Made by a program: the position numbers and the translations under genes. From Leisingera sp. ANG1 (GTDB lineage Bacteria; Pseudomonadota; Alphaproteobacteria; Rhodobacterales; Rhodobacteraceae), in NCBI RefSeq assembly GCF_000203975.2, contig NZ_AFCF02000009.1:124001-188000 (forward strand): a stretch of DNA of 64,000 nucleotides. Reading direction: 5' to 3'. Positions 1-64,000 of this stretch are shown piece by piece (the stretch's first letter is position 1; every line of letters starts with the position of its first letter). Below the pieces are notes generated by a model. That model saw nothing but the letters and a program-made list of their open reading frames with translations. It searched no databases and was not told the origin of the DNA.

Positions 1-93
1 GAGGCCAATGGTCCAGAACAGGACCAGGCCCAGCATCAGACTGCCCATGCCGACGCCGTTGCGTTTGAAAAACTCCCTCAGGAAGCTTGGCAT
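1..93 (-). CDS. ABC transporter permease, N-terminal fragment (cut by window edge)
   Basis: Reading the minus strand from the ATG at 91-93 gives a peptide beginning MPSFLREFFKRNGVG and then running into a hydrophobic segment, as in the inner-membrane permeases of polyamine-type (PotB/PotC) importers. The gene leaves the window at base 1, so only about 31 residues are visible. It lies 13 bases downstream of the ATPase gene on the same strand and continues the order binding protein - ATPase - permease. The family is inferred mainly from this context; a TM segment after a short basic N-terminus is all the sequence itself shows. Confidence 0.6.
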   Translation of the reverse strand, partial: MPSFLREFFKRNGVGMGSLMLGLVLFWTIGL

Positions 94-106
94 GGTTTGG
101 GCCTCC

Positions 107-1219
107 TTATTCCGCGGCCAGCTCACCGGCGGGAACACAGACGGCGTTCTTCGTCTCGTATTCCAGGGTGATATTCTGTCCGGTGTGATCCTCAAAGGAC
201 TGGCCCAGATTGGGGATGGAGACCTTCAGCTCCTTACCGCCGTCGCCTTCCATGAAAATGTTGAAGACGTTGCCCTCAAACTCCTCGTGGTTGACCTTGG
301 CCGTCACGAAATGGTCACCGGACGCGCCTTGCGGCGCCAAGGCAAAGGCCTCGGGGCGGATGAACATCATTGCATCGTCGCCTTCCTTCATCCTGCCCTG
401 GTTGGCAGTGGAGATCCGCGCCACCAGTTCGCCGGAGCGGTTGGTCGCGATCAGAGCTTCATTGCCCATAACGCGCTTGACCTTGCCGCGGAAGACGTTG
501 TTTTCGCCGACGAATGACGCCGCAAATGCGGTTGAGGGGTCGTTGTAGATGGTCTTGCCATCGGCGATCTGGTCAATGACGCCCGCCTTCATCACCGCGA
601 TATTGTCGGACATGGTCAGCGCCTCGCCCTGGTCGTGGGTGATGTAGATGAAGGTGATGCCAACCCGCTGCTGAATCTCGCGCAGCTCGGTGCGCATGTG
701 CTGGCGCAGCTTGAGATCCAAGGCCGACAGCGGCTCATCAAGCAGCAGCACATCCGGCTCTGCGCAGAGGGCGCGCGCAATCGCCACCCGCTGGCGCTGG
801 CCGCCTGACAGTTCGGAGGGCAGCTTGTCGCCCTGTCCCGGCAGTGCGATCATGTCCAAGAGCTCATCCGCGCGCTTGCGGCGTTCCTTGGCAGAGGCGC
901 CCTTGATTTCCATGGAAAAGGTGATGTTTTCCCAGATCTTCATCAGCGGGAACAGCGCCAGATTCTGGAAAATCAGCGCGGTCGGGCGTTTGTTCGGCCC
1001 GATCCCCTTCATGTCATTGCCGCCGATCAACACACGGCCGTCGCTCGGATCCAGAAAGCCGGAAACCGCGCGCAGGATCGTGGTCTTGCCGCAGCCCGAA
1101 GGCCCAAGGAAGGAAAAGAAATCCCCCCCATTGATGTTCACATTGGCATCTCGCACGGCGACAAAGTCACCGAAACGGATCCAGAGATTCTCGAGATCAA
1201 CGCCGACCCCAGCACTCAT
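107..1219 (-). CDS. Polyamine-type ABC transporter ATP-binding protein (PotA-like)
   Basis: This is the cytoplasmic ATPase of a spermidine/putrescine-type importer, about 370 residues. It has Walker A GPSGCGKTT near residue 40, the ABC signature LSGGQRQR, Walker B VLLLDEPLSALD and an H-loop ITHD; the last ~120 residues form the TOBE-type C-terminal domain expected of PotA/FbpC ATPases. The start at 1219 is chosen because GGGGAG lies at a suitable distance; an in-frame start at 1249 has no ribosome site and adds ten unconserved residues. It sits between the binding-protein gene upstream and a permease downstream. The substrate is not certain: a neighbouring dimethylglycine-dehydrogenase-like enzyme leaves a methylated amine possible. 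Confidence 0.88.
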   Translation of the reverse strand: MSAGVGVDLENLWIRFGDFVAVRDANVNINGGDFFSFLGPSGCGKTTILRAVSGFLDPSDGRVLIGGNDMKGIGPNKRPTALIFQNLALFPLMKIWENITFSMEIKGASAKERRKRADELLDMIALPGQGDKLPSELSGGQRQRVAIARALCAEPDVLLLDEPLSALDLKLRQHMRTELREIQQRVGITFIYITHDQGEALTMSDNIAVMKAGVIDQIADGKTIYNDPSTAFAASFVGENNVFRGKVKRVMGNEALIATNRSGELVARISTANQGRMKEGDDAMMFIRPEAFALAPQGASGDHFVTAKVNHEEFEGNVFNIFMEGDGGKELKVSIPNLGQSFEDHTGQNITLEYETKNAVCVPAGELAAE

Positions 1220-1250
1220 TTGGCTTCTCCCCAGGGTGCAGGTCCCCAAT

Positions 1251-1351
1251 CCGGTGGCAAGCCACCGGCCCCGCTAGGCCTGCTTCCTGTTTCTATTCTT
1301 TTGTGATTGCGCCGCGCGGCACATGGCTGACCCCCGGAAAAGATCCGGGGG
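1251..1351 (-). other. Two GC-rich stem-loops between binding-protein and ATPase genes
   Basis: Two perfect inverted repeats lie in the 154-base gap: CCGGTGGC-AA-GCCACCGG (1251-1268) and CCCCCGGA-AAAGA-TCCGGGGG (1331-1351). Neither is followed by a T-run on the minus strand, so they are not good intrinsic terminators. In ABC importer operons such hairpins commonly protect the upstream binding-protein message and lower expression of the membrane genes; that role is inferred here. Confidence 0.45.
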
Positions 1352-1373
1352 CCAAGTGTTTCAGGCGCAGTTG

Positions 1374-2498
1374 TTACGCGCTTTTGAACTTGTTGACGAA
1401 CTCGGTGCGCACGTCGGCGTACCAGGGTGCCTCTGCCGGCCAGGGGTTCAGGTTGGCCAGCGAATTGCCCGGATAAGCCTCGGCAAAGTTCTTCTTGTAG
1501 ACGTCGCCGGAGAAGCCGTCTGCGCCCAGCACCGGCGAGTTATATCCGTGGCTGTCGATCGCTTTGCCCGCGGGTTCCTGCTCATAGGCATAGGAGATGA
1601 AGGCATAGACCTGCTCTTCGTTCTGCGCGCCCACCGGCATCGAGATGCCGTCAACCCAGGCCATCGCGCCCTCAACAGGCGCCTGATAGTGCACCGGCTC
1701 CCCTGCGGATTTCAGCGCCAAGGGCGGGCCGTCCCAGGTCTGGCCAACCACCACGCCCTCGTTCAGGAGACCGTTTTTCTGGGTGTCGGCATCGTTCCAG
1801 ATCAGCTTGATGCGGTTCTTGCGCGCAACGCACCAGTCGGTGACCTGGCCCCAAACTTTCCGCATAGTTTCTTCATCGTCATAGGCCGCCCAGATCGAGC
1901 CAGGCTCCATCTCGCCCGAGGCTTCCATGTAAAGGCCCGCACCCAGCATCATCGAATGGGCCCGGCCCATGGTCTTGCCTGCATTCTCTTCGGACCAGAC
2001 GTCGCCATAAGACGGCGCATCGCCTTCCGGCAGCCACAGGTCGGTGCGGTAGGCGATGCCTTCGGTGCCCCAGATATGCGGCAGCCAGTGCACACCGCCA
2101 CCGCCGAAGTTCCAGGCGTCGGTGCCGATCTTGGCCATCGCCGGGTTCACCGCGTCAATGTTGACCTTGCTCATGTCAAACGGTTTCAGCAGTTCCAGCG
2201 GCCCCCACTGCAGCGAGCGGTTGTTGGTCGGCGAAACGATGTCGAAGCCCTGACCCTTGGTGGCCTTCATCTTGTTGATGATTTCTTCGTTAGACCCGAT
2301 GCCGGTGTAGTTCACCTTGATGCCCGTCTTGGCTTCAAAACCGGAAATGAATTCCGGCGGCAGGTAGTCCGACCACATCAGGATGTTGATTTCGCCCGAA
2401 GACGCCAGCGCGCTTTTCGAATAAAGCGGGGCTGCCAGGGCGGCGGCGCCGGCACTTTTCAGAATGCTCCGCCGCGTCAGCTTACCAGTGTTTGTCAT
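1374..2498 (-). CDS. Extracellular solute-binding protein, polyamine type (PotD/PotF-like)
   Basis: Periplasmic binding protein of 374 residues that captures substrate for the importer encoded downstream. The N-terminus has a twin-arginine motif (TRRSILKSAG, residues 8-17), a hydrophobic stretch and a likely cleavage after ALA near residue 32. The mature start, GEINILMWSDYLPPEF, is typical of the spermidine/putrescine-binding family, which begins with a strand followed by a W-x-x-Y motif. It is the first gene of the operon and is transcribed away from the flavoprotein at 2958. Substrate cannot be read from sequence; polyamine is the family default. Confidence 0.88.
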   Translation of the reverse strand: MTNTGKLTRRSILKSAGAAALAAPLYSKSALASSGEINILMWSDYLPPEFISGFEAKTGIKVNYTGIGSNEEIINKMKATKGQGFDIVSPTNNRSLQWGPLELLKPFDMSKVNIDAVNPAMAKIGTDAWNFGGGGVHWLPHIWGTEGIAYRTDLWLPEGDAPSYGDVWSEENAGKTMGRAHSMMLGAGLYMEASGEMEPGSIWAAYDDEETMRKVWGQVTDWCVARKNRIKLIWNDADTQKNGLLNEGVVVGQTWDGPPLALKSAGEPVHYQAPVEGAMAWVDGISMPVGAQNEEQVYAFISYAYEQEPAGKAIDSHGYNSPVLGADGFSGDVYKKNFAEAYPGNSLANLNPWPAEAPWYADVRTEFVNKFKSA

Positions 2499-2957
2499 TG
2501 ATCCAATTCTCCCTTTGGACTGTTAATTGTTGTTCTTGTTGTTTCAACAGTGAAACCTTGCGAAGGCTTGCCCGCCTCCAACAGTGACAGTTTTCAAAAA
2601 CGATAAGACCAGATCACCCATCAATTTGCGCAACATGGTGCCAGTTTTGGCACGATTTGAGAACACCCGCGACAAAACCGCGATGAGAAACTATCTCTGT
2701 AGTAGCACTCTGCGCGCCGCGGGGCGGGCCGTCAACGCTCCTGCGTCTTAGGCCAGCAGAAAGCTGTATCACTCCGGCAGGTAAAAACATCGTGACACAG
2801 CTGGGCGTTAACGGAATGCCTCGCAGGCAGTGGCCCTGCGGCACCTTTCAATTTCGCTCAATTCCGCATTCGTTTTTCTGCGAATTCCGGAACGTTTCCT
2901 TGCCGCCGCTGCCGTCCTGCGGCCTAGTCGATACGATACTGTTGGGAGGCCCACTTC
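2499..2957. promoter_or_regulatory. Divergent intergenic region of 459 bases
   Basis: No coding sequence is convincing here. It must hold the promoters of the leftward importer operon and of the rightward flavoprotein. Close to the binding-protein start is a perfect inverted repeat GTTTCA-ACAG-TGAAAC (2541-2556), inside an AT-richer stretch, which could be an operator or a leader hairpin. The flavoprotein has a strong ribosome site (TGGGAGG, nine bases before its ATG). No regulator gene adjoins. Confidence 0.4.
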
Positions 2958-5393
2958 ATGAAATCGCGCACCAAAGTTGTGGTGATCGGCGGCGGCATCG
3001 CTGGCTGCTCCACCCTCTACCACCTTACCCAGGAGGGCTGGAGCGATGTCGTTTTGGTCGAACGCAACGAATTGACCAGCGGCACAACCTGGCACTCGGC
3101 AGCCCAGGTAACGAATTTCGGCATGAACCAAACGATGGTTGGCCTGAAAAGCCACTCCATCGCGCTCTACAAGAAACTGGCGGATGACCCGGAGTACCCG
3201 ATCAATTACCACCATGGCGACGGCGGCATCCGCCTTGCCAACACTGCCGAACAAATGTGTGGCTATCGCCACTTTACCTCGATGGCCCGCGGCATGGATG
3301 TGCACTTCGAGGTGATTGATGCCGAGGAATGCGCCCGTCGCCACCCGCTGATTTCAACCGTTAACCTGGCCGGCGGGTTGTGGGATCCGATGGACGGCGA
3401 CATTGACCCGGCGCAGCTATGCCAGGCGCTGGCCTATCACGCCCGCAAGGCAGGCGCTGAGGTCTACCGCAACACGCCTGTGACCGCACTTACCCAGCAC
3501 AAGGACGACACCTGGACCGTGCACACGGAACACGGGGGCATCGACTGCGACATCGTCGTAAACGCCTGCGGCTACCGGGTGAATGAGGTCGGCGCGATGA
3601 TGGGGGTGCACCACCCTGTCGCGTCGATGGAACACCAGTATTTCCTGACCGAAGACATCCTCGGAATCGTGGAGGCAGGCCACCGGATGCCGCTGATCCG
3701 CTGCCCGATCTCCGACTATTACTGCCGCCAGGAAAAGAACGGCCTGCTGATCGGCTTCTACGAGCAGGATTGCAAGACCTGGGGCATGGACGGGATCGAC
3801 CCGAACTTTGTCAACGCGCTCTGCCCAGATGATCTGGAGCGGGTGATGGATGTGCTGGAGGGCGCGTTCGCGCGGATGCCTGCGTTGCGCGAAACCGGCA
3901 TCCGATCCATCGTGAACGGCCCGATCACCTATACCATCGACGGCGCGCCGCTGATCGGCCCAATCCCGGGCAAGCGCAACGCTTTCTGCGCCATCGGTTT
4001 GCGCGCAGGACTGGGTGAAGGGGGCGGCCACGGCTGGCTTCTGGCGCAGATGATCGTGCATGGCGAGGCCTGCTACGATACCTGGTGCATCGACCCGCGT
4101 CGCTTCACGGGCCATGCCAACGTGGAGCTGACCGCTCTGAAGGCTATTGAGGACTATCAGAACGAATTCCGTTTCCACTTCCCGCATGAGCACCGCCCGG
4201 CAGGCCGTCCGGCCAAGACCACGCCGCTCACGCCTGTGATGGCCGCGGAGGGCGCTGAATTCACCGTGGTGAACGGCTGGGAGCGGGTGGACTACATCAA
4301 GCCCGCGCCAGACTTTCACCCTTCACTCACCTTCAGCTTCGATGAGGCCTTCAACGTAGTTGCCGCCGAAGTAAAAAACGTGCAGGAAAACGTGGGCCTC
4401 TGTGAGGTTAGCGGCTTCAACCGGTTCGAGCTCACCGGCGCCGACCGCCACAGCTTCCTTGATCGCATGTTCTGCGGCACCGTCAACAAACATTCAGGAC
4501 GGGTTGGCCTCGGCTATCTGCTGAACCACCACGGCATGATCAAAAGCGAAGCCACGATCGCCAACTTGCCCGCTTCTGACCGGGGGCCGGAGCGAGTCTG
4601 GTACGGCTCTGCAGCCGCCAGCGAGTTCCACGACATGGATTGGCTCAGCCAGAATGTCCAGCCGGGGGAAGACGTGCGCATCCGGTCCTTGACCAATGAC
4701 CAGACGATCCTGGTTCTGGCCGGCCCCCGGGCGCGGGATGTGCTTTCGGACTGCGCCCGGGGCAGCTGGTCGGCTGAAGCCTTCCCCTGGCTGTCGGTAC
4801 GGGAATGCTTCATCGGAATTGCCCCGGCCACGGTGATGGGCGTCAGTTTCTCCGGTGAGCTTGCCTATGAAATCCACGTTTCCAATGCCTCGCTCTATGC
4901 TGCCTATCTGGCCTTGCGCAAAGCTGGAGAGGCGCACGGGCTCAAACTTTTCGGCGCCCGTGCGGTCGAGTCGATGCGGATGGAGAAGGGCTTTCTGCAC
5001 TGGAAGGCCGACCTGATCACCGAGTTCGATCCCTTTGAGACGGGGCTGGAGCGTTTCGTGAAGCTGGAGAAAGGTGATTTTATTGGCAGGAAAGCCCTGC
5101 GGAAACGCCAGGCAAAGGGTGCACGCAAGAGGCTGGTCACTCTGAAGGTGGAGGCCAGCCATGCTCCGCCGCATGGCGGCGCTTCGCTGGTTCAAGGGAA
5201 TAAAGTTGTGGGCACTGTGACCTCCGGCGACTGGGGCCACAGGGTGGGGATGAATCTGGCCTATGCCTTTGTGGATCCGGAACTTGCCGCGACCGGCAGC
5301 GCCATGCAGCTTGATCTGTGCGGGGATCTGGTTGCCGCTACGGTTATCGCTCCCTCCCCATATGATCCAGGATTTGAACGCATTCGCAGCTGA
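2958..5393 (+). CDS. Dimethylglycine/sarcosine dehydrogenase-like flavoprotein with GcvT domain
   Basis: An 811-residue two-part enzyme. Residues 1 to ~370 are a DAO-type FAD domain with the dinucleotide motif GGGIAGCSTLYHL near the N-terminus and SGTTWHSAAQ around residues 41-50; the His of that motif is the covalent flavin attachment site in dimethylglycine and sarcosine dehydrogenases. Residues ~430-811 are an aminomethyltransferase (GcvT)-like, tetrahydrofolate-binding domain. The expected reaction is oxidative N-demethylation of a methylated glycine with transfer of the one-carbon unit to folate. Substrate is uncertain because several paralogues exist in this group, one being at the right end of this window. 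It is alone on its strand and ends at a strong terminator. Confidence 0.83.
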   Translation: MKSRTKVVVIGGGIAGCSTLYHLTQEGWSDVVLVERNELTSGTTWHSAAQVTNFGMNQTMVGLKSHSIALYKKLADDPEYPINYHHGDGGIRLANTAEQMCGYRHFTSMARGMDVHFEVIDAEECARRHPLISTVNLAGGLWDPMDGDIDPAQLCQALAYHARKAGAEVYRNTPVTALTQHKDDTWTVHTEHGGIDCDIVVNACGYRVNEVGAMMGVHHPVASMEHQYFLTEDILGIVEAGHRMPLIRCPISDYYCRQEKNGLLIGFYEQDCKTWGMDGIDPNFVNALCPDDLERVMDVLEGAFARMPALRETGIRSIVNGPITYTIDGAPLIGPIPGKRNAFCAIGLRAGLGEGGGHGWLLAQMIVHGEACYDTWCIDPRRFTGHANVELTALKAIEDYQNEFRFHFPHEHRPAGRPAKTTPLTPVMAAEGAEFTVVNGWERVDYIKPAPDFHPSLTFSFDEAFNVVAAEVKNVQENVGLCEVSGFNRFELTGADRHSFLDRMFCGTVNKHSGRVGLGYLLNHHGMIKSEATIANLPASDRGPERVWYGSAAASEFHDMDWLSQNVQPGEDVRIRSLTNDQTILVLAGPRARDVLSDCARGSWSAEAFPWLSVRECFIGIAPATVMGVSFSGELAYEIHVSNASLYAAYLALRKAGEAHGLKLFGARAVESMRMEKGFLHWKADLITEFDPFETGLERFVKLEKGDFIGRKALRKRQAKGARKRLVTLKVEASHAPPHGGASLVQGNKVVGTVTSGDWGHRVGMNLAYAFVDPELAATGSAMQLDLCGDLVAATVIAPSPYDPGFERIRS

Positions 5394-5411
5394 TCCTGTG
5401 CTGAACAGCAA

Positions 5412-5447
5412 AACGCCCGGGAGCTTCCCCCGGGCGTTGTTTTTTTT
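5412..5447 (+). terminator. Rho-independent terminator after the flavoprotein gene
   Basis: A perfect 10-bp stem, AACGCCCGGG (5412-5421) and CCCGGGCGTT (5429-5438), with a 7-base loop and followed by G and eight Ts. It lies between the stop of the flavoprotein gene and the convergent permease gene ending at 5465. On the other strand the stem is followed by only a short T-run, so a contribution there is weaker. Confidence 0.9.
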
Positions 5448-5464
5448 GCGCTGCAGTTTTCTGG

Positions 5465-6730
5465 TCAGCTTCGGCCTTTCCACGGCACCAGCCAGTTCTC
5501 TGCCTTGCGCATCAGGATATCAATGCCGTAGCCGATGATGCCGATCAGTACGATGCCCATAATCACGATATCCGTGAGCTGGAACTTGGACGCCGCAATG
5601 ATCATCATGCCGGCGCCTTTCTGCGCCGCAACCAGCTCAGCCGCCACAACCGTGCCCCAGCAGACGCCCATTGCAACCCGCGCGCCGGTGAAGATTTCGG
5701 GCAGCGAGTTCGGCACGATGACATGGCGCATGATCTGCCACTTTGAGGCGCCCAGCGAATAGGCCGCATGGATTTTGGAGATGTTTACGCCCGACACACC
5801 AGCCCGCGCCGCAATGGTCATGATCCAGAGCGCCGCCAGGAACAGCAGAACGATCTTGCCGGTCTCCCAGATGCCAAACCAGATGATGACCAGCGGGATC
5901 AGCGCCAAAGGCGGCACCGGGCGCATGAACTCGACAATCGGATCGAACCAGCCGCGGAACCAGCCGGATAGGCCCATGGCATAGCCCAGCGGGATACCGA
6001 CTATTGCGCCGGTCACAAAGCCCGCCACAACCCGCAAGAGCGACCAGCCCAGGTGCTGCCACAGCGAAAAATTCTGATAGCCCTCACTGGCAATCTCAAA
6101 GAATCTCGACACCACGGTTTCCGGGGCCGGCAGCCAGATCGGGTTCATCTGCATGCCGCCATGCGGCGTAAAGCTGATTGCGCCCTTTCCGGTCAGCGTC
6201 ACGGTGCCGTCACCGGTATCGACCGCGCCGCCAATCGCAATCGGCTCACCATTGATCGCCACGATCTTTGCGCCGTCCCGGCGTTTGGCCTCGTCATTCT
6301 TGTCGAACAGCAGCGTGGTTGAACGCCCTGCCTGGGCCGCCAGCGCATCATTCGCGGCAAAGCCGCTGCCGCCCTCGACTTCGAACTTCTCGACGTCCTC
6401 GCCAAATCCGAAGACCCGCACGGTGACATCTGCGTCATCCGTGGCACCATCCGCGTTCTCCAAGGTATACGTGAATACAGTTTCGCCGGTGAATGGCCCA
6501 GGAACGTGAATCGGGAACAGCTTGGAGCCGGTAAACGCCGCCCAGATTACGAAAATCACCAGAACCGATATGATCGACGCCGCACGGTCCGGCGTGACCG
6601 CGCTTTCGTCGCCGAAGGTCACGGTCTTGAGGCTGGTGAAGTCCTGCCTCGACTGCATTCCTTTGCGGATAACCTGCACCAGGAAAAAGGCACCGGCAAA
6701 CAGCGCGATGTAAAACAGAAGTACGCTCAT
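5465..6730 (-). CDS. tauC: Taurine-type ABC transporter permease with inserted cadherin-like periplasmic domain
   Basis: A 421-residue permease, well above the ~250-280 usual for TauC/SsuC. Two TM segments (about 5-20 and 52-66) are followed by a hydrophilic insert of ~110 residues (82-191), then the normal binding-protein-dependent permease core with the EAA-type loop around AAYSLGASKWQIMRHVIVP. The insert contains TFTYTL-like and DGTVTLTGKGAISFTP motifs and VAINGEPIAIGG, which match the cadherin-like/VCBS repeat pattern known from bacterial adhesins. Placement between TM2 and TM3 puts it in the periplasm. Its start overlaps the ATPase stop by four bases (ATGA), so the two are translationally coupled. 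Taurine or another sulfonate is the likely substrate class. Confidence 0.85.
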   Translation of the reverse strand: MSVLLFYIALFAGAFFLVQVIRKGMQSRQDFTSLKTVTFGDESAVTPDRAASIISVLVIFVIWAAFTGSKLFPIHVPGPFTGETVFTYTLENADGATDDADVTVRVFGFGEDVEKFEVEGGSGFAANDALAAQAGRSTTLLFDKNDEAKRRDGAKIVAINGEPIAIGGAVDTGDGTVTLTGKGAISFTPHGGMQMNPIWLPAPETVVSRFFEIASEGYQNFSLWQHLGWSLLRVVAGFVTGAIVGIPLGYAMGLSGWFRGWFDPIVEFMRPVPPLALIPLVIIWFGIWETGKIVLLFLAALWIMTIAARAGVSGVNISKIHAAYSLGASKWQIMRHVIVPNSLPEIFTGARVAMGVCWGTVVAAELVAAQKGAGMMIIAASKFQLTDIVIMGIVLIGIIGYGIDILMRKAENWLVPWKGRS

Positions 6731-7533
6731 GCCACTTGCTCCGTCCGGCCCATGATCTCCTCTTCCATCTCCCAGATCATCGAGAGGATCTCATCCCGGG
6801 TCTCGGCAAAGCCTTCGGATTTCTTGACGTCGCGCAGGTCCGCATTCACTCCGCGCTCAGCAAAGGGTAGTTGGTACTCGCGGTGAATCCGGCCGGGCCG
6901 CGGCGCCATCACGATCAGCCGCTCGCCCAGCAGCAGCGCCTCCTCTACCGAGTGGGTGATCAGGATGATGGTCTTTCCGGTCTCCTTCCACAGCTTCAGC
7001 ACCAGACCCTGCATCTTCTCACGCGTCAGCGCGTCGAGCGCACCCAGAGGTTCGTCCATCAGGATCACATCCGGCTCATTGGCCAGGCAGCGTGCCAGCG
7101 CCACACGCTGCTGCATGCCGCCCGACAGCTCGTAAACCGCCTTTTCCTTGAAATCCTGCAGCCCGACGATTTCCAGCAGGTGGTCGGAGATCTTCTCCCG
7201 CTCCGCCTTGCCCATCCCTTTCATCCGGGGGCCGAATTCGACATTGTCGCGCACATTCATCCATTCGAACAGCGCACCTTTCTGAAACACCATGCCGCGT
7301 TCAGCGTCAGGACCAGTCACCACATGGCCGTTCAGCTCCACCTCGCCTTCGGTGGGGGCCAGGAACCCGGCCAGAATGTTCAGCAGCGTGGTCTTGCCGC
7401 AGCCCGACGGTCCCAGCACCGACAGCAGTTCTCCCGCCTGCAAATTCAATGAAACGTCTTTCAGCGCCTGAACCGAGCTGCCATTGGGCAGATCGAAACG
7501 CATGGAGACACTCTTGATGTCCAGTCCCGACAT
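6727..7533 (-). CDS. tauB: Taurine/nitrate-type ABC transporter ATP-binding protein
   Basis: A 268-residue ATPase with Walker A GPSGCGKTT (about residues 41-49), signature LSGGMQQRVALARC, Walker B VILMDEPLGALD and ITHSVEEAL, the latter pair being typical of the TauB/SsuB/NrtD group. It energises uptake with the permease whose start overlaps its stop and the binding protein encoded upstream. The start at 7533 is supported by a purine-rich site upstream. A 100-base gap containing a stem-loop separates it from tauA. Confidence 0.88.
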   Translation of the reverse strand: MSGLDIKSVSMRFDLPNGSSVQALKDVSLNLQAGELLSVLGPSGCGKTTLLNILAGFLAPTEGEVELNGHVVTGPDAERGMVFQKGALFEWMNVRDNVEFGPRMKGMGKAEREKISDHLLEIVGLQDFKEKAVYELSGGMQQRVALARCLANEPDVILMDEPLGALDALTREKMQGLVLKLWKETGKTIILITHSVEEALLLGERLIVMAPRPGRIHREYQLPFAERGVNADLRDVKKSEGFAETRDEILSMIWEMEEEIMGRTEQVA

Positions 7534-7584
7534 CGCTTCCCCTTCCTGTTAGCGCCAGTTTGCAGCCGGTCTGCAAATGCGGAT

Positions 7585-7613
7585 GCGGGCGGCCCGGGAT
7601 CCGGGCCGTCCGC
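7585..7613 (-). other. Stem-loop between tauA and tauB
   Basis: A 13-bp stem with one G-T wobble (7585-7597 with 7601-7613) and a three-base loop lies just downstream of tauA on the minus strand. No T-run follows, so it is more likely an mRNA stabiliser or partial terminator that sets the binding protein above ATPase and permease than a full terminator. A similar arrangement occurs after the polyamine-type binding protein. Confidence 0.5.
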
Positions 7614-7633
7614 CTTAGTCAAAACATGACGGC

Positions 7634-8629
7634 TCAGTTCAGAGCGGCTTCCAGAGGTCCGCTGTCCACGGCACCGTCATAGGAATCCAGCGCCGCTTCG
7701 ATGCTGCCCGCATTCACGAACACATCCGCCACACCCTTCATGAAGTTCTGCGCGCCGCCGCCCAGCCACTTCTCGGATAGCTGATCCTCAGCCGAGGGGA
7801 AGCTGAAGGTTGCGATGGTGGCCTCGGCATCGGCCAGGTCCATACCTGCGTCCTTGGCAATCACCGGCAGCATCTCATCCTTGCTGTCGCCCGCATTCCA
7901 CATTGCATTGGCATCTGCGGTCACTTTCAGGAACTTGCTCAGAAGCGCACCCTCATCCGCAATGAAACCTGCCGGCGCGCTGGTCACGTCAAATACCAGA
8001 ATGCCCAGTTCTTCTTTCTCGGCGCCGGTCAGCAGAACATTACCATGCTCCACCATCCGCCGCAGCGCGCCGCCCCAGCCGCAAACCATGTCCAGGTTAC
8101 CCTGGGCAAATGCCGCTGCGCCATCGGCAGGCGCCATGTCGACGATCTCCATCGAGCCAATATCAACACCGAAGTGCGCCATCTGCGACAGGAATCCGTA
8201 GTGCGCGGCGGTGCCGATCGGTACGCCAACCTTCTTGCCGTTCAGTTCGCCCGCGTTGGTCTTGTCGATCTCCAGCGCTTCGGCCACTACGCAGTTGTCG
8301 TTGTCAGAGTAGCTGACCGCCACATCCACCGTCTGGATGTCTTGACCGGCCGAAGTCGCAACTACAAACGGCGGAACGCCCTGGCTGACGGCAATCTGCA
8401 CATCGCCTGAGGCCATCGCCGCAGACATTGCGGTGCCGGTGTCAAATGAGACCCAGTTGATCTTTACACCCATCTCTTCTTCGTAGGTGCCGTTGGCCTT
8501 GGCAAACTGGAAGGGCATCGGCCATTCCAGGAAATAGGCCACGGTAATCTCATCCAGAGCTGAGGCCTGTGTTGCTGAAATCGCGGCTGCGGCTGCGCAG
8601 GCTGTTGAAAGCAGATACTTTTTGATCAT
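7634..8629 (-). CDS. tauA: Taurine-type ABC transporter substrate-binding protein
   Basis: Periplasmic binding protein of 331 residues. Residues 1-24 form a Sec signal peptide (MIKKYLLSTACAAAAA, cleavage after ASA), followed by LDEITVAYFLEWPMPFQFAK, a beginning characteristic of TauA/SsuA-like proteins. The start at 8629 is preferred over a GTG at 8653 because GGGAG lies ten bases before it and the signal peptide then starts normally. It is the first gene of the importer operon. No taurine-pyruvate aminotransferase or sulfoacetaldehyde acetyltransferase gene is nearby; the HpsN-like dehydrogenase beyond the regulator suggests another sulfonate may be the substrate. Confidence 0.82.
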   Translation of the reverse strand: MIKKYLLSTACAAAAAISATQASALDEITVAYFLEWPMPFQFAKANGTYEEEMGVKINWVSFDTGTAMSAAMASGDVQIAVSQGVPPFVVATSAGQDIQTVDVAVSYSDNDNCVVAEALEIDKTNAGELNGKKVGVPIGTAAHYGFLSQMAHFGVDIGSMEIVDMAPADGAAAFAQGNLDMVCGWGGALRRMVEHGNVLLTGAEKEELGILVFDVTSAPAGFIADEGALLSKFLKVTADANAMWNAGDSKDEMLPVIAKDAGMDLADAEATIATFSFPSAEDQLSEKWLGGGAQNFMKGVADVFVNAGSIEAALDSYDGAVDSGPLEAALN

Positions 8630-8835
8630 GTTTTTGGTTCTCCCAGTTGTCACGCCTGACCCGTTCTATGCGGGCCTTAAGGCTCTAATTTTTGCACGGC
8701 AAACCTTATCCGGGAAGAGAATTCGCTGTAGAATAAAATTACTCATGCACGGAAAGTAAAACTCAGTTTCGATTTCTTCGGATGTGTTGGCGCATTTCTG
8801 AGGATAGCATATGCAAACCCTAAGGAGGGCCGCAT

Positions 8836-9807
8836 ATGCAAAAAACGCTGAGCCTGCGCTGGCTGGAAGTTTTTCAGCTGATTTCGAAGTCCGGGTCTAT
8901 ACAAAAAGTGGCAGCAGAAACCGGGCTCTCGATCAGCACCGTGTCCAATCATCTGCGCAGCCTGGAAAGCGCGCTTGGCGTTGATCTGGTGGATCACACA
9001 CGCCGTCCGATGGGTCTGACGCCCGCAGGCGTGGTCTTTGCCCGCTATGTCTACGACGGGCTGATGACGCTAAGGCGGGGCGAAGCAGAAATACGCTCCG
9101 GCAGCTGGCAGCACGCAACCGATCTGCGCATGGCCCTATTGGATGACTTCGACAATGAAGTCGGCCCGGAGCTGTTCCAGTTCCTCTCCACCGCGCTGCC
9201 CCGGTGCAGCTTCCGGCACTACACCCGCCCCAGCCATGAGATCATCGAAAAACTGCAGGCGCAGAAACTGGATGCAGGCGTTGCCACCCGCCCGTCCGGG
9301 CTGCTCCCTGATCTGATCGAATACCCGCTGATGCGCGACCCGTTCATTCTGGTTGTCCCGGCAGGCTATTCCGGCAGCGTCGAGGATCTGACCAAGGCTG
9401 ACGCGCCGCTGCCCTTCTTGCGCTATTCCCGCGACCACACAATTGGCAAGCAGATCGAAACCCAGCTGACCCGGCTCAAGATCGCTCTGCCCAACCGCTT
9501 TGAACTGGAATGCAACCAATCCATCATAGGTCTGGTTTCCGAAGACAGCGGCTGGACCGTCACCACCGCCGCCAGCTACCATCGCGCCCAGCGCTTCCAC
9601 GACAAGGTCAAGGTCGTGCGCTTTCCTGGTAAAAGCTTTGCCCGCACGGTGTCGCTGTTTACAACCAGCGTCTACCCCGCGGCCACTTCCCAGCTCATTC
9701 ATGAAGCCCTGCAAAAGTCACTGCGCCTGCATTTCACCGATCCGATCACCCAGCGCTTTCCCTGGCTGGGCGAAGAGTTCCGGACCCTGCCGTCGGGCAC
9801 CGGCTGA
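8836..9807 (+). CDS. LysR-type transcriptional regulator
   Basis: A 323-residue LysR regulator: N-terminal winged HTH (residues ~5-64, with VAAETGLSISTVSNHLRSLE as recognition region) and a periplasmic-binding-like effector domain. A strong ribosome site (AAGGAGG) lies seven bases before the ATG. It is divergent from tauABC with a 206-base shared region and lies 144 bases ahead of the HisD-family gene on its own strand, so it probably controls one or both. ATTC-N6-GAAT at 8721-8734 in the shared region is a weak operator candidate. The effector is unknown. Confidence 0.85.
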   Translation: MQKTLSLRWLEVFQLISKSGSIQKVAAETGLSISTVSNHLRSLESALGVDLVDHTRRPMGLTPAGVVFARYVYDGLMTLRRGEAEIRSGSWQHATDLRMALLDDFDNEVGPELFQFLSTALPRCSFRHYTRPSHEIIEKLQAQKLDAGVATRPSGLLPDLIEYPLMRDPFILVVPAGYSGSVEDLTKADAPLPFLRYSRDHTIGKQIETQLTRLKIALPNRFELECNQSIIGLVSEDSGWTVTTAASYHRAQRFHDKVKVVRFPGKSFARTVSLFTTSVYPAATSQLIHEALQKSLRLHFTDPITQRFPWLGEEFRTLPSGTG

Positions 9808-9951
9808 CCGCTATTGCTATTCGAAACAAACATCCGTGTTTTTCGAAACCCGCCGGCCACGGGTTGACCATGAAGCCTGTCAGCAGCTGTCTTAGGCGCA
9901 ATCCGCGCCGTGCGCTCCCCGCGCATTCTGCGGCCCTTCGAGGAACATGAC

Positions 9952-11229
9952 ATGGCAATCACTTATTTGAAAAAGGCCCAGGCACGTCCTGCCACCGAAA
10001 GCAACGACATCCGCGATACCGTTGCAGTGATGCTGGCCAATATCCAGCGCGAGGGCGAGGAGGCCGTGCGCCGCTATGCGGAAAAGCTGGATGGCTGGAC
10101 CGGTCCGATCGTGGTCACAGACGCCCAGCGCCGTGCCGCTTGCAACCGGGTATCGCAGCAAACCAAGGACGACATCCAGTTTGCCCATGCCAACATCCGC
10201 CGCTTCGCCGAGGCGCAGAAATCCACGATGGGTGAATGCGAGGTGGAGGTGATCCCCGGCCTGATCGCAGGCCAGAAGCAGATCCCGGTATCCAGTGCCG
10301 GCTGTTACGTGCCGGGCGGCCGCTACAGCCATATCGCCAGCGCGCTGATGACCATCACCACCGCCAAGGTGGCAGGCGTGTCCCACATCACAGCGGTGTC
10401 GCCGCCGCGCTCCGGCAGCGGCATCCCCGATGCTATCGTCTATGCCATGGACCTATGCGGCGCAGACCTGATCCTGAACCTCGGCGGGGTGCAGGGCATT
10501 GCCTCCATGGCCCAGGGCCTGTTTGGCGCCCAGCCTGCCGACATTCTGGTCGGCCCCGGCAACTCCTATGTGGCAGAGGCCAAACGGATGCTGTTCGGAG
10601 AGGTTGGCATCGACATGTTTGCAGGTCCAACCGACTCGCTGGTGATTGCCGACCACACCGCCGATGCAGAGACCGTCGCCTGGGATCTTGTCAGCCAGTG
10701 CGAACACGGCGCCGACAGCCCGGTTTGGCTGATCACCACCAGCGAACTTCTGGCAACTGGGGTCATGGCCCGAGTACAGGGCCTGATCGACAGGCTGCCT
10801 GAACCCAACCTTTCCGCCGCCCACCGCGCCTGGCACGAACGCGCAGAGGTCGTTCTGTGCGAAACCCGCGAGGAGGCCGCCCAAGTGGCCGACCGCTATG
10901 CACCCGAACATCTGCAGGTGCAGGCCGAAGACCTAGATTGGTGGCTCGACCGCCTCTCCGCCTATGGCTCGCTGTTCCTGGGCAAGGAAACCACGGTATC
11001 CTTCGGCGACAAGAGCTCAGGCCCCAACCACGTGCTGCCGACCAGCGGCGCGGCGCGCTATACCGGCGGGCTGTCAGTGCACAAGTTCACCAAGACCGTG
11101 ACCTGGCAGCGCTGCAACGCCGCCGCCTCGCATGAACTGGCCCAGCGCACCGCGCGGATCAGCCGGATGGAAGGAATGGAAGGCCACGCCATCGCCGCCG
11201 AAATGCGGCTGATGCCCGAGACGGTTTAA
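9952..11229 (+). CDS. hpsN: Histidinol dehydrogenase family protein, probable sulfopropanediol 3-dehydrogenase
   Basis: A 425-residue NAD-dependent zinc dehydrogenase of the HisD fold. The HisD zinc and catalytic residues are kept: SQCEHGADS (Gln and His ligands), YAPEHL (Glu-His pair), GDKSSGPNHVLPTSG (Asp ligand) and a C-terminal EGMEGHA (His ligand). HpsN of Ruegeria and Cupriavidus, a HisD relative, oxidises (R)-2,3-dihydroxypropane-1-sulfonate to sulfolactate. The assignment here rests on the divergent HisD type, isolation from his genes and a tau-type sulfonate importer next door; a true histidinol dehydrogenase is the alternative. The start at 9952 follows GAGG at eight bases; an upstream start at 9910 lacks one. 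It converges on nosL. Confidence 0.68.
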   Translation: MAITYLKKAQARPATESNDIRDTVAVMLANIQREGEEAVRRYAEKLDGWTGPIVVTDAQRRAACNRVSQQTKDDIQFAHANIRRFAEAQKSTMGECEVEVIPGLIAGQKQIPVSSAGCYVPGGRYSHIASALMTITTAKVAGVSHITAVSPPRSGSGIPDAIVYAMDLCGADLILNLGGVQGIASMAQGLFGAQPADILVGPGNSYVAEAKRMLFGEVGIDMFAGPTDSLVIADHTADAETVAWDLVSQCEHGADSPVWLITTSELLATGVMARVQGLIDRLPEPNLSAAHRAWHERAEVVLCETREEAAQVADRYAPEHLQVQAEDLDWWLDRLSAYGSLFLGKETTVSFGDKSSGPNHVLPTSGAARYTGGLSVHKFTKTVTWQRCNAAASHELAQRTARISRMEGMEGHAIAAEMRLMPETV

Positions 11230-11250
11230 AACCCTAGGGAGGCGCCGTTC

Positions 11251-11769
11251 TCAGGACGGCGTCTCCAGCTGCTGGTCCAGATCAACCGGTCCAAGCACCG
11301 CCTCGTCCGGGATGCTGTCAAACCCGGCAACAGTGCCCCCATACCGCTTGGCAAACCGCGCAGCTTCTTCCGGCGAGGAAAAGGGCACAACCTCCGGCGC
11401 GCCCATGCCGCCAGCGGCGTTGGATCCGACCACGAAATGCGCACCCTTGGCATCAATCCAGTTTTCAGTGCCGGGATGTTCCCAGCTTCGTGCTGCGCCC
11501 ATGTCGCTCACATATATCGCGGTGATCTCCGCATCACGTTCCGGGCTTTTCACATAGGCCGCCAGATCGCGCACCTGGGCAAAGAACAGCGGTGTAGGGA
11601 AACCGTCCAGATGGATCTGCCCCTTGGGTCCGCCATGTTCAGCCACATTCATCTGGCAGAAGTAGCTGAGCGCCGCTTCGGTCAGCTCCACCGGCGCAGG
11701 CGGTGCCTTGGCCTCTTCTTCCTGGCAGGCAGGCAGGACCAGCGCAGCCGCAAGGATCAGGCGTTTCAT
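11251..11769 (-). CDS. nosL: NosL copper chaperone lipoprotein
   Basis: A 172-residue lipoprotein beginning MKRLILAAALVLPAC, whose LPAC lipobox places it in the membrane facing the periplasm. The mature part has LSYFCQMNVAEHGGPKGQI, the conserved NosL region with the Cys and Met residues that bind Cu(I) for nitrous oxide reductase maturation. The start at 11769 is fixed by a four-base overlap (ATGA) with nosY. It is the last gene of the nos cluster and converges with the HpsN-like gene; a stem with one wobble at 11238-11266 spans the junction. Confidence 0.92.
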   Translation of the reverse strand: MKRLILAAALVLPACQEEEAKAPPAPVELTEAALSYFCQMNVAEHGGPKGQIHLDGFPTPLFFAQVRDLAAYVKSPERDAEITAIYVSDMGAARSWEHPGTENWIDAKGAHFVVGSNAAGGMGAPEVVPFSSPEEAARFAKRYGGTVAGFDSIPDEAVLGPVDLDQQLETPS

Positions 11770-12587
11770 GGCTCTACCCTCCGGAACGCGGCACAGGCCA
11801 GCAGGAAGCCCAGCGCGGGCCACAGCACCAGCGACAGTGGTGCGGCCCAGCCGGGCAGCGCTCTGGCAGCCCCAGCCATACCACTGGAAAGGGCCACGCT
11901 TTCGGAGGCTGCGACATTCCACAGCCGGAACGCATCCGCCGGGTTGGCAACCATCACCCAGGGGAAAATCTTCTGGGTAAAGACCCCGCCGCTGTCCATC
12001 ACCACGGCCCCTAGCAGTCCCAGGTCATAAAGCACCACAAACACCAGCCACACGCCCGCAGACAGACCCGCGGCAGCTGTTGCACTGCTGCTGAGCGCCG
12101 ACAGCGCATAGCCCAGCACCAAGAACACCGCACCCAGCAGGATTGATGTCAGCACCAGCCGCCCCAGCGCCATAAAGCTCTCTGTACCTGCACCGCCGAA
12201 CCAGGCGGCCACGGCCCCTGCCGCGCCAAAGCCGATGCACATGGCAACAGACAAGGCGGCCAGATGCGCCATCAGCTTGCCCAGCAGGATCTCCGCACGG
12301 CCCGCAGGATAGGCCAGGAGCAGGGCAAGACTGCCCCGGTCCCGGTCGCCCGCCACCGTGTCAAATCCCATCATCAGAGCCAGGAGCGGCGCCAGGTAGA
12401 CCGACAGCGTGGTCATCGAGGCGACCGAAACGGTCAGCATATCCACCCCCAGCGTTCCCGTCGGCGCCGATCCGGCAAAGGACAGCGCCAGCGCAAAGGC
12501 CAGCATGATCAGCGTCGCCATGAAAAGCCAGCGGTTGCGGCGCAGAATCAGCATCTCGGCGCGGGCAATGGCAAAGGCACGTCTCAT
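11766..12587 (-). CDS. nosY: NosY, ABC permease for nitrous oxide reductase maturation
   Basis: A 273-residue inner-membrane protein with about six hydrophobic segments, starting MRRAFAIARAEMLILRRNRW. It is the membrane component of the NosDFY ABC complex needed for assembly of the CuZ cluster of NosZ. The region FDTVAGDRDRGSLALLL is typical of ABC-2-type permeases. Both ends overlap neighbours by four bases (nosF upstream, nosL downstream), so the three are translationally coupled. Confidence 0.9.
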   Translation of the reverse strand: MRRAFAIARAEMLILRRNRWLFMATLIMLAFALALSFAGSAPTGTLGVDMLTVSVASMTTLSVYLAPLLALMMGFDTVAGDRDRGSLALLLAYPAGRAEILLGKLMAHLAALSVAMCIGFGAAGAVAAWFGGAGTESFMALGRLVLTSILLGAVFLVLGYALSALSSSATAAAGLSAGVWLVFVVLYDLGLLGAVVMDSGGVFTQKIFPWVMVANPADAFRLWNVAASESVALSSGMAGAARALPGWAAPLSLVLWPALGFLLACAAFRRVEP

Positions 12588-13480
12588 TTGCGGTCCTCCC
12601 CGGAGTAATGGCGATAGAGGTCTTCGAGCCGCGGCGGCACCATGTCGATATCGGCCACCGCATCGCCCATGGCTGCGATCTTGCGCAGCTCGGCCATTTT
12701 GTCTTGCGGTGAACACAGGACCTCGACCGAGGCGCCGTTGATCCGCCGCCCGCCTGTCTCAACAGCAATCCGGTCGGCGTGCGCGCCGCTGGCCTGCACC
12801 CGCAGCTTGACCGGCAGCCCGGCCTGGGCCGACAGGCCCGCCAGCGTGTCATCCGCCACTTTCACACCCTTGCGCAGAATGGCGATGCGGTCGGTGCGCG
12901 CCTCCACCTCAGTCAGCGCGTGGGAGGCGATCAGCACCGCCGCACCCTGCTCTGCCAGCTCATTGATGATGGCATAGAGGTCCTGGCGCGAGATCGGGTC
13001 CAGCCCGCTGGTGGGTTCGTCCAGCAGCGCCAATTTCGGGCGGCCCAGCAGCACTTGGGCTAGCCCCAACCGCTGCCGCATCCCCTTGGAATAGGCGCCG
13101 ATGCGGCGGTGCATGGCTTCGCCCAGACCAACCCGCTCCAAAAGGCCATTAATGTCGGCGCGTTCGCCCGCAAGCCGGGCAAACAAGGACAGCTGTTCAT
13201 GCCCGGTCAATGCCGGGTGAAAGCTGACGGCTTCCGGCAGAAAAGCCGTGGCAGCCCGTGCTGTGGCACTGCCAGGTGCCGCGCCGCAGATGCGGATGCT
13301 GCCGCCCTCATGCCGGATCAGGCCCAGAACGGCCTTGATCAACGTCGACTTGCCCGCGCCGTTGTGGCCCAACAGCGCCAGCCGTTCGCCCGGCGCGATG
13401 TCCAGGTCGATGCCATGCAGCACTTGTGTCTTGCCTCGGAACTTGTCCAGCGCGCGGATCTGCAGCGGAGAGTTATCCAT
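12584..13480 (-). CDS. nosF: NosF, ABC ATPase for nitrous oxide reductase maturation
   Basis: A 298-residue ATPase with Walker A GHNGAGKSTL near residue 38, signature YSKGMRQRLGLAQVLLG, Walker B LALLDEPTSGLDP and an H-loop ASHALTEVEAR. It powers the NosDFY complex. The ATG at 13480 overlaps the end of nosD by eight bases; a TTG at 13489 is a less likely start. Confidence 0.92.
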   Translation of the reverse strand: MDNSPLQIRALDKFRGKTQVLHGIDLDIAPGERLALLGHNGAGKSTLIKAVLGLIRHEGGSIRICGAAPGSATARAATAFLPEAVSFHPALTGHEQLSLFARLAGERADINGLLERVGLGEAMHRRIGAYSKGMRQRLGLAQVLLGRPKLALLDEPTSGLDPISRQDLYAIINELAEQGAAVLIASHALTEVEARTDRIAILRKGVKVADDTLAGLSAQAGLPVKLRVQASGAHADRIAVETGGRRINGASVEVLCSPQDKMAELRKIAAMGDAVADIDMVPPRLEDLYRHYSGEDRK

Positions 13481-14741
13481 CCTGTTCAACCTTTCTGGCG
13501 GCCCCAGGCCGCTCTGGCCGCATCAGCGGGTGGCTGTCGATCACCCCGCCGGGCAGCAGCGCCGGGAACGCCGACTGCGACCAGCGCACCAGCTGCACCG
13601 CGGGCGATCCCATCAGCAGTTTCGCCGCCGGCTGTGTCCACAGCACATGGTCCATGCTGTCATTCGGACGGTAGGGCGCATCGGCGATGCCATCCCCGTC
13701 CACGTCGAAACCCGCGAAGTCGGACCAGTAGTTGCCCTGGCCGGCCTCGCTCCACTCCACCCATTTGGTGGAGACAAATTTCACCTGATGCCGATTGCCG
13801 ACAAAGGCGTTGCCAACCATCCGGTTGCCGTCGCTGCCCGCGGTGAAGTGGATGCCGATGCCGCAGCCCTCGAACCAGTTGCCGGAGAAATCATTCTTGT
13901 GCGCGTTGTAGAGGAAGGTGCATTTGTCCTTGGCGCCTTTCACATAGTTGCCGCGCACCTCGCCCTGGTTGGCATAGTTCAGCATCACCCCGTGATCGCG
14001 GTCATTCAGCGAGACATTCCCGGTCACCTTGACCCGTTTCGAGAACATCACCGCATAACCCAGGTGATTGCCGATCGAGACATTGCCCGAAACCTCGGAA
14101 TTATCGGCGTACATATAATGCACCGCGAAACGCAGGTCGCGGAAGGTGTTGTTTGTGAAGGCGTTCTTCTTGGAGCTGTTCACAAAGATCCCGTCGCGGC
14201 CAAAACGGATATCGTTGCCGTCGACCACCGCGCCCGGCGCGTTCCACACATAGACCCCGTTGCCGCGGGCGTTCATGTGCCGGTCCAGGCGTCCCTCGAT
14301 CCAGTTGCCCTGCACCAGACTGTCTGTGGCGCCATGAATATCCACGCCGTATAGGTTGCCCAGCAGCACATTGTTGAGGATCTGCGGCGCCTGTGCGGTC
14401 TTGGTAAGCTTGATGCCGCTGTCGATCTCCTGATGCGAGGAGCCGGAGCCAGCAACGGTCAGGTTCTGAACGGTCACGCCCGGTCCGGTCACAGTGATCA
14501 CCGATCCCTTGCCCTGTCCGTCCAACGTGGCATGGCCTTGCCCGTCCAGCGTCACCGGCCGGTCCAGCACCAGGGTTTCGGCGTATTCGCCGGGGGCGAG
14601 GCGGAGGGTGTCGCCATCCGCCGCCTGCGCCAGTGTTTCAGCGATGGCCCCTGCCCGATTGGGCACATCCCAATCCGCCGCCCACGCGGGCGCCAGGCCG
14701 GCAAGGGCCGCAACCAGGGATATGGGCAGGAGCCGTTTCAT
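13473..14741 (-). CDS. nosD: NosD, periplasmic copper-handling protein
   Basis: A 422-residue exported protein with a Sec signal peptide (MKRLLPISLVAALAGLAPAWA) followed by a right-handed parallel beta-helix of CASH/NosD repeats; recurring N-x-x-x-G-N turns (for example EVSGNVSIGNHLGYAVMFS) are visible through the middle. NosD delivers or scaffolds copper for the CuZ site with NosF and NosY. The start at 14741 follows the nosZ stop by two bases; the reading frame is open further upstream, but that part lies within nosZ. Confidence 0.93.
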   Translation of the reverse strand: MKRLLPISLVAALAGLAPAWAADWDVPNRAGAIAETLAQAADGDTLRLAPGEYAETLVLDRPVTLDGQGHATLDGQGKGSVITVTGPGVTVQNLTVAGSGSSHQEIDSGIKLTKTAQAPQILNNVLLGNLYGVDIHGATDSLVQGNWIEGRLDRHMNARGNGVYVWNAPGAVVDGNDIRFGRDGIFVNSSKKNAFTNNTFRDLRFAVHYMYADNSEVSGNVSIGNHLGYAVMFSKRVKVTGNVSLNDRDHGVMLNYANQGEVRGNYVKGAKDKCTFLYNAHKNDFSGNWFEGCGIGIHFTAGSDGNRMVGNAFVGNRHQVKFVSTKWVEWSEAGQGNYWSDFAGFDVDGDGIADAPYRPNDSMDHVLWTQPAAKLLMGSPAVQLVRWSQSAFPALLPGGVIDSHPLMRPERPGAARKVEQDG

Positions 14742-14743
14742 GG

Positions 14744-16651
14744 TTACGCGCTCCGCGGCTCGACCAGCATCCGGCCGCGCATTTCCATGTGCAGCGCGTG
14801 GCAGAACCACTGGCAGTAGTACCAGTGCACGCCCGGGCGCTCCGCCTTGAAGGTGACAGAGGCAGTTGCCAGCGGCCCGACTTCCATAGCGATGCCGAAG
14901 TTCGACAGGCAGAAGCCGTGGGTCAGGTCGTCGATGTCGTCCAGGTTGGTGACATAGACAGTGACCTCGTCGCCTTGCTTCACCGTGAACTTCTCCAGGC
15001 TGAAGTTCGGCGCCTGGCTCGACATGTAGACCCGCACCTTGTCGCCGTCGCGGATGATGGTGTCCTGATAGTCGTCCAGATCGACGCCATCCGCCTCTGC
15101 CTGCTTGCGCGCGTCTTCCCACATTGGGTCGTTGCGCTGCCAGGTGCTGGCCGGGTTCACCTTGGAACGGTGAACAAGGATCGAGTCATGCGGCTCGGCA
15201 AAGGTCGGGCCATCGTGCACTACCTTCATCTTGTCGCCGGAGATGTCGATCAGCTGCTCGTTCTCGGGCTTCAGGGGGCCGACGTTCAGGAACCGGTCCT
15301 TGGAGAACTTGTTCATCGAGATCAGCCACTTGCCGTCTGCCTCGGCGGTTTCACCCATGGAAGTCGAGTTGTGGCCCGGCTGGTACTGCACATCAACCTT
15401 GTCCATAATCGGGTCCACATCGGCGCCGGCATAGGCCTCGATCGCCTTGGCGATGTCCCATTTCACCACCTGGCTGTCCAGGAACAGGGTGGTGTAGGCA
15501 TAGCCGCGGTTGTCGAAGGCGGTGTGAAGCGGGCCAAGGCCCAGCTGCGGTTCCGCCACAATGGCAGAGCGCGGATCGGCGTTGTCGCTGAACAGCGCAT
15601 CGACCTTCTCAACATCAATGACCGAAACCGTCGGCGACAGCTTGCCGTTGATCATGATGTGCTTTTTGTCGGGTGCAGCGTTCACACCGTGCGGCGAGTT
15701 CGGGATCGGAATGTAGCGGGTGAAGTTCTTGCCGGACTCCTTGCGCCCGTCCACGACTTTGGCCCCGTTCAGCTCCTGATAGTCGCCTGCCGCAATTGCC
15801 TCTTCAATCGCCTTGATGTTGAAGACAACAACGTGGTCCAGCTCGCTCTCGGTCATCTCGGCCAGGTTCATGCCCATTTCCGAGTTGTAAGAGGTCGAGA
15901 AGGCGTATTTGCCCTGATAATCGCAATCAGTGTTGTCCAGGTTGCCCGAGACGATCACCTGCCAGGCGACTTCCATGGTGTCGCCGTCGATGGCCGAGAA
16001 GATGTTCACATATTGCGACGGATCATCCAGGATCTGGCCGTCGTTGATCAGCGGCGCCTCGTGCTCGCCGTTGGCAAAGACATAGCCGGTGCGCGGGAAC
16101 TTCTGCGGGCGCAGGCCGTGGATGTCCTTGGCGTTCGGGATCTCGATGATCTTGTCGCACTTCATCACGTCGCAGCGTACGCGGGCGACGCGGGTGTTGG
16201 CCTTGTCGTTCATGAACAGGTAGCGGCCGTCATATGTGCCGTCAGTGAACGACATATGCGGGTGGTGCAGGTCGCCGTTGTCATAGGTGACTTTGCCGTT
16301 GGCGGCCAGGAATTCCTTGGTCTCCGGCAGCAGGCCTTCGGTCAGGATCTTCAGCGATTCATTGGTCTGGCCCCAGCCGGTGGCGGAGCAACGGTTGAAC
16401 ACCGGCACCCTCATCAGCTCGCGCATGGACGGCACACCCATGATGCGCAGCTCGCCTGTCTGGCCGGAAGACCAGAAGCCGTAGTATTCGTCCAGCTCGC
16501 CCGGCTCCAGGCCGAAACCGGCAGCCTGTGCAGGCTTTGCGCCCAGCAGCGCAGAGCCGGCACCGGTGGCCGCCAGAACGGCACCGGAGGCGGTGGCCCC
16601 TAGAAGGCCGCGGCGGGTGACGGGCAGTTTGTTTTTCAGTTCTTCAGACAT
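14744..16651 (-). CDS. nosZ: Nitrous-oxide reductase NosZ (clade I, Tat-exported)
   Basis: A 635-residue periplasmic copper enzyme that reduces N2O to N2. The N-terminal [12 protein letters not shown] motif is a twin-arginine signal, marking clade I. A seven-blade propeller domain carries CuZ histidines, including DLHHPH and EPHDS; the C-terminal cupredoxin domain has the CuA motif [12 protein letters not shown] (Cys613, Cys617, His621, Met624). Length matches the family. The start at 16651 follows GAGGACG; longer readings into the nosR intergene are unlikely. It lies 11 bases after nosR. Confidence 0.97.
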
Positions 16652-16662
16652 AACGTCCTCCT

Positions 16663-18852
16663 TCAGGAAACTTTTGTCCTGTTCGCGTTGGGGTGATTGG
16701 CAGGCGGCCTGCCCAGAGCAATCTCCGGACCCGGGCTGCCGGTCTTGGCCCGGCGTTTCAGCTGTTTGATCACAACCGGGCATTTGGCTTCGGATTGGTA
16801 CAGAACCTGGCAATGCAGGCAGTTCACACATTCGTTCGGATTGATCTCACCGGTCGGGTGGATGGCCTGAACGGGGCACTCGTTGGCACAGGTCTGGCAG
16901 GGGCTGCCGCATTCCTTGTAGCGGCGCAGCCAGTCGAACATCCGCACCCGCGCCGGGATCGCCAGCGCCGCGCCCAGCGGGCACAGGTAGCGGCAGTAGA
17001 AACGCTCGATGAACAGCCCGGCCAGCAGCAGCAGCAAGGCAAAGACAACAAACGGCCAGTCGCGCACGAATTTCAGAATGATCGCGGTTTTGAACGGCTC
17101 CACCTCGGCATAGGTTTCGGCCAGCGGGATCGATACCATCGAGAGGCCGAACAGGCCGAGAAAGATCATGTATTTCGCAGGCCACAGGCGCTCATGCAGG
17201 CCCCACGGCAGAGTGATCTGCGGCACCTTGAAGGCGCGGGCAACCTTATTGGTCAGCTCTTGCAGCGCGCCAAACGGGCACAGCCAGCCGCAATAAGCGC
17301 CCCGCCCCCAGAACAGAAGTGCGGCGGCAACGGCAAACCACTGAATGAAAACCAGCGGGTCCAGCAGAAACGCATCCCAGGAAAACCCGCTGCGCAAAGA
17401 CCCCGCCAGCGCCATCAGGTTCACCACGCTCAGCTGCGCATTGGCATACCAGCCCAGGAACACCAGGGTGACAGTCAGGTATCCGATGCGGAACCAATAA
17501 AAGATGCGCGCATTCACAGTGGCCTGGAATTGGAAGAAGAACACTGCCGTCAGCACCAGCAACATCACACCCAGCACACTGATTTCCAGCGTCCGGTCCT
17601 TCCAGATCCGCTGCCAAAGCGCGGCCTTCGCAGCCGCCTCACCGGTGTCGTCTTCCACCACTTTGGGCGCAGGCGCGGCAGGCAGCAGATATTGTTCCGG
17701 CAGCTTGTAGCCCAGATCAAACGTCAGGAACGTCCGCTCCAGCGCGCCCACGGACCGCTGCACCAGCAATTGCAGGCGGAAGGGTTCAGCCGGGTCGAAC
17801 TCCGCATCTGCCGGGATCTTGAACAGGTCCAGCTCTGCAAAGCTGGGGCTGTCACCAGTTGCCAGTTCCCCCAGCCGCTTGTGCTGCTTGTCAAAGAACC
17901 GCACCGAGGCATCACCCTGGATCAGCTGGATGCGGTCGAAGATGCCCCCGCGCACATAGCCCGAGCCTTTGAAGCTGTAGCTGCCCCGTCCCAGCACCAG
18001 AATGGCGTGCTCGCCTTCCTTCAGCCAGGATTGCAGGTTCCGGTACTCCGCCTCGCCCAGCAGCGACTTGCCGACGGAGGGAACGGAAACCAGCGCCATA
18101 TGCATGTCGATGAAAGTGTCGTCCGGGGCACCCGGCTCCGGCCGCTTGATCGCGCGCTGATCGCCAGTGGCCTCAAAGGCCGCGTTGATCTGACCCACGT
18201 CCAGCGTCATCCGCCGAACAGAGCCGTCGCCTGCCAGTGTGGTCCAGTCCGAAACTTCTTCGCGGGCCATATCAACCTCGCGCTTCGGCCCGTCGGCCTG
18301 CACCGGTGACAGGCCGCCCAGCCCCAGCGCGCGGGCCACTTTAATACCTGCCCGCACCAGGCTGTCGTCGATCACCATGATCGTGACCGTCGCGCCGGAG
18401 ATGATGTCGAGGTCATGGGCATCACCGCCCGCCACCGCCTCGGCCTTTAGATCCAGCCCGGCATAGCCTTCGGTCAGCTTGACCATTTTGGAATTAGGAA
18501 TGCCGATCAGCACAATCGGCTCGGAGTGTTTGACCAGCTTCACGCCGGTCAGCACCGCATCGTTATCAATCGCGGCCACCACGTGGATCGGCTTGCCGCT
18601 ATAGCCGGTGGTGCCCACGAAATCTGAGGTCAGGAAGGCATAGGCAACCGTCTCGCCCGCCTTCAAAACCGGCGCCACCGGCACATCGGCGCGCACCGGG
18701 CCAAATGCCTCGGCGCCGGGCACCAGATCAGCGGGTGTCAGTTCTGTCAGGAAGGAGTCGAGGCTGTCTGCCTCAGCGGTCACCGCACATACAGCGGTGA
18801 GTGTCATCACAAGGGCTGTCAGCCAGCCCCGGAAGGCGCGTGTCAGGACCAT
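16663..18852 (-). CDS. nosR: NosR, membrane FMN and iron-sulfur regulator/electron donor
   Basis: A 729-residue polytopic protein required for nos expression and electron supply to NosZ. A signal-anchor (residues 1-27) precedes a periplasmic FMN-binding domain with DIISGATVT, whose Thr is the covalent FMN site. Several TM helices follow, bearing the [13 protein letters not shown] and [12 protein letters not shown] motifs. The cytoplasmic tail carries two ferredoxin-type clusters ([13 protein letters not shown] and CVNCLHC). Its start overlaps the upstream gene by ten bases. Confidence 0.95.
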
Positions 18853-19307
18853 GGCGCCTCTCCTTTGTTTTGAGTGGCAGCCACGGACGCGCGGAAGGCG
18901 CGTTCGGATTCTATCTTTTTCACCAGCGGAGGCCCGCGGCCATCATGCCAGTGCTGCGCCGGGTTCGGCGGCACTGCAGCGCCCGTAGGCAGCAAAACTA
19001 TGCGGCCTGCCACCCGGCTGGCACCGAATGCATGAAGGAATACCGGCCCGGCCCCGGTTTCAGCAGCGCAGAGGGCACAAGTGCTGCACTTAGGGCAATA
19101 CTTGTTGTCTTCGCGGTCTCCGGCAGCGACCTGAATCTCAACCACACCGAACTCGCCGCAGATCTCGATCCACTCACCGCCGACAGCAGCCTGAGCTGCG
19201 CCGGGAAAGGCGGTTTGAAGAACCAGCATGAAGATGGCGCACACACCCGCCAGCCGCCGGAACAGTCCGGCGCAGCAAACGGAGGGTATGAAGACGGTAC
19301 GCGGCAT
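18843..19307 (-). CDS. Small exported CxxCxxCxxC protein preceding nosR (DUF2946-like?)
   Basis: A 154-residue protein I cannot name with certainty. Residues ~12-40 form a signal peptide ending AQA. The mature part has one cysteine in EWIEICGEFG and then CPKCSTCALC (Cys71, 74, 77, 80), plus histidines in HAFG and HWHDG. Small exported proteins of the DUF2946 type have this arrangement of a Cys followed by a CPxC pair, and are often linked to copper; the resemblance is by eye. It is the first gene of the nos cluster and overlaps nosR by ten bases, so a role in copper supply or sensing is plausible. The ribosome site at 19307 is weak, so the start is uncertain. Confidence 0.6.
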   Translation of the reverse strand: MPRTVFIPSVCCAGLFRRLAGVCAIFMLVLQTAFPGAAQAAVGGEWIEICGEFGVVEIQVAAGDREDNKYCPKCSTCALCAAETGAGPVFLHAFGASRVAGRIVLLPTGAAVPPNPAQHWHDGRGPPLVKKIESERAFRASVAATQNKGEAPWS

Positions 19308-19369
19308 CTGTTACAAGAATCTCTTGCTGCATTCGCCGCTGACACTAGAGGGAACTTTAGTGCCGTTAT

Positions 19370-19383
19370 TTGATGTATGTCAG
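19370..19383 (-). promoter_or_regulatory. FNR/NnrR-type box upstream of the nos cluster
   Basis: TTGAT-GTAT-GTCAG matches the dyad TTGAY-N4-RTCAA of the FNR/Dnr/NnrR family at nine of ten positions. Its centre is about 69 bases before the first nos-cluster start; if bound at -41.5 the transcript would have a leader of about 28 bases, which is normal. Control of N2O reduction by low oxygen or nitric oxide through this family is well established; binding at this site is inferred. Confidence 0.5.
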
Positions 19384-19445
19384 ATAAATCAGAATTTTCG
19401 GACCAAAATCATCCGGTCCGGAAAACGCGCTAAACACCCGTCTTT

Positions 19446-20207
19446 TCAGCCTTTCTCAAACCGGCGGAAAGCGAATGCGATCACCCCGGCGATGGCCATG
19501 TAAACCAGCGCCAGCAGCAACAACGGCTCATAGACGATAAAAGTATCGGCCCGCACGCGCGAGGATACCGCATAGATTTCCATCACCGTGATCGTCGCCA
19601 CCAGCGGCGTCGCCTTCAGCTGCAGGATGGTTTCGCCGCCTAAGGTCGGCAGCACGTTGCGCACCGCCTGCGGCAGCCAGATCCGGCGGAACATGGTGAA
19701 GCGCGGCATACCAAAGGACTTCGCAGCCTCCAGCTGCCCCTTGGCGACGCCGGAAAACGCGCCGCGCATCACTTCGCCTTCATAGCCCGCATAAGACAGG
19801 GTCAGCGCCAGCACCGCATAAGGCCAGGCCTGCCGCAGATAGGGCCACAGCTCAGACGAACGAATCCACGGAAACTGCGGGAACAGCGACCCCAACCCGT
19901 AATAAAGCAGCCAGATCTGCAAGAGCAGCGGCGTGCCGCGGATGATGGTGCAAAAGGTGCGCGCAGGGATCGACAGGTACCAGGGTCCCACCGCCTGCGC
20001 CAACCCCAGCGGCACCGCCAGCATGAAGCCGAGGAAAGTAGAGACCGCGAGGATCCAGATCGTGGCCCAAAGCCCCTCCAGCGCCAGCGGCGCGTATTTC
20101 GGGATCCAGTCCCAGCGCAGCGCAAAGGCGCACCAGATCACCAGCGCCGCAAAAACCAGCATCATCACGATACGGTGCGGCTGCATCAGATCCTTCAAAC
20201 CGGTCAT
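19446..20207 (-). CDS. Polar amino acid ABC transporter permease (HisM/ArtM-like)
   Basis: A 253-residue inner-membrane permease with about five TM helices and the family loop YEGEVMRGAFSGVAKGQLEA followed by AKSFGMP. It pairs with the permease encoded just upstream to form the channel of a basic or polar amino acid importer. The start at 20207 overlaps the upstream stop by four bases; in-frame codons further upstream lie inside that gene. It is the last gene of the minus-strand importer operon. The gene cluster across the divergent promoter suggests arginine or a methylated arginine as substrate. Confidence 0.87.
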   Translation of the reverse strand: MTGLKDLMQPHRIVMMLVFAALVIWCAFALRWDWIPKYAPLALEGLWATIWILAVSTFLGFMLAVPLGLAQAVGPWYLSIPARTFCTIIRGTPLLLQIWLLYYGLGSLFPQFPWIRSSELWPYLRQAWPYAVLALTLSYAGYEGEVMRGAFSGVAKGQLEAAKSFGMPRFTMFRRIWLPQAVRNVLPTLGGETILQLKATPLVATITVMEIYAVSSRVRADTFIVYEPLLLLALVYMAIAGVIAFAFRRFEKG

Positions 20208-20950
20208 CGCGCGCCCCCCTTCAGCGAGGGCTGGCCGCGCCGTGCCCATTTCTCAACCCGGGCAAAGACCGCGCCGGAGCACAGCGTCACCATCAGGTAC
20301 AGGAACCCGGCGGCCAGGAAAAAGGTGAAATAGGCCCGCGTGCTGCTTGCCGCCTGACGGGTTTCCAGTGTCAGCTCGTTGAAGCCGACCACCGCCAGCA
20401 GCGCCGTGTCCTTGGTGGCGATCAGCCAAAGGTTTGCTAGCCCCGGAACCGCAAAGCTCATCATCGCCGGGATCGTCACCCGCCGCATGATCATGAAGGC
20501 GGGCATGCCATAGGATTTCGCCGCCTCGATCTGGCCCACCGGCACCGCCTTGATGGCGCCGCGCAGAACCTCAGTGGCATAGGCCCCCTGCACCACGCCC
20601 AAGACCCAGATCCCGGCCGCAACGCCGTTGATCTCAACCCGGCCGCCGCCCAGACCTTCAGAGATCTTGTTGATGATATCGCTGCCCACGTAATAGAGGA
20701 TCAGGATCAGCACCAGTTCCGGCACCGCCCGGATCACCGTGGTGTAGATGGCGAGAAGATCACGCGTGACCTTCCCGCCGTAGAGTTTGCCATAGGCCCC
20801 GAACAGCCCGATCACCAGCCCCAGCCCAAAAGCGCCAAAGGCGATCTGGAGGGAGTTGGCAAGCCCGCGCAACAGGTTGCCTCCCCAGCCCGACAGCGAC
20901 AGCAGCTCTGCGCTGGCGCCGAGGCCCAGTAGTTCGAACAGTCCGGTCAC
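20204..20950 (-). CDS. Polar amino acid ABC transporter permease (HisQ/ArtQ-like)
   Basis: A 248-residue permease of the His/Glu/Gln/Arg family, with hydrophobic segments from about residues 25, 60, 90, 155 and 200, the motif AVPELVLILILYY near TM3 and the loop GAYATEVLRGAIKAVPVGQI typical of these subunits. It starts nine bases after the binding-protein stop and overlaps the second permease by four bases. Confidence 0.87.
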   Translation of the reverse strand: MTGLFELLGLGASAELLSLSGWGGNLLRGLANSLQIAFGAFGLGLVIGLFGAYGKLYGGKVTRDLLAIYTTVIRAVPELVLILILYYVGSDIINKISEGLGGGRVEINGVAAGIWVLGVVQGAYATEVLRGAIKAVPVGQIEAAKSYGMPAFMIMRRVTIPAMMSFAVPGLANLWLIATKDTALLAVVGFNELTLETRQAASSTRAYFTFFLAAGFLYLMVTLCSGAVFARVEKWARRGQPSLKGGAR

Positions 20951-20959
20951 GGCAGCACC

Positions 20960-21724
20960 TTAGTAGATGCTGGTGGTGAAGTATTTGGCGGTGATCTTCT
21001 CGTGGGTGCCGTCGGCCAGGATCGCCGCGATGCCCTTGTTCAGCGCCTCGCGCAGTTCGTCGTCACCCTTGCGCACGCCCGCACCGACACCGCGGCCCAG
21101 GATCGCCGGGTCATCCGCAACCGCGCCCTTGATCTCGCAGCAGCTGCCGGTGTCCGAGCCAACGAAATCCGCCATCGCGATGCTGTCCGCCTGGGTCGCG
21201 TCGATGCGGCCCGCAAACAGATCCTGGTTGGCTTCATCCTGTGTCTGGTAAACCTTCAGCTCAGCATCCTTGAAGTATTCCTGCGCATAGGCTTGGTGGA
21301 TGGTCGAGGCCTGAATGCCAACAATCTTGCCCGCCAGCGATTCCGGGGTTGCATCGATCTCCATCGACTTGTCTGCCACGATCACCGCAGGGGTGTTGTA
21401 ATAAGGGTCGGAGAAATCAATGGTTTTCATCCGCTCCTCGGTAATCGACATGGAGGCCATGATGGCGTCGATCTGCTGGCCGGTCAGCGACGGGATGATT
21501 CCGTCCCAGGCCACCGGCGTGATCACGCAGTCCAGTTCCGCCGCGGCACAGACCGCACCGATCACCTCGACCTCCCAGCCGACCCAGTTGCCCGAGCTGT
21601 CGAGCGAGGCAAACGGCGGGTAGGGTTCCGCGGCGATGCCGATCTTAACCTGTTCCGCAGCGGCGGCACCAGTAGTCAGCGCGGCAGCTGCGGTTGCAGC
21701 AGCAAGCAATGCTTTCAGTTTCAT
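20960..21724 (-). CDS. Amino acid ABC transporter substrate-binding protein (Lys/Arg/Orn type)
   Basis: A 254-residue periplasmic protein with signal peptide (residues 1-22, cleavage after AAA) and mature start EQVKIGIAAEPYPPFASLD, the typical opening of family 3 binding proteins; GWEVEVIGAVCAA and MSITEERMKTIDFSDPYY are further family motifs. A pair of adjacent cysteines (TGSCCEIKG) and two in the N-terminal lobe may form disulfides. Its resemblance to HisJ/ArgT and the linked catabolic genes support a guanidino amino acid as ligand. Confidence 0.86.
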   Translation of the reverse strand: MKLKALLAAATAAAALTTGAAAAEQVKIGIAAEPYPPFASLDSSGNWVGWEVEVIGAVCAAAELDCVITPVAWDGIIPSLTGQQIDAIMASMSITEERMKTIDFSDPYYNTPAVIVADKSMEIDATPESLAGKIVGIQASTIHQAYAQEYFKDAELKVYQTQDEANQDLFAGRIDATQADSIAMADFVGSDTGSCCEIKGAVADDPAILGRGVGAGVRKGDDELREALNKGIAAILADGTHEKITAKYFTTSIY

Positions 21725-21763
21725 CTTAGTCTCCCAGTTGGTTATTATTTTGGTGGTAGAGGA

Positions 21764-22561
21764 TCAGGCGACCGAGCTTAGGAATTGCTTCAGCCGCTCT
21801 GATTGCGGATTGCCAAAGACCTCGGCAGGCGGCCCCTGCTCTTCAATGCGGCCCTGGTACAGATAGACAACGTGGTTTGCGACTTCGCGCGCGAATTTCA
21901 TTTCATGGGTGACCAGCAGCATGGTACGCCCCTCGGCGGCCAGGTCGCGGATCACCGTCAGCACCTCGCCCACCAGTTCCGGGTCCAGCGCCGAGGTCGG
22001 TTCGTCAAACAGCATCGCCGACGGGTCCACCGCCAGCGCCCGGGCAATCGCCGCCCTCTGCTGCTGACCGCCGGACAGATAGGCAGGATAGGTGTCCTCC
22101 TTGCCGCCCAGCCCCACCCGGTTCAGCAGCTCGTGCGCCCGCGCGATAGCCTCGGCCTTGGGCACCTTCAGCACATGCACCGGCACCTCGATCACGTTTT
22201 CCAGCAGCGTCCGATGGGTCCACAGGTTGAACTGCTGGAACACCATCGCCAGCTTGGTCCGGATACGTTCAATCTGTTTCTGATTGGCCGGGCTGCCGTC
22301 GCCGCGCATCGCCACTTCCTCGCCGCCGATCACGATCTTGCCGGAGCTTGGCGTCTCCAGGAAATTGATGCAGCGCAGCATGGTGGATTTGCCGGAGCCG
22401 GAGCCGCCGATGATGGCCACCACATCGCCCTGTTGCGCGGTCAGATCAACGCCCTTCAGCACTTCCAGATTTCCGAACGACTTGTGCAGGTCCTCGACCC
22501 GGATTGCCTCCCGGCGCGTGTCTGTCTCCGGTGAGGATGCGGCTGCTGTGGCTGTGTCCAT
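21764..22561 (-). CDS. Amino acid ABC transporter ATP-binding protein (HisP-like)
   Basis: A 265-residue ATPase with Walker A GGSGSGKSTM, Q-loop VFQQFNLW, signature LSGGQQQRAAIARAL and Walker B AMLFDEPTSALDPELVGEV, all as in HisP/GlnQ. The start at 22561 (MDTATAAASS) follows GGGAAGACG; a reading from 22801 would run through the TetR gene on the other strand. It is the first gene of the importer operon, divergent from the TetR regulator by 97 bases, with the likely operator in between. Confidence 0.88.
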   Translation of the reverse strand: MDTATAAASSPETDTRREAIRVEDLHKSFGNLEVLKGVDLTAQQGDVVAIIGGSGSGKSTMLRCINFLETPSSGKIVIGGEEVAMRGDGSPANQKQIERIRTKLAMVFQQFNLWTHRTLLENVIEVPVHVLKVPKAEAIARAHELLNRVGLGGKEDTYPAYLSGGQQQRAAIARALAVDPSAMLFDEPTSALDPELVGEVLTVIRDLAAEGRTMLLVTHEMKFAREVANHVVYLYQGRIEEQGPPAEVFGNPQSERLKQFLSSVA

Positions 22562-22609
22562 CTTTGCGTCTTCCCGAATTTTCCGATTGCAGTAAGCCGC
22601 GACTCGCGT

Positions 22610-22629
22610 AATTATGCAAGTGTATAATT
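22610..22629. promoter_or_regulatory. Candidate TetR operator between importer and catabolic operons
   Basis: AATTAT-N8-ATAATT is a perfect 6-bp inverted repeat, with two more symmetric pairs inside the spacer. It is AT-rich in a GC-rich setting and lies between the divergent ATPase and TetR genes, 30 bases before the TetR start used here, so one site could control both directions. TetR dimers bind such dyads; identity as an operator is inferred. Confidence 0.5.
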
Positions 22630-22658
22630 TCTCCGCCAGCACAAAAACAGGAGCTGAG

Positions 22659-23300
22659 GTGACCGACGAGCGCCGCAAATTCAAACGCGAATCCGCCGAA
22701 GCCCGGAAGGAAGCGCTGATTCTCGCCACGCTGGAGCTGGTGGCGGAGAACGGTGTGCGCGGCGCCACGGTGCGGGGCATCGCCCAGCGCGCCGACGTCA
22801 CCCAGGGTCTGATCCGGCATTACTTCAGCTCCAAGGAAGAGCTGATCATCTCGGCCTATGAACACCATATGAACCAGATGACGGACCTGACCTTCGCCCC
22901 CGGTGCGGCGGCAGGCAGCGCCCGGGCGCGGCTCAGGGCTTTTGTCGATGGCTCGCTGACGCCGCCGGTGGTTGATCCGCGCGCGCTGGCGTTGTGGGCC
23001 AGCTTCCTGAACAAGGTGCAGAACGACCCGCAGATGAAGGAAACCCACCAGCGCACCTACGCCTACTTCCGCGACCGGCTCGAGGCGCTGATCGCCGCCG
23101 CGCTGGAAGAGGCCGGGCGCCCCGCCCCGGCGGCCCGGCTGCGCCAGCTCGCGATTGCCTGCAACGCGGTGATCGACGGCCTGTGGCTGGAGGGCGGCGC
23201 CCTGCCGGATGCCTTTGCGCAAGGCGAACTTGTTGAAATAGGACGGCAATCGGTTGCCGCCATCACTGGATTGGATTTGGAGCAGGAGGCTGAAACCTGA
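22659..23300 (+). CDS. TetR-family regulator (BetI-like)
   Basis: A 213-residue repressor with an N-terminal HTH (TVRGIAQRADVTQGLIRHYF, preceded by LELVAENGVRGA), close in pattern to BetI, and an all-helical ligand domain. The GTG at 22659 is preferred because AGGAG lies seven bases upstream; an ATG at 22614 has no ribosome site and overlaps the candidate operator. Its stop overlaps the aminotransferase start (TGATG), so it is co-translated with the pathway it probably represses. The inducer may be arginine, a methylarginine or a keto-acid product. Confidence 0.85.
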   Translation: MTDERRKFKRESAEARKEALILATLELVAENGVRGATVRGIAQRADVTQGLIRHYFSSKEELIISAYEHHMNQMTDLTFAPGAAAGSARARLRAFVDGSLTPPVVDPRALALWASFLNKVQNDPQMKETHQRTYAYFRDRLEALIAAALEEAGRPAPAARLRQLAIACNAVIDGLWLEGGALPDAFAQGELVEIGRQSVAAITGLDLEQEAET

Positions 23301-24484
23301 TGAGGCTGACAGCAATCACCGAACGGCTGGCCGGGCTTGGCGGCGGCAAATGGGAAGTGCACGCACGGGCACGGCAATTGGCTGCAACAGGCGCCGACCT
23401 GGTGGAAATGACCATCGGCGAACCGGACGTGCCAACCCCGCCCGAACTGGTCGAAGCCGCCGCGCAGTCGATGCACGCAGGCCGCACCGGCTATTCCGAC
23501 GGCCGCGGCGAGGCGCATCTGCGCGCCACCTTGGCCGAGGCTTATTCCGACAGCCGCGGGCGGGAATTCGGGCCGGAAAACATCCTCTGCTTCCCCGGCA
23601 CCCAAACCGCGCTTTATGCCGTGCTGCAAGGCGTGGCCGAGACCGGCACCGAAGTGCTGGTGGGCGACCCTATGTATGCCACCTATGAGGGTGTGATCCG
23701 CGCATCCGGTGCGGACATGGTGCCGGTGCCGCTGCGGCCCGAGGCCGGGTTCCGGATGCAGGCCAGCGACATCGCTGCCCGCATCACTCCCCGCAGCCGC
23801 GCCATCCTGCTGACGACGCCGCACAACCCGACCGGGGCCATTCTGACACCGCAGGACCTGCGCGAAATCGGCGAGCTGGCAATGAAACACGACCTCTGGA
23901 TCATCTCCGACGAGGTTTATGAGCACTTGGTGTTTGAGGGTGCTGAATTTGTCTCACCCCTCTCCGACCCGGCACTGGCGGAGCGGGTGATTGCAGTCTC
24001 CTCGATCTCTAAGTCCCACGCTGCACCGGGTTTCCGCAGCGGCTGGTGCGCCGGGCCAGAGGCCTTCTGCTCCGCCCTGCTGCCGGTTTCGGAAACCATG
24101 CTGTTCGGCAACCAGCCCTTCATCGCCGACATGACCGAAAAGGCGGTGCGCGAAGGCTCCTCTGTCGCCGCAGGCATGACCGCCCGCTTCGCTGCCCGCG
24201 CCGCACTGCTGGAACAACGCCTGCACGCCGAAACCCGGCTGCGCGTCCACCACCCCGAGGCAGGCATGTTCGCGCTGATCGACGTCTCCGCCACCGGCAT
24301 GGATGGCGACACCTATGCCTGGAGCCTTCTGGACAGCGGCGTTGCGGTCATGCCCGGCTCCGCCTTCGGCGAAAGCCTCGGCAATTGGGTCCGCGTTGCC
24401 CTGACGATTGATGACGACAGCTTTGCGACCGCGCTTGACCGGATCACCGCCCACGCAAACCGCACTGCAAGAGGCGCCGCATGA
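23300..24484 (+). CDS. Class I/II PLP aminotransferase, AruH-like (arginine:pyruvate transaminase candidate)
   Basis: A 394-residue fold-type I aminotransferase. The PLP lysine is in SSISKSHAAPGFRSGW (about residue 237), with HNPTGA and SDEVYEHLVF in their usual places. Length equals that of AruH of Pseudomonas aeruginosa (about 393 residues), and the next gene resembles AruI, the partner in the arginine transaminase pathway. The inferred reaction is arginine plus pyruvate to 2-ketoarginine plus alanine; aspartate or aromatic aminotransferase activity cannot be excluded from sequence alone. Both ends overlap neighbours, showing a tight operon. Confidence 0.8.
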   Translation: MRLTAITERLAGLGGGKWEVHARARQLAATGADLVEMTIGEPDVPTPPELVEAAAQSMHAGRTGYSDGRGEAHLRATLAEAYSDSRGREFGPENILCFPGTQTALYAVLQGVAETGTEVLVGDPMYATYEGVIRASGADMVPVPLRPEAGFRMQASDIAARITPRSRAILLTTPHNPTGAILTPQDLREIGELAMKHDLWIISDEVYEHLVFEGAEFVSPLSDPALAERVIAVSSISKSHAAPGFRSGWCAGPEAFCSALLPVSETMLFGNQPFIADMTEKAVREGSSVAAGMTARFAARAALLEQRLHAETRLRVHHPEAGMFALIDVSATGMDGDTYAWSLLDSGVAVMPGSAFGESLGNWVRVALTIDDDSFATALDRITAHANRTARGAA

Positions 24485-26085
24485 CCGCAAAAACAGTTGG
24501 CGAAGCCCTGGTTGACGGGCTGAAGGCGCGCGGGGTGACTTGCGTGTTCGGTATCCCCGGCGTCCACACGGTGGAACTGTACCGCGGCCTGGCCGCCTCC
24601 GGCATCCGCCATGTCACCCCCCGCCACGAACAGGGCGCGGGCTTCATGGCCGATGGCTATGCCCGGGTGTCCGGACAGCCGGGGGTGGCCTTTGTGATCA
24701 CCGGCCCTGGCCTCACTAACACGCTGACTCCGATGGCCCAGGCCCGCGCAGATTCAGTCCCCATGCTGGTGGTGTCCGGCGTCAACGACAGCGCAACCCT
24801 GGGCAAGGGGCTCGGCCACCTGCACGAATTGCCCGACCAGCACGCACTAGCCAAGACCGTGGCGCTGACCTCAGAACATGTCGCCCGGCCCGAAGAGCTG
24901 GAGCCCGCCCTGGATCGCGCCTTCGCGCCCTTTGCAATTGGCCGCCCCGGGCCCACGCACATCCAGGTGCCGCTGGACGTGGCAGGTGCCACGTCGCTAA
25001 ACGGCATTTCCAAGCCCGCCGAAGCGCAGACGGCGCCGGATCCGGCCAAGATCGCCGATGCCGCGAAACGGCTGAGCGCAGCAGGCAAAGTTGTGATCCT
25101 GACCGGCGGCGGCGCCAAAACCGCAGACCAATACTTGCAGGCCCTGGCCGAACGCCTCGACGCGCCTGTGGTGCAAACCGTCAACGCCCGCGGGCTGATG
25201 CACGGCCACCCGCTGACCGTCCCGGCCAGCCCCAGCCTGCAAGCGGTCCGGGAACTGATCGAAGACGCCGATTGCGTGCTGGCGCTGGGAACCGAGCTGG
25301 GGCCGACAGATTACGATATGTATGCCACCGGCAGCATGGCTGACATGGCCGGGCTGATCCGAATCGATATCTGCGCCGCGCAACTGGCCCGTCACGAGGC
25401 TGAACTTGCCATCCAGAGCAACGCTGATGCGGCCATCGCCGCGCTGCTTGATGCGCTGCCCGGCACAGCAAAGCACAGCGAAGGCGCGGCCCGTGCCGAA
25501 CACACACGCGCCGCCGCGCAGGAAGAGATCGGCCCGGACTACCGCCGGCAAGTGGAAGTGCTGAACGCCATGCGTGACACGGTGCCCAATGCCCTGATGG
25601 TGGGCGATTCCACCCAACCGATCTATGCCGGCAACCTCTCCTACGACCACGACCGCCCAGGTGGCTGGTTCAATGCTGCCACCGGCTATGGCGCGCTTGG
25701 CTATGGCATTCCCGCCGCCATCGGCGCCTCGATTGCCGATCCATCTGCGCATGTGATCTGCATCGCCGGCGACGGCGGCGCCCAGTTCTCTCTGCCTGAG
25801 ATCATGGCCGCGGTTGATGAAGGCCTGCCCATTACCTTCGTGATCTGGAACAATCGCGGCTATGGAGAGATCGCCTCCTCAATGAAAGCCGTGGACGTTG
25901 CGGTTGTCGGCTGCGACCCCACCCCGCCGGATTTCGCAGCCACAGCGCAGTCTTTCGGAATTCCGTTCAGCCGTGTTCCCATGACCCCGCAGACCGTTGC
26001 CGTTGCTCTTCAGGAATGCGCCGCACGCGGCACCCCCTCCATCCTCGAAATCGACATCCCCGGACCCGTTCCGGGACAGGAGTAA
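24481..26085 (+). CDS. Thiamine-diphosphate 2-ketoacid decarboxylase, AruI-like
   Basis: A 534-residue enzyme of the acetolactate synthase/decarboxylase family. The N-terminal PYR domain has the catalytic Glu50 in TPRHEQGAGFMADGYAR; the C-terminal PP domain has the ThDP motif GDGGAQFSL and, ~25 residues on, NNRGYGEI (around residues 427-460). Paired with the preceding transaminase it fits AruI, 2-ketoarginine decarboxylase, giving 4-guanidinobutyraldehyde. A generic acetolactate synthase-like label is the cautious alternative. The start overlaps the transaminase stop by four bases. Confidence 0.78.
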   Translation: MTAKTVGEALVDGLKARGVTCVFGIPGVHTVELYRGLAASGIRHVTPRHEQGAGFMADGYARVSGQPGVAFVITGPGLTNTLTPMAQARADSVPMLVVSGVNDSATLGKGLGHLHELPDQHALAKTVALTSEHVARPEELEPALDRAFAPFAIGRPGPTHIQVPLDVAGATSLNGISKPAEAQTAPDPAKIADAAKRLSAAGKVVILTGGGAKTADQYLQALAERLDAPVVQTVNARGLMHGHPLTVPASPSLQAVRELIEDADCVLALGTELGPTDYDMYATGSMADMAGLIRIDICAAQLARHEAELAIQSNADAAIAALLDALPGTAKHSEGAARAEHTRAAAQEEIGPDYRRQVEVLNAMRDTVPNALMVGDSTQPIYAGNLSYDHDRPGGWFNAATGYGALGYGIPAAIGASIADPSAHVICIAGDGGAQFSLPEIMAAVDEGLPITFVIWNNRGYGEIASSMKAVDVAVVGCDPTPPDFAATAQSFGIPFSRVPMTPQTVAVALQECAARGTPSILEIDIPGPVPGQE

Positions 26086-26089
26086 CCTC

Positions 26090-26872
26090 ATGCGAAACCC
26101 AACCTTTGAGTTCACCCGCGCCATCACCCGCCGCCCCGCCTCTACCATCGCTGCAGGCCTGCGTGCCGAAGATACCGGCAATCCAAGCCTCGACAGCATG
26201 CTGGCCGCCCACACTGCCTATGTCACCGCTCTGCGCAGCACCGGCGCCGAGGTGATCGAACTGGACCCGCTGGAGGCCTTCCCCGACGCCCAGTTTGTCG
26301 AGGACACCGCCCTCTGCTTGCCGCAGGGCGCGATCCTGATGCGTCCCGGCGCGCCGTCGCGGCTGGGTGAGGTGTCGGAAATGGCCCCCACCCTGCGCGC
26401 TTGCTACGATGATGTCCGCAAAATCACTGGACCCGGCCACATCGAAGGCGGCGACATTCTGGTGACCGGCAAGGAGATCCTGGTCGGCCGGTCCGACCGG
26501 ACCGACGCGGAAGGCGTTGCCGAGCTTGCTGAAATCACCGCCGAATGGGGCCATGCCTTGCGCGAGGTGTTCACTCCAGAAGGCGTTCTGCACTTCAAGA
26601 CCGATTGCTCGCTGATGGACGCCGAGACCATTCTGTCGACCAAGCGCCTCGACGCCTCCGGCTGTTTCGAAGGCTACCGGGTGCTGCATGTGGCCGAAGG
26701 TGAGGAAGCCGCCGCCAACGCCATCCGTTTCAACAACCTGGTGCTGATGGCCGCAGGCTTCCCGCGCACGGCAGAAGTTCTGGACAAGGCCGGATATGAG
26801 ATCGTCGAGATCGACAACACCGACTGCGCCAAGCTGGACGGCGGCATGTCCTGCCTGTCGCTGCGGTTCTGA
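26090..26872 (+). CDS. Dimethylarginine dimethylaminohydrolase (DDAH)
   Basis: A 260-residue enzyme of the guanidino-group-modifying (pentein) superfamily that hydrolyses NG,NG-dimethylarginine or monomethylarginine to citrulline and di- or methylamine. Catalytic residues are visible: VEDTA near residue 70, GHIEGGD (118-121), His168 in LHFKTDCSLMD and Cys255 in DGGMSCLSLRF near the C-terminus. Length matches bacterial DDAH. The ATG at 26090 lies four bases after the AruI-like stop, with AGGAG eight bases before it. It adds methylated arginines to the substrates of this operon; its methylamine products can be used as nitrogen by many roseobacters. Confidence 0.9.
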   Translation: MRNPTFEFTRAITRRPASTIAAGLRAEDTGNPSLDSMLAAHTAYVTALRSTGAEVIELDPLEAFPDAQFVEDTALCLPQGAILMRPGAPSRLGEVSEMAPTLRACYDDVRKITGPGHIEGGDILVTGKEILVGRSDRTDAEGVAELAEITAEWGHALREVFTPEGVLHFKTDCSLMDAETILSTKRLDASGCFEGYRVLHVAEGEEAAANAIRFNNLVLMAAGFPRTAEVLDKAGYEIVEIDNTDCAKLDGGMSCLSLRF

Positions 26873-27132
26873 TCCCGCCCGCGCCACGCAAACGCTCCGA
26901 GGCGGCGTGGAGCTCCATCCGGCTAGGCTGGCGGTGGCTTCGCCCTTCAGCCAAGCCGGAGTCTGAAGCGGCGCCGCACTCGCCAAGCGACAGAACCAGA
27001 CGTTAGAAAGCCTTGTATTGCCCGGCGCCATCGAGTTGCTTTGCAGACGAGATCCGAAGGCACCATCAAGAAGAGCCGCGGGAATACCGCGCGCACCAAT
27101 AGCTAACAACAAGGCCAGTGTAAGAACGAATG
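26873..27132 (+). other. 260-base non-coding stretch between DDAH gene and a terminator
   Basis: No convincing coding frame is seen, on either strand. The first ~110 bases are GC-rich with an imperfect hairpin (around GGCGGCGTGGAGCTCC); the next part is less GC-rich. Because a perfect terminator follows at 27133, the stretch is either a long 3' untranslated region of the catabolic operon or contains a small RNA gene. Confidence 0.4.
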
Positions 27133-27166
27133 AGGGCGGAGCATTGTGCTCCGCCCTTATTTTTAT
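27133..27166 (+). terminator. Rho-independent terminator
   Basis: A perfect 11-bp stem, AGGGCGGAGCA (27133-27143) and TGCTCCGCCCT (27147-27157), with a three-base loop, then TATTTTTAT. The T-run is on the plus strand only, so it ends rightward transcription from the DDAH operon or from an unrecognised RNA, ahead of the convergent nrdJ gene. Confidence 0.88.
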
Positions 27167-27246
27167 GGTTCATTTTTCAGGCTGGAAAACCGAAATTGTG
27201 GAATCCGGAAAAGGCACGGTGTGTCCGAAAACAGGACAAAGCCCGC

Positions 27247-29544
27247 TCACCCGCATTTCGAATGACCGCAGCTGCGGCAGGTCATGCAACCTTCGACCAT
27301 CTGCATATCGAACTGGCCGCAGCTCGGGCAGGCTTTGCCGCGGGGCTGGTTCAGGTTCACCACCTGCGCCTGCGGGTCGGACTTCAGGCCCATGCCCTCG
27401 CCTTCCAGGAAACCGGTTTTTACCATATGGGTCTCGATCACACCGCCGATCGCCGCCAGGATCGAGGGAATGTACTTGCCCTGCACCCAGGCGCCGCCGC
27501 GCGGGTCGAACACCGCCTTCAGCTCTTCGACGACAAAGGACACGTCCCCGCCGCGGCGGAACACGGCTGAGATCATCCGGGTCAGCGCCAGCGTCCAGGC
27601 GTAATGCTCCATGTTCTTGGAGTTGATGAACACTTCGAACGGGCGGCGGTGGCCGTTGATGATGATGTCGTTGATGGTGAGGTAGATCGCGTGCTCGCTG
27701 TCCGGCCACTTCAGCTTGTAGGTATGGCCCTCAAGGCTCTGCGGGCGGTCCAGCGGTTCGGACATGTAAACCACTTCGGCCCCGTCTTCACCCAAACCGC
27801 TTTCATGCGGCGCCTGCGCGGTCTCGCCCGGAGCGGTGTCGGCGCTCTCGCTCACCGACAGGACCGAGCCGGTCACGTCGTTCGGGCGGTAGGTGGTGCA
27901 GCCTTTGCAGCCCTGATCCCAGGCCTGCATGTAGACGTCCTTGAAGTCGTCAAAGGAGATGTCTTCCGGACAGTTGATGGTCTTGGAGATCGACGAGTCG
28001 ATCCACTTCTGCGCCGCCGCCTGCATCTTGACATGGGCCGCCGGGCTCAACGTCTGGGCGTTCACGAAATAGTCCGGCAGCTTGGCGTCCGCGCCAAACT
28101 TCTCACGGTACATCTGCACTGCGTAGTCGACCACTTCCTCCTCGGTGCGGCTGCCGTCCTTCTGCAGCACCTTTCGGGTATAGGCATAGGCGAAGACCGG
28201 CTCAATGCCCGAGGACACGTTGCCCGCATAAAGCGAAATGGTCCCGGTCGGCGCGATGGAAGTCAGCAGCGCGTTGCGGATGCCGTGTTCGCGGATGGCG
28301 TCGCGCACGTCTTCGTCCATGTTCAGCATGTTGCCGGAGTTCAGGTACTTGTCGGCGTCGAACAGCGGGAAGGCGCCTTTTTCCTTGGCAAGGTCCACCG
28401 ACGCCAGATAGGCGGCGCGTGCGATCGCGTGCAGCCATTCGTCGGTCTGGCGCGCTGCCTCGTCGGAGCCGTATTCCAGCCCAAGCATCAGAAGCGCATC
28501 GGCGAGGCCGGTCACGCCCAGGCCGATCCGGCGCTTGTTCTTCGCTTCCTGCGCCTGCGCCTCCAGCGGAAACTTGGAGACGTCGACCACGTTGTCCATC
28601 ATCCGCACTGCGGTGGCGACCAGTTCCTGCATTGCGGCCTGGTCCAGCTGGGCGTCTTTCTCAAACGGGCTGGCCACCAGCCGCGCCATGTTGATCGAGC
28701 CCAGCAGGCAGGCACCATAGGGCGGCAGCGGCTGCTCGCCGCAGGGGTTGGTGGCGCAGATATTCTCGATGTAGTTGAGGTTGTTGGCCTTGTTGATGCG
28801 GTCGATGAAGATCACGCCCGGTTCGGCATAGTCATAGGTCGCCTGCATGATCTTGTTCCACAGGTCGCGCGCCTCGACGGTGTGATAGACCTTGCCGTCG
28901 AACTGCAGCTCCCAGGAGCCGTCGGATTTCACTGCGTCCATGAAGTCATCTGTGACCAGCACCGACATGTTGAACATGCGCAGGCGGGCAGAGTCGGATT
29001 TGGCGGTGATGAAGGCCTCGATATCCGGGTGGTCGCAGCGCATCGTTGCCATCATCGCACCCCGGCGGGAGCCTGCGGACATGATGGTGCGGCACATCGC
29101 GTCCCACACATCCATGAACGACAGCGGGCCGGAGGCATCCGCCGCTACGCCTTTTACATCGGCACCGCGCGGCCGGATGGTGGAGAAGTCATAGCCGATG
29201 CCGCCACCCTGCTGCATGGTCAGCGCCGCCTCTTTCAGCATGTCGAAGATGCCCGACATGCTGTCCGGCACCGTGCCCATCACAAAGCAGTTGAACAGGG
29301 TCACCTGGCGCGCGGTGCCGGCGCCTGCGGTGATGCGGCCTGCGGGCAGGTATTTGAAGTCCTCCAGCGCGCCATAGAACTTCTCTTCCCACACGTCCGG
29401 CTTCTTCTCCGCCCGCGCCAGGTCGCGCGCGATGCGCCGCCATGTATCCTCGACAGTCACGTCGATCGGCGCGCCATCGGCCTGCTTGAAACGGTATTTC
29501 ATATCCCAGATCTGCTCGGCGATGGGGGCGGCAAAGCGGCTCAT
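27247..29544 (-). CDS. nrdJ: Adenosylcobalamin-dependent ribonucleotide reductase (class II)
   Basis: A 765-residue class II reductase that makes deoxyribonucleotides using a B12-derived thiyl radical, independent of oxygen. Visible motifs are the substrate-site loop with ATNPCGEQPLPPYGACLLG (active-site Cys and Glu), LFNCFVMGTVPDSM near the N-terminus and a C-terminal CPSCGQFDMQMVEG...CMTCRSCGHSKCG, the zinc-type cysteine tail that shuttles electrons. Gene length is typical of alphaproteobacterial NrdJ. It is divergent from a DUF1489 gene; two NrdR-like boxes and DnaA boxes lie in the shared upstream region. Confidence 0.95.
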   Translation of the reverse strand: MSRFAAPIAEQIWDMKYRFKQADGAPIDVTVEDTWRRIARDLARAEKKPDVWEEKFYGALEDFKYLPAGRITAGAGTARQVTLFNCFVMGTVPDSMSGIFDMLKEAALTMQQGGGIGYDFSTIRPRGADVKGVAADASGPLSFMDVWDAMCRTIMSAGSRRGAMMATMRCDHPDIEAFITAKSDSARLRMFNMSVLVTDDFMDAVKSDGSWELQFDGKVYHTVEARDLWNKIMQATYDYAEPGVIFIDRINKANNLNYIENICATNPCGEQPLPPYGACLLGSINMARLVASPFEKDAQLDQAAMQELVATAVRMMDNVVDVSKFPLEAQAQEAKNKRRIGLGVTGLADALLMLGLEYGSDEAARQTDEWLHAIARAAYLASVDLAKEKGAFPLFDADKYLNSGNMLNMDEDVRDAIREHGIRNALLTSIAPTGTISLYAGNVSSGIEPVFAYAYTRKVLQKDGSRTEEEVVDYAVQMYREKFGADAKLPDYFVNAQTLSPAAHVKMQAAAQKWIDSSISKTINCPEDISFDDFKDVYMQAWDQGCKGCTTYRPNDVTGSVLSVSESADTAPGETAQAPHESGLGEDGAEVVYMSEPLDRPQSLEGHTYKLKWPDSEHAIYLTINDIIINGHRRPFEVFINSKNMEHYAWTLALTRMISAVFRRGGDVSFVVEELKAVFDPRGGAWVQGKYIPSILAAIGGVIETHMVKTGFLEGEGMGLKSDPQAQVVNLNQPRGKACPSCGQFDMQMVEGCMTCRSCGHSKCG

Positions 29545-29663
29545 GTGTCGGTCCTTCGGCTCGTTCGGGCTTCATGAAAACGGCTCCGCTGCGGCAGCTC
29601 TTTCCGGGCACCGTGGCGAATCCATTTTTTGTTAAGGCTTACTTGCAGCAATAGCGTGGAGAA

Positions 29664-29710
29664 ACACAATACCTTGAAGTCGGTGATCCGTAAACTACTA
29701 TATACTGTCA
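29664..29710 (-). promoter_or_regulatory. Paired NrdR-like boxes upstream of nrdJ
   Basis: ACACAATACCTTGAAG (29664-29679) and CTACTATATACTGTCA (29695-29710) each match the 16-base NrdR consensus ACACWATATATWGTGT in most central positions (the first has a perfect left half). Their starts are exactly 31 bases apart, three helical turns, the usual spacing of NrdR box pairs in front of ribonucleotide reductase genes. They lie 120-166 bases before the nrdJ start. Repressor binding is inferred. Confidence 0.55.
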
Positions 29711-29726
29711 AAGCTCTGGACGACTC

Positions 29727-29746
29727 TGTGGGGAACCTGTGGATAA
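29727..29746. promoter_or_regulatory. DnaA box pair between nrdJ and the DUF1489 gene
   Basis: TGTGGATAA at 29738-29746 is an exact match to the reverse complement of the consensus DnaA box TTATCCACA, and a second, 7/9 match (TGTGGGGAA, 29727-29735) begins 11 bases earlier. The perfect box contains the likely GTG start codon of the DUF1489 gene. DnaA control of ribonucleotide reductase genes is known in Escherichia coli (nrdAB); here it is an inference. Confidence 0.45.
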
Positions 29747-30170
29747 GCGCGTGAATCTTGTGAAGCTTTCGGTCGGCACCGAAAGCGTCGACAGCCTGAT
29801 GGCCTGGCAGGAAATGCGCCGTGCGGAACTGCCGGAGGGCCTGCCGCGGCACGTCACCCGCATGTGGCCCAAGCGCGAGGCAGAGATCCTGAACGGCGGC
29901 TCGATCTACTGGGTGATCAAGGGGCTGATCCAGTGCCGCCAGCGCATCCTGCGGCTGGATGAGGTCATCGGCGAAGACGGCATCCGCCGCTGCGCCATCA
30001 TCCTGGACCCGGAGCTGCAGCGCACCCACACGGCGCCGAAACGCCCGTTCCAGGGCTGGCGCTACCTGAAGGCTGAAGACTCCCCTGCCGACCTGCCCGC
30101 AGGTAAAAAACAGGAGGAGCCGTTGCCGCTGGAACTTTCCCAGGCACTGGCGGAAATCGGGGTTATCTGA
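29739..30170 (+). CDS. DUF1489 family protein
   Basis: A 143-residue protein with the opening NLVKLSVGTESVDSLMAWQ and the block GSIYWVIKGLIQCRQRILRL, both characteristic of the alphaproteobacterial DUF1489 family, whose function is unknown. No signal peptide or membrane segment. The start is taken at the GTG of 29739, giving MDKRVNLVKL; a GTG four codons later is possible. It is divergent from nrdJ, sharing a control region with it, and is followed by a repeat element rather than a T-run terminator. Confidence 0.8.
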   Translation: MDKRVNLVKLSVGTESVDSLMAWQEMRRAELPEGLPRHVTRMWPKREAEILNGGSIYWVIKGLIQCRQRILRLDEVIGEDGIRRCAIILDPELQRTHTAPKRPFQGWRYLKAEDSPADLPAGKKQEEPLPLELSQALAEIGVI

Positions 30171-30202
30171 GGCAATCCGCTCCCCCCGCGGCAGCCTCGC
30201 CA

Positions 30203-30276
30203 GCGCCGGGCGTCAGCCCGGCGCACGGCCCAACCGAGGCGGAAACATCTGTGAAGTTTCCAGCAACGGGCGGGAG
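30203..30276 (+). repeat. Two-hairpin intergenic element, copy 1
   Basis: Downstream of the DUF1489 gene: hairpin 1 GCGCCGGGC-GTCA-GCCCGGCGC (30203-30224), box GGCCCAACCG (30227-30236), hairpin 2 GGAAAC-N9-GTTTCC (30241-30261), box ACGGGCGGGAG (30266-30276). The two boxes begin 39 bases apart, exactly as in the copy at 58953, while the hairpin sequences differ but stay paired. This points to a structured element, either RNA 3' end or repeat family. Confidence 0.6.
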
Positions 30277-30315
30277 CACCCCGGCATACGGCATGCACCC
30301 GGAACCAAAAATGCG

Positions 30316-30386
30316 CTCCCGCCCCCTTTTCAGGCATCCATAGATGCCTTGAAGGCGTTGGGCCAAGCCCGCGCGGGCGCGCGGGC
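30316..30386 (-). repeat. Two-hairpin intergenic element, copy 2 (inverted)
   Basis: On the minus strand after hisG: hairpin 1 is GCCCGCGCG-CC-CGCGCGGGC (30386-30367), box GGCCCAACG (30364-30356), hairpin 2 GGCATC-TATG-GATGCC, and GGGCGGGAG (30324-30316). The distance between the boxes is 38 bases against 39 in the other copies. With copy 1 it fills the gap between the convergent DUF1489 and hisG genes; the two facing GGGCGGGAGC ends form one larger inverted repeat, followed on the plus strand by CCTTTTC. Confidence 0.55.
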
Positions 30387-30394
30387 AGCAGCGC

Positions 30395-31093
30395 TTATTT
30401 GCGGTGTTCCAGCAGGTCCAGCAGCGTGTTCAGCGCCGCCTTCTCATCGGTGCCGTACTTCGCCACCCGGCTGCGCCACAGGGTGGCCTGCGACTTCAGC
30501 ACCAGACCGTCGTTCAAGAGCTTCAGGTGATTGGCCCGCAGCGTCTCGCCTGTGGAAGTGATGTCGGCCACCATTTCGGCGGTCTCGTTCTTCACCGTGC
30601 CTTCGGTCGCGCCCTGGCTGTCGACCAGCTGGTAATCCGCCACTCCGGCGTCGGTCAGGAACTCCCGCACCAGCCGGTGGTATTTGGTGGCGATCCGCAG
30701 CCGGTGGCCATGCGCCGCGCGGAACGCCGATGCGGCAGCGTCCAGATCATCCAGGGTGTCCACGTCGATCCAGAACTGCGGCACCGCCAGGATCAGATCG
30801 GCATGGCCGAAGCCCATTTCCGCCAGATCTTCCACCTGCTGCTCGAACCGCGGCAGCTTCTCCTGCACCAGATCGGTGCCGGTCACGCCCAGATGGATCC
30901 GCCCCGCAGCCAGTTCGCGCGGGACCTCTCCCGCCGACAGCAGCACCAGCTCCATATTCGACACACCTTCAACCGCGCCCGCGTATTCGCGGTCCGACCC
31001 GGTGCGAGACAGCGTCACGCCGCGTTTGGCAAACCAGTCAAAGGTCTTTTCCATCAGCCGCCCCTTGGACGGCACTCCCAGCTTCAGGGTCAT
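30395..31093 (-). CDS. hisG: ATP phosphoribosyltransferase, short form HisG
   Basis: A 232-residue catalytic subunit that joins ATP and PRPP in the first step of histidine synthesis. Its length marks the short HisG type, which lacks the C-terminal regulatory domain and needs HisZ. The opening LKLGVPSKGRLMEKTFDWF, GVTGTDLVQEK and the PRPP-loop region VDSQGATEGTVKNE are typical. The start overlaps the hisZ stop by four bases. It is the last gene of hisS-hisZ-hisG. Confidence 0.96.
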   Translation of the reverse strand: MTLKLGVPSKGRLMEKTFDWFAKRGVTLSRTGSDREYAGAVEGVSNMELVLLSAGEVPRELAAGRIHLGVTGTDLVQEKLPRFEQQVEDLAEMGFGHADLILAVPQFWIDVDTLDDLDAAASAFRAAHGHRLRIATKYHRLVREFLTDAGVADYQLVDSQGATEGTVKNETAEMVADITSTGETLRANHLKLLNDGLVLKSQATLWRSRVAKYGTDEKAALNTLLDLLEHRK

Positions 31094-32178
31094 TTGCGCG
31101 CCTCCTCAAGCTGCAGCATCAGGTCCGGGCGCAGCACACCACCCACTGCGGGGATCTCCTCGCCCTCCCCCAGCTGACGGGTCAGCGCATCATAACGCCC
31201 GCCGCTGGCAACCGGCGGCAGATCGGGGCGTGCTTCTGCATAAAAGCCAAAGACAAACCCGTCGTAGTACTCCATCGAGGTGCGCCCGTAGGAGGCCTCG
31301 AAATCGAGGTTGTCCACATCCACGCCGCGCGCCTTCATTGCCGCGGTGCGCGCATCCAGCCGGTCCAGCGCCGGGTTGATCTGCGGCAGATCCACCGCGA
31401 TGTCGCGCATCTGCTCAGTGGCAAAGGGCACAGTTTCCCGCACCGCCATCAGCGCTTCCAGCGCCAGCAATTCGTTTTCGGCTATTGGCGGATGCTTGGC
31501 ATCCTCGCGCAACGCCTCCACCCGCGCCTGCACCTCTGCCGCACGGCGCTTGCCGATCTCCACGGCAGAGCCGGTCAGGTCGCCCTCGGTTTCCAACAGC
31601 TTCCTGCGGCTTTCCGGCACCGGGCTACGGCCTGCAAAACGGTCCAGCAAGGAGCGGAAGCGGCGCGGCCGCCAGATATGGCGCATCAGCGCCGCCTTGC
31701 GCTTCTCGGTGGTGTTCAGCCCTTCGACCGCCGCCATCAGAATGCCGATGTCACCGGTCGCTGCGCGCAGCGGCAGCCCGCGCACCTGCAGCGCAAACAG
31801 CGAAAATACTTCCGCGTCCGCCGCCGCGGCACCATCACGCTCGAACACCTCATAGCCAACCTGCAAGTATTCGTTGGGCCGGTCCGGGTCGATCTCCTGG
31901 CGCCGGAACACCTCGCCGGAATAGGTATAGCGCGCAGGCTCGGCACCATGGCGCATATGCGCCTCCACCACCGGCACGGTGAAGTCGGGACGCAGCATCT
32001 GTTCGCCGCGCAAGGCGTCAGTGGTCACATAGGCACGCGCCCGGATGTCCTCACCGTAAAGATCCAGCAACGTGCCGGCCCGCTGCAGCAGCGGTGTGTC
32101 CACCACCTGCGCCCCTGCGGCCTCAAAGCGGACCCTCAGCTGGGCGGCGCGGGCCTGTATGTCGGAACGAAGCGTCAT
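31090..32178 (-). CDS. hisZ: ATP phosphoribosyltransferase regulatory subunit
   Basis: A 362-residue protein related to the catalytic domain of histidyl-tRNA synthetase but without tRNA charging; it binds short HisG and carries histidine feedback. Class II synthetase-like motifs are seen (LRPDFTVPVVEAHM; YSGEVFRRQEIDPDRPNEYLQ; a degenerate ASGGRYDAL near the end). The start at 32178 follows the hisS stop by two bases; the frame is open further upstream but within hisS. Confidence 0.94.
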   Translation of the reverse strand: MTLRSDIQARAAQLRVRFEAAGAQVVDTPLLQRAGTLLDLYGEDIRARAYVTTDALRGEQMLRPDFTVPVVEAHMRHGAEPARYTYSGEVFRRQEIDPDRPNEYLQVGYEVFERDGAAAADAEVFSLFALQVRGLPLRAATGDIGILMAAVEGLNTTEKRKAALMRHIWRPRRFRSLLDRFAGRSPVPESRRKLLETEGDLTGSAVEIGKRRAAEVQARVEALREDAKHPPIAENELLALEALMAVRETVPFATEQMRDIAVDLPQINPALDRLDARTAAMKARGVDVDNLDFEASYGRTSMEYYDGFVFGFYAEARPDLPPVASGGRYDALTRQLGEGEEIPAVGGVLRPDLMLQLEEARK

Positions 32179-32180
32179 GA

Positions 32181-33668
32181 TCAGCCCTGCCCGTCCAGGA
32201 TTTCGCGCACCTTGGCGACCAGTTCGGTGCGGGGCACTTCGAACTGGCTGGGGCGTTCCTTCCACTCTTCCAGCGTCGCGCTTTCGGCGATCTTGGCGCC
32301 CAGGATCAGGTCCTTGATCTGCACCACGCCATTGGCCTTCTCGTCACCGCCTTCAATCACCGCGACCGGAGAGTTCCGCTTGTCCGCGTACTTCAGCTGG
32401 TTGCCGAAGTTCTTGGGGTTGCCCAGATAGACCTCAGCCCGGATACCCGCATTGCGCAGCTCTGCCACCATCGCCTGATAATCCGCCATCCGGTCGCGGT
32501 CCATCACTGTGACCACAACCGGGCCGGTTGCCTCGGCGCTCAAACGCCCCTTGGCATGCAGCGCCGCCAGCAGCCGGTCAACGCCGACCGAGACACCCAC
32601 CGCAGGCACTTCCTGCCCTGTAAAGCGCTTGACCAGCCCGTCATAACGGCCACCACCAGAGACCGAGCCGAACTGCCGCTTGCGGCCTTTCTCGTCGAGG
32701 ATCTCAAAGGTCAGCTCCGCCTCGAACACCGGCCCGGTGTAATAGCCCAGCCCGCGCACAACCGAGGGGTCAATCTCGATCCGGTCCTTGCCGTAGCCGC
32801 CCGCGGCCAGCAGCTCACCGATCTGCTCGAGCTCGGCAATGCCGTCCTGACCGACCTTGCTGTCGCCCACGGCAGTGCGCAAGTTGGCGATGGTGCCCGC
32901 CGCATCTGCCGCCTTGGATGTCAGGAACGCCAGCACCGGCGCTGCTTGATCGTCCGACAGGCCAACCCCGTCGATAAAGGCGCCCGAGGCATCCAGGCGG
33001 CCTTTAGTCAGCAGTTCGCGCACGCCGGCCTCGCCCACCTTGTCGAACTTGTCGATGGTGCGCAGAACGTCGTCACGCTTGGCATCGCCATCACCCAGGC
33101 CCATCGCCTCCAGCACGCCGTTCAGAACCTTGCGGTTGTTGACCCGCACCAGGTAATCGCCGCGCGGAATGCCAACGGTTTCCAGCGTGTCGGACAGCAT
33201 CGCGCAAATCTCTGCATCCGCCGCCATCGAGGCCGTGCCGACAGTATCCGCATCGCACTGATAGAACTGGCGGAAGCGGCCCGGTCCTGGCTTCTCGTTG
33301 CGCCAGACCGGCCCCATCGCATAGCGGCGGTAAGGTGTCGGTAGGTCGTTGCGGTGCTGGGCATAGACCCGCGCCAGCGGCGCCGTCAGGTCATAACGCA
33401 GCGCCATCCAGTCGCCGTTGCCGTCCTCTTCGGTCTCCTGCCAGGCAAACACGCCTTCGTTCGGGCGGTCCACGTCGGGCAGGAATTTTCCCAAAGCTTC
33501 AACGGTTTCCACCGCCGAGCTTTCCAGCGCCTCAAACCCGTAATGATGATACACACCCGCGATGGCCCGCAGCATCTCGCTGCGCTGGGTCACCTCCGCA
33601 CCGAAATAGTCACGGAACCCCTTCGGCGTCTGCGCCTTGGGGCGGGGCTGTTTCTTCACTTTGGCCAT
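32181..33668 (-). CDS. hisS: Histidyl-tRNA synthetase
   Basis: A 495-residue class II synthetase that charges tRNA-His. Motif 2 is seen in [20 protein letters not shown], the histidine-binding loops in [15 protein letters not shown] and the motif 3 region in [10 protein letters not shown], with a C-terminal anticodon-binding domain from about residue 400. The start at 33668 ([20 protein letters not shown]) is chosen over one ten codons upstream because it matches the basic, conserved opening. First gene of the hisS-hisZ-hisG unit. Confidence 0.96.
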
Positions 33669-33865
33669 ATCCGGCCTCCTCACGGGTAGCGGTTTCACTC
33701 GCGTGGCGGTCTAACGGAAGCAGCCCCGCGCGGCAAGGCTGCGAAGGGTCCAGCACCTGCGTCCTTTCACCCGAAATTCTCATCTTGAACATGCGCGCGG
33801 CTTGGTGATGGACGCAGCCCGCCAAAGCGCCTATCTAAGCGCATCCGCAATCAAAGGTGTGACCC

Positions 33866-34060
33866 ATGCAGCATCTGGAAGAGCAAATCGCCCATCTGAC
33901 CCGCAGCGTGGACGAAATGAGCGACGTGATCGCCCGCCAGCAGCAGGAGATCGACGTGCTGACCCGCCGCGTTGCCATGCTGATGCAGCGCGAAGCCACC
34001 CGCGAGCAGGAAGGCACCGGTGGCGTGGTCTTCGCCGACGAACGCCCGCCGCATTACTGA
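33866..34060 (+). CDS. slyX: SlyX family protein
   Basis: A 64-residue coiled-coil protein: LEEQIAHLTRSVDEMSDVIA followed by a second heptad run (QQQEIDVLTRRVAMLMQRE) and the C-terminal ERPPHY that is typical of SlyX. Function in the cell is poorly defined. GTGTGACC rather than a strong ribosome site precedes the ATG. It is divergent from hisS and 98 bases ahead of the lysine-rich orphan. Confidence 0.85.
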   Translation: MQHLEEQIAHLTRSVDEMSDVIARQQQEIDVLTRRVAMLMQREATREQEGTGGVVFADERPPHY

Positions 34061-34158
34061 CGCCTGCCCCGAAAACCACGGTTTCCCTTGATCCAAGCGC
34101 CCGCGCCGCGCAGGCTGTCACATGTGTATTCTGTGACAAGTGATTGGGGGACACGGCC

Positions 34159-34782
34159 ATGGCACCATCCAACGACCCGGTGGAATTCGTCGAAAAAGGC
34201 ATCGATAGGCTCCACACCCGCGTGCTGTTTTACCTCAAGAAGGTCTGGAAACGCGTCCGCTCGCTGTTGATGCCCCTGCGCAAGTTCATGAAGAAAATGC
34301 TCTCGGCGGCCAAGTCCATCGCCAAGACCGCCGGCAAGAAGGCAGTCGCGCAGGTCACCTCTGCCGGGCAAACGGTGCTCAATCTGCTGGACCGGGTGGA
34401 GCAGATGCTGAAGACCATGATCAAGCTGGGCCAGCGCATCCTTGATACCATCCGCAAGAACACCGACCGTTCCCGTCTGGTCCGGGTGCTGAAAACCGTG
34501 GTCCGCAAATACGTCGAGATGTTCCGCCAGGTCTGGGGCTGGGTGCAGGAGATCTGGGAGCAGATCGGCCTGCTCGACACCGCGCTGTCGATCCTGAACC
34601 GCTTTGCCTCAGTGCTGCAAATCGTCTTTGGCTGGATCAAGGAGCTTACCACGATCCTGGGCGGCGTGAAGAAGGTGAAGGGGATGCTGAAAAAGGTGGT
34701 AAAAACCCTGCGGCTGGAAATGAAGGATGCCATCCGCCTGCTGAAAGACACCGCCAAGCTGCCAGTGCCGAAGGAGGCCTAA
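34159..34782 (+). CDS. Lysine/arginine-rich helical protein of unknown function
   Basis: A 207-residue protein I do not recognise. It has no signal peptide; from residue ~15 it is an almost unbroken series of amphipathic basic helices (FYLKKVWKRVRSLLMPLRKF, KSIAKTAGKKAVAQ, LKKVVKTLRLEMKDAIRLLK) with regularly placed Leu/Ile/Val/Trp. This could bind membranes or nucleic acid, or form helical bundles. GGGGGA lies seven bases before the ATG at 34159; a TTG five codons upstream is less likely. Codon use is like that of its neighbours. It follows slyX and precedes a stretch with a hairpin ACGGGC-N8-GCCCGT at about 34798. Confidence 0.65.
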   Translation: MAPSNDPVEFVEKGIDRLHTRVLFYLKKVWKRVRSLLMPLRKFMKKMLSAAKSIAKTAGKKAVAQVTSAGQTVLNLLDRVEQMLKTMIKLGQRILDTIRKNTDRSRLVRVLKTVVRKYVEMFRQVWGWVQEIWEQIGLLDTALSILNRFASVLQIVFGWIKELTTILGGVKKVKGMLKKVVKTLRLEMKDAIRLLKDTAKLPVPKEA

Positions 34783-34972
34783 GCCCGCGCCTGCCTCAAA
34801 CGGGCCTGCGGCAGCCCGTGGGATGGCGCCCCGGCGGTTGTGTTTGGCAGTTTATCCCGGCCAAGTCCGTAGAACTTATCCGGCGGAGCACTTTGCCTCA
34901 CCAGTGCGCCAGCCCGCCCGAACGGTCTGCCGCAGGCCCGGAGCGCTCCGCGCCGTTGTTCCGGGCCTGGGT

Positions 34973-35551
34973 TTATTCGTCCGATTCAAACATTACATCT
35001 GTGCGCAATGCGTATTTCACGCCAGACACCACAGGGTCCCCGCGGTGCGACAAAGGGTGATGAAAGAAAAGAGCCTTGCCGGTTGCAGGCTGAATGGTGA
35101 AATCCGCAAAACGGAAAGGCGAAAACACATCCGCGAAACTGGTTCCGCCACCCTCAAAGCCTTCGTTGAGATAAAGCATCATTGTAAAACGGCTCACGGT
35201 GCCATGTGCGCTGCGGTACTCCCCATCCTGATGCCAGTCGAAGAAATGGCCGGGATGATACCTGTACAATCGGAACCGCTCATTCACTCCAACCACCGCA
35301 GCGCCTTTGAACGGAGCAGAGAAGAATGGGCTCACTTTTTGCCACAAAGCTGCTGCAAGCACTGGGTCATCAAAGATCACCCGGTCATTGTTCCGGATAT
35401 CCGGAACCGCTTTGACACCGCATTCAGTGTTGATCGTCGCCCTTTTGAACCCAAGTTCATACGCCTTGGCGATCATCTGTGTGCAGAAATCTGAGGATAC
35501 AAATTCAGCCGCCTCGAAAACACGGCCATTCAATACATCGGGAATGTTCAC
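34973..35551 (-). CDS. 2-oxoglutarate/Fe(II) dioxygenase, prolyl-4-hydroxylase type
   Basis: A 192-residue non-heme iron oxygenase. The iron ligands are His107 and Asp109 in FFDWHQDGEY and His169 in HHPLSHRGDPV; Arg183 in YALRTDVMF is the 2-oxoglutarate anchor. The pattern around RLYRYHPGHFFDWHQDG resembles bacterial P4H-like proteins. The GTG at 35551 has GGAG eight bases before it and is preferred over a TTG at 35590. The gene stands alone, with non-coding DNA on both sides, so its substrate (protein or small molecule) cannot be inferred. GC content looks a little lower than in neighbouring genes. Confidence 0.8.
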   Translation of the reverse strand: MNIPDVLNGRVFEAAEFVSSDFCTQMIAKAYELGFKRATINTECGVKAVPDIRNNDRVIFDDPVLAAALWQKVSPFFSAPFKGAAVVGVNERFRLYRYHPGHFFDWHQDGEYRSAHGTVSRFTMMLYLNEGFEGGGTSFADVFSPFRFADFTIQPATGKALFFHHPLSHRGDPVVSGVKYALRTDVMFESDE

Positions 35552-35718
35552 TGTTTTTACTCCGGTTTGACAGTACGAAAGGTCGTCCAAGTCATGCCGG
35601 AGGCATCAATGGTGTCTGCCCCGTAAAAGCACGTGGTGACAACAAGGTTTATGCAGTAGCCGCTCCATGCTGCCACCGCTAACCGCTGTCTAACCTGCTG
35701 TCAATCTTTGCGGGAATC

Positions 35719-38700
35719 CTAGATCTCCTCCACATCCATCACCCCGTCCAGCGACTTCAGCGCGCCCTTGATCTGCGGGTTGATCGGGAAGGGCTGGCCC
35801 AGGTCCATCTCCACATCACCGGGCAGGCCGGGATCCTGCAGGTACATGTAGACCTCCCCGCGCGAGGCATTGCGGGCCGCTGCCTTGGCGTCCTCCAGCA
35901 CCTGCGCCACGGTGCCAACCGCCGCCGCGTCACTCAGGTAGACCCGCAGGGAACAGCGCCCGGCGTCGGCAATGGCGCTGTCCACCGGACCAACCGAGCG
36001 CACCAGCAGTTTCAGCTGGTCGCTTTCCATTGTCGCCTCAGCCGTAATCACCACCTTGGCGCCGGTTTCCAGAAACTCGCGGGACTTCTCCAGCACCTCG
36101 GAGAACAGCGTCACCTCATAGGCGCCTGAGGGGTCGCTGAGCTGGGCAAAGGCAAAGCGGTTGCCGCGGGCGGATTTACGCTCCTGCCGGCCCGCAACGA
36201 CGCCGCCCATCTTGGCCATGAACGGCCCGCGTTCGGCCTTGGCTGTCACCTCGTCCAGTGTCATCACCTTCTTGCGCTTCAGCGCGGGCATGTAGTCGTC
36301 CAGCGGGTGGCCCGAGAGGTAAAAGCCGATCGCCTTGAATTCCTCAGACAGGCGCTCGGCCGGCAGCCAGTCCGGCACATTGGGCAACCGCGGCTCCGGC
36401 AGGTCCTCGCCCGCTTCTCCGAACAGCGACACCTGGCTGGAATTCCTCTGGTCATGCACCGCGGCGGAGTAATCCACCAGTGCGCCCAGGCTCTCAAACA
36501 CCCGGCGGCGGTTGCTGTCCAGCTGGTCAAAGGCCCCCGCCCGCGCCAGCATCTCCAGCGGCCGCTTGCCGACCTTCTTGAGGTTCACCCGGCGGGCAAA
36601 GTCGTAGACGTTGACAAAGGGCTTCTCGTACTCGCCCTCCTTGCGCGCCTCGGCCACCAGCCGCATCACGTCCAGGCCGACGTTCTTCAGCGCGCCCAGC
36701 GCATAGACCAGCTCACCGTTGACCACGTTGAAGGTCGCCAGCGAGCGGTTGATGCAGGGCGGCACGTATTTCAGCCCCAGCCCCTTCTTCACTTCCTCGA
36801 AGTAGATCGCCAGCTTGTCGGTCAGATGGATATCGCAGTTCATGACGCCGGCCATGAACTCCACCGGGTGGTTCGCCTTGAGCCAGCCGGTCTGGTAGGA
36901 CACCACCGCATAAGCCGCGGCGTGGGATTTGTTGAAGCCGTAGTTGGCGAATTTCTCCAACAGGTCGAAGACCTCACTGGCCTTTTTCTTGTCGACGCCG
37001 TTTTCCGCCGCGCCCTTCTCGAATTTCGGGCGCTCGGCGTCCATCGCCTCCTTGATCTTCTTACCCATCGCCCGGCGCAGCAGGTCCGCACCGCCAAGGG
37101 TATAGTTCGCCATCACCTGGGCGATCTGCATCACCTGTTCCTGATAGACGATGATGCCCTGGGTTTCCTCCAGGATGTGGTCGATCAGCGGGTGCACCGA
37201 AGTGATCTCGCGCTGGCCGTTCTTGACCTCGCAATAAACCGGGATGTTCTCCATCGGGCCGGGACGGTACAGCGCCACCAGCGCCACGATGTCCTCGATA
37301 CAGGTGGGTTTCATGCGCTTCAGCGCATCCATCATGCCGGTGGATTCCACCTGGAACACCGCCACCGTCTTGGCGCGCGAGTAGAGGTCATAGGTGACCG
37401 TGTCGTCCAGCGGAATGGCGTTGATCTGGTTCTCCGCCCCCTCCGGCGGCTCATAGAGCTGGGTGCCGTCCTCGGCGATATGCAGATCGCGCCCTGACTG
37501 GAAAATCAGGTCCATGGCGTTTTGAATGACGGTCAGCGTCTTCAGGCCCAGGAAGTCGAACTTCACGAGGCCCGCCTGTTCCACCCATTTCATGTTGAAC
37601 TGGGTCGCAGGCATGTCCGAACGCGGATCGCGGTAAAGCGGCACCAGCGCGTCCAGAGGCCGGTCGCCGATCACCACACCCGCCGCGTGGGTGCCGGCAG
37701 AACGCAGCAGGCCTTCGACCTGCTGGCCATAGGTCAAGAGCCGATCCACCACCGGCTCGTTGCGGGCCTCCTCGCTGAGGCGCGGCTCTTCCTTCAGCGC
37801 GTCGGCGATCGACATCGGCTTCACGCCTTCGACCGGGATCAGCTTGGACAGCCGGTCCACCTGGCCGTAGGGCATCTGCAAGACCCGCCCCATGTCGCGC
37901 ACCGCCGCCTTGGACAAAAGCGCGCCAAAGGTGATGATCTGCCCCACCTTGTCGCGCCCGTACTTTTCCTGCACGTATTTGATCACCTCTTCCCGGCGGT
38001 CCATGCAGAAGTCGATATCGAAGTCCGGCATCGAGACCCGTTCCGGGTTCAGGAAGCGTTCGAAAAGCAGGGAGTAGCGCAGCGGGTCAAGGTCGGTAAT
38101 GGTCAGCGCATAAGCCACCAGCGAGCCCGCACCGGAGCCCCGCCCCGGCCCGACCGGAATGTCGTGGTCCTTGGCCCATTGGATAAAGTCGGCAACGATC
38201 AGGAAGTAGCCGGGGAAGCCCATCCCCTCGATGATGCCCAGCTCGAAATCGAGCCGCTCCTGGTATTCCTCAACGCTGACAGCATGCGGGATCACTGCAA
38301 GACGCTGCTGCAGGCCTTCGTTAGCGATGCGGCGCAGCTCCGCCACCTCGTCATCGGCGAACTTCGGCAGGATCGGATCGCGCCGGTAGGCCATGAAGGC
38401 GCAGCGCTTGGCGATTTCAACCGTGTTTTCAATCGCCTCCGGCAGGTCGGCAAACAGCGCAACCATCTCCTCCTGGCTCTTGAAGTAATGCTGCGCGGTC
38501 AGCCGCCGGCGCGGCTCCACCTGATCGACATAGGCGCCCTCGGCGATACAGATCATCGCGTCATGCGCCTCGAACATCTCCGTGCTGGGGAAATAGACGT
38601 CATTGGTGGCGACCAGCGGCAGCTCCATGGCATAGGCCATCTCCACATGGCCGCGCTCTGTCTGCTTCTCTGCCTCGGGCTGGCCGTGCTCGCCCGGGTG

Positions 38701-39231
38701 GCGCTGCAACTCGACATACAGGCGGTCCGGGAAAATTTCTTTCAGCCGCTGCATCAATGCTTCCGCTGCCGGCCGCTGCCCCATCTGCAGCAGCCGCCCC
38801 ACTGGCCCGTCCGGCCCGCCGCTGAGGCAGATCACATCACCGGCATTCGCCTCAAGCTCCTCCAGCGTCACATGCGGCAGCTCTCCCCCCTGCCGCAGAT
38901 ACAGGCAGGAGTTCAGCTTCATCAGATGCTCGTAGCCTGCCTCGCTCTGCGCCAGCAGCACCAGCGGCGCGGGCGGCTTGGGCCGCTCGCCCGGGGCCGG
39001 TTCGGTGAAGCGCAGATCCACCTGGCAGCCGATGATCGGCTGCACCCCGGCACCGCTGGCAGACACGGAAAACTCCAGCGCCGAGAACAGGTTGTTGGTG
39101 TCCGTCACCGCAATCGCGGGCATTTCATGCTTCTTGCACAGGTCCGGCAGCTTCTTCAGCCGCACAGCGCCTTCCAGCAGCGAATATTCGGTATGGGTGC
39201 GCAGGTGAATGAATCGGGGAGAGCTTGTCAT
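35719..39231 (-). CDS. dnaE: DNA polymerase III subunit alpha
   Basis: The 1170-residue replicative polymerase. An N-terminal PHP domain (FIHLRTHTEYSLLEGAVRLKK) is followed by the C-family polymerase domain with catalytic aspartates in SMPDFDIDFCMDRREEV, the GRGSGAGSLVAYAL motif, then helix-hairpin-helix and an OB-fold region (QERKSARGNRFAFAQLSDP) before the C-terminal tail. Length fits the DnaE1 type. The ribosome site is weak. Divergent from xdhA across 361 bases. Confidence 0.97.
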   Translation of the reverse strand: MTSSPRFIHLRTHTEYSLLEGAVRLKKLPDLCKKHEMPAIAVTDTNNLFSALEFSVSASGAGVQPIIGCQVDLRFTEPAPGERPKPPAPLVLLAQSEAGYEHLMKLNSCLYLRQGGELPHVTLEELEANAGDVICLSGGPDGPVGRLLQMGQRPAAEALMQRLKEIFPDRLYVELQRHPGEHGQPEAEKQTERGHVEMAYAMELPLVATNDVYFPSTEMFEAHDAMICIAEGAYVDQVEPRRRLTAQHYFKSQEEMVALFADLPEAIENTVEIAKRCAFMAYRRDPILPKFADDEVAELRRIANEGLQQRLAVIPHAVSVEEYQERLDFELGIIEGMGFPGYFLIVADFIQWAKDHDIPVGPGRGSGAGSLVAYALTITDLDPLRYSLLFERFLNPERVSMPDFDIDFCMDRREEVIKYVQEKYGRDKVGQIITFGALLSKAAVRDMGRVLQMPYGQVDRLSKLIPVEGVKPMSIADALKEEPRLSEEARNEPVVDRLLTYGQQVEGLLRSAGTHAAGVVIGDRPLDALVPLYRDPRSDMPATQFNMKWVEQAGLVKFDFLGLKTLTVIQNAMDLIFQSGRDLHIAEDGTQLYEPPEGAENQINAIPLDDTVTYDLYSRAKTVAVFQVESTGMMDALKRMKPTCIEDIVALVALYRPGPMENIPVYCEVKNGQREITSVHPLIDHILEETQGIIVYQEQVMQIAQVMANYTLGGADLLRRAMGKKIKEAMDAERPKFEKGAAENGVDKKKASEVFDLLEKFANYGFNKSHAAAYAVVSYQTGWLKANHPVEFMAGVMNCDIHLTDKLAIYFEEVKKGLGLKYVPPCINRSLATFNVVNGELVYALGALKNVGLDVMRLVAEARKEGEYEKPFVNVYDFARRVNLKKVGKRPLEMLARAGAFDQLDSNRRRVFESLGALVDYSAAVHDQRNSSQVSLFGEAGEDLPEPRLPNVPDWLPAERLSEEFKAIGFYLSGHPLDDYMPALKRKKVMTLDEVTAKAERGPFMAKMGGVVAGRQERKSARGNRFAFAQLSDPSGAYEVTLFSEVLEKSREFLETGAKVVITAEATMESDQLKLLVRSVGPVDSAIADAGRCSLRVYLSDAAAVGTVAQVLEDAKAAARNASRGEVYMYLQDPGLPGDVEMDLGQPFPINPQIKGALKSLDGVMDVEEI

Positions 39232-39592
39232 GCCGCCACGCTATCTTATTGACACGCAGGGGTGAAAGGGCGATCTGCGCACTGAACACCCGCCAAAACC
39301 GGTGTGGTGGGCGCTGCATTTTATCCATTTTGTTGAAACTCTTTCGCATCCAGCGCGTAAAGCCCCCGCAAACATGCGGATAAAACGCATAAATATGAAT
39401 GTTCTACCCGCATAGCCCGCAATTTTCTTGCTCCGCAAAATACTGCAGCGCAGCACCGGTTTTCCTTGCTTTGGTAACGGGCCGCTCCCTAGGCTGTTGT
39501 CAGCAAGCAATAAAACAGCCCGCTTCCCCCTCTGCGCCGCATCGAGGGGGCGGCACAGAGGGTCAACAGGGTAAAGCGGCGGTATCGGGAAG
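39232..39592. promoter_or_regulatory. Divergent dnaE/xdhA intergenic region of 361 bases
   Basis: No coding frame is convincing. The middle is AT-rich for this genome, around 39310-39420, and holds ATGCG-N7-CGCAT (39374-39390) with a further CCGCAT shortly after, a possible operator for the purine genes. The xdhA ATG has only GGGAAG close before it. Confidence 0.35.
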
Positions 39593-40954
39593 ATGGCACT
39601 CACCTTTCGTCTGAATGGTGAAGAGGTCCGCATTCCGGACGCAGATCCGTCGGCAACTTTGCTGGACTGGCTGCGCGACGAAAGGGGGCTTACCGGCACC
39701 AAAGAAGGCTGCAACGAGGGCGATTGCGGCGCCTGCACCGTCATGGTCACCGACGCGCGCGGTTCCAAGGCTCTCAACGCCTGCATCCTGTTCCTGCCGC
39801 AGCTGAACGGTAAATCCGTCCGAACCGTCGAGGGTGCCGCAGGCCCGGACGGCAGCCTGCACCCAATGCAGCAGGCAATGGTGGACCATCACGGCAGCCA
39901 ATGCGGCTTCTGCACCCCCGGCTTCATCATGTCGATGGTGACCGCCCACGCAAATGGCGCCACGGACTTCGACGACCAGCTGGCAGGTAACCTGTGCCGC
40001 TGCACCGGCTACGCCCCGATCATTCGCGCGGCTGAGGCCGCCAAGGATGCCCCGGTGCCGGACTGGATCACCCGCGACCGCCCGGTTGCCCCCGGTCCGC
40101 AGCCGCTAATGCCGCAGTCGGCAGACGAACTGGCGGAACTCTGCGAACAAACCCCGGATGCAACGCTGATCGCCGGCGCCACTGACGTCGGCCTCTGGGT
40201 CACCAAGCAGCTGCGCCACCTGCCGCAGATGATCTTCCTTGATGGCTGCGCGGACCTGAAGGGCATCGAGGTCACCGGCACCACCGTCCGCATCGGTGCC
40301 ATGGCCGACATGAACGCCCTGCGCGCCGCGATGGAACCGCTGCATCCCTCCTTTGCTGAAATGCTGCGCCGCTTCGCCTCCCAGCAGGTGCGCGCCGCGG
40401 CCACCGTCGGCGGCAATATCGCCAACGGCTCCCCCATTGGCGACACGCCGCCCGCCTTGATCGCGCTGGATGCCACCCTGCACCTGCGCAAGGGGAACAG
40501 CCGCCGCGAACTGCCGCTGGAGGATTTCTTCCTCGACTATGGCAAGCAGAACCGCCAGCCCGGCGAGTTTGTCGAGGCCGTCAGCTTCCCCCGCCGGCCT
40601 GATACCCTCAAGGTTTACAAGCTGTCCAAACGCTTCGACCAGGACATCTCCGCCGTGCTCGGCGCTTTCAATATCACCGTGGAGAACGGCCGGATCACCG
40701 CCGCCCGCATTGCATTCGGCGGCATGGCAGGCATCCCAAAGCGCGCCCCCCATGTGGAGGCCGCGCTGACCGGCCAGCCCTGGGATCAGGCCTCGATCCA
40801 ATCCGCCGCCGCCTCGTTTGATCAGGACTTCACTCCGATGACCGACATGCGCGCCTCCGCCGGCTACCGGCTGGAAACCGCGCGCAACATGCTCACCCGC
40901 TACTTCGCCGAGAAGGACGGCCAGGCGGTTTCGGTGCTGGAGGTCCGCCCATGA
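39593..40954 (+). CDS. xdhA: Xanthine dehydrogenase small subunit (2Fe-2S and FAD)
   Basis: A 453-residue subunit that passes electrons from the molybdenum centre to NAD. Residues 1-~160 hold two 2Fe-2S clusters, with KEGCNEGDCGACTV and the second set CGFCTPGF plus CRCTGY; residues ~180-450 are the FAD domain with ATVGGNIANGSPIGD. It starts the xdhABC-importer operon and overlaps xdhB by four bases. Confidence 0.95.
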   Translation: MALTFRLNGEEVRIPDADPSATLLDWLRDERGLTGTKEGCNEGDCGACTVMVTDARGSKALNACILFLPQLNGKSVRTVEGAAGPDGSLHPMQQAMVDHHGSQCGFCTPGFIMSMVTAHANGATDFDDQLAGNLCRCTGYAPIIRAAEAAKDAPVPDWITRDRPVAPGPQPLMPQSADELAELCEQTPDATLIAGATDVGLWVTKQLRHLPQMIFLDGCADLKGIEVTGTTVRIGAMADMNALRAAMEPLHPSFAEMLRRFASQQVRAAATVGGNIANGSPIGDTPPALIALDATLHLRKGNSRRELPLEDFFLDYGKQNRQPGEFVEAVSFPRRPDTLKVYKLSKRFDQDISAVLGAFNITVENGRITAARIAFGGMAGIPKRAPHVEAALTGQPWDQASIQSAAASFDQDFTPMTDMRASAGYRLETARNMLTRYFAEKDGQAVSVLEVRP

Positions 40955-43245
40955 GCGTCTCCAAACCCCTTCCCCATGACGCCGCAGATCTGCATGTGAC
41001 CGGCGCCGCCCGCTATGTGGACGACATTCCCACGCCCGTCGGCACCCTGCATCTGGCCTTTGGCCTTTCCCCCATCGCCCGCGGCCATATCACCGGCATG
41101 CACCTGCACGATGTGCAGCACAGCCCCGGCGTCGCTGCGGTGATGACCGCCAAGGGGCTGCCGTTTTCCAACGACGTCTCCCCTTCGATTCATGACGAGC
41201 CGCTGCTGGCGGCGGGCACCGTCAACTACGTCGGCCAGCCGGTGTTTCTGGTGGTCGCCGACAGCCACCGCAATGCCCGCATCGCCGCCCGCAAGGGTAA
41301 GGTCGACTATCAGGAAGAACCCGCCCTGCTGACCCTGGACGCGGCGCTGGCCGCCGACAGCCGGTTCGAGGAAGGCCCGCGCATTTATCAGAAAGGCGAC
41401 GCTGCTGCCGCAATCGACGCGGCCCCGCGGATCGTCGAAGGCAGCTTCGAACTCGGCGGGCAGGAGCATTTCTACCTCGAAGGCCAGGCGGCCATGGCCT
41501 GGCCGCAGGAGGACGGCGGCATGCATGTCTTCTCCTCCACCCAGCACCCGACCGAGATCCAGCACAAGGTCGCCGACGCTATCGGCCTGCCGATGCACGC
41601 CGTGCGCGTCGAGACCCGCCGCATGGGCGGCGGCTTCGGCGGCAAGGAAAGCCAGGGCAACGCTCTGGCTGTCGCCTGTGCGGTTGCGGCGCGGCTGACC
41701 GGCAAGCCCTGCAAGATGCGCTATGACCGCGACGACGACATGGTCATCACCGGCAAGCGCCACGCCTTCCGCATCTCCTACCGTGCCGGGTTCGGTGACG
41801 ATGGGCAGCTGCAGGGCATCGAGTTCCTGCATCTGGCCGATTGCGGCTGGGCCCAGGACCTGTCGCTGCCGGTCGCTGACCGGGCGATGCTGCACGCCGA
41901 CAACGCCTATCTGATCCCCAGCATCCGCATCGAAAGCCATCGCCTGCGCACCAACCGGCAAAGCGCCACCGCCTACCGCGGCTTCGGCGGCCCGCAGGGC
42001 ATGGTGGGGATCGAGCGGGTGATGGACCACATTGCCCATGACCTCGGGATCGACCCGGCGGAGCTGCGGCAGCGGAACTATTATGCGGCACCGGCGGAGG
42101 CGAAGCCGGACAACACCACGCCCTACGGCATGGAAGTCACGGATTTCGAGCTGCACGGGATGACGGCGGATCTGCTGCGTTCCTCGGACTACGCTGCCCG
42201 CAAGGCGGCGATTGCCGAATGGAACAAGACCCAGACCCACCTGAAGCGCGGCATCGCCTTCTCCCCCGTGAAATTCGGCATTTCCTTCACCCTCACCCAC
42301 CTCAACCAGGCCGGCGCCCTTGTGCATGTCTATCAGGACGGCTCCGTGCATCTGAACCACGGCGGCACCGAGATGGGCCAGGGCCTGTTCCAGAAGGTGG
42401 CGCAGGTCGCCGCCAGCCGCTTCGGCATCCCACTGGAGAAGGTCAAGATCACCGCCACCGACACCGGCAAGGTGCCCAATACCTCTGCCACCGCCGCCTC
42501 TTCCGGCTCCGACCTCAACGGCATGGCGGTGAAGGCCGCCTGCGACACCATCCGCGCCCGCATGGCCGAGCATCTGGCGCTGCAGCATCAGGCGAGGCCC
42601 GGCGATGTGGTGTTCAAAAACGGCCAGGTGCGGGTCGGCCAGGACGTAATGACCTTCGATCAGGCCGCCATGGCCTGCTACCAGGGCCGCATCAGCCTGT
42701 CGGCCACCGGCTTCTACAAGACACCCAAGGTCGAATGGGACCGGATCAAGGGCCAGGGCCGCCCGTTCTACTACTTCGCCTATGGCGCCGCAGTGACAGA
42801 AGTGGCGGTGGATGCCCTGACCGGCGAGAACCGCATCCTGCGCTGCGATATCCTGCATGACGCCGGCGCCTCGCTGAACCCGGCGCTGGACGTGGGCCAG
42901 ATCGAAGGCGGCTATGTGCAGGGCGCCGGCTGGCTGACCACCGAGGAGCTGGTCTGGGACGACGCCGGCCGCCTGCGCACCCACGCGCCCTCCACATACA
43001 AAATCCCCGCCTGCTCAGACCGGCCCGATGTGTTCAACGTGAAACTCTGGGACGGGCAGAACCGCGAGGACACCATCTACCGCTCCAAGGCGGTGGGCGA
43101 GCCGCCCTTCATGCTGGGCATCTCCGCCTGGCTGGCGCTCAGCGATGCGGTCGCGGCCTTCGGGCCGGCCTACCCGGCGCTGAACGCGCCCGCGACGGCA
43201 GAGGAAGTCTGGCGCGCAATCCGGAGGGTGCGCGATGGGATTTGA
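40951..43245 (+). CDS. xdhB: Xanthine dehydrogenase large subunit (molybdopterin)
   Basis: A 764-residue molybdenum subunit that oxidises hypoxanthine and xanthine to urate. Family motifs include GQEHFYLEGQAA, the cofactor loop RMGGGFGGKE near residue 230, ATAYRGFGGPQG and the catalytic glutamate in AVGEPPFMLG near residue 715. Overlaps xdhA by four bases and xdhC by eleven. Confidence 0.95.
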   Translation: MSVSKPLPHDAADLHVTGAARYVDDIPTPVGTLHLAFGLSPIARGHITGMHLHDVQHSPGVAAVMTAKGLPFSNDVSPSIHDEPLLAAGTVNYVGQPVFLVVADSHRNARIAARKGKVDYQEEPALLTLDAALAADSRFEEGPRIYQKGDAAAAIDAAPRIVEGSFELGGQEHFYLEGQAAMAWPQEDGGMHVFSSTQHPTEIQHKVADAIGLPMHAVRVETRRMGGGFGGKESQGNALAVACAVAARLTGKPCKMRYDRDDDMVITGKRHAFRISYRAGFGDDGQLQGIEFLHLADCGWAQDLSLPVADRAMLHADNAYLIPSIRIESHRLRTNRQSATAYRGFGGPQGMVGIERVMDHIAHDLGIDPAELRQRNYYAAPAEAKPDNTTPYGMEVTDFELHGMTADLLRSSDYAARKAAIAEWNKTQTHLKRGIAFSPVKFGISFTLTHLNQAGALVHVYQDGSVHLNHGGTEMGQGLFQKVAQVAASRFGIPLEKVKITATDTGKVPNTSATAASSGSDLNGMAVKAACDTIRARMAEHLALQHQARPGDVVFKNGQVRVGQDVMTFDQAAMACYQGRISLSATGFYKTPKVEWDRIKGQGRPFYYFAYGAAVTEVAVDALTGENRILRCDILHDAGASLNPALDVGQIEGGYVQGAGWLTTEELVWDDAGRLRTHAPSTYKIPACSDRPDVFNVKLWDGQNREDTIYRSKAVGEPPFMLGISAWLALSDAVAAFGPAYPALNAPATAEEVWRAIRRVRDGI

Positions 43246-44170
43246 CCTGCAAGCCCTCCGCGCGGCAGTTGCCGAACATGGCCGCGTGACCCGCGTGGTC
43301 ATTGCCGCCATCCGCGGCTCCTCCCCGCGCGAGCCGGGCACCGCCATGCTGGTCTGGGAATCAGGCCAGAGCGGCACCATCGGCGGCGGCACCTTGGAGT
43401 TCGAGGCTGCCGAAGCCGCGCGGGATCTGATCGCCCCAAAACGTTTCAGCACCCACGCGCTGGGTCCGGACCTGGGCCAGTGCTGCGGCGGCGCTGTCAC
43501 CCTGCTGAGTGAAGTCTACGAGGCTTCCGATCTGGACAGCCTGGACAGCGAAATCATTGCCCGCCCCGCCGCCCCCGCGCCGATGCCGATGGCGGTGAAA
43601 CGCATCCTTGCCGCCGCCCGCAGCCAAGGCATCCCGCCCGAACCGCAGCTGGTCGATGGCTGGATGATCGAACCGGTTCACCATCCCAGCCGCGCGGTCT
43701 GGATCTGGGGCGCCGGCCACGTCGGCCGTGCGCTGGTGAACGTTCTGGCGCCGCTGCCGGACATGGCAATCACCTGGGCCGACACGGCGCCAGAACGGTT
43801 CCCGGCTGACGTCCCAACCGGTGTCACCACGGTTCCGGCTGCTGACGTTGCGCTCCTTGTGCCGCATGCACCTGAAAACGCTGCGCATTTGGTGCTGACC
43901 TATTCCCACGCGCTGGATCTGGCGCTATGCCACGCCTTGCTGGGCCACGGCTTCGCTTTTGCCGGGCTGATCGGCTCCAGAACCAAATGGGCGCGGTTCC
44001 GCTCCCGCCTGGCGGCCCTGGGCCACAGCCCGGAACAGATTTCACGGATCACCTGCCCGATCGGCGATCCGGAGCTTGGAAAACATCCGCAAATGATTGC
44101 GGTCGGCGTTGCGGCCCAGCTGCTGCGCCACAGTGCAAAAGATGAACTGAGAGAGGGCGCACGCGCGTGA
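43235..44170 (+). CDS. xdhC: XdhC, molybdenum cofactor sulfuration/insertion factor
   Basis: A 311-residue chaperone that binds molybdopterin, brings about its sulfuration and inserts it into XdhB. The N-terminal XdhC/CoxI motif RGSSPREPGTAMLV and GGGTLEFEAAEAARD are clear, and the C-terminal Rossmann part has WIWGAGHVGRALVNVL and FAGLIGSRTKWARF. Overlaps xdhB by eleven bases and the transporter ATPase by four, tying cofactor maturation and uptake into one transcript. Confidence 0.93.
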   Translation: MGFDLQALRAAVAEHGRVTRVVIAAIRGSSPREPGTAMLVWESGQSGTIGGGTLEFEAAEAARDLIAPKRFSTHALGPDLGQCCGGAVTLLSEVYEASDLDSLDSEIIARPAAPAPMPMAVKRILAAARSQGIPPEPQLVDGWMIEPVHHPSRAVWIWGAGHVGRALVNVLAPLPDMAITWADTAPERFPADVPTGVTTVPAADVALLVPHAPENAAHLVLTYSHALDLALCHALLGHGFAFAGLIGSRTKWARFRSRLAALGHSPEQISRITCPIGDPELGKHPQMIAVGVAAQLLRHSAKDELREGARA

Positions 44171-45684
44171 CTGTACCACTGTTGAGCCTGCAGGGCCTGA
44201 CCAAGGCCTACCCCGGAGTGGTGGCAAATGACACCGTCTCCTTTGACATCGGCGAGGGCGAAGTGCATGCCCTCCTGGGCGAAAACGGCGCCGGCAAGTC
44301 GACGCTGGTCAAGATGATCTACGGGCTGGTCAAACCCGACAACGGCAAGATGCTGCTGCGCGGCCAGCCCTATGAACCCGCCGAGCCGCGCCAGGCGCGC
44401 GCCGACGGCATCGCCATGGTGTTCCAGCATTTCTCGCTGTTCGACGCGCTCAATGTTGCCGAAAACATCGCGCTCGGCATGGAAAACCCGCCGGAGATGC
44501 GCGACCTTGCGGCGCGCATCCGCGAGGTGTCGGAAACTTATGGCCTGCCGCTGGATCCGTTCCGCACCGTCGGCGACCTGTCGGCAGGCGAGCGCCAGCG
44601 GGTCGAGATCATCCGCTGCCTGCTGCAGGACCCGAAACTGCTGATCATGGACGAACCGACCTCGGTGCTGACCCCGCAGGAGGTGGAGATCCTGTTCAAG
44701 ACCCTGCAGAAGCTGCAGTCCGAAGGCACCTCGATCCTCTATATCTCCCACAAGCTGGAGGAAATCCGCACCCTCTGCGACCACGCCACCATCCTGCGGC
44801 TGGGCAAGAATGTGGGCGAATGCATCCCCTCCGAGACCTCCGCCCGCGACATGGCCGAGATGATGGTCGGCAGCACCCTGCAGACCCCCGAACGCGGCAG
44901 CCGCGAGTTCGGCGCTGTGGCGATGGACATTTCCGGCCTGTCGGTCCCTGCCCCTTCCGCCTTTGGCACCGCGCTCAAGAACGTGCATCTGACCGTGCGC
45001 AAGGGCGAGATCCTCGGCATTGGCGGCGTGGCCGGCAATGGCCAGGACGAGCTGCTGGGCGTGCTGTCGGGCGAAACCCTGACCGAGGCGGATGCGGTAA
45101 AACTGCACGGGGAGCCGATCGGCAAGCTTGGCCCCACCGCCCGCCGCAAGCTCGGCGTGCTGGCCGCGCCGGAGGAACGCCTCGGCCACGCCGCCGCCCC
45201 GGACATGAGCCTCACGGAGAACGCCATGCTCACCGGCTCGGTGCGCGAGGGGCTGGAGAAAAACGGCTTCCTCGACTGGGGCGCCACCAAGGATTTTGCC
45301 GAGCGCATCATCAAGGCGTTTGACGTCCGCACACCGGGTCCCGGCAATGCTGCGCGGTCGCTCTCAGGTGGCAACCTGCAGAAATTCGTGATCGGCCGCG
45401 AGGTGCTGCAGGACCCGGATGTGCTGGTTGTGAACCAGCCGACCTGGGGCGTCGATGCCGCCGCAGCCGCCGCCATCCGCCAGTCGCTGCTCGATCTGGC
45501 CGCCAAAGGCGCCGCGGTGATCTGCATCAGCCAGGATCTGGATGAGCTGATGGAAATCTCCGACAGCTTTGCCGCCCTCAATGAAGGCCGCCTCAGCGCC
45601 CCGCGCGAAGCCGCAGGCCTGACGGTGGACGAGATCGGCCTGATGATGGGCGGCGCCCACGGCATGGAGGTGGCGCATGTCTGA
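44167..45684 (+). CDS. Nucleoside/purine ABC transporter ATP-binding protein (duplicated ATPase)
   Basis: A 505-residue protein with two ABC modules, as in the carbohydrate/purine uptake (CUT2/Nup) class. The first has Walker A GENGAGKSTL, signature LSAGERQRVEI and LLIMDEPTSVL; the second has a degenerate Walker A (GVAGNGQDELLGVLSGE) and signature LSGGNLQKFVIGRE, as is usual. The GTG start overlaps the xdhC stop. With the next three genes it forms a BmpA-type importer; linkage to xdhABC suggests purine bases or nucleosides. Confidence 0.88.
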   Translation: MTVPLLSLQGLTKAYPGVVANDTVSFDIGEGEVHALLGENGAGKSTLVKMIYGLVKPDNGKMLLRGQPYEPAEPRQARADGIAMVFQHFSLFDALNVAENIALGMENPPEMRDLAARIREVSETYGLPLDPFRTVGDLSAGERQRVEIIRCLLQDPKLLIMDEPTSVLTPQEVEILFKTLQKLQSEGTSILYISHKLEEIRTLCDHATILRLGKNVGECIPSETSARDMAEMMVGSTLQTPERGSREFGAVAMDISGLSVPAPSAFGTALKNVHLTVRKGEILGIGGVAGNGQDELLGVLSGETLTEADAVKLHGEPIGKLGPTARRKLGVLAAPEERLGHAAAPDMSLTENAMLTGSVREGLEKNGFLDWGATKDFAERIIKAFDVRTPGPGNAARSLSGGNLQKFVIGREVLQDPDVLVVNQPTWGVDAAAAAAIRQSLLDLAAKGAAVICISQDLDELMEISDSFAALNEGRLSAPREAAGLTVDEIGLMMGGAHGMEVAHV

Positions 45685-45726
45685 CCTCCGCAACAGAAAT
45701 CATAAGAAGAAACAGGGAGCCGCTGC

Positions 45727-46809
45727 ATGATCCGGCTTGAGAAACGGCCGCAACCGTCGCGCGCCTGGTCAATGGCGACACCGCTGGTGGCGGTGATTGC
45801 CACCATGATCGTTGGCGGGCTGCTGTTCGCGGCGCTTGGCAAACCGCCGGTGGAGGCGATCCGCACCATTTTCTGGGAACCGCTGTTTGGCGAGTTTTCC
45901 TTCTACTACCGCCCGCAACTGCTGGTCAAAGGCGCGCCGCTGGTGCTGATCGCCATCGGCCTGTCGCTGGGCTTCCGCGCCGGCATCTGGAACATCGGCG
46001 CCGAGGGCCAGTACATCATGGGCGCCATCTTTGGCGCCGGGGCGGGCCTTGCCTTCTACCCTTCCGAGTCCTTCCTAATCTTCCCGTTCATGGTCCTCGC
46101 AGGCGCCTTTGGCGGCTGGATCTGGGCAATGATCCCGGCGGTGCTGAAAACCCGCTTCGGCACCAACGAAATCCTGGTGTCACTGATGCTGGTCTATGTG
46201 GCCGAGCAGTTCCTCGCCTCGGTCTCCCTGGGCCTTTTGAAGAACCCCGAAGGCTTCGGCTTCCCCGGTTCCCGCAACCTGCAGTCCTGGGACGCCGCCC
46301 ATAACGCCGAGCTGATCGCAGGCACCGGTATGCACTGGGGCGTGGTGGCGGCGCTGATCGCGGTGATCTTTGCCTATGTTCTGCTGAACCGCCACATGAC
46401 CGGCTACCACATCCGCCTGACCGGCGAGGCGCCCCGCGCCGCCAAATTCGCCGGTGTGAACCCTACCCGCCTGGTGCTGTTCTGCCTCGGCACCTCCGGC
46501 GCGCTGGCAGGTCTTGCCGGCCTGTTTGAGGTCTCCGGCCCCTCCGGCCAGATCTCCATCGACTTCAACGTGGGCTATGGCTTCACCGCGATCATCGTCG
46601 CCTTCCTGGGCCGCCTGCACCCCGTCGGCATCCTGCTGGCAGGCGGGCTGATGGCGCTGACCTACATTGGCGGCGACATCGCGCAATCGAACCTGCAGCT
46701 GCCCGCCGCAGCCATTCAGGTCTTCCAGGGGATGCTTCTGTTCTTCCTCCTGGCCTTCGACCTGCTCACCAATTTCCGCATCGCAATCGGCAAGCCGGAG
46801 GTGGCGTAA
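45727..46809 (+). CDS. Nucleoside/purine ABC transporter permease 1
   Basis: A 360-residue membrane protein with around nine hydrophobic segments, of the BPD_transp_2 type (motifs GLSLGFRAGIWNIGAEGQYI and KFAGVNPTRLVLFCLGTSGA). Pairs with the second permease. AGGGAG lies seven bases before the ATG; 42 bases separate it from the ATPase gene. Confidence 0.87.
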   Translation: MIRLEKRPQPSRAWSMATPLVAVIATMIVGGLLFAALGKPPVEAIRTIFWEPLFGEFSFYYRPQLLVKGAPLVLIAIGLSLGFRAGIWNIGAEGQYIMGAIFGAGAGLAFYPSESFLIFPFMVLAGAFGGWIWAMIPAVLKTRFGTNEILVSLMLVYVAEQFLASVSLGLLKNPEGFGFPGSRNLQSWDAAHNAELIAGTGMHWGVVAALIAVIFAYVLLNRHMTGYHIRLTGEAPRAAKFAGVNPTRLVLFCLGTSGALAGLAGLFEVSGPSGQISIDFNVGYGFTAIIVAFLGRLHPVGILLAGGLMALTYIGGDIAQSNLQLPAAAIQVFQGMLLFFLLAFDLLTNFRIAIGKPEVA

Positions 46810-46810
46810 C

Positions 46811-47731
46811 ATGGATCTTTCTGCAATCAATCCGGTCCTGCTCATCGCCTCGCTGATGGTGGCGGCAACCCCGCTTTTGCTGGCGGCCATCGGCGAACTG
46901 GTGGTCGAAAAGGCCGGCGTGCTGAACCTCGGGGTCGAGGGGATGATGATCGTCGGCGCCATCGCAGGCTTTGCCACCGCGGTGGAAAGCGGCTCGCCCT
47001 TCTTCGGCTTCATCGCCGCCGCCATCGCTGGCGCGGCGCTGTCGATCCTGTTTGCCATCCTCACCCAGTTTGCCCAGGCCAACCAGGTGGCCTCCGGCCT
47101 GTCACTGACGCTCTTTGGCCTCGGCCTCTCGGCGCTGATGGGGCAATCCTATGTCGGCATCAAGCCGCCGCAGATGGGGGATATCCATATCCCTGTGCTC
47201 AGTGATCTGCCCGTCGTCGGCCCGATCCTGTTCGGCCATGACATCATCCTCTACTTCGGCATCGCGCTGACCGCCGCGGTCTGGTGGATGCTGAAATACT
47301 CCCGCCTAGGCCTGGTGCTGCGCGCGGTGGGCGAGAACCACGACGCCGCCCATGCTCTCGGCTACAAGGTGCTGAAAATCCGCCTGCTGGCGATCATGTT
47401 CGGCGGTGCCTGCGCGGGCCTCGGCGGCGCCTACATCAGCCTGATCCGCGTGCCGCAATGGACCGAAGGCATGACCGCCGGCATCGGCTGGATTGCGCTG
47501 GCACTGGTGGTCTTTGCCAGCTGGAAACCCTGGCGCGCACTGCTGGGTGCCTATCTCTTTGGCGGCGTCACTGTGGTGCAGCTCAATCTGCAGGCCGCAG
47601 GCGTTGCCATTCCGGTCGAGTATCTGGCAATGTCGCCCTATCTGATTACAATCATTGTGCTTGTTATCCTTTCGGCGGACAAAAGCAGCGCACCTGCCTC
47701 GCTTGGCCGCAACTTCCACGCCTCCCGCTAG
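46811..47731 (+). CDS. Nucleoside/purine ABC transporter permease 2
   Basis: A 306-residue BPD_transp_2 permease with motif GELVVEKAGVLNLGVEGMM near residue 30 and about eight membrane segments, continuing the usual ATPase - permease - permease - binding protein order. The ATG at 46811 follows the first permease stop by one base; upstream in-frame codons lie within that gene. Confidence 0.88.
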   Translation: MDLSAINPVLLIASLMVAATPLLLAAIGELVVEKAGVLNLGVEGMMIVGAIAGFATAVESGSPFFGFIAAAIAGAALSILFAILTQFAQANQVASGLSLTLFGLGLSALMGQSYVGIKPPQMGDIHIPVLSDLPVVGPILFGHDIILYFGIALTAAVWWMLKYSRLGLVLRAVGENHDAAHALGYKVLKIRLLAIMFGGACAGLGGAYISLIRVPQWTEGMTAGIGWIALALVVFASWKPWRALLGAYLFGGVTVVQLNLQAAGVAIPVEYLAMSPYLITIIVLVILSADKSSAPASLGRNFHASR

Positions 47732-47792
47732 ACGGGGGGCTTTTCACTGCCCCCTCTGCCGGGGCCAATAGATGTAAACTGGGGAGAACCTG

Positions 47793-48866
47793 ATGAAACT
47801 GACCAACCTTCTGACCAGCGCCGCCGTGGCGCTTGGCCTGGCCGCAGGCGCGGCGATGGCCGACACCACCAAAGTGGGCTTTGTCTATGTCGGCCCCGTC
47901 GGCGACGGCGGCTGGACCTACGAGCACGACCAGGGCCGCAAGGCGGTTGAAGCCGAGTTCGGCGATCAGGTCGAAACCGTCTACGTGGAAAACGTCGCCG
48001 AAGGCCCGGACGCCGAGCGCGTGATGACCCAGATGGCGCTGGAAGGCGCCGACCTGATCTTCACCACCTCCTTTGGCTACATGGATCCAACCATCAACGT
48101 CGCCAAGAAGTTCCCGAACGTGAAATTCGAGCACGCCACCGGCTACAAGCGCGCCGACAACGTTTCGACCTATTCCGCCCGTTTCTATGAGGGCCGCGCG
48201 GTGCAGGGCACCATTGCGGGCCATATGACTGAGTCGAACATCATCGGCTACATCGGCTCCTACCCGATCCCGGAAGTGATCCGCGGCATCAACTCTGCCT
48301 ATCTCCACGCCAAGAAGGTGAACCCGGACGTCCAGTTCAAGATCGTCTGGGCCTTCACCTGGTTCGATCCGGCGAAAGAGGCTGATGCCGCCAAGGTGCT
48401 GATCGAACAGGGCGCCGACGTGATCCTGCAGCACACCGACTCCACCGCGCCGCAGGCCGCCGCACAGGCCGCCGGCAACGTGATCACCTTCGGCCAAGCC
48501 TCCGACATGTCGGAATACGCGCCGAAACCGCGCGTCTCCTCCATCATCGACGACTGGGCGCCCTACTACATCGCCCGCACCAAGGCCGTGATCGACGGCA
48601 CCTGGGAATCGGTTGATACCTGGGACGGCATTGGCGCCGGCATGGTTGGAATCGGCGAAATTTCTGATGTGGTGCCTGCGGACGTCAAAGCCGCTGCACT
48701 GGCAATCAAGGACGCACAGGCCAACGGCACCTACCACGCCTTCACCGGCCCGATTAACAAGCAGGACGGCTCTGCCTGGCTGGCAGAGGGCGAAACAGCC
48801 GATGACGGCACCCTGGCCGGCATGAACTTCTATGTCGAAGGCATCGAAGGCGACATTCCGCAATAA
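47793..48866 (+). CDS. BMP-family ABC transporter substrate-binding protein
   Basis: A 357-residue periplasmic protein with signal peptide (residues 1-23, cleavage after AMA) and the Bmp/PnrA opening KVGFVYVGPVGDGGWTYEHD; NPDVQFKIVWAFTWFDPAKE is also typical. Family members bind nucleosides or purines. GGGGAG lies eight bases before the ATG. Last gene of the xdh-importer operon, followed by a strong terminator. Confidence 0.9.
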   Translation: MKLTNLLTSAAVALGLAAGAAMADTTKVGFVYVGPVGDGGWTYEHDQGRKAVEAEFGDQVETVYVENVAEGPDAERVMTQMALEGADLIFTTSFGYMDPTINVAKKFPNVKFEHATGYKRADNVSTYSARFYEGRAVQGTIAGHMTESNIIGYIGSYPIPEVIRGINSAYLHAKKVNPDVQFKIVWAFTWFDPAKEADAAKVLIEQGADVILQHTDSTAPQAAAQAAGNVITFGQASDMSEYAPKPRVSSIIDDWAPYYIARTKAVIDGTWESVDTWDGIGAGMVGIGEISDVVPADVKAAALAIKDAQANGTYHAFTGPINKQDGSAWLAEGETADDGTLAGMNFYVEGIEGDIPQ

Positions 48867-48890
48867 GCGGAACCTCCTATGACACACAAA

Positions 48891-48916
48891 GGCCCGCCAT
48901 TTGGCGGGCCTTTTTT
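48891..48916 (+). terminator. Rho-independent terminator of the xdh-importer operon
   Basis: A perfect 8-bp stem GGCCCGCC/GGCGGGCC with the loop ATTT, followed by six Ts, 25 bases after the binding-protein stop. Confidence 0.92.
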
Positions 48917-49044
48917 GTTGCCCCAAGAACGTCTGAGCTCAGCAAAGCCTGCTGACACACCCTGTCACTGCCCTGATGTACTCCCCGCTCCACAAGCCCG
49001 CGGGATCCTGCCCGCGGCGCGCTCAAGCACTTTGGAGATTGCTT

Positions 49045-49401
49045 TTGAAACTGAATTACTTCGTTGTCGGCACCAACAACATGGACGCCGCGGTCAAATT
49101 CTATGACGCGCTTTTTGAAAACCAGGGGTTCACCCAGGTCCGGCCCAGCGAACGGATGACCTATTGGCTGAAGGACGATTTTGCCTTTGCCGCCGCCCTC
49201 CCCTTTGACGGCGCACCGGCCGCCAATGGCAATGGAACCATGGCAGGCTTCAGCCTCGGCTCCGCAGATGAGGCCGCCCGGCTGCACAAAAAGGCGCTCG
49301 AACTCGGCGGCACCTGCGAAGGCGCGCCGGGTCAGCGCGGACCGCGGTTCTCAGCCTATGTGCGGGATCTGGACGGCAACAAGCTGTGTTTCGCGGACTG
49401 A
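49045..49401 (+). CDS. VOC (glyoxalase/bleomycin-resistance fold) protein
   Basis: A 118-residue single-domain VOC protein: opening KLNYFVVGTNNMDAAVKFYD and closing AYVRDLDGNKLCFAD, the last carrying the usual metal-site region. The enzymatic role is unknown; related proteins include lactoylglutathione lyase-like and dioxygenase-like members. A TTG start at 49045 is chosen because GGAG lies seven bases before it and the domain begins there; an ATG at 48976 would add 23 residues unlike the family. Stands alone. Confidence 0.78.
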   Translation: MKLNYFVVGTNNMDAAVKFYDALFENQGFTQVRPSERMTYWLKDDFAFAAALPFDGAPAANGNGTMAGFSLGSADEAARLHKKALELGGTCEGAPGQRGPRFSAYVRDLDGNKLCFAD

Positions 49402-49416
49402 GCAAGCCGCAATGGC

Positions 49417-49452
49417 AAAAGGCGGACCCGCAGGCCCGCCTTTCCTATTCTT
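49417..49452. terminator. Convergent terminator between VOC and HlyD genes
   Basis: AAAGGCGG and CCGCCTTT pair across a ten-base loop. The stem is followed by CCTATTCTTT on the plus strand, and its flanking A-rich side gives a short T-run on the minus strand, so it may serve both converging genes. Confidence 0.6.
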
Positions 49453-49467
49453 TCGGCAAGCCCCGCC

Positions 49468-50703
49468 TCAGTGCCCGGACAACACCAGCGTCTGCACCGG
49501 CATCAGCAAGAGCCGCAGCCGCAGGCCCGCCGCATGGACCACGCCGATGGTGTCCACCACATGCAGGAAGGCCCATTCAGCCGTGCCGATGCTGTCGTCA
49601 TGCTCCAGCCGCTCGTGGTTGCTGGTATAGACATTGGCCAGGCAATTGCTGCCCGGCGGCAGCGCCTCTGCAGTGCCTTCGTAAAGCGGCTCCATAAAGA
49701 CGGTGATGGTGCCGGGCTTGCGCATGTTCCCCAAGTCGCGCAACTCATCCGTCGGGCGCAGCTGGCCGGTTGCGATCACGTCCTGCACTTCGACCACCAC
49801 CATAGGGATCACCGTGAAGGGCTTGGTCATGCAGCCGATCTCACCAATCATGCCGGGCTTGATCACCTGCGCCGACATCTGGTTGAACCCCGCCTGGAAG
49901 CGGTTCCTGCCAGAGGCCAAAGGCACCAGAATGCCTGCCGGGCGCAGCACCGGACTGACGTAGTCGCCGACCTGCAGCGCGAACTGCTCCACCCGGCCAT
50001 CGACACCGGCACTGATCAGCGTTTTGTCCAGCTCCGCCTGCGCCAATTGCAGCTGCGCCTCGGCGCTGGCCATCTGGGCCGGGATCAGCACCTCGATCTG
50101 CTGCTCCACTGCTGCCTTCTGCGCCCGCGCAGCCTCAACCGAGGCCGCCCTCTGGTCCACAAGGTTCTCCAGCCGTTCGATCTCAGCCGGCCGCACCGCG
50201 CTGGAGCCCTGGTCCCGCAGCGTCTGGTTCCGTTCCAGATCATCGCGTGCCTGCGTCAGCGCCGCCTGCGCCTGGGCAATGCCCGCATCTGCCTGGGCCA
50301 AGTCTGTATCTGCCAGCTTGCGCGAGGCTTCAACCTGGGCAATCGCCGCGTGGGCGGATTCAAGGGCAGCCTTTTGCGACAGCCCCTCCAGCCGCAGGAT
50401 CGGATCGCCCGCCTTCACTTCCTGATTGTTGACGACATAGACCTCTGCCACCCGCCCGCCGACCTGCGGCAGGATGGTGACGGTGCGGAAGTAGGAGGCC
50501 ACCGTATTGGTCGCCGGATGGAAATAGAACAGCGTGGTCAGCACCGTCAGGGTCAGCATCACGCAGGCCGTCAGACCCCAGCGCAACTCGTACCAGACAG
50601 AAAACAGCGTCAGCTCCTGGCCGACCCGCTTGCCCTGCACAAAGCGGCGGAACAGGAAGTCCGGCAGGATGGTGACCAGCGCGCACAGAAGTGTCTCGAT
50701 CAT
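49468..50703 (-). CDS. HlyD/EmrA-type membrane-fusion protein
   Basis: A 411-residue periplasmic adaptor anchored by an N-terminal membrane segment (about residues 40-62). The biotinyl-lipoyl motif (ILPQVGGRVAEVYVVNNQEV), a long alpha-hairpin rich in Ala, Gln and Glu (about 110-210) and a beta-barrel region are in the normal order. Such adaptors usually work with an ABC, MFS or RND pump, yet none is near; the only partner is the small membrane protein encoded three bases upstream. Escherichia coli YiaV/YiaW and YibH/YibI are like pairs of unknown cargo. Confidence 0.85.
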   Translation of the reverse strand: MIETLLCALVTILPDFLFRRFVQGKRVGQELTLFSVWYELRWGLTACVMLTLTVLTTLFYFHPATNTVASYFRTVTILPQVGGRVAEVYVVNNQEVKAGDPILRLEGLSQKAALESAHAAIAQVEASRKLADTDLAQADAGIAQAQAALTQARDDLERNQTLRDQGSSAVRPAEIERLENLVDQRAASVEAARAQKAAVEQQIEVLIPAQMASAEAQLQLAQAELDKTLISAGVDGRVEQFALQVGDYVSPVLRPAGILVPLASGRNRFQAGFNQMSAQVIKPGMIGEIGCMTKPFTVIPMVVVEVQDVIATGQLRPTDELRDLGNMRKPGTITVFMEPLYEGTAEALPPGSNCLANVYTSNHERLEHDDSIGTAEWAFLHVVDTIGVVHAAGLRLRLLLMPVQTLVLSGH

Positions 50704-50706
50704 GGT

Positions 50707-51156
50707 TCAGTGCCCCTCTGCCACGGGTTCGCCTTGCACCGGCACAGGCGCGTCCGGTTTCTCCGGCTGCGGATCGGGATCGCCACCGCCCTGCGCCGCA
50801 GGCGGCTCAGGCTCCCGCCCCAGACCGCGGACCGCATCGGCAATGGACCGTAGAGGCGCGGCCAGATCCGGGATCTGGAACCCCGCCATCAGGATCGCGG
50901 CCACCCAGAAGATATTGTTGTGGGTGAACAGCGCCAGCAGCGCCAGAATGCCCACCAGCTGGAATTGCGGGTGATTGCTCTTGTGCGCCATCTTCTCCGG
51001 CAGCGCGTGCAGGGTGAAATAGGCCACCCCGATCAGCAGGATCAGCACAATCGTGAACACCGCCATGAAGGTAAAAAGGAAATCGCTTCCGTCCGCCGCA
51101 GTGACATAAGAAGGAATATGCCCCGCAGCCATCGGATGTGCATTGGGCGTCGTCAT
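50707..51156 (-). CDS. Small inner-membrane protein, DUF3302-like
   Basis: A 149-residue protein with two membrane segments (about 28-50 and 66-92) separated by a short loop, LPEKMAHKSNHPQFQLVGI, and a Pro-rich tail from about residue 110. The loop and second helix resemble DUF3302 (YiaW/YibI) proteins, which are encoded with HlyD-like adaptors, as here. The similarity is by eye. The tail PEPPAAQGGGDPDPQPEKP is low-complexity. First gene of the pair. Confidence 0.6.
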   Translation of the reverse strand: MTTPNAHPMAAGHIPSYVTAADGSDFLFTFMAVFTIVLILLIGVAYFTLHALPEKMAHKSNHPQFQLVGILALLALFTHNNIFWVAAILMAGFQIPDLAAPLRSIADAVRGLGREPEPPAAQGGGDPDPQPEKPDAPVPVQGEPVAEGH

Positions 51157-51293
51157 CGTCCGTCCCCCGTTTCAATTTATTTTCTTGAACTGCATCCGAT
51201 AGTTGCACTGCCCGGCCCTTTGACCAAGCATTTTGTCTGGCCGGCGCCGGAATTGCCCTTTGCCTGCCCTTCCTTGCGTGCCACTCTCCCGCC

Positions 51294-52256
51294 ATGACAC
51301 AGAGCCCCCGCACGCCCCTCACCAGCCCCGACGGCACCCCCGCCAGCCGCTTTGCCTTTGGCTGCATGCAATTCGGCGGCCGCGCCACCGAGGCGCAGTC
51401 GGCAGAGATGTACGCCGCCTGCCGCGCCGCCGGCATCACTCATTTCGACACCGCCTGGGTCTATACCGAAGGCAAGTCCGAACAGATCCTTGGCCGCCTC
51501 ATCAAGCAGGAGCGCGACCAGCTTCTGATCGCCACCAAGGCCGGTTACGAGGGCGGCGCCGGCGCTGCCAACCTGCGCGCCCAATTGGACGAAAGCCGCC
51601 GCCGGCTGGATCTGGACATGGTCGATGTCTTCTACCTGCACCGCTTCGACCCACACACCGACCTGCGCGAAACCATGGACTGTTTCGCGGCACTGAAGGC
51701 AGAGGGCCTGATCCGCTATGCGGCGCTGTCGAACTTTGCCGCCTGGCAGGTGATGAAGGCGCAAATGGCCGGGCTGGCCTCCGGCGTTTCCGTCGACATG
51801 CTGCAGCCAATGTATTCGCTGGTGAAACGCCAGGCAGAGGTGGAGATCTTGCCGATGTGCGCCGACCAGGGCATCACCGCGGTGCCCTACTCGCCCCTCG
51901 GCGGCGGACTGCTGACTGGCAAATATGCCACCGGCGGCACCGGCCGCATCACCGAGGACAAGGGTTATGGCATCCGCTACAGCCCGGCCGCCATGCACGA
52001 AACGGCCACCGCGCTGACAGAGCTTGCAGCCCAGCGCGGCACCCATCCCGCCACCCTCGCCGTGGCCTGGGCCGCGGCCCATCCTTCCGCGCCGGTTCCG
52101 ATCATCTCTGCCCGCAACGCGGAACAGCTTCAGCCCTCGCTGGCAGCGCTGGACTACGCGATGGACGCAGACCTCTACCGCGCGATTGAGGCGCTCAGCC
52201 CGCGCCCCGCGCCCGCCACCGACCGGCTGGAAGAACAACAAGACGACAAGGACTAG
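51294..52256 (+). CDS. Aldo/keto reductase
   Basis: A 320-residue NADPH-type oxidoreductase of the AKR barrel fold. The catalytic tetrad is visible: Asp and Tyr in FDTAWVYTEG, Lys in IATKAGYE and His in VDVFYLHRFDP. The C-terminal half has VPYSPLGGGLLTGKY. Substrate unknown. The gene is five bases ahead of a DAO flavoprotein, suggesting a shared pathway. Confidence 0.88.
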   Translation: MTQSPRTPLTSPDGTPASRFAFGCMQFGGRATEAQSAEMYAACRAAGITHFDTAWVYTEGKSEQILGRLIKQERDQLLIATKAGYEGGAGAANLRAQLDESRRRLDLDMVDVFYLHRFDPHTDLRETMDCFAALKAEGLIRYAALSNFAAWQVMKAQMAGLASGVSVDMLQPMYSLVKRQAEVEILPMCADQGITAVPYSPLGGGLLTGKYATGGTGRITEDKGYGIRYSPAAMHETATALTELAAQRGTHPATLAVAWAAAHPSAPVPIISARNAEQLQPSLAALDYAMDADLYRAIEALSPRPAPATDRLEEQQDDKD

Positions 52257-52260
52257 ACCC

Positions 52261-53331
52261 ATGCAGGATTTCATCGTCATCGGCGGCGGCATGGGTGGCA
52301 CCAGCGCCGCCGCCCGGCTGGCCGGCCTCGGCAGCGTCACCCTGCTCGAAATGGAGGACGCGCTTGGCTACCATTCCTCCGGCCGCTCCGCTGCGCTGTT
52401 TGAGGAAAACTACGGCCACGGCCCCACCATCGACCTGAACCGCGCCAGCGCCGCGCACCTGCGCGAGAACGGCTACCTGTCGCCACGCGGGCTGATGCTG
52501 GTCGGTGCCAAGGACGAAGGCGATCTCTTTGCCCGCGACGTGGATGAACTGGGCATGGCCACGCTGGAGCCGGACGAGGCCCGCGCCATGGTGCCGATCC
52601 TGAACCCGGAAACCGTAGGCTTCACCGCCATCAGCGGTGCCGCCGAGGACATCGACACCGACAGGATGCTGCAGGACTTCGCCAAAACCCTGCGCGCTGC
52701 GGGCGGGCAGACTGTGACCAAGGCACCCGTCACCGCCATCACCCGCATTGCAGGCGGCTGGCAGGTCACCGCGGGCGGCACCGTTTATGAGGCGCGCAAC
52801 CTGGTCAACGCCGCGGGAGCCTGGGCCGATAAGGTTGCCGCGCTTGCCGGGGTCGCCGCCATCGGCCTGCAGCCCAAGCGCCGCTCGATGGCACGGCTGC
52901 CCGCCCCCGGCGGCCATGATGTCAGCGGCTGGCCGATGCTGCTGGGCGCAGGTGAGACCTGGTACGCCAAACCTGATGCCGGCAAGCTGCTGGTCTCCCC
53001 CGCCGACGCCGATCCGGTGGAGCCGCATGACGCCTATGCCGACGACATGGTGCTGGCCGAAGGGCTGGCCCGCTATGAGGAGATGGTGACTGAGCCGGTG
53101 ACGCGGGTCGAAAGCAATTTTGCCGGCCTGCGCAGCTTTGTCGCTGACGGCACCCTGGTGCTGGGGCCGGATCCGGATCAGCCGGAGTTCATCTGGTGTG
53201 CCGGTCAGGGCGGCTACGGCATCATGACTGCCCCCGCCGCCTCGCAGCTGATTGCCGATCTGGTGGCAGGCCGCGCGCCGGTGCTGGATGCCGCCACCGT
53301 CGCCGCGCTGTCGCCCGCGCGGCTGCGCTGA
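52261..53331 (+). CDS. FAD-dependent oxidoreductase (DAO family)
   Basis: A 356-residue flavoprotein with N-terminal FAD motif IVIGGGMGGTSAAARLAGLG and YHSSGRSAALFEENYG, as in D-amino acid dehydrogenase and glycerol-3-phosphate dehydrogenase-like proteins; near the C-terminus is CAGQGGYGIMTAPAASQL. It probably oxidises an amine or amino acid and passes electrons to oxygen or quinone. It is part of the operon AKR - DAO - DUF938, and its stop overlaps the next start (TGATG). Confidence 0.85.
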   Translation: MQDFIVIGGGMGGTSAAARLAGLGSVTLLEMEDALGYHSSGRSAALFEENYGHGPTIDLNRASAAHLRENGYLSPRGLMLVGAKDEGDLFARDVDELGMATLEPDEARAMVPILNPETVGFTAISGAAEDIDTDRMLQDFAKTLRAAGGQTVTKAPVTAITRIAGGWQVTAGGTVYEARNLVNAAGAWADKVAALAGVAAIGLQPKRRSMARLPAPGGHDVSGWPMLLGAGETWYAKPDAGKLLVSPADADPVEPHDAYADDMVLAEGLARYEEMVTEPVTRVESNFAGLRSFVADGTLVLGPDPDQPEFIWCAGQGGYGIMTAPAASQLIADLVAGRAPVLDAATVAALSPARLR

Positions 53332-53987
53332 TGCCAGTGCGCTCCGTTCCCGGCACGGCCTCTGTCGCGGAACCGCAGGGGGGCAAGCTGTTTGCCCCCT
53401 CCGCCGCCCGCAATGCCGGCGCGATCTGCGATCTGCTTGCAAAAGTGGCCCCGCCACAGGGCCGCGCCCTGGAAATCGCCAGCGGCACTGGCCAGCATGT
53501 GATTGAATACGCCGCCCGCCTGCCCGGCTTGACCTGGCAGCCGACCGAGGTGGACGCCACCCGCCGCGCCAGTATCCAGGCCTATGCCGAGGAGGCAGGC
53601 CTGCCCAAGATCGCACCGCCCATCGAGCTGGACGCCACCGCCCCCGGCTGGTGCGCGGATCATGCAGGCCAGGATCTGATCGTTCTGGTGAACCTCTTGC
53701 ATCTCATCAGTGAAAGCGAGGCCCGCACCCTGATCCAAGAGGCCGCTGCTGCCCTCGCCCCCAGCGGGCGGTTTGTGATCTACGGCCCCTTCATGCGCGG
53801 CGGAAACCTCATCAGCGAAGGCGACCGCGCCTTCCACGCCGCCATCACCGCCCATGATCCGGAAACCGGCTACAAGGATGATGCTGAGGTCATCCGCTGG
53901 CTGCAGGCCGCCGGACTGGAGCTGGTTCAAACCGTGGACATGCCCGCCAACAACCTGGCGCTGGTTTCGGAAAAACGCGCAATCTGA
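53331..53987 (+). CDS. DUF938 SAM-dependent methyltransferase-like protein
   Basis: A 218-residue protein with a class I methyltransferase fold: EIASGTGQHVIEYAARLPG binds SAM, and VNLLHLISESEA and YGPFMRGGNLISEGDRAF are characteristic of the DUF938 family. Substrate unknown. Overlap with the preceding gene fixes the start; upstream in-frame codons lie in the DAO gene. Last gene of the AKR-DAO-DUF938 group. Confidence 0.85.
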   Translation: MPVRSVPGTASVAEPQGGKLFAPSAARNAGAICDLLAKVAPPQGRALEIASGTGQHVIEYAARLPGLTWQPTEVDATRRASIQAYAEEAGLPKIAPPIELDATAPGWCADHAGQDLIVLVNLLHLISESEARTLIQEAAAALAPSGRFVIYGPFMRGGNLISEGDRAFHAAITAHDPETGYKDDAEVIRWLQAAGLELVQTVDMPANNLALVSEKRAI

Positions 53988-54010
53988 TTTCCGCGCCGGA
54001 ATATTCTCCC

Positions 54011-54871
54011 TTAGCCGCCGCCCCTCACCTCCTGCAGCCCCCGGACCACCTGCCGGATGTGCTCCAGCGCCGGATTGTCGGGCAGATAGAGCGCCCGGCA
54101 GCCGAGGCTGATCTCCGGCGCACCCTCGACTGCATGCAGCGCACCCGCCGCCAGCGCCTCTGCTGCCATATAGGCCGGGAAATATCCTATGCCGCCGCGT
54201 TTTTGCAGATAGCGCAGCCCCATCAGCGCATTCCCCAGCACGATGTGCTGACGGCTGCGGGCGGGCAGAACATCATGCAATTGCGCATCGTACTCAGCGC
54301 CGAATTCCAGGTTGATGAACAGGGGCAGCGCATCCCGCCCCAGCCGCAGGGGCTGGTCCGCCACCAGCACCAGCCGCTCGGGCGGCAGCTCCTCAACCGA
54401 TAGCCGCGCACCCGCCGGCACCTCGTTCACAATCGCCACGTCCAGCAGACGGCGCGCCACCGCCTCGCCCATGTTCATCGCGTGGTCATAGTTCAGCGTG
54501 AAGGGCACCGTGCCCTGCACCTCCTCCAGCCACACCGCCACATCCACCAGAAGCGGGTCCCAGACCGACAGCTGCGCCCCCAGCCGCAGCGGCACCCGGC
54601 CCGCCAGGCTCGCCTTAAGATCACCCGCGACAAACTCCCACGTCCGCATCATCTGCTCGGCATAGGGCAGAAACTGCCGCCCCGCCGCGCTCAGCCGCGT
54701 GCCGCCGGGTCCGCGGTCGAACAGCGGCGTGCCCAGTGCTTCCTCCAGCGCCTTGATCCGGGCACTGACGGCAGTTTGCGTCACACTCAGCGCCCGCGCC
54801 GCGCCGTGAAAGCTGCCCGCGGCCTCGATCGCCAAAAAGGTTTTGAACGCGCTGATCTGCATGGCGATCAC
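54011..54871 (-). CDS. LysR-type regulator divergent from the HD-domain gene
   Basis: A 286-residue LysR protein with N-terminal HTH (GAARALSVTQTAVSARIKAL) and an effector-binding domain. The GTG at 54871 is favoured because AAGGAAA lies five bases before it; an ATG three codons later is the alternative. It shares a 91-base divergent region with the PhnZ-like HD gene and probably controls it. Confidence 0.83.
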   Translation of the reverse strand: MIAMQISAFKTFLAIEAAGSFHGAARALSVTQTAVSARIKALEEALGTPLFDRGPGGTRLSAAGRQFLPYAEQMMRTWEFVAGDLKASLAGRVPLRLGAQLSVWDPLLVDVAVWLEEVQGTVPFTLNYDHAMNMGEAVARRLLDVAIVNEVPAGARLSVEELPPERLVLVADQPLRLGRDALPLFINLEFGAEYDAQLHDVLPARSRQHIVLGNALMGLRYLQKRGGIGYFPAYMAAEALAAGALHAVEGAPEISLGCRALYLPDNPALEHIRQVVRGLQEVRGGG

Positions 54872-54886
54872 TATTTCCTTTCGTCT

Positions 54887-54914
54887 TGAGCAAATCAATT
54901 CGTTTTCCTGCTCA
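54887..54914. promoter_or_regulatory. Candidate LysR operator
   Basis: TGAGCA-N16-TGCTCA is a perfect interrupted dyad in the short divergent region between the LysR and HD-domain genes. Its position suits a LysR site; the identification is by symmetry and location only. Confidence 0.35.
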
Positions 54915-54962
54915 GGCCAAACTCGCTAGCCTGCCTGCAGATCAACCAAAGGACCCGCGCCA

Positions 54963-55565
54963 ATGCTGGACAAAAGCCACAAGCCAACCTGGACCAGTTT
55001 CACAGAAGCCACCGCCGAGGACTGGAAAGCCGTTGAAGCCTACGAGGAGGCCTATAACGCCGCCCTGCCCGACCGCATCCTCGACGCGATCCGCTCGCTG
55101 GACGAGGACTGGACCCCCTACCCGGTGAACCGCTACCAGCACAGCCTGCAGGCCGCGACCCGCGCCTGGGAAGACGGCGCCGATGACGAGATCATCGTGG
55201 CCGCGCTGGTGCATGACACCGGCGACATCCTGTCCCCCTACAATCACGGTGAGCTGTCGGCGGCGATGATGAAGCCCTATGTCAGCGAAAAGACCTACTG
55301 GATCCTCAAGCATCACTGCGTTTTCCAGGGCTTCTACTACAACCACCACTTCGGCGGCGACCGCAACGCCCGCGACAAATACCGCGACAGCCCCTATTGG
55401 GAGGACTGCCGGTACTTCTGCGAAACATACGACCAATGCGCCTTTGACCCGGAGTATCCCACCAAACCGCTGGAGTTTTTCGAGCCGATCCTGCGCAAGG
55501 TTCTGTCGCGCGGCTGGGGCCATATGGAGCTGGCCGAAACAGCAGAGGAGCAGCCTGCGGGCTAG
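54963..55565 (+). CDS. HD-domain protein, PhnZ/MIOX-like diiron oxygenase candidate
   Basis: A 200-residue HD-superfamily protein. Possible metal ligands are His60 (YQHSLQAA), His84-Asp85 (ALVHDTGD), His95 (YNHGE), His117 or His118 (LKHHC) and Asp157 or Asp162. This H-HD-H-H-D set, with 24 residues between the first two histidines, resembles mixed-valent diiron oxygenases such as PhnZ and TmpB rather than ordinary HD phosphohydrolases, which usually lack the two later histidines in this spacing. The region after HH (FQGFYYNHHFGGDR) is rich in Tyr, Phe and His. Alternatively it may be a phosphohydrolase. Regulated, probably, by the divergent LysR protein. Confidence 0.7.
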   Translation: MLDKSHKPTWTSFTEATAEDWKAVEAYEEAYNAALPDRILDAIRSLDEDWTPYPVNRYQHSLQAATRAWEDGADDEIIVAALVHDTGDILSPYNHGELSAAMMKPYVSEKTYWILKHHCVFQGFYYNHHFGGDRNARDKYRDSPYWEDCRYFCETYDQCAFDPEYPTKPLEFFEPILRKVLSRGWGHMELAETAEEQPAG

Positions 55566-55587
55566 ACCCTTTGCCAATCAGGAACAG

Positions 55588-55621
55588 CACCCCGCCCGGC
55601 CAGGTCCAGGCGGGGTGTTTC
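55588..55621 (+). terminator. Weak terminator between HD and LytTR genes
   Basis: CACCCCGCC (55588-55596) pairs with GGCGGGGTG (55609-55617) around a 12-base loop that can itself pair in part; only TTTCTGT follows. It lies between converging genes. Confidence 0.5.
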
Positions 55622-55634
55622 TGTCAGCGGCCCG

Positions 55635-56555
55635 TCATTCCGTTCCGATCTGCCAGGCCTGCAAAATCTCCCGCACATGGGCGCGCCGGCCGCGGGCCAC
55701 CGGCACCTCACCGCCATCCGCCAGCAGCAGCACATCGCTCTGCCCGCCGCGCCTCAGCCCCGCGACCGCATCCCGGGCCACCCACCAGGACCGGTGCGGC
55801 TGCAGGCCCGCATCCTGCGGCATCTGCGCCAGCAGGTCGGCAAGCCGCCCGCGCAGTGTCAGCTCGCTGTCTCCTGCCGATATCCGCAGGTAATGCTCCT
55901 CTGATTTCACGTAATGCAGCTGGTCCAGCGCGAACTTCTGCCCGCCCAGGACAACTGCGGTCCCGTTCAGACCGGCAGTTGCATCGCCAGCGTTTTGCGC
56001 GGCCGGCTCCGGCTGCGTTGAGGCAGGTTCGGGCATTGCTGTCACGGCAGGTCTACCGATGCCCCGCGGCTTGCGCCCGTACAGGTCCAGGCCCAGCGCC
56101 GTATTGGCCTGCGGCAGGATGAACAGGAACAAAAGCGTCTCGAACGTATAGCTGAGCACAACATTGTAGGGAAAGAGCTGCAGAACCACCCGCCAGCTGA
56201 CACCCGTTCCAGTATAGGGCGCGGCCAGCGCCACCACCATCACCGTGACCAGTGCCATGGACACAATATTCGGCACCGCACGCAGCATCCGCACAACCCG
56301 CCCTCCCGGTGCCAGTGCGATCCAGGCTATCAGGATCCCTGCATAAGCACTTACAAACCCTGCAACGCAGATCACCCACAAAAGCAGGTTCACGTGCAGC
56401 GGCATGCCGGCCTCCCGGTATCCGTCTGTGTCAAACGCCGCCAGCAGCACCACTATTGCCGCGGCGTATTTCAGAAACACTCCGCTGCGCAAAACCAGCG
56501 TCATTTCATGCACCGTGAACTGCGGCGGTTCACCGAACATGTCAAAAAGCTGCAT
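55635..56555 (-). CDS. Membrane-anchored LytTR-type DNA-binding regulator
   Basis: A protein of about 306 residues with four membrane helices in the first ~150 residues, a Pro/Ala/Glu linker (EPASTQPEPAAQNAGD), and a C-terminal LytTR domain (ALDQLHYVKSEEHYLRISAG; LQPHRSWWVARDAVAGLRRG). It is likely a membrane sensor that binds DNA directly, without a histidine kinase nearby. The start is uncertain: the ATG at 56555 has no good ribosome site, and the frame stays open to 56795, which overlaps a small plus-strand ORF. Confidence 0.78.
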   Translation of the reverse strand: MQLFDMFGEPPQFTVHEMTLVLRSGVFLKYAAAIVVLLAAFDTDGYREAGMPLHVNLLLWVICVAGFVSAYAGILIAWIALAPGGRVVRMLRAVPNIVSMALVTVMVVALAAPYTGTGVSWRVVLQLFPYNVVLSYTFETLLFLFILPQANTALGLDLYGRKPRGIGRPAVTAMPEPASTQPEPAAQNAGDATAGLNGTAVVLGGQKFALDQLHYVKSEEHYLRISAGDSELTLRGRLADLLAQMPQDAGLQPHRSWWVARDAVAGLRRGGQSDVLLLADGGEVPVARGRRAHVREILQAWQIGTE

Positions 56556-56736
56556 TTCGCGGCTTTGGAGATTGTCCTTGATCGTCCCCAAACCTATCAG
56601 CCCCCCGTTATCAGGTTTTCTGTTGATGAGTGGCCGGAGATGGCTTCTTTCCTTGTATTGCCGCACAAAGGAAGCTGTCTCCGCGCTCACCCGTTCGCTT
56701 TCGTCAATTCCTTTCCCCATCCATGGCAGATCCAGA

Positions 56737-56925
56737 ATGCGCCAGTTTGTTCCCGCAGATTTCGACAAGGCCGCCAGCGATCTCGACCGTCTCAAAGATA
56801 TCTATTTCGCTGCCGGCGCAGACCCGGCCGCGCGCGATACTGCCGAAGCGGCCCTCGCTGCGGCGATGCGGTGGATTGGCGTGGCCCTGGACAGCTATCC
56901 GCTGCAGGGTACCCGCCGGGACTAG
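56737..56925 (+). CDS. Possible 62-residue hypothetical protein
   Basis: A short plus-strand reading frame, MRQFVPADFDKAASDLDRLK onward, predicted to be helical, soluble and acidic. Codon use is in line with neighbouring genes, with little bias for rare codons, but no ribosome site stands before the ATG. It overlaps the upstream extension of the LytTR frame on the other strand, so only one of the two can be right. Unknown function. Confidence 0.35.
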   Translation: MRQFVPADFDKAASDLDRLKDIYFAAGADPAARDTAEAALAAAMRWIGVALDSYPLQGTRRD

Positions 56926-57264
56926 GCCCTGCGCCCGCACCCGCGCTATGTGCAGTCCGTAAAACCTCCGTCCGGGCATCGGCCCCGCAGAAGCCCGGCA
57001 TTGCGGCTGTCTGATACCTCCGGTTTCCATGCTCCAAGCTTAGCCAGAGGCATTCCGGATTGTGAATGGGTAAATGCATGTTTTCGCAGGGAAACTGGCG
57101 GATTTTTCCCTCTGGCGGATTCTTTTGATTGTGGTAAAATTCGCCCCAATCCACCCGGGCTCTGATTTATTGTCGCCATCTGCGATCCGCAGGCGGGCCA
57201 CTGCCACCCCCTTGCGCACGCAGCGGACAGGTAAACGCGCCAGCCTTACAGCGCCAAACTTTGC
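56926..57264. other. 339-base intergenic region
   Basis: No supported gene. An AT-richer stretch around 57060-57170 (near TTTTGATTGTGGTAAAATTC) may hold a promoter or act as spacer; the rest is GC-rich. No terminator with a T-run is obvious for the LysR gene ending at 57265. Confidence 0.35.
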
Positions 57265-58215
57265 TTAGCGCCTGCCGCGGCGCTGCCCGGCCCGCCCGCC
57301 TGGCAACGCACTGGCCAGGTGGTCCGCAAACGCCCGCGTCTTGGGCTCAAGATGGCGCCGCGACGAATAGACCGCATAAACCGGTGTCGATGCCGGAATG
57401 GCGCCGAAACCAGCCAGCACCGGAACCAGCGTGCCGCTCTCCAGCTCCCGGGCAGCCGCCCATTCCGGGATCATCACAATGCCGCAGCCGGAAACGGCCA
57501 GGCTTTTCAGAAACGCCAGCCCGTTCGCCTGAACCCTCCCGGCAACCGGTACGGCGCATTCGCCTTGCGGCGTCTGGAACCGCCACACCACCTTCTGCGC
57601 CTCAGAGCGGAAGGAGAGGCATTGGTGGCCGGCGAGTTCCTCCGGATGGTCCGGAGTGCCGAAGGCCTCCAGATACCCGGGGCTGGCATAAAGCTGAGAG
57701 CGGCTATCGAAGATCTTGCGGGCAATCAGGCTGGAATCCTTCAGCTGCCCCATGCGGACGGCCACGTCGATCCGGCCTTCCACCAGATCCTCAAGCGCTG
57801 AGGAAAACTGAAGCTTCACCTGGATATCCGGATGGGCGGCCAGAAAGCCGGGCATCAGCGGCGCGATCAGGGCCGTGGCCAGATCAGGCTCTGCCGTGAC
57901 CGTCAGCACCCCCGCTGGCGCGCCGGACAGCCGGGATATGGCAGCCCGGGCGGTCTCCAGCTCTTCCACCGCGCGTTTTGCGTGCCGGTAGTAAAGCTCG
58001 CCAGCCTCAGACAGGCTCTGTTTGCGGGTGGTGCGCTGAAACAGCCGGGTGCCGAGCCCGTCCTCCAGCTGCTTGATCTGGCGCGCCACCGATGACGGCG
58101 CCACGCCCAGCACCCGGGCCGCTGCCGAGAAGCTGCCCTCCTCGACCACCTGAACAAACAGACTGGCGCTTGCCCCCTGAATCATCTTTGCACTCTGCGC
58201 ACAAATCCTTTGCAT
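57265..58215 (-). CDS. LysR-type regulator divergent from the azoreductase gene
   Basis: A regulator of up to 316 residues with N-terminal HTH (ARVLGVAPSSVARQIKQLED) and effector domain (SLIARKIFDSRSQLYASPGY is typical of the CrgA/DmlR-like LysR subgroup). The ATG at 58215 is used, though a start at 58185 is equally possible; neither has a clear ribosome site. The C-terminus is very Arg/Gly-rich (GGRAGQRRGRR). Shared 82-base region with azoR suggests it controls that gene, often in response to quinones or azo compounds. Confidence 0.85.
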   Translation of the reverse strand: MQRICAQSAKMIQGASASLFVQVVEEGSFSAAARVLGVAPSSVARQIKQLEDGLGTRLFQRTTRKQSLSEAGELYYRHAKRAVEELETARAAISRLSGAPAGVLTVTAEPDLATALIAPLMPGFLAAHPDIQVKLQFSSALEDLVEGRIDVAVRMGQLKDSSLIARKIFDSRSQLYASPGYLEAFGTPDHPEELAGHQCLSFRSEAQKVVWRFQTPQGECAVPVAGRVQANGLAFLKSLAVSGCGIVMIPEWAAARELESGTLVPVLAGFGAIPASTPVYAVYSSRRHLEPKTRAFADHLASALPGGRAGQRRGRR

Positions 58216-58297
58216 TTCAAACTGTTTTCGCCAAGGTCAAGCGCCCTCATGTTGCTCCTGTGAAACCCCGCAGTATTTCAGACAGGAGACCCTGAAT

Positions 58298-58921
58298 ATG
58301 ACCAAACTGCTGTTTATCAAGGCTTCGCCCCGCGGCAGCCAGTCGAAGTCCAGCGCACTCGCCAGCGCCTATCTTGCCCGGCTGCAGGAAACGGACAGCC
58401 GGATCGAAATTGACGTGCTGGACTTGTCCAGCGAGCCGCTGCCGGATTTTGACGGTGACAAGGTTGCCGCAAAGATGAACGTTATCACCGGCCAGAACCA
58501 CGATGGCAGCCAGCGGACGGCCTGGGACGAAATCACCACTATGGCCAGCCGGTTCGCTGCCGCCGACATCTACCTGATCGCCGCGCCGATGTGGAACGGC
58601 AGTATTCCCTACAAGCTCAAGCAGTACATCGACCTGATCCATCAGCCCGGCCTGCTGTGGGGGCTTGATCCTGAAACAGGATACTTCGGCCTGCTGGAGG
58701 GCAAGAGGGCCGTGCTGGCGCTGACCAGCGGCGCCTACGGGCCGGACATGCCGTCGCCAGCCTTTGGGGTGGATCACCAGTCCGCCTATCTGAAGTTCTG
58801 GCTGAACCAGGCCGGAGTGGAGGACATCGCGGAACTCCGCTTCCAGCCAACGCTCCTGACGGCCGACCCGGAGGCCGGTTTCCAGGCCGCCATTGCAGAG
58901 GCGGAAAAGCTGGCCTCCTGA
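58298..58921 (+). CDS. azoR: FMN-dependent NADH-azoreductase/quinone reductase
   Basis: A 207-residue flavodoxin-fold enzyme. The phosphate-binding loop of FMN is in IKASPRGSQSKSSALASAYL; MWNGSIPYKLKQYIDLI and LTSGAYGPDMP are AzoR-typical. Reduces quinones and azo dyes at the expense of NADH; protection against electrophilic quinones is the likely cell role. AGGAG eight bases before the ATG. Followed by the two-hairpin repeat element. Confidence 0.9.
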   Translation: MTKLLFIKASPRGSQSKSSALASAYLARLQETDSRIEIDVLDLSSEPLPDFDGDKVAAKMNVITGQNHDGSQRTAWDEITTMASRFAAADIYLIAAPMWNGSIPYKLKQYIDLIHQPGLLWGLDPETGYFGLLEGKRAVLALTSGAYGPDMPSPAFGVDHQSAYLKFWLNQAGVEDIAELRFQPTLLTADPEAGFQAAIAEAEKLAS

Positions 58922-58952
58922 GGGTTGCGCCGCGCGCTGCGCGCCGCCACGG

Positions 58953-59038
58953 GGGCCAGGCAGGCCGCGCCTGCGGCGCGGCCTGCCTGGCCCAACCGGG
59001 CCCTTCGGATTTCAGATCCGAAGCGGGACGGGCGGGAG
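58953..59038 (+). repeat. Two-hairpin intergenic element, copy 3
   Basis: After azoR: a perfect 19-bp inverted repeat around a TGC loop (58953-58993), whose end runs into box GGCCCAACCG (58989-58998), then hairpin 2 TTCGGAT-TTCAG-ATCCGAA (59004-59022), then ACGGGCGGGAG (59028-59038). The boxes start 39 bases apart, as in copy 1 at 30203. Hairpin 2 differs completely in sequence from copies 1 and 2 yet is fully paired. No T-run follows. Confidence 0.6.
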
Positions 59039-59077
59039 TGCTCCGCGCCGCTTTGCCCCGCTACCGCGGGGTGCGGC

Positions 59078-59680
59078 TTACTCCGCGGCGCGGGTGCCTG
59101 AACCCATCAGCACCGGCATCGCCTGACCGCCGCTCTCCATCTCAAACACCCGTTCAACACGCACAGCCTCAAGACCCGCGGCGCGCAGCGCCTCCCGCAC
59201 CTGCGGTTCCGTCAGCCCGGAGCCGCCCGCGTCCGCGGCCAGCCAGTCCCACTGCACAAAGACGCCGCCGTTATTCAGAAGCCCAGCCAGCACCTCCACG
59301 GCGCCGCGGTAGTCCGGCAGGAAGCTGCAGACGGAGGACGCGCAGATCATGTCGAAACCGCCAAGCATGCACGCTGCTTCCCGTGCGCCGCCGTCCAGAA
59401 TATCCGTGCACAGCGCCCTGACCTTGGGCAGCGCCTTCTCCTGCAGCACCGCAATCATCCGCTCCGAAGTGTCAGCAGCCACCACTTCCCGCACATGCGG
59501 CGCCAGCTTTTCACTGAGAAGCCCGGTGCCGCAGCCGAAGTCCAGCACCCGCTTGTCCTGCCAGCCGCCGCCGGTGATGCCGGCCGAACCATCCAGCGCG
59601 GCAAAGGCCCGGTCCGCATAAAGCCGGACATCGCTGTTGCCGTCCCAGCCGTCGGCGTAGTCATTCCAGTCGTCGCTCAT
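59078..59680 (-). CDS. Class I SAM-dependent methyltransferase
   Basis: A 200-residue methyltransferase with SAM motif VLDFGCGTGLLSEKLAP, the acidic AADTSERM and FDMICASSVCSFLPDY after it. Small-molecule methyltransferases of the UbiE/Methyltransf_11 type look like this. Substrate unknown. The ATG at 59680 (MSDDWNDYADGWDG) fits the family; the frame is open to 59758 with no ribosome site. Converges with azoR. Confidence 0.83.
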   Translation of the reverse strand: MSDDWNDYADGWDGNSDVRLYADRAFAALDGSAGITGGGWQDKRVLDFGCGTGLLSEKLAPHVREVVAADTSERMIAVLQEKALPKVRALCTDILDGGAREAACMLGGFDMICASSVCSFLPDYRGAVEVLAGLLNNGGVFVQWDWLAADAGGSGLTEPQVREALRAAGLEAVRVERVFEMESGGQAMPVLMGSGTRAAE

Positions 59681-59797
59681 TTGCCTGCGTGCTCCGCCTT
59701 GGTTGTTCAGATCCGGGACCGTGACCCGGCGGGCGGGCAGCGTCAACAGACAGGGCACCTGGAACAGGAAGAAAATCGCCGGTCCTGGCGGCTGCGT

Positions 59798-60019
59798 TCA
59801 GAATCGGGACGGATAGTGTTGCATGACGTATTGAACGTCCAAATCGCTGTGAAAGGCCTCCGGGTGGCTTTGCATCATATCAAGGATGAATTCCCGTTCA
59901 TTCAAAGCATCTTCTGCGGGTGCTGCTTGCTGCGCAGGCCTGCCTGCAGGGGCGGATGGCTTGAACAGAAACTGCAGAAAACTCCAGTTTCCAATCTGCG
60001 GGATGCCGGGCGAAAACAT
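59798..60019 (-). CDS. 73-residue conserved-looking hypothetical protein
   Basis: A small protein starting MFSPGIPQIGNWSFLQFLFK, with a Pro/Ala linker and an acidic, helical C-terminal half ending FHSDLDVQYVMQHYPSRF. GGAGG lies seven bases before the ATG at 60019, which supports it as a real gene; the frame extends further upstream but into the divergent LysR gene. No signal peptide; the function is not known to me. Confidence 0.6.
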   Translation of the reverse strand: MFSPGIPQIGNWSFLQFLFKPSAPAGRPAQQAAPAEDALNEREFILDMMQSHPEAFHSDLDVQYVMQHYPSRF

Positions 60020-60110
60020 GGTCAGTCCTCCATTCAACGGGTTCTGACAACAGGTTACCCGCCTGCCGGGGTGTCTGGTATCAGCCGTGAAATTGTGCTG
60101 TTCTTCAAAA

Positions 60111-61022
60111 ATGCAGAGCCAAAACTGGAACTGGTCGGACCTCCGTGTCTTTCTGGCGGTTGCCAGGGAAGGGTCGACCCTGGCAGCCTCCCGCAAGCTC
60201 GGAATGGCGCAGCCCACTGTGGCGCGGCGGATCGATGCGCTGGAACATGCCACCGGCCTGGTGCTGTTTGAGCGGGACACCCGCGGCTTCCGGCTAACGG
60301 CAAATGGGCAGGATCTGGTCATTGGCGCCGAGGCCGTTGAAACCGCGGCCCGGGCCTTTGCCAGCCAGGCGGCAGAGCTGGCGGAGGTAAAACCGATCCG
60401 CATCACCGCCTATTCGGCGAACTTTTCCCCGCGAATGATTGATATCGTGAACGGGTTCTCCGCCGAAAACCCGGGTGTGGCCTTTGAGTTTCTGCCCTCC
60501 GTCAAAACCCTGGACCTGGTCGCGGGTGAGGCGGACATTGCGCTGCGGCTGGCCCGCACCGAACCCTCCCCCAGCCTGATCGCGCGGAAGATCAGCGACG
60601 CCAAATGGTCTCTGTTCGGCGGAACGGACTATGCGGCTCGGTTCGGGCTGCCCGGCACTCCCGGCGACCTGAAAGGCCACAGGTTTGTCACTTTCCAGCG
60701 CGGCGATGTTCCGAACGTGTTTCACGAATGGCTGATGGAGCGTGTCGGCCCTGACCAGATCGTGGCCAGCTACAGCGAGCTGGACCTGATGCATGCGGCC
60801 ATCCGGTCTGGTCAAGGGCTGGGTATTACCAATGTCAAACTGGTTGAGCCGGACACCTCCCTGATCCGGTGTTTCGACGAGATCAAGGAACTTTCCGTTC
60901 CGCATCTGATGCTCATCTCACCGGACGCCTACAGGCGGTCTGAGGTTCGCGCTTTCGTCAAATACTTCGCCCCCCGCTATGCGGCGATTTACAAGGAAAG
61001 CGGCGAAGAAACCAAAGATTGA
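60111..61022 (+). CDS. LysR-type regulator
   Basis: A 303-residue LysR protein: HTH in TLAASRKLGMAQPTVARRID, then an effector-binding domain (DIALRLARTEPSPSLIARKI). The ATG at 60111 is preferred over a GTG eight codons upstream. It is divergent from the 73-residue protein gene and 58 bases ahead of a CMD/AhpD-like gene on its own strand, which may be its target. Confidence 0.84.
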   Translation: MQSQNWNWSDLRVFLAVAREGSTLAASRKLGMAQPTVARRIDALEHATGLVLFERDTRGFRLTANGQDLVIGAEAVETAARAFASQAAELAEVKPIRITAYSANFSPRMIDIVNGFSAENPGVAFEFLPSVKTLDLVAGEADIALRLARTEPSPSLIARKISDAKWSLFGGTDYAARFGLPGTPGDLKGHRFVTFQRGDVPNVFHEWLMERVGPDQIVASYSELDLMHAAIRSGQGLGITNVKLVEPDTSLIRCFDEIKELSVPHLMLISPDAYRRSEVRAFVKYFAPRYAAIYKESGEETKD

Positions 61023-61080
61023 TAAGCTGCACAGCCCGCCCCGCAGGCGGTTCCTGCCAAGCCACAACGGAGGTATGAAA

Positions 61081-61650
61081 ATGAAGCGCTTGTTCCCGTC
61101 CCTGCCCGAAGACGCCACACTTGGCAGCGTCTACCGCGCCTTCCCGGAGAAGCTTGCGCCGCTGGCGGAATACACAAACCGGGTGATGCGGGGGCAAAGC
61201 GATCTCTCCGTTGCGGAGCGGGAATTGATCGGGGCATTTGTCTCCGGTCTCAACGCCTGTGCGTTCTGCCATGGTGCGCATACGATCTTTGCCAGGGCCT
61301 ATGGGGTGGCACCTGAAACCATTGACGCCCTGATGCAGGATCTGGAGACGGCACCGGTTGAGGCGAAGCTCAAGCCTGTGCTTGCCTATGTCCGCAAGCT
61401 CACCCTGACACCGTCCCGCATGACCGAAGGGGATGCCAATGAGGTTTACGCGGCGGGCTGGAGCGAAAGCGCGCTGTTTGATGCCATTCAGGTCTGCGGG
61501 GTCTTCAGCCTGGCAAACCGCTTTGTGGAGGGAACCGGCATCAATGAGTACCACATGGACCCCAAGGCCGTAGATGAAGCGATGCTGGACGAATGCCGCA
61601 GCGACACCAGCTACACGGATTTCGGCCGGGAGAATGGCCTGGACATGTAA
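61081..61650 (+). CDS. Carboxymuconolactone decarboxylase/AhpD-family protein
   Basis: A 189-residue all-helical protein with the CxxC redox centre NACAFCHGAHTIF, followed by the conserved His; this is the AhpD-like signature of alkylhydroperoxidases. LSVAERELIGAFVSGL is also typical. It may reduce peroxides or act as a thiol oxidoreductase. A strong GGAGG places the start at 61081; an ATG at 61075 is too close to it. Follows the LysR gene. Confidence 0.83.
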   Translation: MKRLFPSLPEDATLGSVYRAFPEKLAPLAEYTNRVMRGQSDLSVAERELIGAFVSGLNACAFCHGAHTIFARAYGVAPETIDALMQDLETAPVEAKLKPVLAYVRKLTLTPSRMTEGDANEVYAAGWSESALFDAIQVCGVFSLANRFVEGTGINEYHMDPKAVDEAMLDECRSDTSYTDFGRENGLDM

Positions 61651-61670
61651 CCGTCACGCCCTCACCCAAC

Positions 61671-61697
61671 AAAAAGCCCCGGCCAATGACCGGGGCT
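61671..61697 (-). terminator. Terminator after the second dimethylglycine-dehydrogenase-like gene
   Basis: An 8-bp stem AGCCCCGG/CCGGGGCT with a seven-base loop. On the minus strand it is followed by TTTTTG, giving a good intrinsic terminator; on the plus strand TCTTCATTTC follows, which may also help end the CMD gene. Confidence 0.82.
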
Positions 61698-61719
61698 TCT
61701 TCATTTCTTCCGTCTGGGC

Positions 61720-64000
61720 TTAGCCGTTCTGACGGATGGTCTCGTTCTTCGGATCGTAGGGGCTGTCGCAGGTGACAACCGCATCCCACAGCTTGTCCTG
61801 GATCTTGACCTGCAGCTTGGTGCCTTCCACCGCGTAGTCGGGCTTCACGTAGCCCATGCCGATGGATTTCTCGAAGGCCACCGAGTAGCCGCCGGAGGTC
61901 AGGCGGCCCACACGGGTGCCGTCTTCGGCATAGAGCGCCTCGCGGCCCCAGGGATCGGCATCGGCGGGGCCGTCGATCAGCAGGGTGCAGCACTTCACGC
62001 GGACGCCGGTCTCGACCAGTTTGTCCTTGCCGTGGAAGTCCTTCTCCAGATCGACAAAGCGCGGCAAGTCGGCTTCCAGCGGGGTCGCGTCGCGGCCCAG
62101 TTCGTTGCCGAAGGCGCGGTAGGATTTCTCCTGGCGCAGCCAGTTCTGGGCGCGCGCACCCACCAGCTTCATGCCGTGCTTCTCGCCCGCTTTTTCCAAG
62201 AGGTCAAAGAGGTAGTTCTGCATCTCGATCGGGTGATGCAGTTCCCAGCCCAGTTCACCGGTGTAGGCCACGCGGATCGCATTGACCGGGCACATGCCCA
62301 GTTCGATCTGCTTGGCCGACAGCCAGGGGAAGCGCTTGTTGGACAGTGCGGTTTCCGGATCGGCGTCGACGATCACCTCTTTCAGCACATCGCGCGACTT
62401 CGGACCTGCGATGGCGAAGACGCCCCACTGGGTGGTCACGTCCTGGATCTCGATGTAGCCGAACTCCTCCATCTTGTCCTCGGCCGCCTTGCGCAGGAAA
62501 TCGGCGTCATATTCGGACCAGGCACCGGCAGAGACGAGGTAGTAGTTGTTCTCGCCGTTGCGGACGATGGTGTATTCGGTGCGGGTGGTGCCGAATGCAG
62601 TCAGCGCGTAGGTCAGGTTGATGCGGCCAACCTTCGGCAGCTTGTTGCAGGTGAACCAATCCAGGAACTGGGTCGCACCGGGGCCTTTGACGACATGTTT
62701 GGTGAAGGCGGTCGCGTCAATGAGGCCAACGCCTTCACGCACGGCTTTTGCCTCGTCCACGGCATGCTGCCACCAGCCGCCGCGGCGGAAGGAGCGGGCA
62801 TCGTGGTCGTAGTTCTGCGGTGCATCGACGGGGCCGAAGTAGTTCGGGCGTTCCCAGCCGTTGACCCAGCCGAACTGTGCGCCGCGGGCCTTTTGGCGGT
62901 CGTATGCCGGTGCGGTACGCAGCGGACGGCAGGCTTCGCGCTCTTCGTCCGGGTGGTGCAGGATGTAGACGTGCTCATAGCACTCTTCGTTCTTGCGGGC
63001 CGCGAACTCGGTGGTCATCCAGTTGGAGGAGTAGCGTTTCGGGTCGAGCGACGCCATGTCGATCTCGGCCTCGCCGTCCACCATCATCTGGGCCAAGTAG
63101 TAGCCGGTGCCGCCTGCGGCGGTGATGCCGAAGGAGAAGCCTTCCGCCAGCCACATGTTGCGCAGGCCCGGGGCCGGGCCGACCAGCGGGTTGCCGTCGG
63201 GGGTGTAGCAGATCGGGCCGTTGAAGTCGTCTTTCAGACCGCTCTCGGCACAGGACGGAACGCGCTCTGCCATCGCCATGTACTGTTCGGCGATCCGGTC
63301 CAGATCCAGCGGGAACAGGTCAGCGCGGAAGCTGTCCGGCACGCCGTGCTCGAACTGGGCGGGCGCGCCGCGCTCGTAGATGCCCAGGATCCAGCCGCCG
63401 CGCTCTTCGCGGGCATAGGATTCATTGTCGGCGTCGCGCACAACGGGGTGCTCGGGGTTGCCGGCTTCACGCCATTTGACCAGCTCGGGGTCCTTGTCCA
63501 TGACGATGAAGGTGTGCTCGACCGGGATGGCCGGCATCTTGATGCCCAGCATTTTCGCGGTGCGCTGCGCGTGGTTGCCGGATGCGGTCACGACGTGCTC
63601 GGCGGTGATTACCACCTGCTCGTCGGAAGGAACCAGGTTGCCGCCCTTTTCGACCATCTTGGTGCAGGTGACTTCCCAGTGGGTGCCGTTCCAATGGAAG
63701 GCATCGGCCTGCATCTTGCGGACGATATCGACGCCGCGCTGACGGGCACCCTTGGCCATCGCCTGGGTCACGTCTGCCGGGTTAATGTAGCCGTCCTCGG
63801 TGTGGTAGATCGCGCCCTTCAGGTCGCCGGTCTCGATCAGCGGCCAGCGTTCCTTGATCTGATCCGGGGTCAGCCACTCATAGTCCACGTCGCAGGTCTC
63901 TGCGGTGGAGGCATAGAGCATGTACTCGTCCATGCGCTCCTGGGTCTGCGCCATACGCAGGTTGCCGACCACGGCGAAACCTGCGTTCAGGCCGGTTTCC
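61720..64000 (-). CDS. Dimethylglycine dehydrogenase-like FAD-GcvT protein (5' end outside window)
   Basis: About 760 residues of a two-domain enzyme, reading open to the window edge; the codons beyond 63972 still fit the family (ETGLNAGFAVVGNLRMAQ), so the true start lies beyond base 64000. The visible part has the end of the DAO-type FAD domain (up to WLAEGFSFGITAAGGTG) and the GcvT-like folate-binding domain (WERPNYFG onward; VAYTGELGWELHHP). Expected role: oxidative demethylation of dimethylglycine or a related methylamine with one-carbon transfer to tetrahydrofolate. The flavin-attachment motif is outside the window. Confidence 0.85.
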   Translation of the reverse strand, partial: ETGLNAGFAVVGNLRMAQTQERMDEYMLYASTAETCDVDYEWLTPDQIKERWPLIETGDLKGAIYHTEDGYINPADVTQAMAKGARQRGVDIVRKMQADAFHWNGTHWEVTCTKMVEKGGNLVPSDEQVVITAEHVVTASGNHAQRTAKMLGIKMPAIPVEHTFIVMDKDPELVKWREAGNPEHPVVRDADNESYAREERGGWILGIYERGAPAQFEHGVPDSFRADLFPLDLDRIAEQYMAMAERVPSCAESGLKDDFNGPICYTPDGNPLVGPAPGLRNMWLAEGFSFGITAAGGTGYYLAQMMVDGEAEIDMASLDPKRYSSNWMTTEFAARKNEECYEHVYILHHPDEEREACRPLRTAPAYDRQKARGAQFGWVNGWERPNYFGPVDAPQNYDHDARSFRRGGWWQHAVDEAKAVREGVGLIDATAFTKHVVKGPGATQFLDWFTCNKLPKVGRINLTYALTAFGTTRTEYTIVRNGENNYYLVSAGAWSEYDADFLRKAAEDKMEEFGYIEIQDVTTQWGVFAIAGPKSRDVLKEVIVDADPETALSNKRFPWLSAKQIELGMCPVNAIRVAYTGELGWELHHPIEMQNYLFDLLEKAGEKHGMKLVGARAQNWLRQEKSYRAFGNELGRDATPLEADLPRFVDLEKDFHGKDKLVETGVRVKCCTLLIDGPADADPWGREALYAEDGTRVGRLTSGGYSVAFEKSIGMGYVKPDYAVEGTKLQVKIQDKLWDAVVTCDSPYDPKNETIRQNG

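Follow-up and report, generated by a model that had tools for sequence, protein, structure and literature searches.

What are the short two-hairpin repeats that stand in three copies behind genes of a 64,000-nucleotide stretch of the Leisingera sp. ANG1 genome (the whole stretch is here called the window), and does their fold matter as DNA, as RNA, or not at all? Repeats of the REP type in bacteria have long been disputed, having been taken for junk, for DNA sites or for RNA signals.

Anatomy of the element

A first-pass annotation of the window had described two variable hairpins between fixed boxes in three copies, and direct reading located the boxes, the hairpins and the individual hairpin-2 sequences where it had put them. 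These are listed below with the flanking genes and the basis of each entry; the coordinates of whole copies are those of matches to a covariance model, R1, built from 62 copies (alignment A1).

29739..30170 (+): DUF1489 gene, 5' of copy 1 (Pfam PF07370, 1.2e-55; ORF)
30198..30282 (+): copy 1, whole covariance model match (R1 67.3 bits, E 8.7e-9)
30203..30224 (+): copy 1, hairpin 1, GCGCCGGGC-GTCA-GCCCGGCGC (sequence; fold)
30227..30236 (+): copy 1, box 1, GGCCCAACCG, its GCCC complementing GGGC of box 2 (sequence)
30237..30266 (+): copy 1, outer stem and hairpin 2, GGAAAC-N9-GTTTCC (sequence; covariance model; fold)
30267..30276 (+): copy 1, box 2, CGGGCGGGAG, then CACCCC (sequence)
30310..30394 (-): copy 2, whole covariance model match; pairs with copy 1 from the hisG side, facing inward (R1 50.2 bits, E 3.9e-6)
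30367..30386 (-): copy 2, hairpin 1 (sequence)
30355..30364 (-): copy 2, box 1, GGCCCAACGC, with the swapped C of the outer pair (sequence; covariance model)
30332..30349 (-): copy 2, hairpin 2, AGGCATC-TATG-GATGCCT (sequence)
30316..30325 (-): copy 2, box 2, GGGGCGGGAG, with the swapped G, then CGCATTTTT (sequence)
30395..31093 (-): hisG, convergent to the DUF1489 gene and 5' of copy 2 (Pfam PF01634, 2.5e-34; ORF)
58298..58921 (+): flavodoxin-fold reductase gene, 5' of copy 3 (Pfam PF02525, 1.9e-39; ORF)
58959..59044 (+): copy 3, whole covariance model match (R1 67.3 bits, E 8.6e-9)
58954..58992 (+): copy 3, hairpin 1, with arms able to reach into box 1 (sequence)
58989..58998 (+): copy 3, box 1, GGCCCAACCG (sequence)
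58999..59028 (+): copy 3, outer stem and hairpin 2, TTCGGAT-N5-ATCCGAA (sequence; covariance model; fold)
59029..59038 (+): copy 3, box 2, CGGGCGGGAG, then TGCTCC (sequence)
59078..59758 (-): methyltransferase gene, convergent to the reductase gene (Pfam PF08242, 2.4e-13; ORF)

As had been described, all three copies lie between convergent genes and start near a stop codon, hairpin 1 beginning 32 nt behind the stop of the same-strand gene for DUF1489, 8 nt for hisG and ~32-37 nt for the reductase gene, which we take to be azoR-like. Copies 1 and 2 form an inverted pair of the tail-to-tail type. The inner part of hairpin 1 of copy 3 appears in the fold of 58959-59044. The boxes, annotated as fixed, are indeed present in every copy, except that box 2 of the minus-strand copy starts with G rather than C and the base opposite is C rather than G; as an exchange of both partners at the first outer pair, this is itself a compensatory swap. 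In each copy GCCC of box 1 is complementary to GGGC of box 2, so that the base of hairpin 2 can form from the boxes themselves. After the three copies (67.3, 67.3 and 50.2 bits), the next R1 match in the window scores 24.7 bits, and single boxes with at most one mismatch do not exceed chance there (20 against 16.2 expected; 18 against 21.7).

In the wider set of copies, read on the strand that carries box 1 first, hairpin 1 ends with GCY-N, in which G stands in 97%, C in 98%, and the third letter is C in 83% or T in 10%. Next come GGCCCAAC, S, G, the outer stem with hairpin 2, C, GGGC and GGGAG, and after these C, any base and four positions held mainly by pyrimidines (+3 to +6: 75-86% pyrimidine, 3-6% A). 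GC-rich hairpins are present in the fold, as in intrinsic terminators; the tract 3' of GGGAG is mostly C, with T at merely 12-30% of positions +3 to +6, and is no classical U-tract. Pairing of GCCC with GGGC is near-invariant (99% paired in 98 copies) and varies so little that covariation cannot test it. A third hairpin, between GGGCGGGAG and the C-rich bases 3' of it, is not claimed, because it was no better than with shuffled downstream bases (14.3 against 13.9, with 46 of 102 above the shuffle mean).

Dispersal in Rhodobacteraceae and persistence at orthologous junctions

Genomes were interrogated with an exact pattern, GGCCCAAC-N15..40-CGGGCGGGAG, and with the same pattern reversed as a control. 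The pattern occurs 21 times in the 4.59-Mb genome that contains the window, the reversed control not at all, and 33 of 101 genomes contain it, namely every one of the 21 in the genus (the window genome included; 14-43 copies each), 12 of 40 from other genera of the family (1-27 copies each) and none of 40 from other families. Two of the 101 carry the reversed control, at a single place each. When the best 150 candidates per genome were scored, R1 gave 53 matches at E<=0.01 in the window genome and 32-105 matches in each of the 21 genus genomes. The first-pass annotation had made its reading depend on a genome search yielding more copies with the box pattern, and these counts supply many. On the 776-kb contig C19 the R1 scores are bimodal, 15 standing at >=34.5 bits and the next, which overlaps another match, at 24.4.

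Farther afield, R1 at E<=1e-4 matched at least 25 of 295 family genomes, among them the window genome and one congener, a lower bound obtained by scoring the best 15 candidates per genome. In a class-wide draw, with the best 18 candidates scored per genome, the window genome was the sole match among 240, two other genomes listed under the same family giving none. Named records hold the pattern in at least 118 stretches, and the 80 listed derive from Leisingera, Phaeobacter, Ruegeria, Tritonibacter, Tropicibacter, Epibacterium, Seohaeicola, Tropicimonas and other Rhodobacteraceae. Three of the 80 loci (L194, L228 and L230; JAHVJD records) belong to a single assembly labelled Nocardioides marinus DP1N28-1, with a G+C content of 64-66%, which is probably a mislabelled roseobacter. 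Plasmids gave two partial matches (29-33% of the query), both from Tritonibacter. A phage origin was considered and rejected: the four pattern matches on viral contigs occur in G+C-rich sequence (65-70%), three scoring 29.8-33.2 bits and one missing E<=0.05, the match at L313 lies inside a long ORF with L311 nearly identical to it in sequence, and all four are taken for chance; blastn against phage found no match.

Comparison of orthologous junctions bears on how copies are retained. At the 3' end of hisG (R1, E<=0.05), the hisG-side copy is found in 15 of the 21 genus genomes, the DUF1489-side copy in 14, and at least one of them in 16. The five genomes with neither (L327, L331, L332, L334 and L335) have a different 3' flank, and in L329 the neighbour of hisG differs and the hisG-side copy is kept. 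The stems at this junction change in compensatory fashion among orthologues, and in one species (L325) a G-A tandem takes the place of the Watson-Crick or wobble pairs seen in others. Behind the reductase gene the copy is kept in 6 of 11 orthologues (R1 58-67 bits); L351 and L354 have instead a hairpin with A and T tracts, in L352 the copy is decayed, and L348 and L355 are without one. On the best reading of these distributions, the element is dispersed in the Rhodobacteraceae and largely vertically kept.

A second dispersed family was encountered in the window genome (L111-L133), often consisting of a GGGGCGCTGCCCC-like hairpin, a second short hairpin, CCCGGAGTATTT, a few bases and AAAGATGAA or a similar sequence, as at 724840-724867 of contig C19. 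Its pattern gave 23 matches there, at 16 distinct sites, of which one (L123) is directly upstream of an element copy. In Seohaeicola (L051-L070), all 16 near-identical element copies that were examined have the GAGTATT box of the second family upstream, and 14 have the CCCCCTC arm; judged from these sequences, a composite of both families (~190 nt) seems to have spread recently. At L114 (contig C1, 659536-659559) the ATG of the second family's AAAGATGAAAC apparently serves as the start codon of an ORF, presumably, from its appearance by eye, for NAD(P)H-hydrate epimerase.

Covariation and the strand that folds

The differing hairpin-2 sequences had been read in the first-pass annotation as a pattern of covariation. 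RNAalifold, applied to a plain MAFFT alignment, recovered the four box pairs alone, because the hairpins are not column-aligned, and it gave way to a structure set by hand, to a covariance model and finally to a test that needs no alignment. The outer stem starts directly inside the boxes and can therefore be tested without any alignment; this was made the main test because alignment A2 had been fitted to the structure. It used copies with exact boxes from loci having at least 900 bp of flank, a non-random sample of 251 that includes orthologues, collapsed to 166 representatives less than 85% identical, in which positions were counted by distance from the boxes alone.

It is in the predicted register that Watson-Crick pairing in these 166 copies rises furthest above shuffled sequence. 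Pair (2,1), made up of 152 GC and 14 CG, reached z +12.7, and the outer pairs (3,2), (4,3), (5,4) and (6,5) reached +7.8, +8.7, +12.6 and +6.1; the register of hairpin 2 is discernible further in, at (8,8) with +5.6, (9,8) with +5.2 and (9,9) with +4.2. Off-register maxima were +5.0 at (3,1) and +4.0 at (8,7), most others lying within 3. A tree-aware test, performed in place of R-scape with a purpose-written script against columns evolved independently on a FastTree tree, returned nine pairs at E<=0.05. Six are structural and confined to the outer stem and hairpin 2; the remaining three lie one or a few columns off structural pairs. Of the 26 pairs in the model, 20 were not significant in this test, including every pair of hairpin 1 and the four near-invariant pairs between the boxes. 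In alignment A2, cells with both sides changed numbered 393 against 213 +/- 15 after shuffling, and 61.8% of cells pair against 51.2%. Covariation was thus upheld, by five outer pairs without alignment and by six structural pairs in the stand-in for R-scape: the fold is maintained, and selection acts on it.

Departures from Watson-Crick pairing identify the strand concerned. The commonest such state is a tandem G-A/A-G, present in 56 of the 166 copies; at one and the same junction it alternates, from species to species, with Watson-Crick or wobble pairs. Mismatches in the stems are G-T in 40 cases and A-C in 10 among the 166 representatives (p 2.4e-5); the corresponding 62 and 12 in all 239 distinct cores are inflated by relatedness. 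The same bias holds (16:3) in copies that lie antisense behind a gene, and those between divergent genes (3:2) are too few to test. Since a G-T mismatch would be A-C on the other strand, the bias implies selection on the fold of the strand running from GGCCCAAC to GGGCGGGAG, and strongly suggests that this strand probably acts as RNA.

Gene ends, rival readings and transcript boundaries

The contexts of the 251 copies were assigned from gene calls by a small codon-usage predictor trained on the window, in which single orientations may be wrong. A position between convergent genes, which the first-pass annotation had ascribed to all three of its copies, is the commonest (154 copies) and not the sole one. 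Another 32 copies follow a sense gene whose neighbour is codirectional. A further 48 lie antisense past the end of one gene, and upstream of them the next gene starts; 11 stand between divergent genes, 5 overlap predicted ORFs, and for 1 the context is assigned on one side alone. Of the 38 convergent intergenic regions of at least 100 bp on contig C19, 7 contain a copy, compared with 6 of the 304 other regions (p 1.3e-4); one more copy is in a 98-bp convergent region outside the 38. Among 190 distinct copies that face the stop codon of an opposite gene, 129 have GGGAG no more than 30 nt from it, and in 31 the distance is 100 nt or more. An inverted partner within ~250 bp accompanies 85 of the 251 copies, 71 head-to-head and 14 tail-to-tail (both members of one pair may be counted), whereas shuffled flanks, 502 in number, gave 4 matches. 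The gaps of head-to-head pairs fall mainly at 26-28 nt, where a single hairpin 1 is shared, and at ~54, 73 and 87 nt. In convergent contexts an extra strong hairpin was also observed 40-110 nt upstream of box 1 in 36 of 85 cases, against 5 of 85 shuffled; some of these are hairpins of the second family, and others may be decayed partner copies or a neighbour's terminator.

Flanking genes, sampled as 18 of the 26 proteins encoded next to C19 copies plus four from the window, are functionally unrelated and include those for RNase J, CobT, glycosyltransferases, short-chain dehydrogenases and HisG, which makes a metabolite-sensing role unlikely. A riboswitch or 5' leader was rejected, since just 32 of 251 copies precede a codirectional gene, and then after another gene, 11 are between divergent genes, and the flanks are unrelated. 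At the 59 antisense and divergent contexts we found no tRNA, and the small ORFs mostly had negative coding scores, the best (+6.5) falling below the threshold of 8; non-coding or antisense transcripts must therefore be assumed at antisense-only sites. Terminators with T tracts occur in 21 of 88 convergent regions of 90-450 bp that have the element and in 28 of 65 without it (p 0.014), or, length-matched at 130-320, in 19 of 66 and 14 of 29 (p 0.10); these regions come from C19 and from loci L193-L374, the element-bearing ones having been chosen largely for holding it.

The REP and BIME sequences of E. coli resemble the element in their alternating or inverted copies, and differ from it in having a conserved palindrome sequence and a link to RAYT. 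They are said, in the portion of the account available, to facilitate Rho-dependent termination (PMC2817692). In niche the element is close to the CGTC-tagged REPs of Alphaproteobacteria, which the available text describes as dispersed, extragenic, at 3' ends of convergent and unidirectional genes, mainly in head-to-head dimers and with no dedicated transposase (PMC3733652). According to the same text, those have one stem of 8-9 bp, a heterogeneous family consensus, an unpaired CGTC tag and a CCA-like tail, whereas the element here has two hairpins, free stems, two long fixed boxes, the tandem G-A and one-strand selection, and its GTC lies inside the paired outer stem (PMC3733652). Of the properties that define REPs, it shares the extragenic position, the enrichment at 3' ends and convergent junctions, and the inverted dimers; in place of a single short palindrome with a consensus it has two hairpins whose variable stems compensate. 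Neither GTAG nor CGTC is among its invariant letters, GTAG occurring between the boxes in 4 of 166 copies and CGTC on the reverse strand in 69. The latter belongs to a reverse-strand GCCCGTC, which may link the element to CGTC REPs by descent or may be due to chance from the G-A tandem. A Y1 transposase, associated with GTAG REPs and not with CGTC REPs, had no match in the window genome, and mobility of the REP/RAYT kind was rejected on that ground.

Close in niche, too, are Br-REP1 and Br-REP2 of Bradyrhizobium, which are 3'-UTR palindromes, Br-REP1 being located in overlapping 3' UTRs of convergent genes; like the element they have many copies, and RNA reads cover them, but their published consensus is of different sequence and the text available mentions no compensatory variation (PMC5082802). 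The motifs HRC-8-4 and uORFC-8-2 are likewise structured RNAs confined to Rhodobacterales, and differ, as far as the accessible description goes, in having one gene context each (cco and cysS) and a terminator U-run (PMC8632094). Rfam 15 yielded no match at the gathering score in the whole window, and sub-threshold matches alone at the two loci. That no name was known for the element accords with this and with the freely accessible papers searched, in which no description was found. We rate it as a new variant within REP-like elements, whose unusual feature is a fold under visible RNA-type selection; its niche is best read as that of REP/BIME sequences and its evolution as that of a structured RNA.

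Could the repeat nevertheless be a DNA element of the REP/BIME type, spread by mobility, tolerated at 3' ends and acting, if at all, as DNA (through gyrase, IHF or as a supercoil sink)? Its niche is that of published REPs, at 3' ends and convergent genes and in head-to-head dimers, as the available text has it (PMC3733652), the reverse-strand GCCCGTC adjoining hairpin 2 in 69 of 166 copies contains the CGTC of the tagged families, and in Seohaeicola 17 of 23 listed exact copies are near-identical, so that spread has occurred there. We consider this reading unlikely, because the stems are conserved in pairing and not in sequence, a bias of G-T over A-C is unexpected for a cruciform, in which both strands fold, and orthologous junctions keep their copies genus-wide with compensatory change; the missing Y1_Tnp match points the same way, although CGTC REPs are without one too. 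One-strand selection and inverted dimers would also be expected of a single-strand-DNA substrate of a peel-and-paste (HUH) transposon-like system, which we regard as very improbable indeed, Y1_Tnp matches being found in 6 of 21 genus genomes and the element in all 21.

An ordinary intrinsic terminator with decorated stems would account for the GC-rich stems, the 3'-end site, the partial exclusion of T-tract terminators and the T runs 3' of GGGAG in some copies, such as that of hisG in the window. Such a terminator has no need of invariant letters outside variable stems, nor of two ordered hairpins, and here the tract is mostly C and copies occur antisense behind genes; moreover, a GGGAG hybrid is not a weak one. 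We judge this explanation quite improbable. Distinctly unlikely, too, is a hub for a protein or small RNA, in which a trans factor would read the boxes on many transcripts and control stability or act in trans, without ending them. It would agree with box letters that stay nearly constant as the stems drift, with the lack of a shared function among the flanking genes, and with antisense copies, which could belong to independent small RNAs, but no factor was identified (Y1_Tnp being the one looked for), and binding alone leaves the tight placement at convergent stop codons unexplained.

Our belief is evenly poised on a REP-like element that acts at the level of RNA and sets the 3' boundary of transcripts, the functional strand having the order hairpin 1, GCYN-GGCCCAAC-S, stem and hairpin 2, GGGC-GGGAG, pyrimidines. 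The first-pass annotation had thought 3'-end formation, mRNA protection or bidirectional insulation likely, and any of the three may apply. We infer the boundary function, be it termination or 3'-end protection, from the placement just short of the convergent stop, from the provision of a copy for each gene in pairs, and from the partial exclusion of terminators. A transcript would run beyond the end of its gene into the element, where the double hairpin and invariant boxes would set its 3' boundary. Either RNA polymerase would be stopped, probably with a helper factor because there is no U-tract, or 3'-5' exonucleases trimming read-through RNA would be blocked. In both cases the transcript would be kept from entering the convergent neighbour as antisense RNA, and inverted pairs would give each of two convergent genes its own copy. 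Counting against a boundary are the lack of a U-tract, the antisense-only copies and those between divergent genes, the weaker terminator difference in length-matched regions, the T-tract terminator that 21 of the 88 regions with the element have as well, and L329, where the hisG-side copy persists beside a different neighbour. The greatest puzzle is posed by the 48 antisense copies. Because no sense gene was found upstream of these 48 among 251, protecting the adjacent mRNA can account for no more than part of the element's role; they could end antisense transcripts, which fits insulation better than such protection.

A bolder proposal, conceivable and on the whole doubtful, is a dedicated RNA boundary system in which a trans-acting factor of Roseobacter-type bacteria would read the near-invariant GCYNGGCCCAAC and GGGCGGGAG on arbitrary stems and stop or trim transcripts. 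If it were true, dozens of gene ends per genome, antisense-only sites included, would be shielded from antisense invasion. In the dispute over REP-like repeats, covariation and strand bias together provide direct evolutionary evidence that the fold of one strand has been selected copy by copy at gene ends. With dozens of natural replicates per genome, and orthologues that lack the element, these bacteria offer a system in which the insulation of gene ends can be tested.
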